IMG/VR virus record: IMGVR_UViG_3300003937_000011
Location: 1 to 27,251 of that record
Direction: 5' to 3' (one strand)
DNA from: a virus
Length of the DNA stretch: 27,251 nucleotides
Shown: positions 1-27,251 of the stretch, in pieces
Position numbering within the stretch: position 1 is the stretch's first letter
Layout of the letters: the number at the start of each line of letters is the position of its first letter
Made by a program: the position numbers and the translations under genes
The notes under the pieces: generated by a model
What the model was told of the DNA's origin: nothing
The model's input: the letters and a program-made list of their open reading frames with translations, nothing else
The model's database searches: none

Positions 1-312
1 AACTTAAATATATCTTATACGATTAGTGTAAGTTCGCATTAGTATATATGGCTTGCTTTAGAACGCAGTAATAGGCTTTAACATCTCTCGTTATTAAAAA
101 TCTATTTAGTATCAATCTTCTTCAATATCATCAACAATTCTGCTTAGGTTCGCTTTAGGCTCACTAATCAGAATCAGTGATATCTCGAAGATTTCTTTTT
201 ACAGTAAGTAGAAACTAAATAAACTTTTTAAGTATATAAAAATTACTATAATTATATCATATTTTGAGCATCTTATGTTAACTATTTTTGATGTGTTGGA
301 TGAATTTGAAGT
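1..312. other. AT-rich stretch without a clear gene
   Basis: No open frame with a credible start and ribosome binding site is visible on either strand. On the minus strand, in the same frame as the stop of the small membrane gene that ends at 313, there is an open stretch reading KEIFEISLILISEPK and ending IVDDIEED before a stop, preceded by a stop codon and lacking ATG, GTG or TTG. It has protein-like composition, so it may be a decayed gene end. No promoter of the type used elsewhere in the window is seen here. Confidence 0.4.
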
Positions 313-486
313 TCAGTGTTGGGAATTTTTGATATTTGTCATTATCGTGTCAAGAATTATTCCTGAGATAATAAACCATACGGCAGCAACATAGTGATTG
401 GAGGTGAAAAAGGATACTATGATAAGTCCGATTGTTCCACCTACTAAGTAGTCTAAAATATCGTACCATTTACCTTTATTTTTCAC
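313..486 (-). CDS. small membrane protein, 57 aa
   Basis: GTG start at 486 overlaps the last codons of the upstream minus-strand gene, and a TAAGG element lies about 8 bases upstream. The product begins MKNKGKWYDILDYL and carries two hydrophobic segments: residues ~14-27 (LVGGTIGLIIVSFF) and ~33-46 (VAAVWFIISGIILD), with a basic N-terminus and a polar tail. It looks like a two-pass inner-membrane hairpin. Function is unknown; it is the last recognisable gene of the minus-strand block. The GTG start and short length mean it could be missed by gene callers, but the hydrophobic pattern and the overlap support it. Confidence 0.65.
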   Translation of the reverse strand: MKNKGKWYDILDYLVGGTIGLIIVSFFTSNHYVAAVWFIISGIILDTIMTNIKNSQH

Positions 487-802
487 CTATGAGCCTTAAA
501 TATTTTGAGCGTAGTGCTGATGCTGTGCGTTGTTGGTCGAAACGGTCGTTCCAACCGAGTTGTATAAGCCGTGTGCAAGTTTTCATTACTTCTGGGCCTA
601 GAGGTACACCTGTTAGTGCCTCTATTAGTGCTTTTGACTCTTGTTCAGAGTAGAATTTAAAGGATTTTGCTTTAGATTCCATAAGTACCTCTTTGACGAC
701 TTCTAGTCGTGATTCGAGAGTTTCTATGCGTTTAAAAGCATCAATCGTTATCTTTGCAGTATAATCTTCAAGATACTGGATTCGTTCTTCAAGTGTTTTC
801 AT
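476..802 (-). CDS. coiled-coil protein of unknown function, 108 aa
   Basis: ATG at 802 is preceded by AAGAGG with good spacing, and its start region follows the upstream gene closely. Residues 1-45 are heptad-like (EERIQYLEDY, IETLESRLEVVKEVL), so a coiled coil is likely. The C-terminal half (about 50-108) is basic and helical, ending LRSKYLRLIGEK, and could bind nucleic acid, but no known domain is recognised. It sits in a minus-strand run with the DUF3310 protein and a small membrane protein, the arrangement of phage early accessory genes. Confidence 0.75.
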   Translation of the reverse strand: MKTLEERIQYLEDYTAKITIDAFKRIETLESRLEVVKEVLMESKAKSFKFYSEQESKALIEALTGVPLGPEVMKTCTRLIQLGWNDRFDQQRTASALRSKYLRLIGEK

Positions 803-1001
803 TTATTAACCTCTTTAAGTAAAATTGTGCCTTATATAAATCTTCTAGTCCGTTCTTAGTCTTGTAACGACAAATGTACTTGACTATGTTACCTTCTAAC
901 CAGTTAAATTTCTGGTCAGTAATAAAGTCAATAACTTGTATTTTGCCTTGTTGGTAGTGTTGTGGCGAAATAGGGTCGTTATCTTTTGAACTGTCTGCCA
1001 C
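789..1001 (-). CDS. DUF3310 family protein, 70 aa
   Basis: The protein has the DUF3310 pattern: HYQQGKIQVIDFI near residue 15, LEGNIVKYICRY near 35, and a KNGLEDLYKAQFYLKRLI tail. The domain is common in tailed phages, alone or fused as in T7 gp1.7, and is linked to nucleotide metabolism by that association; no catalytic role can be assigned to this short stand-alone form. The start is GTG at 1001, supported by GGGAGG 8 bases upstream. The GTG shares bases with the TAG stop of the preceding gene, which suggests translational coupling. Confidence 0.85.
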   Translation of the reverse strand: MADSSKDNDPISPQHYQQGKIQVIDFITDQKFNWLEGNIVKYICRYKTKNGLEDLYKAQFYLKRLINENT

Positions 1002-1543
1002 TACTTTAGCCTCCCGTAACTACCATACCCACTTCCTGCCCAAGTTGGCTTCATAGTTTTGCCATCTTTCGCTAGTGCGTAGTCCAAGTCTAATAATTTT
1101 TCACCAGACACCCAGTTTTGGGCTGCTTGACGAGCAAACTCTTCATCACAGTAGGGAAATTCCTCTATGTAGAATAGTGAGTTGCCGTAGTCGTAGCGAC
1201 ATTGTCTAGCGAAGTATCGAAGTTGGTAATAAGGCTTATCCTCATACACTTCACTTCTTTCTATGTTGTGTTCTGCCCGAACCTCATATACATTGACATG
1301 GGGTGGGTATTGTGGGTCACCAATATCTCGAGTTGATTTCGAGTATGTAGCGACTAGTATTTTTGATTCCTCCTTTGGGAAGGCGTTAGATTTGACATCA
1401 ACAGTAAGTTCGTTTCCGTCATAGTTTAGGTCGTAATCGGCGATAAGTTCGCCTACTTCACAGGCTTCCTTTTCAGAACTCGCTTCTACTTCTTGAGTAA
1501 CTTTATAGGTCTTAGTTACAACTACTTCATATTTTATTGTCAT
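1001..1543 (-). CDS. hypothetical protein, 180 aa
   Basis: ATG at 1543 follows an AGGA element. The N-terminal ~55 residues alternate polar and hydrophobic residues (KYEVVVTKTYKVTQEVEA, then NELTVDVKS) and look like a small beta-sheet domain. The C-terminal half is rich in Tyr, Asp and Glu, and ends with a Gly/Ser/Tyr tail. No family is recognised. It is the first gene downstream of the large structured non-coding stretch on the same strand, so that RNA may be its 5' leader or a separately processed transcript. Confidence 0.7.
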   Translation of the reverse strand: MTIKYEVVVTKTYKVTQEVEASSEKEACEVGELIADYDLNYDGNELTVDVKSNAFPKEESKILVATYSKSTRDIGDPQYPPHVNVYEVRAEHNIERSEVYEDKPYYQLRYFARQCRYDYGNSLFYIEEFPYCDEEFARQAAQNWVSGEKLLDLDYALAKDGKTMKPTWAGSGYGSYGRLK

Positions 1544-2221
1544 TGTTGTTCCTGTGTTAGAATAGGGGAGCCAGTTTAATACCCTAGTGAAAGTTCGATG
1601 GTTGCTGCCTTACACCTGTTCACTTCCGTCATGGCTCGAGGACGCACGAGTTTACTTGTGTCCCACCGTTGCTGGGGCTTGATTTACTCGAAACCCAGTG
1701 TGGATACAGACTTCGTGAAGTCTGGTTGCTCATCTATAGGGTGGGCTTACACTCCCTCCCCGAAGGGGGAAAGGGAGCGCTCGTCCTACTCGTCTACGAC
1801 AAGTCAGCATATTATTCTTTTACCGTCTCCTTGCTCTTTAGGTACAACAGATAAACTGGCACTCTTAAGGCATTTTGGAAAGTCGGGTGATGGAACCTCC
1901 TTTGTCCACACGCTTTATCAGTTTGCTCTAGTTTCTCACCCACTTTATTCACCTTCTCAGTTACCCTGTTTCAGGCATCTCGTTTCAGTTACTGTAGACT
2001 ACTCTCTAGTCGATAAATGCTTATACGCGGTAGGTCATGCTAAAACCTCCTTGCCTCGGTTGTTTAACGAGAGGACGGCACTCCTCATCTCCAGTTGTAA
2101 TTTTAAGACTGCTCTGGACACAGTCTGTTGAAACGAGACGGGTGTTTGTAGTCATTCCCTTTATATAATGTCCTATTCAACTCGTTTCCATCATATTCTA
2201 CTAGCAACAGTAGTTTATTTG
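1544..2221 (-). ncRNA. candidate large structured RNA, ~680 bases
   Basis: No convincing gene lies here, and the stretch is visibly richer in G and C than its surroundings, typical of structured RNA in an AT-rich genome. Many local and longer-range complements can be read. In plus coordinates: 2198-2202/2209-2213; 2131-2137/2181-2187 (AAACGAG/CTCGTTT); 2106-2111/2121-2126; 2071-2075/2082-2086; 1997-2001/2007-2011; 1885-1890/1936-1941 (GGGTGA/TCACCC); 1789-1794/1798-1803; 1749-1753/1697-1701 enclosing 1707-1714/1717-1724; and 1752-1777. The minus strand is favoured because 1752-1777 gives a C(UUCG)G tetraloop and 1789-1803 gives a G-U pair only on that strand. It would be transcribed with the minus-strand genes from the promoter at 2626-2654. 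Size and phage setting recall the GOLLD and ROOL classes, but I cannot match it to a known family. Confidence 0.55.
2021..2052 (-). promoter_or_regulatory. perfect Shine-Dalgarno with a 5-codon frame inside the structured RNA
   Basis: On the minus strand AAGGAGG (2052-2046) lies 7 bases before ATG at 2038, which opens only MTYRV before TAA. This could be a leader peptide, a ribosome-docking site, or chance. A second element, AAAGGAGGT, lies near 1898-1906 without an ATG at normal distance, and AAGGAG occurs near 1830. Confidence 0.35.
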
Positions 2222-2575
2222 TTAGGACTCTCTATGTATGCGTTTCGCATCAGGAGTCCATTTTGTATTGTACTTACCACTAATCTCAGTTCGTGCTACA
2301 TTAGCCTCCATTGCTCTTTGGCGTAACTCTTCTTTCGACTCAAATGGGGACATAGCAGCGTAAGGTGCTGGACGCTCTTTAGGTGTAATAACAGTCCATG
2401 TTTCCTTCCACTCGTGTATATCTCTGCGAAGTTGGTCTATGGTATATTCACCATTTACAATATCGGCAATAATTTCGATTGCCTCCTCTAGTGGTTTGTC
2501 AGATACATTAATTTGGGTATCAATACCCAAGAAGCCGTCAACTTCTTCCTTAGTAACTAGTTTTGTATCCTTCAT
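2222..2575 (-). CDS. hypothetical protein, 117 aa
   Basis: First gene of the minus-strand transcript from the strong promoter at 2626-2654; ATG at 2575 is preceded by AAGGAA with about 8 bases spacing. The product is acidic at the N-terminus (KEEVDGFLGID, LEEAIEIIADIVNGEY) and basic at the C-terminus (KYNTKWTPDAKRIHRES), mostly helical by pattern, with no membrane segment or Cys motif. No family is recognised. The structured RNA follows directly after its stop. Confidence 0.75.
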   Translation of the reverse strand: MKDTKLVTKEEVDGFLGIDTQINVSDKPLEEAIEIIADIVNGEYTIDQLRRDIHEWKETWTVITPKERPAPYAAMSPFESKEELRQRAMEANVARTEISGKYNTKWTPDAKRIHRES

Positions 2576-2625
2576 AATTTCGTTCCTTATAAATTTTTGT
2601 TAATTTTCGAATTTTTATAGACACT

Positions 2626-2654
2626 ATTATACCGAATTTTAACCATTTTGTCAA
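2626..2654 (-). promoter_or_regulatory. sigma70-type promoter (minus)
   Basis: Read on the minus strand: TTGACA at 2654-2649, 17 bases, TATAAT at 2631-2626. The leader contains TCGAAAATTAACAAAAAT, the motif shared by most promoters in this window. It drives the minus-strand genes from 2575 downwards. Confidence 0.88.
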
Positions 2655-2665
2655 GAAGTTTTTTG

Positions 2666-2845
2666 AGTCACCCTGTAATATAATTTATTGTGTGAATCCT
2701 GCAATTGTCAAAGAGAGTTGTCTGACTCCAATAGAAGCAAATAGGCTTAAAGAACGAAAAAGTATATAAAAAAATACTCCAAAAACGTAAAAAAGCAAAA
2801 AAAGAACTGCAAAGAACGAAAAAACTACAAAATTGAAGTACTACA
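2666..2845. other. A-rich spacer with phased A-tracts
   Basis: This intergenic stretch between the minus-strand promoter and the terminator of the outer-membrane gene has no supported gene. The plus strand at about 2757-2835 carries eight A-tracts of 3-7 bases spaced roughly one helix turn or a little less apart, and AAAGAACGAAAAA occurs twice (near 2751 and 2811). Phased A-tracts curve DNA, so this may act as an architectural element. A 64-residue minus-strand frame here consists mainly of Phe, Ser and Cys from the poly-T run and is not believed. Confidence 0.45.
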
Positions 2846-2875
2846 GACAAAAAACCCGACACGAGGTCGGGCTTC
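2846..2875 (-). terminator. rho-independent terminator
   Basis: Stem GTCGGG (plus 2866-2871) with CCCGAC (2855-2860), loop of 5, and six T on the minus strand just after the stem. It ends the outer-membrane protein gene; there is also a T-rich run on the plus side, so it may work both ways. Confidence 0.85.
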
Positions 2876-2895
2876 TTGTTTTTGAGTTAAGGTTT

Positions 2896-3651
2896 TTAGA
2901 AGCTCATCTTCGCTATGACAGAGACAACTCCATCTGCAGTTCCAATCTTCTCATACTTTCCAGTAAGGATACCTTGTGTAACTTCTAAAGTGTAAGTCTT
3001 AACATCAGTTGATGCTATAGACACTCCACCTTTAACAGTTCCTACTAAGCCCAAAGGCATAGAGACAGAACCACCATTAGAAGTAGTATCGTCGGCTGCT
3101 TTATCGTGCTCTAGTGCAACGGTGAAGCCTCCAATTTTAGTACTAGTATCTAAGTCCAGTACAGTACCTGCAGTAGTTTTCTGATAACCTACAGTAGAAG
3201 TAAGACCAGCTATAGTAGTACCAATAGTAGTTTCACGGTCAGACCTAGTTATATCCTCGACTGTTACATCGATTCCACCAAATTTGCCTTTTACATCTAA
3301 AGATTCTTTACCGCCAGAAGGTTTAGACACACTTACTGTCATGCCGCCTACTTGTGTAGATGCTTTAATGATACTGGTATTAGCCACATCATCAATAGTC
3401 ATGTTACCTAGAGTTAAATCTACGCCTCTTAACTTAGCTGTAGCGTATAAATCCGTGATAGTATTAGTCTCATCAACAACAGTAGTTACTGACCCGAAAG
3501 GGGTAGAACCTACTAGTTTTAAGTCTAAAGTTTGCGAGTATACACCTGCTTGTGTAAGTGTACCCTCGTAATCACCAGAAATGGCAACGCTAGCTTGAGC
3601 TGAAGCAGTGGATAGAGTAACGGCTGCAGCCGCTAGTAATAATTTATTCAT
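2896..3651 (-). CDS. exported outer-membrane beta-barrel-like (porin-like) protein, 251 aa
   Basis: The N-terminus is a textbook signal peptide: MNKLLLAAAAVTLSTASAQA, with likely cleavage after AQA at residue 20. The mature part is made of short alternating strands rich in Gly, Thr, Ser and Val (VAISGDYEG, DLTLGNM, GGMTVSV, GGIDVTVE, GGFTVALE), with no Cys and no hydrophobic helix, and the last residue is Phe (VISVIAKMSF ending), as in proteins inserted by the BAM machinery. This points to a small outer-membrane barrel of a Gram-negative cell. GGAG precedes the ATG. The gene stands alone between a phage-type promoter (3736-3764) and a terminator. Such a cargo gene could change uptake, receptor exposure or superinfection; which one is not shown. 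It could instead be a host-derived porin fragment, since 251 aa is short for a trimeric porin. Confidence 0.75.
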   Translation of the reverse strand: MNKLLLAAAAVTLSTASAQASVAISGDYEGTLTQAGVYSQTLDLKLVGSTPFGSVTTVVDETNTITDLYATAKLRGVDLTLGNMTIDDVANTSIIKASTQVGGMTVSVSKPSGGKESLDVKGKFGGIDVTVEDITRSDRETTIGTTIAGLTSTVGYQKTTAGTVLDLDTSTKIGGFTVALEHDKAADDTTSNGGSVSMPLGLVGTVKGGVSIASTDVKTYTLEVTQGILTGKYEKIGTADGVVSVIAKMSF

Positions 3652-3735
3652 GCATTCTCCATAATTATCGTTAAGTCGAAGTTAAAAGATAGAGTCGACT
3701 TTCCCTATACCGAAATTTCCATTCCAATAATCTAT

Positions 3736-3764
3736 ATTATACCGTAAGTAGGGTTGTATGTCAA
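3736..3764 (-). promoter_or_regulatory. sigma70-type promoter (minus) for the outer-membrane protein
   Basis: Minus strand TTGACA at 3764-3759, 17 bases, TATAAT at 3741-3736, preceded by an A/T-rich run. The leader of about 80 bases differs from the other leaders in lacking the TTTAACA motif. Confidence 0.88.
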
Positions 3765-3805
3765 GAAGAATTTTTTTATGCTCGTTCAGATAAGAAAAAT
3801 ATTCC

Positions 3806-3834
3806 TTGACATTAAGGTAAAAATTCGGTATAAT
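3806..3834 (+). promoter_or_regulatory. sigma70-type promoter of the nuclease/reductase block
   Basis: TTGACA 3806-3811, 17 bases, TATAAT 3829-3834, with AAAAATATTC just upstream and AAAAATTTAACA in the leader. It diverges from the promoter at 3736-3764, with the two -35 boxes about 41 bases apart. Confidence 0.9.
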
Positions 3835-3867
3835 ATATTATTAAAAATCAAAAATTTAACAAAAAAC

Positions 3868-3913
3868 ATAGAGAAATCGTATTCTTTAGGTATTAATGCG
3901 TGATTTTCTCTAT
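3868..3913 (+). promoter_or_regulatory. leader hairpin before the flap endonuclease
   Basis: ATAGAGAAATC (3868-3878) pairs with GATTTTCTCTAT (3902-3913) except for one bulged T. An upstream in-frame ATG at 3896 lies in this hairpin. The true start at 3944 and its GAAGG site are just downstream, so the hairpin may protect the mRNA end or tune translation. Confidence 0.5.
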
Positions 3914-3943
3914 ATAATTCAACCAACCCCGAAGGTAACCAAC

Positions 3944-4777
3944 ATGGCAAAGAGCTTCAAAGACTTAATCAGTAAAGATAACGACAACATATTGATAGTA
4001 GATGCTTTAAATCTAGCATTTAGATACAAGCATCAAAAGAAACGAAACTTTGCAGAAGATTATCTTAGGACAGTTCAAAGCCTAGCAACCTCATATAACA
4101 CAGGATGTGTATACATCACAGCAGACTGGGGTTCTTCCTCGTATAGAAAAAACTTATTGCCTGAATACAAACAGAACAGGAAAGATAAGTATGCTCAACA
4201 AACTGAGCAAGAAGCAGAAGATTTTGCTAACTTTATGGAAGACTTTGAAGAAACCTTATTGTTACTAGGAGAGAACTATCCTATATTTAGGTACAAAGGT
4301 GTGGAAGCGGATGACATTGCTGCTTATCTAGTATCTAAACTATGGAGTAAGCACACAATGTGGCTAATATCTTCAGACAAAGACTGGGACTTACTTATTA
4401 AACCTACAGTTTCTAGATTTAGTTATGTTACTCGTAAAGAGATTACAGCAAGTAACTGGTCAGAACACTATGAAGTAGACCAGGAAGAATATATCAGTTT
4501 TAAGTGCCTAACTGGTGATACAGGGGATAATGTTCCTGGTATACCAGGTGTTGGGCCTAAACGTGCGGCTGCTCTAATACAAACATATGGCAGTGCCTTA
4601 GATATCGCAGATGCTATGCCCTTAGAAGGTAAGTACAAATATATACAATCAACAAATGACTTCGGTGCAAAGGGGATAATGAAAAACTATGAGTTAATGG
4701 ACTTAGTAACCTACTGTGAAGATGCAGTTGGAAATGAAAATGTAGTAGATATTGATAAAAGAATTAGAGATGAATAG
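3944..4777 (+). CDS. 5'-3' exonuclease / flap endonuclease (T5 D15-like), 277 aa
   Basis: Structure-specific nuclease that removes RNA primers and 5' flaps during phage replication. It resembles T5 D15 along its length: LIVDALNLAFRYKH near residue 20 (first metal Asp), LPEYKQNRKDKYAQQTEQE near 75 (arch region), RYKGVEADDIAAYL near 120, WLISSDKDWDLL near 145, and a helix-hairpin-helix GDTGDNVPGIPGVGPKRAA near 195. The start at 3944 (MAKSFKDLISK) matches the D15 N-terminus and has GAAGG 8 bases upstream; an in-frame ATG at 3896 would add 16 residues but sits in a leader hairpin. The family A polymerase in this window has no nuclease domain of this kind, so this protein supplies it. First gene of the 3806 transcript. 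Confidence 0.95.
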   Translation: MAKSFKDLISKDNDNILIVDALNLAFRYKHQKKRNFAEDYLRTVQSLATSYNTGCVYITADWGSSSYRKNLLPEYKQNRKDKYAQQTEQEAEDFANFMEDFEETLLLLGENYPIFRYKGVEADDIAAYLVSKLWSKHTMWLISSDKDWDLLIKPTVSRFSYVTRKEITASNWSEHYEVDQEEYISFKCLTGDTGDNVPGIPGVGPKRAAALIQTYGSALDIADAMPLEGKYKYIQSTNDFGAKGIMKNYELMDLVTYCEDAVGNENVVDIDKRIRDE

Positions 4778-4994
4778 AAAGACTCTACAACTATTACTAC
4801 ACAGCTACCAGGATATACACGAAGAACTTAAACCCTGTGCTGAAAAATCTAGGTTTGCAAAACTTATAAAAGAAACAACAGAACTATTAAATAAAACGCC
4901 CTTTGATAGGATTTATCCAAAAGGTATGTCAGTAATGGAGTATGCAATACACCTGGCTTCAGTAGCCAACAAGAAAAATAAAGGAGAGGAATGA
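4770..4994 (+). CDS. hypothetical protein, 74 aa
   Basis: ATG at 4770 overlaps the end of the flap endonuclease gene (ATGAATAG), and its stop overlaps the nrdA start (ATGA), so it is translationally coupled on both sides. The product is helical and charged (LLLHSYQDIHEELKPC, FAKLIKETTELLNK) with one Cys and a basic tail. No family is recognised. Position between the nuclease and reductase suggests a small helper or filler gene; a longer frame beginning TTG at 4752 is less likely. Confidence 0.7.
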   Translation: MNRKTLQLLLHSYQDIHEELKPCAEKSRFAKLIKETTELLNKTPFDRIYPKGMSVMEYAIHLASVANKKNKGEE

Positions 4995-7285
4995 GAGTAA
5001 CAAAACGAAACGGAAACCCCGAAGAATTAAACATTGATAACATTCATAGAATGTTAGAGAACTGTAAGCGGGAGGACTTAGGCAGAGAACTAGACGTATC
5101 AGTATCTGACACAGCCATTAATGCACACATAAAGTTTGCTGATGGTATGTCTACATCTGATATACAACAGACTCTCATTAAGTCAGCAGCCGAACATATT
5201 AGTACGGCAACACCTGACTATTCTATATTTGCAGGAAGATTATTAGTAACAGAAATGCGTAAAGAAGTTTATGGCAGTTTCGAACCTATACCTTTCCTAG
5301 ACTATATTAAATTAAATATAGAAAGTGGGTTATATGACCCCGAACTGCTGGAATGGTATTCGGAAGCTGATATAATATACTTAGGAAGCCAAATTGATTA
5401 TGATAACGATTTTTCTCGTTCTTATTCCTCTATTGTTCAAATGGACAGTAAGTACCTAATAAAAGACTCAAAGACTAATAGACGCTTGGAAATGCCTCAA
5501 GAAACTTTTATGCTAATAGGAATGGTTATGTTTGCACAAGAGGATTCTCCTATGGGTTGGATTCTTAATATGTATGATGCGTTAAAAAACGACTTAATAA
5601 GTCTTCCAACTCCTATAATTAGTGGAGTAAGAACTAAGATGAAAATGTATAGTTCATGTTGCAAAATTAAAATGGGAGACCATACGGAGTCTATACTAGC
5701 AGCCGAGTACGCTTTAAGTCTTATGACTGCTCGTAGAGCAGGGATAGGTGTGGATATGGGACCAGTAAGAGGTATTCTTGCTCCTGTAAAAAATAATACT
5801 GTTAAACACACGGGAGCACTTCCGTTACTAAAAGCAATCGAGTCCAGTTCTAAACAATTCACTCAGAACAGTCTTAGGACTGGAGCTACGGTAGTAAACT
5901 ACCCAATATTTAACTGGGAGATAATGGATGTATTAGAGTATAAGAACAATCAAGGCTCTAATACTAATAGAGCAAGATTTATAGACTATTCTATTGGAAT
6001 TCCCAACTTATTTATAGAAAGAGTATTAGGTAAAGGATATTTTACTTTATTTAGTTCCGAAGAAGTTCCTGAATTATTTGACCACTATGGAGATGAGGAG
6101 AAGTTTAAAGAAGCATACGAAAAGTATGAGGCTGACCCCTCTATTCGTAAGAAAACACTTGATGCAAATATTATCTTTAATAAGTTAGTAAAGGAACGAG
6201 TTGGAACAGGTAGAATATATATCCACTTTGTAGACAATATGAATAAGCAAGGAATGTTTGATGAGAAAATAACCCAAACAAACCTTTGCTCTGAGATATT
6301 CTTACCTACTAGAGCAATGACATTTGAAGGTTTAAATAGTACTAGATATGAAGATGTAGAGGACTATGACCTTGATGATGGTATGATTTCATTATGTATA
6401 CTAGGCTGTGTAAACTTTGGTAAGTTGGAAGATAAGTTAGACTTAGATAGGCTAACCAGACTTATGGTTAGATTCTTAGATAACTTAATAGAGGCTCAAG
6501 AATACCCAATGGACGCAACAGAGTGGCCTACTAAAGGCTATAGATTCTTAGGTATTGGCATCAGTGATTTTGCTCATTTCTTAGCGAAAAATGAAGCCCC
6601 ACTAGGTTCAGATAAAGCAAAAGTGCTTACACATGAGTGGGCAGAAAGATTCCAATTCGGCTTAATTAAAGCATCAGTAGACTTAGCAGCCGAGAGGGGT
6701 GCGTGTGACTACTCAAATAGAAGTGCTTACTCTAGGGGTATTATGCCAGTAGATACTTACAATAAGAATGTAGACCTTATCACCCCTAATAATTTGAACT
6801 GTGACTGGGAAGGATTGAGTGCAGTAGCAAAAATGTATGGTATAAGAAACATGACACTAAGTGCCATACCACCAACAGCGTCTTCTTCCCTAGTATCAAA
6901 TAGTACACAAGGAATAGACCCCATACAAAGTACAACAGATACATATGAGGCTTCCAACTTCACAGTAAAGTCTTTAGTACCTGATTTTGAGAAGGAAGCG
7001 TACTATATGAAAGCCTGGGACATGCCAGGTAATACCTCATCCGAGTATATAAAACTAATAGCTATTCTGCAGAAGTTTATAGACCAAGGTATAAGTACAA
7101 ATCAGTGGTACGATTTAACTAAGTTACCCAATAAGATTTTAGACAGTAATAGGGTGAAGCGAGATATAATTACTGCCTACAAGTACGGATTAAAGAGTTT
7201 GTACTATATTAGAAGTAAGGATAAATCAAACATAAGTGAAACAATATTAGAGGAGGGATGTGAAAGTGGTGCGTGCGAAATTTAA
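4991..7285 (+). CDS. nrdA: class Ia ribonucleoside-diphosphate reductase, large subunit, 764 aa
   Basis: Reduces ribonucleoside diphosphates to deoxy forms together with NrdB. The N-terminal ~90 residues look like an ATP-cone (VTKRNGNPEELNIDNIHRML). Catalytic features are visible: MYSSCCKIKMGD with redox Cys at 223/224, NLCSEI with the radical Cys 433 and Glu 435, second redox Cys 469 in SLCILGCVNFG, the PPTASSS nucleotide loop, and the C-terminal shuttle pair CESGACEI (Cys 757 and 762), which takes electrons from thioredoxin. Length is normal for the class and there is no intein. GGAGAGGA precedes the ATG. With nrdB and the thioredoxin gene in the window it makes a complete phage-coded dNTP supply. 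Confidence 0.97.
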   Translation: MRVTKRNGNPEELNIDNIHRMLENCKREDLGRELDVSVSDTAINAHIKFADGMSTSDIQQTLIKSAAEHISTATPDYSIFAGRLLVTEMRKEVYGSFEPIPFLDYIKLNIESGLYDPELLEWYSEADIIYLGSQIDYDNDFSRSYSSIVQMDSKYLIKDSKTNRRLEMPQETFMLIGMVMFAQEDSPMGWILNMYDALKNDLISLPTPIISGVRTKMKMYSSCCKIKMGDHTESILAAEYALSLMTARRAGIGVDMGPVRGILAPVKNNTVKHTGALPLLKAIESSSKQFTQNSLRTGATVVNYPIFNWEIMDVLEYKNNQGSNTNRARFIDYSIGIPNLFIERVLGKGYFTLFSSEEVPELFDHYGDEEKFKEAYEKYEADPSIRKKTLDANIIFNKLVKERVGTGRIYIHFVDNMNKQGMFDEKITQTNLCSEIFLPTRAMTFEGLNSTRYEDVEDYDLDDGMISLCILGCVNFGKLEDKLDLDRLTRLMVRFLDNLIEAQEYPMDATEWPTKGYRFLGIGISDFAHFLAKNEAPLGSDKAKVLTHEWAERFQFGLIKASVDLAAERGACDYSNRSAYSRGIMPVDTYNKNVDLITPNNLNCDWEGLSAVAKMYGIRNMTLSAIPPTASSSLVSNSTQGIDPIQSTTDTYEASNFTVKSLVPDFEKEAYYMKAWDMPGNTSSEYIKLIAILQKFIDQGISTNQWYDLTKLPNKILDSNRVKRDIITAYKYGLKSLYYIRSKDKSNISETILEEGCESGACEI

Positions 7286-7442
7286 CAAGAATAGTATGAC
7301 ATATAGGACTTGGTTGACACGATATAAGGGTATCGATATTGATACTATTAGACTGGAAGAACATATTAAATATGCGGCAGAGTATAAAAGATGGAAACAG
7401 GGTAACATAGAGAAGGTAGCAGGAGTATGGTGGAACAGATAA
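7266..7442 (+). CDS. hypothetical protein, 58 aa
   Basis: Overlaps the 3' end of nrdA. Three in-frame GTG codons (7260, 7266, 7269) lie near AGGAGG at 7251-7256; 7266 has the best spacing (9 bases). The product is basic with aromatic residues (MTYRTWLTRYKG, HIKYAAEYKRWKQG, ending VAGVWWNR) and no recognised domain. Its end overlaps the next gene. Being between nrdA and nrdB it is probably co-expressed with the reductase, but no role in it is shown. Confidence 0.65.
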   Translation: MVRAKFNKNSMTYRTWLTRYKGIDIDTIRLEEHIKYAAEYKRWKQGNIEKVAGVWWNR

Positions 7443-7762
7443 AAAAGTATTTTAATGAAAATGGTGATGTTGGTGTATTAGTATCTGGTGGATATGGTGC
7501 AGGATGGTCAACATGGAACAACGATTCTTATTCCAGTTCGGGAGAGCAAATCCTATTTGAACCAACAGTGATTCAAATGATACTAGACGATGCCGACCCA
7601 AAAGATGTTCAGGCATATTGCGATAGTAAATATGAACACGGATATTTTGGTGGAGTCGATGGATTACATATTGTTTGGTTGAAACCTGGCACGGAATTCT
7701 ACATTGATGAATACGATGGTGCCGAAGGACTCATTCAAAAAGAATATACAAACCTATCATGA
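7427..7762 (+). CDS. hypothetical protein between nrdA and nrdB, 111 aa
   Basis: ATG at 7427 is preceded by a purine-rich AGCAGGAGT. It contains LVSGGYGAGWSTWNN near residue 18 and YEHGYFGGVDGLHIVWL near 70, with an acidic C-terminus (FYIDEYDGAEG). Proteins with this Gly/Trp-rich pattern occur beside reductase genes in phages, so a link to nucleotide metabolism is an inference from place only. The 3' end overlaps the nrdB start by about 50 bases in another frame, which is unusually long for this window. Confidence 0.75.
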   Translation: MVEQIKKYFNENGDVGVLVSGGYGAGWSTWNNDSYSSSGEQILFEPTVIQMILDDADPKDVQAYCDSKYEHGYFGGVDGLHIVWLKPGTEFYIDEYDGAEGLIQKEYTNLS

Positions 7763-8846
7763 CCCCAAGTACCCTTGGATACTTGAGTTCGCAGAAGAAC
7801 TTAGAGCCATAGGAAACTGGTCTAAAAACGAAATAGACTTATCTAAAGAGAAAAAGGACTTTGACTCTCTTAGTGAGGCAGGTAGACATATATTTGAAAA
7901 AGGCTTAAAGTTTGGTATAGCCTTAGATAGTTGTGCAGGACGAAGCCCCTTACGTCTGTTCAGTGAGGGAGGATTAAGTAATAATCCAGAATGGGAACTA
8001 TACCTAACTAACCACCAAAATAACGAGTTGTTACACTCAGAATCATATACTGAAATGGTTAGAGCTATTTTCAATGATGTTGATGACTTTATTGAGTCTA
8101 TAATAACTGATGAATTTGTGCTTCAAAGAGCAGACTCTATTCTAAAAGAATTAGATAAAGTTACAGATATATTGAATCGTAGAGAAGCCAATCTAACGGC
8201 TTGGGATGCGGGGTGGCAGAACACTGTATTTCATAGAGCATCTAACAGTGAAAAATTTATTAATGATAAATTAATTAAGAAATGCTTGTATAAAAGTGCT
8301 ATTATTTTAAACATGTTTGAGGGCATTAGGTTTTTTGCAACCTTTGTTACTGCCTGGAGTTTTTCTGAACAACCAGAAAAGCTACTAGCAGGCTCTTCTA
8401 ACATATTTAAACTAATCGCAAGAGATGAGATGATTCATTTAGATGTCTTTCAAAAAGTAATTAAACTTCTTAGAACAAGTAAGGAAGAAGGCTTCTTGGA
8501 AGTAGTAGAAGAAACGGAAGACGAAATATATGATTTATTTAGAACTGCGCATAAAGAAGAGATGGATTGGATAGAACATTTATTCAGTAAGGGCTCTCCT
8601 TTAATCGGTATGAACGAAACCATTTTAAAAGAATATATGGATTATATATTCGCTGTAAGAATAACCAATATAGGTATGGATCCAAGCGTTGTTGGTCTAA
8701 AAATAAAGACCAACCCACTCCCGTGGGTGGATAATTACCTAGATTCTAGCCATATTAAATCTGCCCCTCAAGAAATTGAGTCAGTAAACTATGTTGCAGC
8801 TATAAATAGTTCCTTAGACGAAGATTTTACTTTGGAGGATTTATGA
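7707..8846 (+). CDS. nrdB: class Ia ribonucleoside-diphosphate reductase, small (beta) subunit, 379 aa
   Basis: Carries the di-iron/tyrosyl radical centre for NrdA. Visible ligands: Asp in FGIALDSCAGRSP, ELLHSESYTEM (Glu and His ligands plus the radical Tyr), Glu in LNMFEGIRFFATF, and ARDEMIHLDVFQ (ExxH). The C-terminus ends SSLDEDFTLEDL, the type of acidic tail that docks on NrdA. Start is uncertain: ATG 7707, ATG 7716 and TTG 7704 are all in frame, none with a strong ribosome site, and all lie inside the upstream gene, so translation is probably coupled. The product starts reading as NrdB only around YHDPKYPWILEFA. Confidence 0.95.
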   Translation: MNTMVPKDSFKKNIQTYHDPKYPWILEFAEELRAIGNWSKNEIDLSKEKKDFDSLSEAGRHIFEKGLKFGIALDSCAGRSPLRLFSEGGLSNNPEWELYLTNHQNNELLHSESYTEMVRAIFNDVDDFIESIITDEFVLQRADSILKELDKVTDILNRREANLTAWDAGWQNTVFHRASNSEKFINDKLIKKCLYKSAIILNMFEGIRFFATFVTAWSFSEQPEKLLAGSSNIFKLIARDEMIHLDVFQKVIKLLRTSKEEGFLEVVEETEDEIYDLFRTAHKEEMDWIEHLFSKGSPLIGMNETILKEYMDYIFAVRITNIGMDPSVVGLKIKTNPLPWVDNYLDSSHIKSAPQEIESVNYVAAINSSLDEDFTLEDL

Positions 8847-8941
8847 CCTCAAGACAGAAAGGAGACCCAAACAAAAATGCATCAAATAGAATTAGATTAT
8901 CACACATTGGAGGAGTACAAGTCCATGAATACAAAGAATAG
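8843..8941 (+). CDS. small basic peptide, 32 aa
   Basis: ATG at 8843 overlaps the nrdB stop (ATGA) and has GGAGG 7 bases upstream, a textbook site. The product begins MTSRQKGDPNKNASNRIRL and ends VQVHEYKE; it is basic and has no hydrophobic segment. Its stop lies just past the start of the next gene. The start signal is the main support; function unknown. Confidence 0.5.
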   Translation: MTSRQKGDPNKNASNRIRLSHIGGVQVHEYKE

Positions 8942-9206
8942 TTATAAAGCAATAGAGATAATACAAGCATATATGAAGGGACTGCCTATACTAATAAGAT
9001 ATAAATTTGCTGGAGGCAGGTGGTTTAACCTAACCGACATATCCCATATAGATTGGAATTTTGCTAAGTATGAATACAAACTTGACAATAAAGACAAAAC
9101 AGAAGACGAGGTCATGGAAGAAATATATAAAAAGGAACTAGGTTCTAGTTTTGAATCAGTAGACCGAGGAGTATGCCTTGGAAAAACTGATAATATGTTA
9201 CTTTAA
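8925..9206 (+). CDS. hypothetical protein, 93 aa
   Basis: ATG at 8925 has GGAGGAG at about 9 bases; a longer reading from 8877 would overlap the preceding small gene in full and has a poorer site. The product contains AGGRWFNLTDISHIDWNFAKYEYKL, a W-x-N-L...D-W-x-F...Y-x-Y pattern seen at the end of many small phage proteins, followed by an acidic tail. Function unknown. Last gene of the reductase transcript; a new promoter follows at 9216. Confidence 0.7.
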   Translation: MNTKNSYKAIEIIQAYMKGLPILIRYKFAGGRWFNLTDISHIDWNFAKYEYKLDNKDKTEDEVMEEIYKKELGSSFESVDRGVCLGKTDNMLL

Positions 9207-9215
9207 AAATAGTTC

Positions 9216-9244
9216 TTGACAAAAAGCCAAAACTTTGGTATAAT
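9216..9244 (+). promoter_or_regulatory. sigma70-type promoter
   Basis: TTGACA 9216-9221, 17 bases, TATAAT 9239-9244, preceded by AAAAATAGTTC and followed by GAATTTAACC in the leader. Drives the small-gene block 9291-10002. Confidence 0.9.
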
Positions 9245-9290
9245 ATTCATTATAAAATATGAATTTAACCTAAAATAGGAGAGTAACACG

Positions 9291-9605
9291 ATGTCAACAC
9301 CAGCATTTGAAATGACAAAAGAAGAAGCCCAAGAAAGGCTAAAGGCAGTGCATCGCCAACAAGACGCTATCGTAGAGAAGTGGAGTTGGCCTGAACTTAC
9401 TGATGCAGAGTATATAAGTTCACAGCACAGAATGGAAAAATGTAATGCCGAAGAAGTACTCCTTCTCAACACTATCAAACTTTGGGAAGGCATAGAAAAA
9501 TCCAGAGAGCAAATAAAAAAGAGACAAGCAGAAAAAACATTCTTTCCATCAGAGAAGATTGATTTTACTAAAGACTCTGAGTATACAGGGCTCTTCGGTG
9601 AATAG
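9291..9605 (+). CDS. hypothetical coiled-coil protein, 104 aa
   Basis: First gene after the 9216 promoter; AGGAG sits about 9 bases before the ATG. Almost entirely helical and charged: TKEEAQERLKAVHRQQDAIVEKW, then RMEKCNAEEVLLLNTIKLWEGIEKSREQIKKRQAEK, giving two coiled-coil stretches separated by a WSWPELTDAEY link. One Cys. No family recognised. Its end (GGTGAATAG) contains the GTG start of the next, membrane-bound, gene. Confidence 0.8.
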   Translation: MSTPAFEMTKEEAQERLKAVHRQQDAIVEKWSWPELTDAEYISSQHRMEKCNAEEVLLLNTIKLWEGIEKSREQIKKRQAEKTFFPSEKIDFTKDSEYTGLFGE

Positions 9606-9759
9606 AACTATACTAACAGTCGGAGTGATTTTAACTCTCGGACTAGGTATAATTATGGCATATTCACTAACGGCAGACTCCTGCCAAGACCTCTCTATAG
9701 TATATGGTATAGATGTATTACAAGCCATATCAGATGGGAGGGATATAAACTGTTACTAA
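9598..9759 (+). CDS. small single-pass membrane protein, 53 aa
   Basis: GTG at 9598 overlaps the preceding stop; this start gives a compact protein MNRTILTVGVILTLGLGIIM with one membrane helix (residues 4-22) right after a short basic N-terminus. The remaining ~30 residues carry two Cys (DSCQDL and INCY) that could form a disulfide outside the membrane. An upstream ATG at 9559 would add 13 residues inside the previous gene. Function unknown; a small envelope protein is an inference. Confidence 0.6.
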   Translation: MNRTILTVGVILTLGLGIIMAYSLTADSCQDLSIVYGIDVLQAISDGRDINCY

Positions 9760-9760
9760 T

Positions 9761-9910
9761 ATGAAGAACCACGGTTTGATAAGAGTAGACAAAACCTTCC
9801 TTATGCAACTAAGGATGGAGCAAGAAAAGAGAGAAAAAGAGGAACAAGAGAAGAAAGATAAACTAAAAACCAAACCACGCCCTCTGTGGCGTAACGACTG
9901 GAATAAATGA
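9761..9910 (+). CDS. small highly charged protein, 49 aa
   Basis: The frame begins MKNHGLIRVDKTFLMQLRM, continues with a Glu/Lys/Gln-rich helix (EQEKREKEEQEKKDKLK) and ends RPLWRNDWNK. ATG follows the previous stop by one base, and its own stop overlaps the next ATG (ATGA). The pattern of tight coupling supports it although no family is known. Confidence 0.55.
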   Translation: MKNHGLIRVDKTFLMQLRMEQEKREKEEQEKKDKLKTKPRPLWRNDWNK

Positions 9911-10002
9911 AAACTATACATAATAATTTAATATTTGCATTTCTAGTGGTGTCCTTGATTGGCACTTGGGTGGCTGTACTATCTTATCTGTTCCTTCTCT
10001 GA
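9907..10002 (+). CDS. small membrane peptide, 31 aa
   Basis: ATG in the ATGA overlap with the preceding gene. Product MKTIHNNLIFAFLVVSLIG then TWVAVLSYLFLL: a short polar start and one hydrophobic segment to the end. It lies just before the promoter at 10013. Very short, so support is the coupling and the clean membrane pattern. Confidence 0.45.
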   Translation: MKTIHNNLIFAFLVVSLIGTWVAVLSYLFLL

Positions 10003-10012
10003 AAAATATAAC

Positions 10013-10041
10013 TTGACATTTTGGTGAATAACGAGTATAAT
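10013..10041 (+). promoter_or_regulatory. sigma70-type promoter of the structured RNA region
   Basis: TTGACA 10013-10018, 17 bases, TATAAT 10036-10041, with AAAAATATAA upstream and GGAATTTTAACC in the leader. No gene starts for about 690 bases, so its first product is RNA. Confidence 0.9.
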
Positions 10042-10047
10042 ATATTT

Positions 10048-10432
10048 CAGAAATGAGGAATTTTAACCTAATTTTTCAGCCAAAGGACATGAGGGTTCAA
10101 GTACCAAGTAGGGGAACAGAAACAACTGACCCGAAAACTCGTCAGAGGGGATACTTGAATACTGCCGAAGTGCGAGGTGACTGGGCAAAGGCTTAGCAAC
10201 TAAAGGGGCAAAGACCAAACCAGTTGGAAAAGACTGCAAGTTCTAAACGAAGTGCAGGATAAAAAATGTGGTTGGGGGCGTAGGAGTCTTTCACGCCCTA
10301 AAATACGGAGACTCGGAGTCATGGGAACTAGTGCCTTGAATCGACTCCTCCACCTACGGGGGAAGAAGCAATTCTAATAGACGTAGCTCGAGCAGGGAAG
10401 AGGCCAGACGCGGAAGCCTCTTCCCACTTTTT
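10048..10432 (+). ncRNA. candidate structured non-coding RNA with own promoter and terminator
   Basis: The strong promoter at 10013 and the terminator at 10395-10432 bracket about 385 bases with no usable gene and raised GC content. Stems I can read: TTCAAGTA 10096-10103 with TACTTGAA 10152-10159, enclosing CTGAC 10126-10130 with GTCAG 10141-10145; CTGCA 10234-10238 with TGCAG 10253-10257; GGGCGT 10276-10281 with ACGCCC 10293-10298, or in competition CGTAGG 10279-10284 with CCTACG 10353-10358; GGAGTC 10315-10320 with GACTCC 10343-10348. It does not show the conserved core of RNase P RNA, tmRNA or 6S RNA as I know them. It could be a free RNA or a long leader of the thioredoxin transcript. Confidence 0.6.
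10395..10432 (+). terminator. rho-independent terminator
   Basis: Ten-pair perfect stem GGGAAGAGGC (10395-10404) with GCCTCTTCCC (10416-10425), then ACTTTTTG. It would end the structured RNA; thioredoxin downstream must then depend on read-through, or this is an internal stem of a longer RNA. Confidence 0.8.
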
Positions 10433-10439
10433 GCTCTAT

Positions 10440-10720
10440 ATTCTGCGAAAGAACTAAATCCATAGGTTTTAGCACGCTGGGGCAGTACCAGCCATCTCCA
10501 CCATTGTGGCATTAACATGCTCCTCCCACACATTTAGTGTGTTAGTGTCACCCTAGTGTCACAATGATGGGGATGAAATAGACTAGACTTTAACCGATGG
10601 CGTCAACGACTTGGACGTTAAACAGTCCGCTACTTAAGTGCTAGCATCAGTGGGATTGAATACGCCCGAGACAAAAATTTGTTTAGGTTCAGGCAGGCTG
10701 TCCTCAACAGCCTCCAACTT
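10440..10720 (+). ncRNA. branched leader RNA upstream of thioredoxin
   Basis: A 16-position stem (10493-10508 with 10560-10575; 15 pairs, one C/A mismatch) closes a junction holding GCAT/ATGC (10509-10520), CACAC/GTGTG (10527-10541) and CAC/GTG arms. Before it is GCTGG/CCAGC (10476-10492). After it come GACTTTAAC (10586-10594) with GTTAAACAGTC (10617-10627), enclosing CGTC/GACG (10601-10617), and GGCTGT/ACAGCC near 10697-10713 shortly before the thioredoxin start. A structure this regular is unlikely by chance. It may be the 3' half of the same RNA as 10048-10432, or a regulatory leader. No known riboswitch is recognised. Confidence 0.55.
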
Positions 10721-10739
10721 TAATCAAGAGGAGATTGTT

Positions 10740-11063
10740 ATGAGTTATGTATTAGAGTCAGACGATAATAGGTTTGATTATGATGTACTAAACAAAGACC
10801 TTGTTCTAGTAGATTTTCATGCTACTTGGTGTCAGCCGTGTAAACAAATGGCTCCAATACTAGAAGAACTTGCCAGAAAAGTATACGGAGAAGTCGGCAT
10901 TGTAAAAATAGATGTTGACGAAAATAAGTATCTTTCCGAAAGATATGATATTAGGAGTATACCTACTATGGTTTTGTTCAAAAAAGGTATGGAAATTGCA
11001 AGAAGAACAGGAGTACAAGGCAAAGGATTTCTTGCAGAATGGTTAAAGGAGGAAGGCTTATGA
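10740..11063 (+). CDS. trxA: thioredoxin, 107 aa
   Basis: Disulfide reductase that re-reduces the NrdA C-terminal Cys pair. The active site reads FHATWCQPCKQMAP (WCQPC in place of the usual WCGPC) at about residue 30, followed by a typical fold: VKIDVDENKYLSERYDIRSIPTMVLFKKG with the conserved cis-Pro. Gln at the second position between the Cys would alter the redox potential somewhat. The start at 10740 (MSYVLES) has AGAGGAG upstream and gives the normal length; an in-frame start at 10638 would add 34 residues encoded in structured RNA and is rejected. The stop overlaps the next gene's ATG. Confidence 0.95.
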   Translation: MSYVLESDDNRFDYDVLNKDLVLVDFHATWCQPCKQMAPILEELARKVYGEVGIVKIDVDENKYLSERYDIRSIPTMVLFKKGMEIARRTGVQGKGFLAEWLKEEGL

Positions 11064-11413
11064 AGAAGTTATTGTGTGCATTAATTTTATTATGTTCTAC
11101 AAGTAGTTTTTCAGAAACTACCTTTAACTGGAACGAGAAATTACTTCTAGAGTATAAAGACTACACAGGTGCAGTACTGGGTGCTATGGCAAATTATCAC
11201 ATAAGATGTGGTGGCATATCAGCACAAGGTGGTAAGTTTATAGAAGAGGCTGTGGAGATACACAGTTTTGATGTAGAAAATACTCAAACAAACGAATTCT
11301 ACGAAAGAGGATTTGACCAGGCTGACAGTATGACCTGCCAAAAATTACGTAGAGGATTTACAATGTTAAATATAGTTCACCTATTAGCCGAAGGCGAACA
11401 CTATGATGATTGA
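11060..11413 (+). CDS. exported protein with signal peptide, 117 aa
   Basis: ATG at 11060 overlaps the thioredoxin stop (ATGA) and has AAAGGAGG upstream. It begins MKKLLCALILLCSTSSFSET, a typical signal peptide with likely cleavage after SFS or nearby. The mature part is helical and has two Cys (HIRCGG near residue 54, MTCQKL near 95), suitable for a periplasmic disulfide. No lipoprotein box is clear, although the signal region itself holds two Cys. No family recognised. Coupling to a thioredoxin gene suggests joint expression but not necessarily joint function, since thioredoxin stays in the cytoplasm. Confidence 0.75.
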   Translation: MKKLLCALILLCSTSSFSETTFNWNEKLLLEYKDYTGAVLGAMANYHIRCGGISAQGGKFIEEAVEIHSFDVENTQTNEFYERGFDQADSMTCQKLRRGFTMLNIVHLLAEGEHYDD

Positions 11414-11612
11414 TTTATGCGACCATTGTAGATATGCTGATAATGGGTGTCCGATTTACCCGACTTTAAGAATTACTTATAATTGTGTGGAGTACGCTGG
11501 TTTACCAGAGTTATCCACAGAACTTTTTCAACAACTAAAATTACAAAATGTATCACAACTTTATAATATACAAGCAGAACCTCCACTTCGAGAACCTGCG
11601 AGCCCCCAGTAA
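11403..11612 (+). CDS. small Cys-rich protein, 69 aa
   Basis: Starts MMIDLCDHCRYADNGCPIYP and continues LRITYNCVEYAG: four Cys in a C-x2-C...C...C arrangement that could hold a zinc ion. The rest is polar and ends in Pro-rich sequence. ATG at 11403 (or 11406) overlaps the preceding stop. The short Cys cluster of this kind is common in small phage proteins. Function unknown. Confidence 0.7.
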   Translation: MMIDLCDHCRYADNGCPIYPTLRITYNCVEYAGLPELSTELFQQLKLQNVSQLYNIQAEPPLREPASPQ

Positions 11613-11691
11613 GGAACACGCTAAGCGTAGATTTCCTAATGCTAGGGCAGTATTTCAAGTTCGTGAAAGTTTAGGTTTTAGAAAAGTATGA
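11548..11691 (+). CDS. possible small basic protein, 47 aa
   Basis: A frame overlapping the Cys-rich gene, beginning MYHNFIIYKQ and ending with a basic helix (HAKRRFPNARAVFQVRESL). Its stop overlaps the next ATG (ATGA), which is the usual layout here. There is no good ribosome site at 11548, so the true start is unsure and it may be spurious. Confidence 0.35.
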   Translation: MYHNFIIYKQNLHFENLRAPSKEHAKRRFPNARAVFQVRESLGFRKV

Positions 11692-11810
11692 AGAATAGGA
11701 AATTCGGAGTAAGAAAGAAAACGAGCATTGGCAGGAGGTGGATAAAAACTTCCACTATGAATAAGTCCAAACGAAGAAGTTTCAAGAAATACAATGGTCA
11801 GGGAAAATAG
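11688..11810 (+). CDS. small very basic protein, 40 aa
   Basis: Begins MKNRKFGVRKKTSIGRRW and ends RRSFKKYNGQGK; nearly half the residues are Lys or Arg. Small basic proteins with a similar STMNKxKRRSxKxYxGQG ending are known to me from tailed phages, so this is likely real, and nucleic-acid binding is plausible. The ribosome site is weak and translation may be coupled to the frame upstream. Confidence 0.6.
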   Translation: MKNRKFGVRKKTSIGRRWIKTSTMNKSKRRSFKKYNGQGK

Positions 11811-12010
11811 TTGTTGTGAAAAGAGAAAGTGGGTCGACTACCTGCCCTAACTATCAAGGGGTCAAAAATGCCTTATATACCTAAAAGTCTTAGGGATTCT
11901 TTATAAGGTGGGCGTTATACTCCTCCCAGCCCTTAAAATTGTGATAGTACAACAATCCTGCGGGACTCGCCCTTCGGTCCCCTAAATAAATAGAAGGGCT
12001 TTTATTTTTT
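11811..12010 (+). ncRNA. candidate structured RNA with 3' pseudoknot/terminator
   Basis: About 200 bases without a good gene. Nested stems: CCTTATA 11871-11877 with TATAAGG 11902-11908, enclosing CCTAA 11880-11884 with TTAGG 11890-11894; then GGGC 11910-11913 with GCCC 11929-11932; TTGT 11939-11942 with ACAA 11949-11952; GGGAC 11962-11966 with GTCCC 11977-11981. The loop of the last hairpin (GCCCTTC 11969-11975) is complementary to GAAGGGC 11993-11999, giving either a pseudoknot or an alternative terminator. No promoter directly precedes it, so it would be cut from, or form the 3' end of, the thioredoxin transcript. Confidence 0.5.
11969..12010 (+). terminator. rho-independent terminator
   Basis: GCCCTTC (11969-11975) with GAAGGGC (11993-11999), 7 pairs with a 17-base loop, followed by TTTTATTTTTT. 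It competes with the hairpin 11962-11981, so termination could be conditional. Confidence 0.65.
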
Positions 12011-12036
12011 AATTATTAAATTTCAAGGAGAGGAAT

Positions 12037-12171
12037 ATGGGCAAACAAGCAATACCAGGTGTCAAACTAAAAAGGGACGCCAACAAAAACAGAATTTCTA
12101 AAAAGATGTATAGTCACGGAACCTTCCGTTGCAAAAGACATCCTAACAGTAAGAGGTGCCAGAATGCCTGA
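12037..12171 (+). CDS. small basic protein, 44 aa
   Basis: AAGGAGAGGA lies just before ATG at 12037. The product starts MGKQAIPGVKLKRDANKNRI and ends TFRCKRHPNSKRCQNA: strongly basic with two Cys and a His near the C-terminus (CKRH...KRC). No family known. The stop overlaps the start of the next gene by several bases. The good ribosome site makes it credible. Confidence 0.6.
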   Translation: MGKQAIPGVKLKRDANKNRISKKMYSHGTFRCKRHPNSKRCQNA

Positions 12172-12304
12172 TATCGAAATATTAGTATATGGGTTCTTAA
12201 TTATAGCAACAGGAAGCTCTTATTATTTTGGTCGTCAACATGGTATAAAGGACGCAGTAGAAACTATGGAAAGACTGGGTCTTGTAGAATTTACAGATGA
12301 GTGA
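12164..12304 (+). CDS. small single-pass membrane protein, 46 aa
   Basis: ATG at 12164 lies within the last codons of the preceding gene. MPDIEILVYGFLIIATGSSY forms one hydrophobic helix (residues ~5-21); the C-terminal part (YYFGRQHGIKDAVETMERLG, then VEFTDE) is an amphipathic acidic helix. Short proteins of this build, one N-terminal helix plus a YxxGRxxGxxD-type tail, occur widely in marine phages. Function unknown. Confidence 0.6.
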   Translation: MPDIEILVYGFLIIATGSSYYFGRQHGIKDAVETMERLGLVEFTDE

Positions 12305-12313
12305 AAATAGTGC

Positions 12314-12342
12314 TTGACTTTTTTGGTGAAATTTGATATAAT
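12314..12342 (+). promoter_or_regulatory. sigma70-type promoter of hsp20
   Basis: TTGACT 12314-12319, 17 bases, TATAAT 12337-12342, with AAAATAGTGC upstream. Unlike the other promoters it is followed by a long hairpin-rich leader rather than the short A/T motif. Confidence 0.9.
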
Positions 12343-12350
12343 ATATATAA

Positions 12351-12465
12351 ATAGTAGTAATGCCTTCGGGGTTACCAACTATTAGACGGGCAATTAGCCC
12401 ATTTTTAACCCGTGTGGCTTGACTTCAAGCACACAATTCTTACTTTATAAGGAGAAATTATAATG
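12351..12465 (+). promoter_or_regulatory. candidate RNA thermometer in the hsp20 leader
   Basis: Four consecutive hairpins. I: 12351-12382, ATAGT/ACTAT and GTAA..CC closing a UUCG loop. II: GGGC 12388-12391 with GCCC 12397-12400, in competition with ACGGG 12386-12390 pairing CCCGT 12409-12413. III: 12412-12434, GTGT and GCTTG pairing CAAGC and ACAC. IV: AATTCTTACTT 12435-12445 with AAGGAGAAATT 12449-12459 around a 3-base loop, with one C/A and one A/G mismatch and a U-G pair. Hairpin IV hides the Shine-Dalgarno AAGGAG, 8 bases from ATG 12463. An imperfect SD-masking hairpin after other hairpins, upstream of a small heat-shock gene, is the layout of ROSE-type thermometers. Confidence 0.7.
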
Positions 12466-12876
12466 GTAGCAACACAATTAGTACACGACTTCCCTTTCAG
12501 GGACATGATGATAGGATTCGACGACTTCTTCTCACACGCAGATAGAGTTTCAGGCAATCTTAAATACCCCCCATACAACATAGCAAAACACTCTGATGAG
12601 AAATATACCATCGAGATAGCTTTGGCTGGGTGGTCAAAAGACCAACTTACTATAGAACAACACAACGGTAAACTAACTATCAAAGGTACAAAACCTAATG
12701 GTATGACTGAGACCGAGTTCGTATACAAAGGGATTGGTAATAGAGCTTTCACAAGAGAGTTCAAGTTAGCAGAGCATATGAATGTATCTAACGCTGACTT
12801 AGAGAATGGTGTTCTGAGCATAGACTTAGAACTAGATATTCCTGAGGAACTAAAGCCTAAACGGATTTCATTGTAG
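12463..12876 (+). CDS. small heat-shock protein, Hsp20/alpha-crystallin family, 137 aa
   Basis: ATP-independent chaperone that holds unfolding proteins. After a short N-terminal arm (FPFRDMMIGFDDFFSHAD) the alpha-crystallin domain runs from about residue 35 to 125: PPYNIAKHSDEKYTIEIALAG, LTIEQHNGKLTIKG, FTREFKLAEHMNVSNADLENGVLSIDLE. The GVL motif is present, and the C-terminus KRISL supplies the I-x-I/L-type tail used in oligomer assembly. This resembles the IbpA type and Hsp20 proteins known from marine cyanophages. Single-gene transcript between the 12314 promoter and the 12881 terminator, with translation probably set by the leader. The phage may use it to protect its proteins or keep the host working during heat or infection stress. 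Confidence 0.93.
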   Translation: MVATQLVHDFPFRDMMIGFDDFFSHADRVSGNLKYPPYNIAKHSDEKYTIEIALAGWSKDQLTIEQHNGKLTIKGTKPNGMTETEFVYKGIGNRAFTREFKLAEHMNVSNADLENGVLSIDLELDIPEELKPKRISL

Positions 12877-12880
12877 TCAA

Positions 12881-12910
12881 TACTAAGCCCTCTACGGAGG
12901 GCTTTTTAGT
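12881..12910 (+). terminator. rho-independent terminator after hsp20
   Basis: AAGCCCTC (12885-12892) with GAGGGCTT (12897-12904), 4-base loop, then TTTTAG. Flanking TACTA/TAGTA extends the symmetry, so it may act in both directions. Confidence 0.88.
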
Positions 12911-12930
12911 ATGGGTAAGAAAATTATTCC

Positions 12931-12959
12931 TTGACATTTATGTCATATTTTGTTATAAT
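12931..12959 (+). promoter_or_regulatory. sigma70-type promoter
   Basis: TTGACA 12931-12936, 17 bases, TATAAT 12954-12959; leader contains GGAATTTTAAGGAATAACA, a variant of the shared motif. Drives the membrane protein gene at 13008. Confidence 0.9.
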
Positions 12960-13007
12960 ATATAAAGATGTAACAGGTAACTTTTAGGAATTTTAAGGAA
13001 TAACACA

Positions 13008-13280
13008 ATGGAATGGCTTTATTATTATATAACATTTGCAATATCAGGTGCTTTAGTAACTTGGTGGGCAATATTTAGACCCTCACTCCGATTAGTAGCC
13101 TATGAAACTAAAGGCAAACATCCTATGTTACACAATCAAATACTCTCTGGAATAGTCTGGGTAACCCTAGCTACAATAGCTATACCTGCTTTAATACTTC
13201 CAATACTGCATGATAAAATACGATTAAACTTTATTGTAAGTTTAACACGAGGATTTTTGCATTCAACCCCCAAAAATTAA
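13008..13280 (+). CDS. membrane protein with two helices, 90 aa
   Basis: ATG at 13008 follows TTTTAAGGAATAACACA (AAGGAA). Two hydrophobic segments: residues ~4-24 (LYYYITFAISGALVTWWAIF) and ~48-67 (GIVWVTLATIAIPALILPIL), joined by a basic loop, with a basic C-terminus. The predicted form is an inner-membrane hairpin. It has its own promoter and a second promoter follows its stop, so it is a one-gene transcript. No family recognised; an envelope-modifying early protein is an inference. Confidence 0.75.
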   Translation: MEWLYYYITFAISGALVTWWAIFRPSLRLVAYETKGKHPMLHNQILSGIVWVTLATIAIPALILPILHDKIRLNFIVSLTRGFLHSTPKN

Positions 13281-13299
13281 CATTGTTTAAAAATAGTAC

Positions 13300-13328
13300 T
13301 TGACATCTATCTTAAATTATAGTATAAT
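13300..13328 (+). promoter_or_regulatory. sigma70-type promoter
   Basis: TTGACA 13300-13305, 17 bases, TATAAT 13323-13328, AAAAATAGTAC upstream, and GTCGAAATTTAACATAAAA in the leader (a full copy of the shared motif). Drives 13379-14518. Confidence 0.9.
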
Positions 13329-13378
13329 ATTCATTTTAAAAGTCGAAATTTAACATAAAAATAGGGAGCAACAACGCA

Positions 13379-13753
13379 ATGCACACAACAGTAGACGAGA
13401 AAATTGACCAATGGTTTAAAGATAGAGGTATAGTAGAGAATGGTAAAACCATGAGTCAGGCTATAAAAACTCTAGAAGAAACTACTGAATTAATTGATGC
13501 AATTAATACTAATAATTTACTTGAGATAGTAGACGCAGTTGGCGACATATACGTTACCCTTAGAGGTGTATGTGTAGTACAAGGCATAGACCTATCTTTT
13601 TGTGCAGCCGCAGCCTATAATGAAATAAAAGACCGAAAAGGGTATCTTAGGGCTGACGGTACATTTGTTAAAGAACATGACAGACTACCTGAAAAATTAA
13701 TGTCTGATGAAAAGATAATACCTTTTAAGGAGGATAGTAAAGATGTGGATTAA
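13379..13753 (+). CDS. MazG-like nucleoside triphosphate pyrophosphohydrolase, 124 aa
   Basis: All-alpha NTP pyrophosphatase fold by motif: TLEETTELIDAI near residue 31 (ExxE-type metal ligands) and LEIVDAVGDIYVTLRG near 46 (ExxDAxGD), followed by YNEIKDRKGYLRADGTFVKEHD, the usual end of this phage group. Such enzymes hydrolyse (d)NTPs to monophosphates and pyrophosphate; in phages they may clean the nucleotide pool or lower alarmone levels, and which applies here cannot be told. GGGAG precedes the ATG. First gene of the 13300 transcript and fits with the reductase and thioredoxin genes as a nucleotide module. Confidence 0.85.
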   Translation: MHTTVDEKIDQWFKDRGIVENGKTMSQAIKTLEETTELIDAINTNNLLEIVDAVGDIYVTLRGVCVVQGIDLSFCAAAAYNEIKDRKGYLRADGTFVKEHDRLPEKLMSDEKIIPFKEDSKDVD

Positions 13754-14003
13754 AAAATCAATAGTAGCAGGTCTAATAGATGAAGTAGGTCAATTGGCTG
13801 AACGCATTAATAACACTGTTAATACCCAGTCAGAAGCAACTGTAGAGCTGGGAGAGTTAGTACTATTACTAAAATCTGTGGTGCTTGTACAAGAGGAAAG
13901 AATCGCTCAATTAGAACTAGAAAATGGGTGGGAACTTGAACAAACTACTAAGAAAGCTAGAGAAATTCTAGGTATTGAATCTGAAGATACAAAAATACAC
14001 TAA
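13743..14003 (+). CDS. hypothetical coiled-coil protein, 86 aa
   Basis: Overlaps the end of the MazG-like gene by 11 bases; AGGA lies upstream in the coding end of that gene. The product is helical with regular hydrophobic spacing (LIDEVGQLAERINNTVN, VELGELVLLLKSVVLVQEER), so it probably forms a dimeric coiled coil. No family known. Its stop TAA shares a base with the next ATG. Confidence 0.7.
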   Translation: MWIKKSIVAGLIDEVGQLAERINNTVNTQSEATVELGELVLLLKSVVLVQEERIAQLELENGWELEQTTKKAREILGIESEDTKIH

Positions 14004-14308
14004 TGGTATTTAGTAATAGTCATACCGCTTTGGATATAGGTGTTTGGGTCTACAACGAATTGGGGATAGAGGGCAGTGTTATGATTAACATTTGTCCTTT
14101 AGACGCAGATGGATACTGCCACGAAAACGCTTATATAGAAATCAATGAAAACCTTTCTATAGCAGAACAATCAGTTGCAATTTGCCACGAATTAATACAC
14201 TGGTTCCAGTTTCAAACTGTGGGAGAATTTGAAGAAGATGAAGCATACAACGGTGAGCTAGAACTATACAAACAGTATAGAAATGAAGTAAATCAAACAC
14301 TACACTAA
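14003..14308 (+). CDS. HExxH-motif protein, possible zinc metallopeptidase, 101 aa
   Basis: TAATG overlap with the preceding gene. The motif CHELIHWFQF near residue 60 has the HExxH zinc-binding signature, and an acidic helix about 20 residues on (EDEAYNGELELY) offers the third Glu ligand, as in ImmA/IrrE-like gluzincins. The N-terminal half (VMINICPLDADGYCHENAYIEINEN) is short beta structure. At 101 aa it is a minimal form. It could cleave a host regulator or a phage protein, or be a non-enzymatic zinc protein. The match is by motif only. Confidence 0.65.
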   Translation: MVFSNSHTALDIGVWVYNELGIEGSVMINICPLDADGYCHENAYIEINENLSIAEQSVAICHELIHWFQFQTVGEFEEDEAYNGELELYKQYRNEVNQTLH

Positions 14309-14323
14309 CAAGGAGAGATATAA

Positions 14324-14518
14324 GTGGAAGAACTATATAGAAAATTTGAAAAATTATCAATGGAACATGAACCATTGACAAGTGCTGGAATAATGATGGC
14401 GCAGGCTCTTACAATTTATAAGACCGCATTGCCCGAAGAAGAATTTAAGAGGATTACCGAACATATATTAGAAAGTAGGGATAATATTCTTGAAGTAGAA
14501 AGACCAACACTAAATTAA
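14324..14518 (+). CDS. hypothetical protein, 64 aa
   Basis: GTG start at 14324 with AAGGAGAG upstream. A single charged helical protein: MEELYRKFEKLSMEHEPLTS, then MMAQALTIYKTALPEEEFKRI and an acidic tail. No family recognised. Last gene of the 13300 transcript; another promoter follows within 40 bases. Confidence 0.7.
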   Translation: MEELYRKFEKLSMEHEPLTSAGIMMAQALTIYKTALPEEEFKRITEHILESRDNILEVERPTLN

Positions 14519-14554
14519 TGTTTACTATTACAAGTAACAAATAAAAAATATTTC

Positions 14555-14583
14555 TTGACTTTTTACTTAAAATTAAGTATAAT
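14555..14583 (+). promoter_or_regulatory. sigma70-type promoter
   Basis: TTGACT 14555-14560, 17 bases, TATAAT 14578-14583; AAAAAATATTTC upstream; ATCGAAAATTTAACAAAAG in the leader, the clearest copy of the shared motif. Confidence 0.9.
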
Positions 14584-14624
14584 ATTTATATAAAAATCGA
14601 AAATTTAACAAAAGAACGCAAAAG

Positions 14625-14903
14625 ATGAAAACAATTCAATTCCAATATCGCAAATCACCAGAAAACATAACAGATAGAAAAGCAATAATACTATCACCAC
14701 CCAGTAATAACTACTTCACGTTAGACATTACGGAACTGGACAAAGCAGAAAAGGTAAAACTTGAAGCAGGTTTGGTAGAGTTACAAAAGGGGGTTGATGA
14801 GGCTTTTACGATTAGAAATACCTGGCTGAGGGATAATGGTTACAATACTTGTTATCGCAATTTTACTAAAGACAAGATGTCCCAAGTAATTGAAGCTGGG
14901 TAG
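14625..14903 (+). CDS. hypothetical protein, 92 aa
   Basis: ATG 14625 follows the short leader directly; only a weak purine-rich site (AACGCAAAAG) is present. The N-terminal half, IQFQYRKSPENITDRKAIIL then PSNNYFTLDITEL, reads as a small beta-barrel-like domain of a type seen in phage proteins; the C-terminal half is helical. No function can be named. It stands between a promoter and a terminator. Confidence 0.75.
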   Translation: MKTIQFQYRKSPENITDRKAIILSPPSNNYFTLDITELDKAEKVKLEAGLVELQKGVDEAFTIRNTWLRDNGYNTCYRNFTKDKMSQVIEAG

Positions 14904-14915
14904 TAAGCACGGTTT

Positions 14916-14947
14916 TGCCTCATTCCAGAATATGGGGCATTTTTATT
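14916..14947 (+). terminator. rho-independent terminator
   Basis: TGCCTCAT (14916-14923) with ATGGGGCA (14932-14939), 8-base loop, then TTTTTATTT. Confidence 0.85.
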
Positions 14948-14963
14948 TACCACAGGAACTATA

Positions 14964-15182
14964 ATGTCCACATACAAAGAAGAAGTACAACAACAAAGAG
15001 CCCAGCTCTCTCGCTTGTACGAACAACAAGAAAGTTTAACTGAAAATATTAAGGGGTTGAAGCAGATAATCGCTACCTTAGAGTATGTCGATGGTAAAGA
15101 AACTGAAAAAGAAGAACAAAAGCTACAGGATATAATTACCCGAGCTAAAAAACCCGAACAATCTAATAAAGGAACCGAATAA
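14964..15182 (+). CDS. hypothetical coiled-coil protein, 72 aa
   Basis: Starts MSTYKEEVQQQRAQLSRLYE; residues 1-60 are a continuous amphipathic helix with heptad spacing (LTENIKGLKQIIATLEYV), then a basic-acidic tail. AGGA lies before the ATG. The stop is directly followed by the next start, so the two are likely made together. Function unknown. Confidence 0.7.
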   Translation: MSTYKEEVQQQRAQLSRLYEQQESLTENIKGLKQIIATLEYVDGKETEKEEQKLQDIITRAKKPEQSNKGTE

Positions 15183-15183
15183 C

Positions 15184-15552
15184 ATGGCATGGACAGATGA
15201 GAAAAAAGCAGAAGTAGTTTCAATGTACGAGGGCGCAGACCCGACTCCCGAAACTTCAATGGAAATAGTAAAAGAGATAGCAGACCAAGTGGAGGAATCT
15301 CCAAACGGTGTTCGCATGATTCTTACTAAAGCAGGAGTATATATTAAGAAGGCTACTACTAGTAAAGCTTCGACTGATGGTACCGCAAGTAAGCGTGTAT
15401 CTAAGGTGGCTGCTCACGCTAAGTTAACAGCTGAGATTACTAGTGCAGGACAGGAAGTAGACGCGGACATTATAGATAAGATGTCTGGTAAGGCTGCTAT
15501 GTATTTAGCTGATGTAATCAGTAAGATACAACGAGTTCAAGACGAACTTTAA
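15184..15552 (+). CDS. helix-turn-helix protein related to the 18619 gene product, 122 aa
   Basis: The first 50 residues (WTDEKKAEVVSMYEG ... ESPNGVRMILTKAGVYI) follow the same W-T-D...S-x-x-V-R/S-x-x-L-x-K-x-G pattern that is repeated in the larger protein encoded at 18619, so this looks like a single-unit relative. A Ser/Thr/Ala/Lys-rich linker and a helical C-terminal part follow. A DNA-binding role is inferred from the helix-turn-helix pattern. AAAGGAA precedes the ATG. A large hairpin terminator follows. Confidence 0.65.
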   Translation: MAWTDEKKAEVVSMYEGADPTPETSMEIVKEIADQVEESPNGVRMILTKAGVYIKKATTSKASTDGTASKRVSKVAAHAKLTAEITSAGQEVDADIIDKMSGKAAMYLADVISKIQRVQDEL

Positions 15553-15557
15553 AAGTT

Positions 15558-15626
15558 TTAGGGGGCAGGAGTAGATTCAGCCTTTTATAGGTGGACAGCA
15601 TACACAGACCCCCTAATTTTATTATT
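15558..15626 (+). terminator. stem with long loop and T-rich tail, probable terminator
   Basis: TTAGGGGG (15558-15565) with CCCCCTAA (15609-15616), loop of about 43 bases, followed by TTTTATTATTTT. The loop is too long for a classic terminator, so it might be a regulatory leader of the next gene, whose GGGAG site follows. Confidence 0.5.
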
Positions 15627-15644
15627 TTCTAATGGGAGATTACA

Positions 15645-16298
15645 ATGGCAAGAGTTAAAGTAAAGGATAGTGAAAAACTAAACCCTAGCAACATTCGTCA
15701 AGTAATCAACCTATTAGAAAGTGATAAACCAATTACTAAGAAAGAAGCGTGTAGTATTTTAAGAATTTCTTATAACACTACTCGTCTTGGTAATATTATC
15801 GCAGGGTTTAAAGAACGAGAAGAGACAACAAAAAGATTAAGAGCTAAAAATTATGGTCAACCTGCCACCGAGCGGGAAACTATTACTTCCATTGAGAGAT
15901 ACTTAGATGGTGAGCCTCTTTATAAGATTGCAGAGTCTTTGTTTCGTTCTTCAGCCTTTATAAAAGGAATTATGGTAAGGAACAACGTCCCCGTTCGTAC
16001 TACTAACCATAGTTACTTTCGCCCACAGTTACTCCCCGACGAAGTTCTCTCAGAGGACTACGAACTAGGTGAACTAGTATGGTCTACCGAATATAACCAT
16101 ACTGCGAGAATTAGCGGAAGACATGAAAAAGAAAATAATGTCCATTACCCTTGTTACGGCATATGGGTTCTGGGGGATTATTATAAACATGCTTACGTTT
16201 CGTGGTATGAGTTAGGTAGTCTACGACATTTACAACAGTTAGGAGTAAAGATAAATGATGAAATCCCTATTCTTGGACAAAATGGAAGAGGCTGGTGA
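15645..16298 (+). CDS. probable DNA-binding protein, 217 aa
   Basis: GGGAG precedes the ATG. The N-terminal part has helix-turn-helix-like units: KPITKKEACSILRISYNTTRLG near residue 28 and GEPLYKIAESLFRSSAFIKGIM near 90. The C-terminal half is a mixed domain with RISGRHEKENN and an aromatic stretch (HYPCYGIWVLGDYYKHAYVS). No exact family is recognised, but T5-like phages have proteins of this build near the replication genes. A regulator or accessory replication factor is an inference. Its 3' end overlaps the next gene by over 40 bases. Confidence 0.7.
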   Translation: MARVKVKDSEKLNPSNIRQVINLLESDKPITKKEACSILRISYNTTRLGNIIAGFKEREETTKRLRAKNYGQPATERETITSIERYLDGEPLYKIAESLFRSSAFIKGIMVRNNVPVRTTNHSYFRPQLLPDEVLSEDYELGELVWSTEYNHTARISGRHEKENNVHYPCYGIWVLGDYYKHAYVSWYELGSLRHLQQLGVKINDEIPILGQNGRGW

Positions 16299-16533
16299 TG
16301 CAGTTATTACGTATCGAAGTCCAGTTTCCAAAAAGCTCAAGTACAATGTATGTACATTAGAATTTAATTCTTGTGATTACATAAAAGAGAAAAATCAAAA
16401 GAAAAATATAACGGTGAAAGAGGGTTGTGTTCTACTATTCTGTTGGGATACAGACTCTTTTAGACAAATAAACATTACGGCAGTAACAAGTATACAACCT
16501 TTAGGAACGATTTTAAGGAATAGAATACCATGA
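16255..16533 (+). CDS. hypothetical protein, 92 aa
   Basis: ATG at 16255 or 16258, inside the end of the preceding gene, with AGGAG about 10 bases upstream. Beta-rich pattern (AVITYRSPVSKKLKYNVCTLEF, CVLLFCWDTDSFRQINITAV) with four Cys but no ordered motif. It ends at the start of the PC4-like gene. No family recognised; overlaps on both sides point to tight co-expression. Confidence 0.65.
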   Translation: MMKSLFLDKMEEAGDAVITYRSPVSKKLKYNVCTLEFNSCDYIKEKNQKKNITVKEGCVLLFCWDTDSFRQINITAVTSIQPLGTILRNRIP

Positions 16534-16826
16534 GCATTACTGATGATGATGTTTACGAAAAGATAATTTTAGAACAAGAAGATAAAGAAATACAATATAG
16601 GTTAGTTGTATCTACTTTCAGAGATGTTGAGTATGTTCATATAAGAAAATACTATTTAGACTTTGAAGGGGAGTATAAACCCACGAAAGAGGGAGTGTGC
16701 ATACCATTTGAACTTAACAGTCTATCCAACTTATTTGAAGGTTTAGTAGAACTACTATCCTTATCAGAAAGCAAAAGCATTATACAAGAACACTTTAAAC
16801 ACTTATTAAGAGATTTATATGACTAA
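16530..16826 (+). CDS. PC4-like ssDNA-binding transcription cofactor, 98 aa
   Basis: Residues ~22-80 match the PC4/p15 layout: RLVVSTFRDVEYVHIRKYYL (VRVxxFRGxxYVDIRxYY in the family), DFEGEYKPTKEGVCIPFEL (xDxxGExxPTKKGIxLxxxx), then a closing helix. The family binds single-stranded DNA as a dimer and can stimulate transcription or replication; phage members are known. The acidic first 20 residues are extra. It lies just upstream of the ligase genes, overlapping ligA. I see no known T5 protein of this name, so this call rests on the motif. Confidence 0.75.
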   Translation: MSITDDDVYEKIILEQEDKEIQYRLVVSTFRDVEYVHIRKYYLDFEGEYKPTKEGVCIPFELNSLSNLFEGLVELLSLSESKSIIQEHFKHLLRDLYD

Positions 16827-17802
16827 AGACTTATTAGATAAGGCATCAAAGGCGTACTTCGAAGGTTCGCCTTTTTTGTCCGACGAAGAATTTGATGCCC
16901 TCGCAGAGAAAGAAGGCTATGAGCGTGTAGGATACAATCCAGACGCTAAACAACAACACCTGTTCCCTTTATACTCGTTACAAAAAGTATTCGAAGGGGA
17001 AGACACTCCACCCGTATATAAAAGTAAAGTAATTGAAACCCCTAAATTAGATGGGGCTGCAATTGCTGTACAGTATAAAAAGGGAAAACTTTTCAAAGTA
17101 ATAACTAGAGGCGATGGTATCGCAGGGGTAGACGTAACCGATAAATTTATGTTTTCTGACCTTATACCAAAACAGTTTCATTCTGGTTTAGAATTTAAAG
17201 ACTGGGGTATAATGCAAATTACAGGTGAAATAGTAGCTCCTAAGGAAATTCCTAATGCACGGAATTATGCGGCAGGAGCATTGAATCTAAAGGATATTAA
17301 TGAGTTTAGAAATCGAAATCTTACTTTTATTGCTTATAGTGTAGAACCCACAATAAGTTCTTACTATAAGACCGATATGAGTAGTCTACTATATGAAGGT
17401 TTTAATGTAGTAACCTGTGACCAAAGTAATAATTGGAACGAGTTTCCAAACGATGGTAAAGTAATACGTGTAGATAGTAACCTAGAGTATGATATGTTAG
17501 GATATACATCTCACCACCCTAGAGGAGCGTATGCTCTGAAGACTAGGGAAGAAGGTATTGAAACTACATTATTAGATGTGATATGGCAGACAGGTAAAAG
17601 TGGAAAAGTTACTCCAGTAGCAATACTAGACCCTATAGAAATTGATGACGCTATAATTTCAAGGGCAACCTTGAACAACATAGCATACATCAAAAGTTTG
17701 AATCTTGAAATAGGGTGTCGAGTAAAGGTAATAAGGGCGGGCAAGATAATCCCCCGAGTTATTGAAAGAGTCAGTGGTAACATGGAAAAAAATAATACTT
17801 GA
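16819..17802 (+). CDS. ligA: NAD+-dependent DNA ligase, subunit A (adenylation and OB domains), 327 aa
   Basis: N-terminal half of a ligase split over two genes, as in T5. Residues 1-45 hold a short Ia (NMN-binding) region, AYFEGSPFLSDEEFDAL. The nucleotidyltransferase domain has the adenylated Lys 76 in TPKLDGAAIAV, then TRGDGIAG, TGEIV, NARNYAAGALN and YALKTREE. The OB-fold runs from about 245: WQTGKSGKVTPVAIL, RATLNNIAYIK, VIRAGKIIPRV. It seals nicks left after flap removal. The ATG lies before the stop of the PC4-like gene. The zinc, helix-hairpin-helix and BRCT parts are encoded by the next gene. The TGA stop forms part of the -35 box of the promoter in front of that gene. Confidence 0.95.
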   Translation: MTKDLLDKASKAYFEGSPFLSDEEFDALAEKEGYERVGYNPDAKQQHLFPLYSLQKVFEGEDTPPVYKSKVIETPKLDGAAIAVQYKKGKLFKVITRGDGIAGVDVTDKFMFSDLIPKQFHSGLEFKDWGIMQITGEIVAPKEIPNARNYAAGALNLKDINEFRNRNLTFIAYSVEPTISSYYKTDMSSLLYEGFNVVTCDQSNNWNEFPNDGKVIRVDSNLEYDMLGYTSHHPRGAYALKTREEGIETTLLDVIWQTGKSGKVTPVAILDPIEIDDAIISRATLNNIAYIKSLNLEIGCRVKVIRAGKIIPRVIERVSGNMEKNNT

Positions 17803-17827
17803 CTTTTTGGTAAAACTTTAGTATAAT
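17799..17827 (+). promoter_or_regulatory. sigma70-type promoter between ligA and ligB
   Basis: TTGACT 17799-17804, 17 bases, TATAAT 17822-17827, with AAAAATAATAC upstream. The -35 box contains the ligA stop codon, and the leader before ligB is only about 25 bases (GAGAAATAACATC). Confidence 0.9.
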
Positions 17828-17857
17828 ATATGATATAGAAAATTGAGAAATAACATC

Positions 17858-18622
17858 ATGAATTTAAGAACTATTACTGAACCTACCTCATGCCCTACTT
17901 GTAATTCTACATTAGAGTTGGTGAATGACCAACTTTTCTGCAGGAACAACAACTGTGAGGCTAAGACTAGTAAATTGATAGAACATTTCGCAAAGACTCT
18001 GAAAATTAAAGGACTCGGACCGAAAACGATTGATAAGCTACCTCTTAATTCTATATCAGATATTTATTCTATTTCTAAGAAAGAAATATCGAGTGAAATT
18101 GGGGAAAAGTTAGGAACAAAACTGTACGAACAGATTGAAAAAAGTAAGTCTGTAGATGCTAAAACTTTGTTACCTGCTTTCTCTATTTCATTGATTGGCA
18201 ACACTGCTTCCAAGCGACTATTTAGTAAGATTTCTCACATGAATGATATTAATGAAAAGAGTTGCGTATCGGCAGGACTGGGGCCAAAATCCTGTGCTAA
18301 CTTACTCGAATGGTATTATAGTGATTATAAAGATAACCTAGAGTATTTGCCTTTTTCATTCCAGGCAGGTGTACAAGAACCAACAGCTGAAAGTATCGGA
18401 AAATCAGTCTGTATTACAGGGAAACTTAATGATTATAAAAATAGAACTCTTGCAAAAGAGTATTTAGAATCGTTAGGGTTTACCGTTACTTCCTCTGTTA
18501 CTAAGAAAACAGATTACTTAGTGGATGAAGAAGGAAGAAAATCAAGTAAGAGTACTAAAGCCGAAAGCTATGGTATTCCAATTTTAACAATAAAAGATAT
18601 AATTAAGGAAAATTTATTATGA
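17858..18622 (+). CDS. ligB: NAD+-dependent DNA ligase, subunit B (zinc finger, HhH, BRCT), 254 aa
   Basis: C-terminal half of the split ligase. Residues ~12-36 form the four-Cys zinc finger (CPTC...FCRNNNCEA); helix-hairpin-helix repeats follow (IKGLGPKTIDKLPLNSISDIY; SAGLGPKSCANLLEWY), and a BRCT domain ends the protein (GKSVCITGKLNDYKNRTLAKEYLESLG ... TDYLVDEEG ... GIPILTIKDI). It should bind DNA and join LigA to give a full enzyme of about 581 residues, shorter than bacterial LigA. ATG 17858 is chosen; a TTG at 17843 in frame would add five residues. No strong ribosome site is seen. Made from its own promoter, so its amount can differ from LigA. Confidence 0.95.
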   Translation: MNLRTITEPTSCPTCNSTLELVNDQLFCRNNNCEAKTSKLIEHFAKTLKIKGLGPKTIDKLPLNSISDIYSISKKEISSEIGEKLGTKLYEQIEKSKSVDAKTLLPAFSISLIGNTASKRLFSKISHMNDINEKSCVSAGLGPKSCANLLEWYYSDYKDNLEYLPFSFQAGVQEPTAESIGKSVCITGKLNDYKNRTLAKEYLESLGFTVTSSVTKKTDYLVDEEGRKSSKSTKAESYGIPILTIKDIIKENLL

Positions 18623-19347
18623 CAACTCCAAGATGGACAGATGACCGTACTCGTATCCTTTCAGCTATTGCTGAAGGTATGGATACCGTTTCACAAGACA
18701 CCGTAGCCTCAGCAGCAGTAGAACTAGATACAACAACTCGTTCTGTTAGCTCTAAGTTACGTAAAATGGGCTATGACGTAGAACTAGCAAGTTCTGCTCA
18801 CAAGAAAGCCTTCACAGATGAGCAGGCAGAATCATTGTCTAGCTTCGTTACTGGTAACAGTAGCAATTACACATATGCAGATATTGCTGCTAGTTTTGAA
18901 GGCGGTGCTTTCACAGCTAAGCAAGTACAAGGCAAAATTCTTTCAATGGAATTAACTGACCATGTAAAACCTGCAGAAAAAATCGAGGTTGCTCGTACTT
19001 ATACTCCTGCTGAAGAAGCTACTTTCTTAGAAATGCACGCTAATGGTGCTTTCGTTGAAGAGCTAGCAGACGCATTAGGTAAGTCAATTAACTCAATTCG
19101 TGGTAAAGCATTATCTTTCCTACGTTCTGGCGAAATTACTTCAATTCCAAAGCAAAAAGAATCACGTGCGAAAGCTAACGTTGATGCACTTGAAGCTCTT
19201 GGCGATATCTCTGGTTTAACAGTAGAGCAAATCGCTGAATCTATTGAAAAGACTGTACGTGGTGTTAAGACTATGTTAACACGCCGTGGTTTGTCTTGTT
19301 CAAATCATGATGGTGCTAAAAAAGCCGCTAAAAACGCAGCTGCTTAA
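18619..19347 (+). CDS. repeat helix-turn-helix DNA-binding protein, T5 D5-like candidate, 242 aa
   Basis: ATGA overlap with ligB; AAGGAA upstream. Four related units: residues ~5-55 (WTDDRTRILSAIAEG ... SVSSKLRKMGYDV), ~62-115, ~125-175 (YTPAEEATFLEMH ... SINSIRGKALSFLR) and ~190-230 (LTVEQIAESIEKTVRGVKTMLTRRG). Each resembles a small Myb/SANT or GcrA-type helix-turn-helix. Size and place next to the replication helicase fit the T5 D5 DNA-binding regulator; this is inference from position. The codons favour GCT, GGT and CGT more than neighbouring genes, typical of a highly expressed protein. A strong terminator follows. Confidence 0.7.
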   Translation: MTTPRWTDDRTRILSAIAEGMDTVSQDTVASAAVELDTTTRSVSSKLRKMGYDVELASSAHKKAFTDEQAESLSSFVTGNSSNYTYADIAASFEGGAFTAKQVQGKILSMELTDHVKPAEKIEVARTYTPAEEATFLEMHANGAFVEELADALGKSINSIRGKALSFLRSGEITSIPKQKESRAKANVDALEALGDISGLTVEQIAESIEKTVRGVKTMLTRRGLSCSNHDGAKKAAKNAAA

Positions 19348-19362
19348 TTGGTAATTTAAGTG

Positions 19363-19395
19363 AAAGGTAGCAATCATACGTTGCTACCTTTTTTT
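19363..19395 (+). terminator. rho-independent terminator
   Basis: GGTAGCAA (19366-19373) with TTGCTACC (19381-19388), 7-base loop, then seven T; flanking AAA/TTT can extend the stem. Confidence 0.93.
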
Positions 19396-19411
19396 GTCGG
19401 AGAATTAAAGT

Positions 19412-19711
19412 ATGAAATTGATAGCAAAATTCCACGACGTGGACAGCTTCACAGCAACTGAAGCAATTAGACGAGCAAAAGACCTTCTAGGCGATTACAC
19501 AGATATCCGAGCATACCCAAGTACTAATGACCCTTGGGATATTGTGTATTATGCACTTCAACAAATCGTTACTGGGGAGCAATTAAATATGCTCTTTGAC
19601 GAGGGTGCGCTCTATCCTATAAAACTAAAAGAGTTACGGTCAGAAATATTAGGCAGATTAACAGCCGAGCTAGATGAAGTAATTCAGGATAACGAACATA
19701 AGGCTAAATAA
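19412..19711 (+). CDS. hypothetical protein, 99 aa
   Basis: CGGAG lies upstream of ATG 19412. Mixed alpha/beta pattern: MKLIAKFHDVDSFTATEAIR at the start, then SEILGRLTAELDEVIQDNE at the end, mostly helical. No family recognised. The stop shares a base with the helicase ATG (TAATG), so it is likely part of the replication transcript. No promoter of the common type is seen after the terminator at 19363-19395, so expression may come from read-through. Confidence 0.75.
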   Translation: MKLIAKFHDVDSFTATEAIRRAKDLLGDYTDIRAYPSTNDPWDIVYYALQQIVTGEQLNMLFDEGALYPIKLKELRSEILGRLTAELDEVIQDNEHKAK

Positions 19712-21090
19712 TGGATATTGGGGCAACAGTTCTTCATATGTTGATGGAGGAACAGAGCCTTGATGGCTGGGCAAGAGTAAAAAAGGATTTCTTTGAGGAG
19801 TCCTATAGCTCTTTATATTCGGGCGTACATAGATTTTATGCTGAGTACAATCGAATCCCTTCCTTTGACCAGTTAGAAACTGTAACAAGGGATATTAAAA
19901 CTCAAAAAGATTTAGCAGCACTTCGGTTACTCGAAGTACCTGATATTGATTTAGACCTAGCGATTGACGCCTTAATCGACCAATATTCCCAAAATGAGTC
20001 CCTTAACCTACTGGACAGTTACATAGATAAAATAACTGTAATGGATAGTTTAGAAGTTAAAGAGAGCTTATCAGGGATAGTAATGAAGCTAGATGAAAAG
20101 ACCCACACAGACGAAAAAGTGTCTAGTATGGGAGATTTACTAATATTCCAAGAACAGGGCATAGAAGAACACTCCTGTCTTCCTCTTGGTATAAATAATG
20201 ATTTCGATAGCAGAGTCGGAGGTGCTTATAGAGAAGAACTCATTATGATAGGTGGTAAGAGAGGTGCGGGTAAGTCTTTAGTATGTGCTAATATGGTGGC
20301 AAATCAGTATGATACTGGTAAAACTGCAATATTCTTTACTATTGAGATGACAGCTTTAGAAACCTTCCACAGAATAACAAGTATGCTATCGAAAGTCTCT
20401 TACGCTAGTATACGTAAAAACAGATTAGATGCTAAGGAACTTAATGCAGTAGCAAAAGTTCGTTCAGAGATGTTCCAACATAGTGAGGGCATATATGAAC
20501 AATTCTTAGAAAAGAGAGACCCAATAGAATTCGAACGTAAATTAACTTCAGAGTGTAAGCTGAAAGAAGATAATCAAATTATAATAGTTGATGATAGGTC
20601 TTTGTCCCTTACTGGTATTGATTTACAATTACAAAAAGCCAAGGCACAATTCGGTGATAATTTAGGACTCGTAGTAGTAGACTATGTAAACCAAATTGAC
20701 ACTGGTCTTGGAAAAGACATTTATGACTGGCAAAGCCAGATTTACGCTAGTAAGAAACTGAAAGAGTTTGCTAGGAAATATGATGTAGCGTTAGTAACCC
20801 CATATCAAATTGATGATACTGGTCAAACTAGATTCGCTAAAGGACTACTCGACAGTCCTGATTCAGCTTTCTTAATTAACGCACACTCTAAAGAAGATAA
20901 CGCTATTACTTTCACTTCAACTAAAGTTAGAAGTGGGCCAGATATAGAGTTTACTAGTACCATGGATTGGGATACCCTTAAGTTAGGCCCCCAACCAACC
21001 CCTAAGCCGTCTGCAATGGGTAAAGAAACAGACGCAAAGAAAGTCGGGAAAAAATCACCTAAGAAAGAAGATTCGGATATGTTATGGTAG
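19711..21090 (+). CDS. DnaB-type replicative helicase, 459 aa
   Basis: RecA-fold ring helicase that opens the fork on the lagging strand. N-terminal ~150 residues are helical (linker/primase contact). The Walker A is MIGGKRGAGKS with Lys 188, then FFTIEMTALETFHRI (the SxEM-type helix), Walker B LGLVVVDYVNQI near 330, and an arginine/DNA loop region ending TSTKVRSGPDIEF. The last ~30 residues are Lys/Pro-rich. Next to primase and polymerase genes it completes the replisome. It overlaps the primase start by 7 bases. Confidence 0.93.
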   Translation: MDIGATVLHMLMEEQSLDGWARVKKDFFEESYSSLYSGVHRFYAEYNRIPSFDQLETVTRDIKTQKDLAALRLLEVPDIDLDLAIDALIDQYSQNESLNLLDSYIDKITVMDSLEVKESLSGIVMKLDEKTHTDEKVSSMGDLLIFQEQGIEEHSCLPLGINNDFDSRVGGAYREELIMIGGKRGAGKSLVCANMVANQYDTGKTAIFFTIEMTALETFHRITSMLSKVSYASIRKNRLDAKELNAVAKVRSEMFQHSEGIYEQFLEKRDPIEFERKLTSECKLKEDNQIIIVDDRSLSLTGIDLQLQKAKAQFGDNLGLVVVDYVNQIDTGLGKDIYDWQSQIYASKKLKEFARKYDVALVTPYQIDDTGQTRFAKGLLDSPDSAFLINAHSKEDNAITFTSTKVRSGPDIEFTSTMDWDTLKLGPQPTPKPSAMGKETDAKKVGKKSPKKEDSDMLW

Positions 21091-21935
21091 TAAGTGAAAT
21101 ATTAACAAAACATAATATTACTTTTACCCCGAAAGGGCAAGACTTTGTTATAAGTTGTTTAAGCCCAGACCATGAGGATAATCATCCTTCCATGCATATC
21201 GATCAAGCAGAAGGTACGTTCCACTGCTTTAGTTGTGGTTTTAAAGGGAACGTTTTTAAGTTCTTTAATGTAGATAAAAACTGGCAAGATGTCAGAGTAA
21301 AAAGATTGAGAGATAAAATCTCAAATATCCGAGCAGCTTCCACAGGTTTAATATTACCAGACGGAGCAATACCTTATACTCGACACTTCAGAGATATAGA
21401 CAAAAGAACTTTAGCCCGTTTTGGGGCGTTTATCCATGATAAACAGTTTGAAGGTAGGATAGTATTTCCTTTACCCGATATTACTGGGAAGATTCGAGCT
21501 TTTATCGGAAGATATATAAATAGTAATGCACATCCAAAGTACCTGATAAGACCTTCTGGGGCGGAACTACCGTTATTCCCGGCTGTAGTATCTCCTATTG
21601 AGGGCTCAGTAATTTTAGTCGAAGGTATATTTGATGCCTTGAATCTAATCGACAAAGGCTTAGTGAATGCAGTAGCTGTGCTCGGAGCTAATAATGTACA
21701 ACTAGAATTATTAGAAGGCCTTAAGCTCCAAGGTGTGCATACTATTTATACTATGTTTGATGGGGACGAAGCAGGCAGAAAAGCCGAGCAAGCCGCCCAC
21801 AGACTACTAGCAGATACATTTATAATAAACGAAGAAACCAAATTACAATTACCTGACGGCTTAGACCCAGGAGATCTGTCCGCTTCGGACATAAAACACA
21901 TAAAGGAAAATATCTATGGAACAACAATCACGTAA
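21084..21935 (+). CDS. DnaG-type DNA primase, 283 aa
   Basis: Makes RNA primers for the lagging strand. Residues ~22-55 form a CHC2-type zinc site: CLSPDHEDNHPSMHI then GTFHCFSCGFKGN. The TOPRIM core follows: PLPDITGKIRAFIGRY, then VILVEGIFDALNLI (catalytic Glu) near 180, and MFDGDEAGRKAEQAA (DxD-like) near 230. It is shorter than bacterial DnaG and lacks a separate helicase-binding domain, as usual in phages. The ATG lies inside the helicase gene end; the polymerase start lies inside its own end. Confidence 0.93.
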   Translation: MVVSEILTKHNITFTPKGQDFVISCLSPDHEDNHPSMHIDQAEGTFHCFSCGFKGNVFKFFNVDKNWQDVRVKRLRDKISNIRAASTGLILPDGAIPYTRHFRDIDKRTLARFGAFIHDKQFEGRIVFPLPDITGKIRAFIGRYINSNAHPKYLIRPSGAELPLFPAVVSPIEGSVILVEGIFDALNLIDKGLVNAVAVLGANNVQLELLEGLKLQGVHTIYTMFDGDEAGRKAEQAAHRLLADTFIINEETKLQLPDGLDPGDLSASDIKHIKENIYGTTIT

Positions 21936-24195
21936 GATAGCAGTAATTGACAAAGCCCCAAGTGGGGTAAATTATAAGTCATACTTTAAGTTTGACTTTG
22001 ACCATTTTCATCTCTCTTCCAAAAGGATTAAAAAGCTTTTGAAAAAGGATGTAGACTTGGTAGATTTTAACGAAGATAAGTATGATTATATTGTACTTAT
22101 AGGTTCTGAAGCCTGTAAATTTATTGCAGGTATCACTTCAGTAACCGAATTTTCAGGACACTTAGTTGATAAGAAATTTATTCCTATGATAAGTCCTGCA
22201 ATGTTAAGTTTCAAACCCGAAGCCAAACCACTATTCAATAGAGCTTGTGAAAAACTGCACGGGTATATAGCAGGACAACGACCTCCTTCTCTTTCAGGCG
22301 ATTTTAAAGCCATATCTACGGAAGAAGAAGCTACAAGTTACTTAGAGGCTATAGTAGCAGATGAATCAATAAGATTTGTAAGTTGTGATACGGAAACTAC
22401 CGCCCTGTATCCAAGGGATGGGTATGTTTTGGGTATTAGTATGTCGCATAAGCCAAAACAAGGAGTATACATATCAACTGAATGTATAACTCCATATATA
22501 GAGGGCTTATTTCAAATTATCTTTGATACTAGAATGATTGTATTCCATAACGCCAAGTTTGACTTAAAAATGTTAGAGTATCACTTCGGATTTAATTTCC
22601 CAAGAGTTTCTGACACAATGCTAATGCATTATCTTTTAGATGAGTCTAAAGGAACACATGGCTTGAAGTTCCTAGCTCTAAAGTATACAGAGTATGGGGA
22701 TTATGATAAAGATTTAGATAATTTTAGAAATCAATACTGTAAAGAACATCATATATTAAAAGGCGACTTTACATATGATTTAATTCCTTTTGATATACTA
22801 TCTAAGTATGCTGCTATTGATACTGCTGTTACTTATGATTTATACCAGCTATTCGCTAATAAAATTATAAGTAGTGTGGAACTAACTAAAGTATACAGAG
22901 AGTTGATGATTCCAGGTATGTTATTCTTAAAAGATGTTGAAGAAAACGGAGTTCCTTTTGACCTGGATAGACTGCATAAAGTTCAGAAACTAATGGAAGT
23001 GGAAGTACAAAAGGCAAAAGAAAAATTGTATACTTTTGATGAAGTTCACCAATTTGAAGAAGCTCAAGGAAAAGTATTTAATCCTAATAGTACTCAACAG
23101 TTAAGAATATTAATGTTTGATTATTTAAAACTAACTCCAACAGGTAAATTAACTGGTACAGGAGCTGCTTCCACAGATGCTGAAGTTTTAAAGACTTTAG
23201 CGGAAGAACACCCTATCCCAGGAGTTATCTTAGATATAAGACAAAAATCTAAAATAAAGAATACTTATTTAGATAAAGTTATTCCCGCTCTAGACAAAGA
23301 TAGTAGAATTCGTACAGGGTTCAACCTTACCTCGACAACGTCGGGAAGACTATCTAGCTCGGGCAAACTTAATATGCAACAGTTACCTAGAGATAACTCT
23401 GCTGTTAAAGGGTGTATAAAAGCAAATCCTGGGTACAAGATACTACAGCAAGACTTAGCAACTGCAGAAGTATATGTAGCATCAGTACTTAGTAAAGATA
23501 AAGCACTTCAAAAGGTATTCAAAAGTGGGGGCGACTTGCACTCCACAGTTGCAAAGATGGTTTTCCAACTCCCACATGAAGTTGCAGATATTAAAACATA
23601 TGCTGCAAAAGAAAGGCAGGCTGCAAAGGCTGTTACTTTTGGAATCATGTATGGGTCAGGCCCAGCAAAGGTGTCGGAAACAGTAACTAAAGATAGTGGA
23701 GAGTTCTTCTCTATTGAGCAAGCAAAAGAAACGATTTCAAACTACTTTTTAACTTTTAGAAAGTTAAAGACTTGGTTATCGAAATCAAAAGAACAAATCG
23801 AGTCAGATGGATTCATTTATAGTATTCTAGGTCGAAAGCGTAGATTAGCTAATGTATTCAGTAACGATAAAGGCATTGCGTCGCATGAAGTAAGAAGTGG
23901 CATAAATTTTCTTATTCAGTCTGTTGCCTCAGATATTAACCTTTTAGCAGGGATAGAGCTGAGTAGGTGGTTAAAGGATAACAAGAAAGATGCAAAAATA
24001 ATAGCACTAGTTCACGACTCGTTAGTGCTAGAAGTGAAGGAATCGGAAGTTGAGGAAGTGTCAGATATGATGGCGAAAATAACTCAAAAAGACCGAGGAT
24101 GTTCTATTCCAGGGCAACCAATAGGAGTAGACCTAGATATAGGAGATGATTATGCCTTCGGAAAGTTCGAAAAGCAATACCCCGAACTTCTCTGA
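21916..24195 (+). CDS. family A DNA polymerase with 3'-5' proofreading domain, 759 aa
   Basis: Replicative polymerase, T5/T7/PolI family. AAGGAAAA precedes the ATG. Exonuclease motifs: VSCDTETTALYP near residue 155, VFHNAKFDLKMLEY near 210, YAAIDTAVTYDLY near 300. Polymerase motifs: TSTTSGRLSSSGKLNMQQLPR near 475, motif A LQQDLATAEVYVASVL, motif B RQAAKAVTFGIMYGSG near 570, motif C ALVHDSLVLEV near 697. Motif A has Asp-Leu-Ala-Thr-Ala-Glu in place of the usual D-Y/F-S-Q-I/L-E, and motif C has Ser after HD instead of Glu; both key Asp are present. Motif B carries Phe rather than Tyr at the ribose-selecting position. No 5' nuclease domain; that is a separate gene at 3944. Confidence 0.96.
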   Translation: MEQQSRKIAVIDKAPSGVNYKSYFKFDFDHFHLSSKRIKKLLKKDVDLVDFNEDKYDYIVLIGSEACKFIAGITSVTEFSGHLVDKKFIPMISPAMLSFKPEAKPLFNRACEKLHGYIAGQRPPSLSGDFKAISTEEEATSYLEAIVADESIRFVSCDTETTALYPRDGYVLGISMSHKPKQGVYISTECITPYIEGLFQIIFDTRMIVFHNAKFDLKMLEYHFGFNFPRVSDTMLMHYLLDESKGTHGLKFLALKYTEYGDYDKDLDNFRNQYCKEHHILKGDFTYDLIPFDILSKYAAIDTAVTYDLYQLFANKIISSVELTKVYRELMIPGMLFLKDVEENGVPFDLDRLHKVQKLMEVEVQKAKEKLYTFDEVHQFEEAQGKVFNPNSTQQLRILMFDYLKLTPTGKLTGTGAASTDAEVLKTLAEEHPIPGVILDIRQKSKIKNTYLDKVIPALDKDSRIRTGFNLTSTTSGRLSSSGKLNMQQLPRDNSAVKGCIKANPGYKILQQDLATAEVYVASVLSKDKALQKVFKSGGDLHSTVAKMVFQLPHEVADIKTYAAKERQAAKAVTFGIMYGSGPAKVSETVTKDSGEFFSIEQAKETISNYFLTFRKLKTWLSKSKEQIESDGFIYSILGRKRRLANVFSNDKGIASHEVRSGINFLIQSVASDINLLAGIELSRWLKDNKKDAKIIALVHDSLVLEVKESEVEEVSDMMAKITQKDRGCSIPGQPIGVDLDIGDDYAFGKFEKQYPELL

Positions 24196-24667
24196 TATTC
24201 ACTGGCCTGTTTGGATAATTAGACCTCACGATTCCATAGCGGGGGGTCTAATTACCGACAAAAGAGGTACTAGACGCATAGACTTAGTAGGCGATGATGC
24301 TGAATTCACGCTTAGAAGGTTACATGCAAAAAAACTAAAGGATTACCCAATATACCCTCTGGGAAAGATAATATGGTCTTTTAAAGACCTATTAGCTTCA
24401 GGACATCTTTGTTTTATAGATACGAAAGGTAAAATTTATAAATATAAAAAAACTACTTTCTATCCATTAGTATACAAAGAAATCTTAGATAGGCGACTTA
24501 CAGGTAATTCTACTGTCTTTACCCTAAAAGGGGTACACCACCCTTTTGAAGTTAGAGGCAAACTAAATCTTCATGCAAAATATGCTGGAGTATTAAAAAT
24601 AGATAAAGGTTACTTGCTTTATGAAGTAACTAATCAAAAATTAAAAGATAGTAGAAGGAAAATATGA
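24152..24667 (+). CDS. hypothetical protein, 171 aa
   Basis: ATG 24152 is 6 bases after AGGAG (24141-24145); the ATG at 24146 is too close. The first ~45 bases overlap the polymerase gene. Beta-rich protein: WPVWIIRPHDSIAGGLITDKRG, IYKYKKTTFYPLVYKEIL, YAGVLKIDKGYLLYEV, with many basic residues at the end. T5-like genomes have an unknown gene at this place; I do not recognise the domain. Stop overlaps the next ATG. Confidence 0.75.
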   Translation: MPSESSKSNTPNFSDIHWPVWIIRPHDSIAGGLITDKRGTRRIDLVGDDAEFTLRRLHAKKLKDYPIYPLGKIIWSFKDLLASGHLCFIDTKGKIYKYKKTTFYPLVYKEILDRRLTGNSTVFTLKGVHHPFEVRGKLNLHAKYAGVLKIDKGYLLYEVTNQKLKDSRRKI

Positions 24668-24783
24668 GACAAAATGCATTATTATGGATAATAATATTAA
24701 CATTAATAACAGCTATAGGAATTACAGGATTAGGGCTTTATATGTACATAGATGAAGCAATAAAAGGTTTCTTTATATCATGA
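24664..24783 (+). CDS. small single-pass membrane protein, 39 aa
   Basis: ATGA overlap with the preceding gene, and its stop overlaps the helicase ATG. The product starts MRQNALLWIIILTLITAIG, continues ITGLGLYMYIDEAIK and ends GFFIS: one membrane helix at residues ~6-27. AAGGAAAAT precedes the ATG. Odd company for replication genes, but the exact fit between two genes supports it. Confidence 0.6.
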   Translation: MRQNALLWIIILTLITAIGITGLGLYMYIDEAIKGFFIS

Positions 24784-25877
24784 ACGATAAAGCAGTAATT
24801 TCAAATCGAATCTATATGACAGCTGACGCTAAACGACAGAAGCTGTTAGACTTGGAACTTACCTATAAGATTCCATCGTACAATCCTACTGAACCACCCC
24901 AGATAATTAAGAATATGGGACGTATAAATAATGAACTTATTACAGTACCAGTAGGTAGATTCGACTTAATTCCTGAAGGACATGAAATTATTGATAAGAG
25001 AGTGTTAGTCCCAGAAATTTTTCCAGATTTCAAATTTGAGTTGAGGGATAGTCAGAGTAAAGTTTTCAAAAATGTAGAAGATAGTGCAATTATCAATGCA
25101 TTTGTAAGTTGGGGTAAGACTTTTACAGCTCTGGCTATTGCAGCTAAATTGGGACAGAAAACACTAATAGTAGTACATACATTAGCGTTAAGAAAGCAAT
25201 GGGAAGAAGAGATAGAGAAGTGCCTGGGCATTAAGTGCGGGATTATCGGAAGCGGAAAGTTTGAAGTTGACCCGATAATTGTTGTAGCGAACGTACAGAC
25301 GTTGAGTAAAAAAATAAAAGAAATTTCGAAAATGTTTGGAACTATTATTTTGGACGAAATGCATCACGTAAGCGCTCCCACTTTCTCTGGTATCATTGAT
25401 AGATGTTCTGCCAGATATAAAATAGGTCTGAGTGGTACATTGCAAAGAAAAGATGGTAAACACGTAATCTTTAATGATTATTTTGGATTTGATGTACATC
25501 AACCCCCGAAAGAGAATTACATAACTCCAAGAGTGACCATAGTGAAATCAGATGTCCGATTCCCTGATAGTACGAAACTTCCTTGGGCCAAAAGGGTAAA
25601 TGTCGTCGCTTATGACGAAAGTTACCAAAGAATGGTTGCCCAATTAGCGTCAGTTTATGCCGCTAGAGGACATAAAGTATTAGTAGTGAGTGATAGAGTA
25701 CAACTTCTGAAAAGATGTGCTGAATTCACAGGAGATAACGCAAGAAAGCAAGAAGGTAAACCACAGCCCGTGGTAGTAGATATACACTTAAAGGGCAACA
25801 CAGCAGCTAGACAGGCTAGAGCACGTTCAGCTGTATACATTAAACAAGGTTACGACATCAAGGTTGTAGCTAATTAA
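24780..25877 (+). CDS. D10-like superfamily 2 helicase, internally shortened, 365 aa
   Basis: DEAD/H-type helicase like T5 D10 and T4 UvsW. Motif I FVSWGKTFTALAIAAK near residue 110, Ia VVHTLALRKQWEEE, Ib VVANVQTLSKK, motif II (LDEMHH) near 195, motif III KIGLSGTLQRKDG near 222 are all present. The second RecA domain starts (ARGHKVLVVSDRVQLLKRCAEFTGDNA) but then jumps to RKQEGKPQPVVVDIHLKGNT, which in relatives lies after motif VI. About 90-100 residues with motifs V and VI (ISEGI..., IGRxxR) are missing, in frame, at about 25737-25745. The enzyme should not translocate as a normal helicase. It could be a real variant, a defective allele, or an assembly error. Confidence 0.88.
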   Translation: MNDKAVISNRIYMTADAKRQKLLDLELTYKIPSYNPTEPPQIIKNMGRINNELITVPVGRFDLIPEGHEIIDKRVLVPEIFPDFKFELRDSQSKVFKNVEDSAIINAFVSWGKTFTALAIAAKLGQKTLIVVHTLALRKQWEEEIEKCLGIKCGIIGSGKFEVDPIIVVANVQTLSKKIKEISKMFGTIILDEMHHVSAPTFSGIIDRCSARYKIGLSGTLQRKDGKHVIFNDYFGFDVHQPPKENYITPRVTIVKSDVRFPDSTKLPWAKRVNVVAYDESYQRMVAQLASVYAARGHKVLVVSDRVQLLKRCAEFTGDNARKQEGKPQPVVVDIHLKGNTAARQARARSAVYIKQGYDIKVVAN

Positions 25878-25886
25878 AAATAACTC

Positions 25887-25915
25887 TTGACAAAGTGGTT
25901 ATTTTATAGTATAAT
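25887..25915 (+). promoter_or_regulatory. sigma70-type promoter
   Basis: TTGACA 25887-25892, 17 bases, TATAAT 25910-25915, AAAAATAACTC upstream. The leader is only about 20 bases and has GAGATTTTTAAG, a reduced form of the shared motif. Confidence 0.9.
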
Positions 25916-25941
25916 ATTACTCTAAATGGGAGATTTTTAAG

Positions 25942-26301
25942 TTGATTAAATCCGAAAACGTGGTAAGAATAGTAGCTATTCATACATACAACATCAAGAT
26001 GCCTCGAAAGAATAAGAATATAAGCCGATTTTACAACCATAATCTAAGTGGCGATAGCTACTTACTTAATCCTAGAGAGATATTTAAAAACAAACTACAA
26101 GTAACTTTCAACAACATGGCACTCTATATTGAGTTGGCAAGTCTTAGAAATTACTTAGATTACAAATGGTATGGCGTTAAATCGTTACCATTAAAATACA
26201 CAGAGATAGACCGGGCATCTTTAGAGGCTAATCCCCTTTTAAGTATAGATGGTCAAGATAATATAACATTTTACTACGAGGAAAAAGAAAATGGCAATTA
26301 A
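25942..26301 (+). CDS. hypothetical protein, 119 aa
   Basis: TTG start at 25942, 9 bases after GGGAG; the N-terminal stretch KSENVVRIVAIHTYNIKMP reads as real protein, so the later ATG at 26000 is less likely. Basic N-terminal half (PRKNKNISRFYNHNL), then helical. No family recognised. It is between the D10-like helicase and the ssDNA-binding-like gene, overlapping the latter by 11 bases. Confidence 0.7.
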   Translation: MIKSENVVRIVAIHTYNIKMPRKNKNISRFYNHNLSGDSYLLNPREIFKNKLQVTFNNMALYIELASLRNYLDYKWYGVKSLPLKYTEIDRASLEANPLLSIDGQDNITFYYEEKENGN

Positions 26302-26761
26302 ATTTGGAAATATATTCACGAACATTGAAAAAGACTGGGTAAGACATTACTTTCCAGACCTTAAATGTTCTTGGGCATATGCAGTACAATGCGTTGATTC
26401 TGATAACAAAGTTAAGGTTCTAAACCTTAAAAAGAAGTTATTTGAATCAGTAATGGTAGCTGCTGAAGACCTAGGCGACCCTACAGATACTACAACTGGT
26501 TGGGCATTATGCTTTAAAAAGCAAAAGACTGGGCCTCTACCTTTTAACGTAGAGTACACTTTACAGGTTCTTAAATGTAAGCCAGAACCTCTAAGTGCGG
26601 AACAATTGGAAGCAATTAAAGAACTACCGAATATTGACGACGTAATAGCTCGTCCTACTTCGGATTTACAGAAGGAATTTATCGAAAGTAGAGTTCTAGA
26701 GAACTCTGGTGGTGGTAACATACCTGATGAAGTTGCGGAAGAAGTAAAAGAACTACTGTAA
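26291..26761 (+). CDS. gp32-like single-stranded DNA-binding protein, short form, 156 aa
   Basis: Resembles the second half of the T4 gp32-type OB-fold: CSWAYAVQCVDSDNKVKVLNLKKKLFESVM, GDPTDTTTGWALCFKKQKTGPLPFNVEYTLQVL, and ELPNIDDVIARPTSDLQKEFIES (compare AIPNIDDESFQKELFE in gp32). The acidic C-terminus (DEVAEEVKELL) is the part that recruits partners in this family. The N-terminal half with the zinc site, present in gp32, is absent, so DNA binding may differ. T5 has D11 at this place. Followed by a terminator. Confidence 0.6.
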   Translation: MAIKFGNIFTNIEKDWVRHYFPDLKCSWAYAVQCVDSDNKVKVLNLKKKLFESVMVAAEDLGDPTDTTTGWALCFKKQKTGPLPFNVEYTLQVLKCKPEPLSAEQLEAIKELPNIDDVIARPTSDLQKEFIESRVLENSGGGNIPDEVAEEVKELL

Positions 26762-26775
26762 TTTTACCCACAATT

Positions 26776-26802
26776 AGCCTCAGCAGGACTGGGGCTTTTT
26801 AA
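26776..26802 (+). terminator. rho-independent terminator
   Basis: AGCCTCAG (26776-26783) with CTGGGGCT (26789-26796), 5-base loop, then TTTTAA. No promoter is seen before the next gene, so read-through is probably partial. Confidence 0.7.
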
Positions 26803-26820
26803 CACCTTTAGGAAACACCA

Positions 26821-27251
26821 ATGAAAATTCTATTCAGCGCCGATTGGCACATCAAGTTAGGACAGAAAAGTGTTCCACGTAAGTGGGCGACCAATAGGTA
26901 CAAGTTACTATTCAAAGAATTATACAAGCTAGAAAAAACTGTAGACCTTCATGTAATTGGAGGAGATTTATTTGATAGAATACCTACTTTAGACGAATTA
27001 AGTTTATATTTTGAGTATATCAAAGAAGTAAAGATAAAAACTATCATTTACCCTGGTAATCATGAAGCACTAAAGAAAACTACTACATTTTTCACTAACT
27101 TAAAAGACGTAACTCATGCTATTAACCCATTAGTAACAATTCTAGACGATTATTACAAATTGGAAGATATGGATTTCATTCCATATAACAAATTAAAGAT
27201 ATTCGACCCTAAAGACTTTAGCGGACGAACATTATTCACACACGTTAGAGG
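26821..27251 (+). CDS. SbcD/Mre11-like nuclease subunit (T5 D12-like), partial
   Basis: The start of a calcineurin-like phosphoesterase: FSADWHIKLGQ near residue 5 (DxH), VIGGDLFDRIP near 47 (GDxxD), IIYPGNHEALK near 78 (GNHE), which bind the two metal ions. With its SbcC/Rad50-like partner (probably the next gene) it would process DNA ends in recombination and replication. TTAGGAAAC precedes the ATG. About 143 codons are in the window; the rest runs past the end. Place after the D10- and D11-like genes matches T5. Confidence 0.93.
   Translation, partial: MKILFSADWHIKLGQKSVPRKWATNRYKLLFKELYKLEKTVDLHVIGGDLFDRIPTLDELSLYFEYIKEVKIKTIIYPGNHEALKKTTTFFTNLKDVTHAINPLVTILDDYYKLEDMDFIPYNKLKIFDPKDFSGRTLFTHVR

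Follow-up and report, generated by a model that had tools for sequence, protein, structure and literature searches.

The hsp20 locus and its leader

The window, i.e., the whole stretch of DNA that was analysed (27,251 bases, the full length of a virus record), carries a gene for a small heat-shock protein, hsp20, whose leader of about 114 bases follows a sigma-70-like promoter (Table 1). According to the first-pass annotation, a phage thermometer would make chaperone synthesis respond to heat regardless of transcription by the host; the promoter looks host-type, so that transcription still matters for hsp20. From the position of the promoter the transcript would start near 12349. The promoter and the leader are common to the window and two near relatives, the viral contigs L001 and L002, whose Hsp20 proteins match that of the window at 93% and 91%. 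The terminator-like hairpin behind the gene suggests a one-gene transcript. Two further promoters with a perfect consensus (TTGACA-17-TATAAT) were detected by the consensus scan after hsp20, at 12931-12959 and 13300-13328, which suggests that several host-type promoters serve this stretch. No match to the DNA of 12300-12880 was found in the phage DNA collection. The DNA polymerase of the window is closest to that of Enterobacter phage KKP_3711 (47.6%), and then to those of phages of 111-116 kb (about 46%), which we take to be T5-like. In addition, a NAD-dependent DNA ligase is split over two frames (16819-17802 and 17843-18622), each with its own PHROG.

Table 1. Features of the hsp20 locus, with positions in the window
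Feature	Position	Strand	Basis
Sigma-70-like promoter, TTGACT-17-TATAAT, TG ahead of the -10 box	12314-12342	+	consensus scan, 11/12
Hairpin I, ROSE-type first hairpin: AATAGT/ACTATT and GTAA/TTAC around the core ATGCCTTCGGGGT (12360-12372)	12350-12383	+	fold; model R1; covariation of the flanks
Hairpin II: GGGC AATTA GCCC	12388-12400	+	fold; pair probability at least 0.99; a double change in each of the four pairs across 21 related leaders
Hairpin III: GTGTG.CTTG ACTT CAAGCACAC	12412-12434	+	fold; one G-C to A-T double change in L002
Hairpin IV, masking hairpin: UUCUU, bulged A12442, CUU, loop UAU, AAGGAGAA	12437-12456	+	fold at 10-20°C; recurrence of an 18-mer; compensating arms
Shine-Dalgarno AAGGAG	12449-12454	+	sequence; 8 bases ahead of the ATG at 12463
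hsp20, 137 aa, gene behind the leader	12463-12876	+	PF00011, E 7e-15; phrog_432
Terminator-like hairpin 3′ of hsp20	12885-12904	+	consensus scan; about one such site expected by chance in the scanned stretch

The first-pass annotation had proposed four hairpins in succession in the hsp20 leader, and the fold bears this out, with all four located between the promoter and the start codon. The last one does cover AAGGAG, as had also been claimed, but not in the proposed register of 11 positions with two mismatches: the best pairing, which is the lowest-energy form at both 10 and 20°C, sets UUCUU-(A12442)-CUU against AAGGAGAA, with eight pairs and one bulged A. When the leader (12349-12465) was compared with dinucleotide shuffles its folding energy was unusual (z -2.87, 5 of 1000 shuffles as good), and the same held for a longer stretch, 12340-12490 (z -2.46, 2 of 200 as good). 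Folded alone at 37°C, hairpins I, II, III and IV gave -8.4, -5.8, -9.2 and -1.8 kcal/mol, respectively, so that the unusual energy of the leader is carried by hairpins I to III. Hairpin IV alone was matched by 400 of 1000 dinucleotide shuffles and by 610 of 2000 base shuffles, and its folding energy, being no better than that of shuffles, was rejected as evidence. Since this energy is ordinary, any claim that the leader is a thermometer must rest on comparison.

Compensating changes in related viral leaders

Viral contigs were scanned for the 13-base core of hairpin I flanked by T..A, A..T or G..C, with the mismatched A..A as the control. The places listed were at least 124, at least 121 and at least 120 for the three pairing flanks and 39 for A..A (at least 404 in total, a few contigs being counted twice, e.g., L001 as L157, L002 as L143 and L003 as L028). 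A ribosome site and a frame of more than 45 codons were present at no fewer than 109, 82 and 87 of them, respectively, and at one place with A..A. Classification was confined to the 278 of the 365 listed pairing-flank places that had such a site and frame. Among the matches listed, Hsp20 frames were identified by profile in 66, 69, 87 and 0 cases (T..A, A..T, G..C and A..A), and frames of one family of small proteins in 42, 11, 0 and 0; with pairing flanks, 275 of the 278 precede either hsp20 (222) or this small-protein family (53), and the single control place (0/1) precedes neither. The small proteins, of 64-98 aa (MFYANMAIDSIQDAK..), stand behind ROSE-like leaders in, e.g., L010, L005, L025, L131 and L232. 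The three or four of them that were tried obtained no usable name from Pfam, PHROGs or NCBIfam; our impression is that they are phasin-like.

The flanks of the core covary. An initial list of leaders had kept only stems of three pairs or more; for the covariation count leaders were taken regardless of the stem, with pair 1 fixed by the search patterns. In shuffles the second flanking pair was formed at most 102 times; in 198 distinct leaders it was formed 197 times, as G-C in 79, A-T in 45, C-G in 41, T-A in 25 and G-T or T-G in 7. The third was formed in 169 of 197 leaders (shuffles, at most 91). For the fourth the count was 97 of 197, above the 79 that shuffles reached at most, and beyond pair 4 the stem was at the level of shuffles (pair 5, 61 of 197; shuffle mean, 61.5). 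Directly ahead of the ribosome site, T(C/T)GC(C/T) was present in 180 of the 197 distinct leaders with the hairpin I core. The other 17 comprise two relatives of the window, five CCTGCC forms in which the pairing is shifted, L215, four leaders of genes other than hsp20 (L089, L152, L161 and L382) and five leaders of hsp20. In L215 (minus strand) a small hairpin, GGTAC..GTACC, is inserted in the masking loop, and the CTTGCTTT/AAAGGAG helix is kept.

A model of the family, R1, rests on 44 viral leaders: 47 representatives were taken from a set of 167, and L259, L342 and L261 were dropped from them. The window and its relatives were excluded. R1 finds hairpin I of the window at 12357-12375 with 22.9 bits and E 1.6e-4 (the next best site in the window has E 0.3), and the match covers hairpin I only, as it does in L001 and L002. 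The E. coli ibpA leader is also found (16.3 bits, E 0.01). Exactly one site, always the hsp20 leader, was detected in 10 of 12 whole phage records chosen for hsp20; at E 0.05 no site was detected in HTVC008M and Phosso, though the design is visible there by eye. The 12 larger virus records taken from the pattern matches gave exactly one site in 11 and none in the A..A control record. Four of these 12 had been picked for the small-protein family, and no second leader of this kind was found in them. A distant hsp20 locus, L003 (40%), has the hairpin I core in its leader, together with a weak full-length match to Rfam ROSE_3 (20.7 bits against a cut-off of 43, E 0.015).

Just upstream of the masking module, a four-pair hairpin is present in 21 of the 54 leaders with T(C/T)TTACTT. 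Its stem is GGGC/GCCC, the form of the window, in 13, GAGC/GCTC in 5, and AGGC/GCCT, GGAC/GTCC and GGGA/TCCC in one each, so that every pair of hairpin II has a double change. Among the other 33 leaders, L486 has the stem with a three-base loop, and most of the rest, read by eye, have only one upstream hairpin. Hairpin III was found only in the window, L001 and L002, and its support rests on these two near relatives.

The 18-mer at 12437-12454, which makes up most of hairpin IV, was found at 47 places in 46 viral contigs: 45 of them, including L001 and L002, precede hsp20, one precedes dnaK (L464) and one has no frame (L437). In bacteria and archaea (one genome each of 84,980 species, translated frames judged by eye) 0 of 19 places lay ahead of hsp20. 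In L464 the 18-mer occurs twice, in the dnaK leader and in the hsp20 leader; on this viral contig dnaK (635 aa, PF00012), hsp20 and clpS lie in a row (454-3326). Since the search with the 18-mer had fixed the letters, a second sample was picked by the Hsp20 protein alone, and the best 80 of 478 loci yielded 56 distinct leaders. In this sample from the best 80 of 478 loci, CU(C/U)(A/G)CU precedes AGGAG in 56 of 56 leaders, with A as the bulge in 52 and G in 4; shuffled upstream bases yield the motif in 1.6%. Hence, the A and the classical G of ROSE occupy the same place in related leaders.

The arms of the masking hairpin covary as well: CCAC(G)CUU faces AAGGUGG in S-TIM5, AACUU(G)CUUA faces UAAGGAGUU in C48C1, UAGAU(G)CUU faces GAGAUCUA in DSL-LC02, and AGAC(G)CUU faces GAGGUCU in AG-345-D19. 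Over 23 arm pairs (21 phages, the window and ibpA) the three pairs outside the bulge were formed in 69 of 69 cases, and shuffled arms reached at most 64 in 5000 trials, with a register that was chosen by the analyst and favours pairing, and with the arms of S-H9-1, Ettore and AG-345-D19 read by eye. S-SRM01 and P-HM2, whose annotated starts lie upstream of the leader and which both have CTCGCT..AGGAG further down, were excluded from this count. In a scripted search of 22 reference leaders (a list without L410, L420 and the unannotated L419), 18 yielded a ribosome-site hairpin with a bulged G, and S-SRM01, P-HM2, S-H9-1 and Ettore did not. The window, L001 and L002 do not differ in hairpin IV, so that these two near relatives are no test of it. 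The first-pass annotation had pointed to unpaired substitutions in hairpin IV of homologous phages as the observation that would tell against a thermometer; the related leaders instead keep the hairpin paired by compensating changes. Five distinct hsp20 leaders of another group (L132, L171, L240, L259 and L287) do not show the motif: they keep the hairpin I core, and the bases ahead of their ribosome site differ and lack U(U/C)GCU at its usual position.

Relation to ROSE and other known thermometers

The leader shares several traits with the ROSE and ROSE-like elements (B. japonicum ROSE1, E. coli and Pseudomonas ibpA; ROSE_3, RF02523). These have two to four hairpins, the last of which masks the Shine-Dalgarno, and the window has four, with AAGGAG in the last. 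In both, a C-G and a U-G pair lie next to a single bulged purine. Downstream is a small heat-shock gene (PF00011 and phrog_432 in the window), which is typical of ROSE and not required. The GCC..GGGU first hairpin is like that of E. coli ibpA, and the masking hairpin is number IV, as is the sensing hairpin reported for B. japonicum ROSE1 (PMC3669281). The differences lie in the masking helix, in the carrier and in the scores. The signature U(U/C)GCU and the bulged G were not found in the masking helix of the window, which has UUACU with the bulged A12442 (UUACU also in L001 and L002); the leader is phage-borne; and it falls below the Rfam cut-offs. The comparison lends good support to the earlier proposal that this phage hsp20 leader is a thermometer related to ROSE, and the strict ROSE label fails on U(U/C)GCU. 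With neither the signature nor the bulged G, and with no Rfam cut-off reached, the leader is a ROSE variant and not a filed member of the family.

At the level of Rfam, no family was above its cut-off in the window, and in ten other loci nothing but a tRNA was. ROSE_3 was above cut-off in 0 of 14 viral records and likewise in 0 of 14 control genomes, and eight bulged-A loci gave no ROSE match up to E 0.5. Freshwater-2 (RF02980), which is also a cis-regulatory family, aligned weakly along its full length with hairpin II and the ribosome site (22.3 bits against a cut-off of 49.9, E 0.1 to 0.19) and had no match in the record at E 0.001; the weak match is best read as chance. Nor is the leader of the fourU kind, in which four consecutive U face the Shine-Dalgarno, for four U in a row do not occur in the strand UUCUU-A-CUU. 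The ROSE-G motif, reported to be a thermometer, likewise departs from the ROSE bulge; it differs from the window leader in having CUGCU with opposing bulged Gs and in standing ahead of ABC transporter genes (PMC12857270).

Two or three temperature-controlled leaders have been described in phage genomes, namely those of lambda cIII, of SP-beta blyA (a fourU element) and of a Caudoviricetes sigma-70 gene (PMC10586365, PMC11182007). The leader of the window would join them as a temperature-controlled phage leader. They are of the fourU or another kind and serve other genes, and the accessible text of these two sources calls none of them ROSE-like or chaperone-linked. A search of the open-licence PMC literature by abstract openings returned no ROSE-like element in a phage, and a term search in the main text of two articles on cyanophage Hsp20 did not find the word 'thermometer'.

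Proposed temperature control and competing explanations

Taken together, the anatomy and the comparison make it quite probable that the hsp20 leader is a ROSE-like RNA thermometer that masks the Shine-Dalgarno, in a variant with a bulged A. The messenger would begin close to hairpin I, as judged from the promoter, and hairpins I to III would form the stable part of the leader. Hairpin IV, a weak helix that is mostly A-U and has one bulged A and one U-G pair, would keep the Shine-Dalgarno shut. By analogy with the tested bacterial ROSE elements, warming would open hairpin IV first, AAGGAG would be exposed, and ribosomes would make the chaperone. In the short ROSE elements of Pseudomonas, melting is reported for the Shine-Dalgarno hairpin, with hairpin I remaining closed, and expression is blocked by single deletions that make the Shine-Dalgarno hairpin more stable (PMC3669281); in a ROSE-like element, deletion of the bulged G lowers heat induction (PMC11342760). 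We infer translation opened by heat because the window has the same parts as the tested ROSE elements, i.e., a stable 5′ hairpin, a weak masking helix, a bulged purine and a small heat-shock gene. The response to temperature, the range over which it would act and the benefit that it may bring to the phage all belong to this reasoning by analogy.

The calculated melting was of little help in this regard. With the leader alone, the probability of the outer pair of hairpin IV was 0.84 at 10°C and 0.57 at 37°C, and the calculated exposure of the Shine-Dalgarno went up with temperature (0.12 at 10°C, 0.28 at 42°C). This rise was lost when 15 coding bases were added to the fold (0.53 at 10°C, 0.49 at 42°C), and a rival hairpin, which covers the AUG and leaves the Shine-Dalgarno in its loop, competed with hairpin IV. 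For L002 with coding bases the calculated exposure even dropped on warming (0.53 at 5°C, 0.33 at 37°C). The E. coli ibpA control with coding bases behaved like the window leader (0.36 and 0.39), and energy-based melting was rejected as evidence, since this control showed no clear response either. The calculated exposure at 20°C speaks for a masked site: it was 0.16 for the window leader, with a median of 0.15 for 47 viral leaders and of 0.50 for 21 further genes of the window, although 3 of these 21 were below the 0.16 of the window leader.

An improbable alternative, which nevertheless fares best among the rivals, is that the phage Hsp20, by binding to its own leader, keeps translation repressed until misfolded proteins draw Hsp20 away, so that the leader would sense protein damage and not temperature. 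E. coli IbpA is reported to repress its own ROSE leader via Arg93 (PMC10474464), and an Arg occupies the corresponding column in 8 of 8 aligned phage Hsp20 proteins, where IbpB, which lacks the activity, has Gln. However, the same source gives a basic residue at position 98 as required, and such a residue is present in only 1 of the 8 phage proteins, that of the window having Glu. The masking hairpin also lies ahead of dnaK in L464, although Hsp20 could act there too. Moreover, autoregulation may supplement a thermometer, as it does for E. coli IbpA.

We give marginally less credence to a leader that sets a low, constant translation and whose 5′ hairpin protects the messenger, its shape being conserved for stability or timing. 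The small change of the calculated exposure with temperature once coding bases are included would fit this. So would the position of the hairpin in P-SSM4, Syn19 and other reference leaders, where it lies a few bases after a TATAAATA- or TTAAATA-like motif and so may be the 5′ end of the messenger, and the use of the design ahead of the small-protein family, mainly with the T..A flank (53 of the 278 listed places over all flanks). Against it, the leader shares its conserved weak point, a purine that bulges out next to the Shine-Dalgarno, and the heat-shock genes that it serves with the tested bacterial thermometers (PMC3669281, PMC11342760). Finally, the first-pass annotation had suggested that hairpin II may switch partners, 12386-12390 pairing with 12409-12413. 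The five bases are indeed complementary, and L001 and L002 retain the letters, yet we regard such a switch as very improbable, because the competing helix has a probability of at most 1.3% from 10 to 37°C and hairpin II itself is maintained by compensating changes in the related leaders.

By the comparison, a ROSE-type leader stands ahead of hsp20 in well over 200 viral pattern matches and in known isolates, e.g., P-SSM4, Syn19 and HTVC103P. We are inclined, with some reservation, to think that tailed phages carry a large, unnamed ROSE-type branch of their own, that its bulged-A class is virus-specific (as judged from the exact 18-mer only) and serves viral hsp20 and, in one contig, dnaK, and that phages commonly, and not just rarely, control chaperones directly by heat. 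Should heat open these leaders, phages would be using temperature itself, by direct physical means, to control chaperone synthesis during infection. Culturable phage-host pairs exist among the carriers of the design, and the swap of A for G is a natural experiment on the role of the ROSE bulged base.

Some of the annotated hsp20 genes deserve comment. In P-HM2 (L552, near 263-336) and S-SRM01 (L547, near 281-332) a thermometer-like leader lies inside the annotated hsp20, and translation probably starts at the ATGs that follow AGGAG. The hsp20 genes of two unverified records, Campylobacter phage A11a (L420) and Pseudomonas phage Y7 (L410), look like copies of bacterial ibpA, the leader in L420 reads like that of E. 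coli ibpA, and both genes are probably host sequence in the record.
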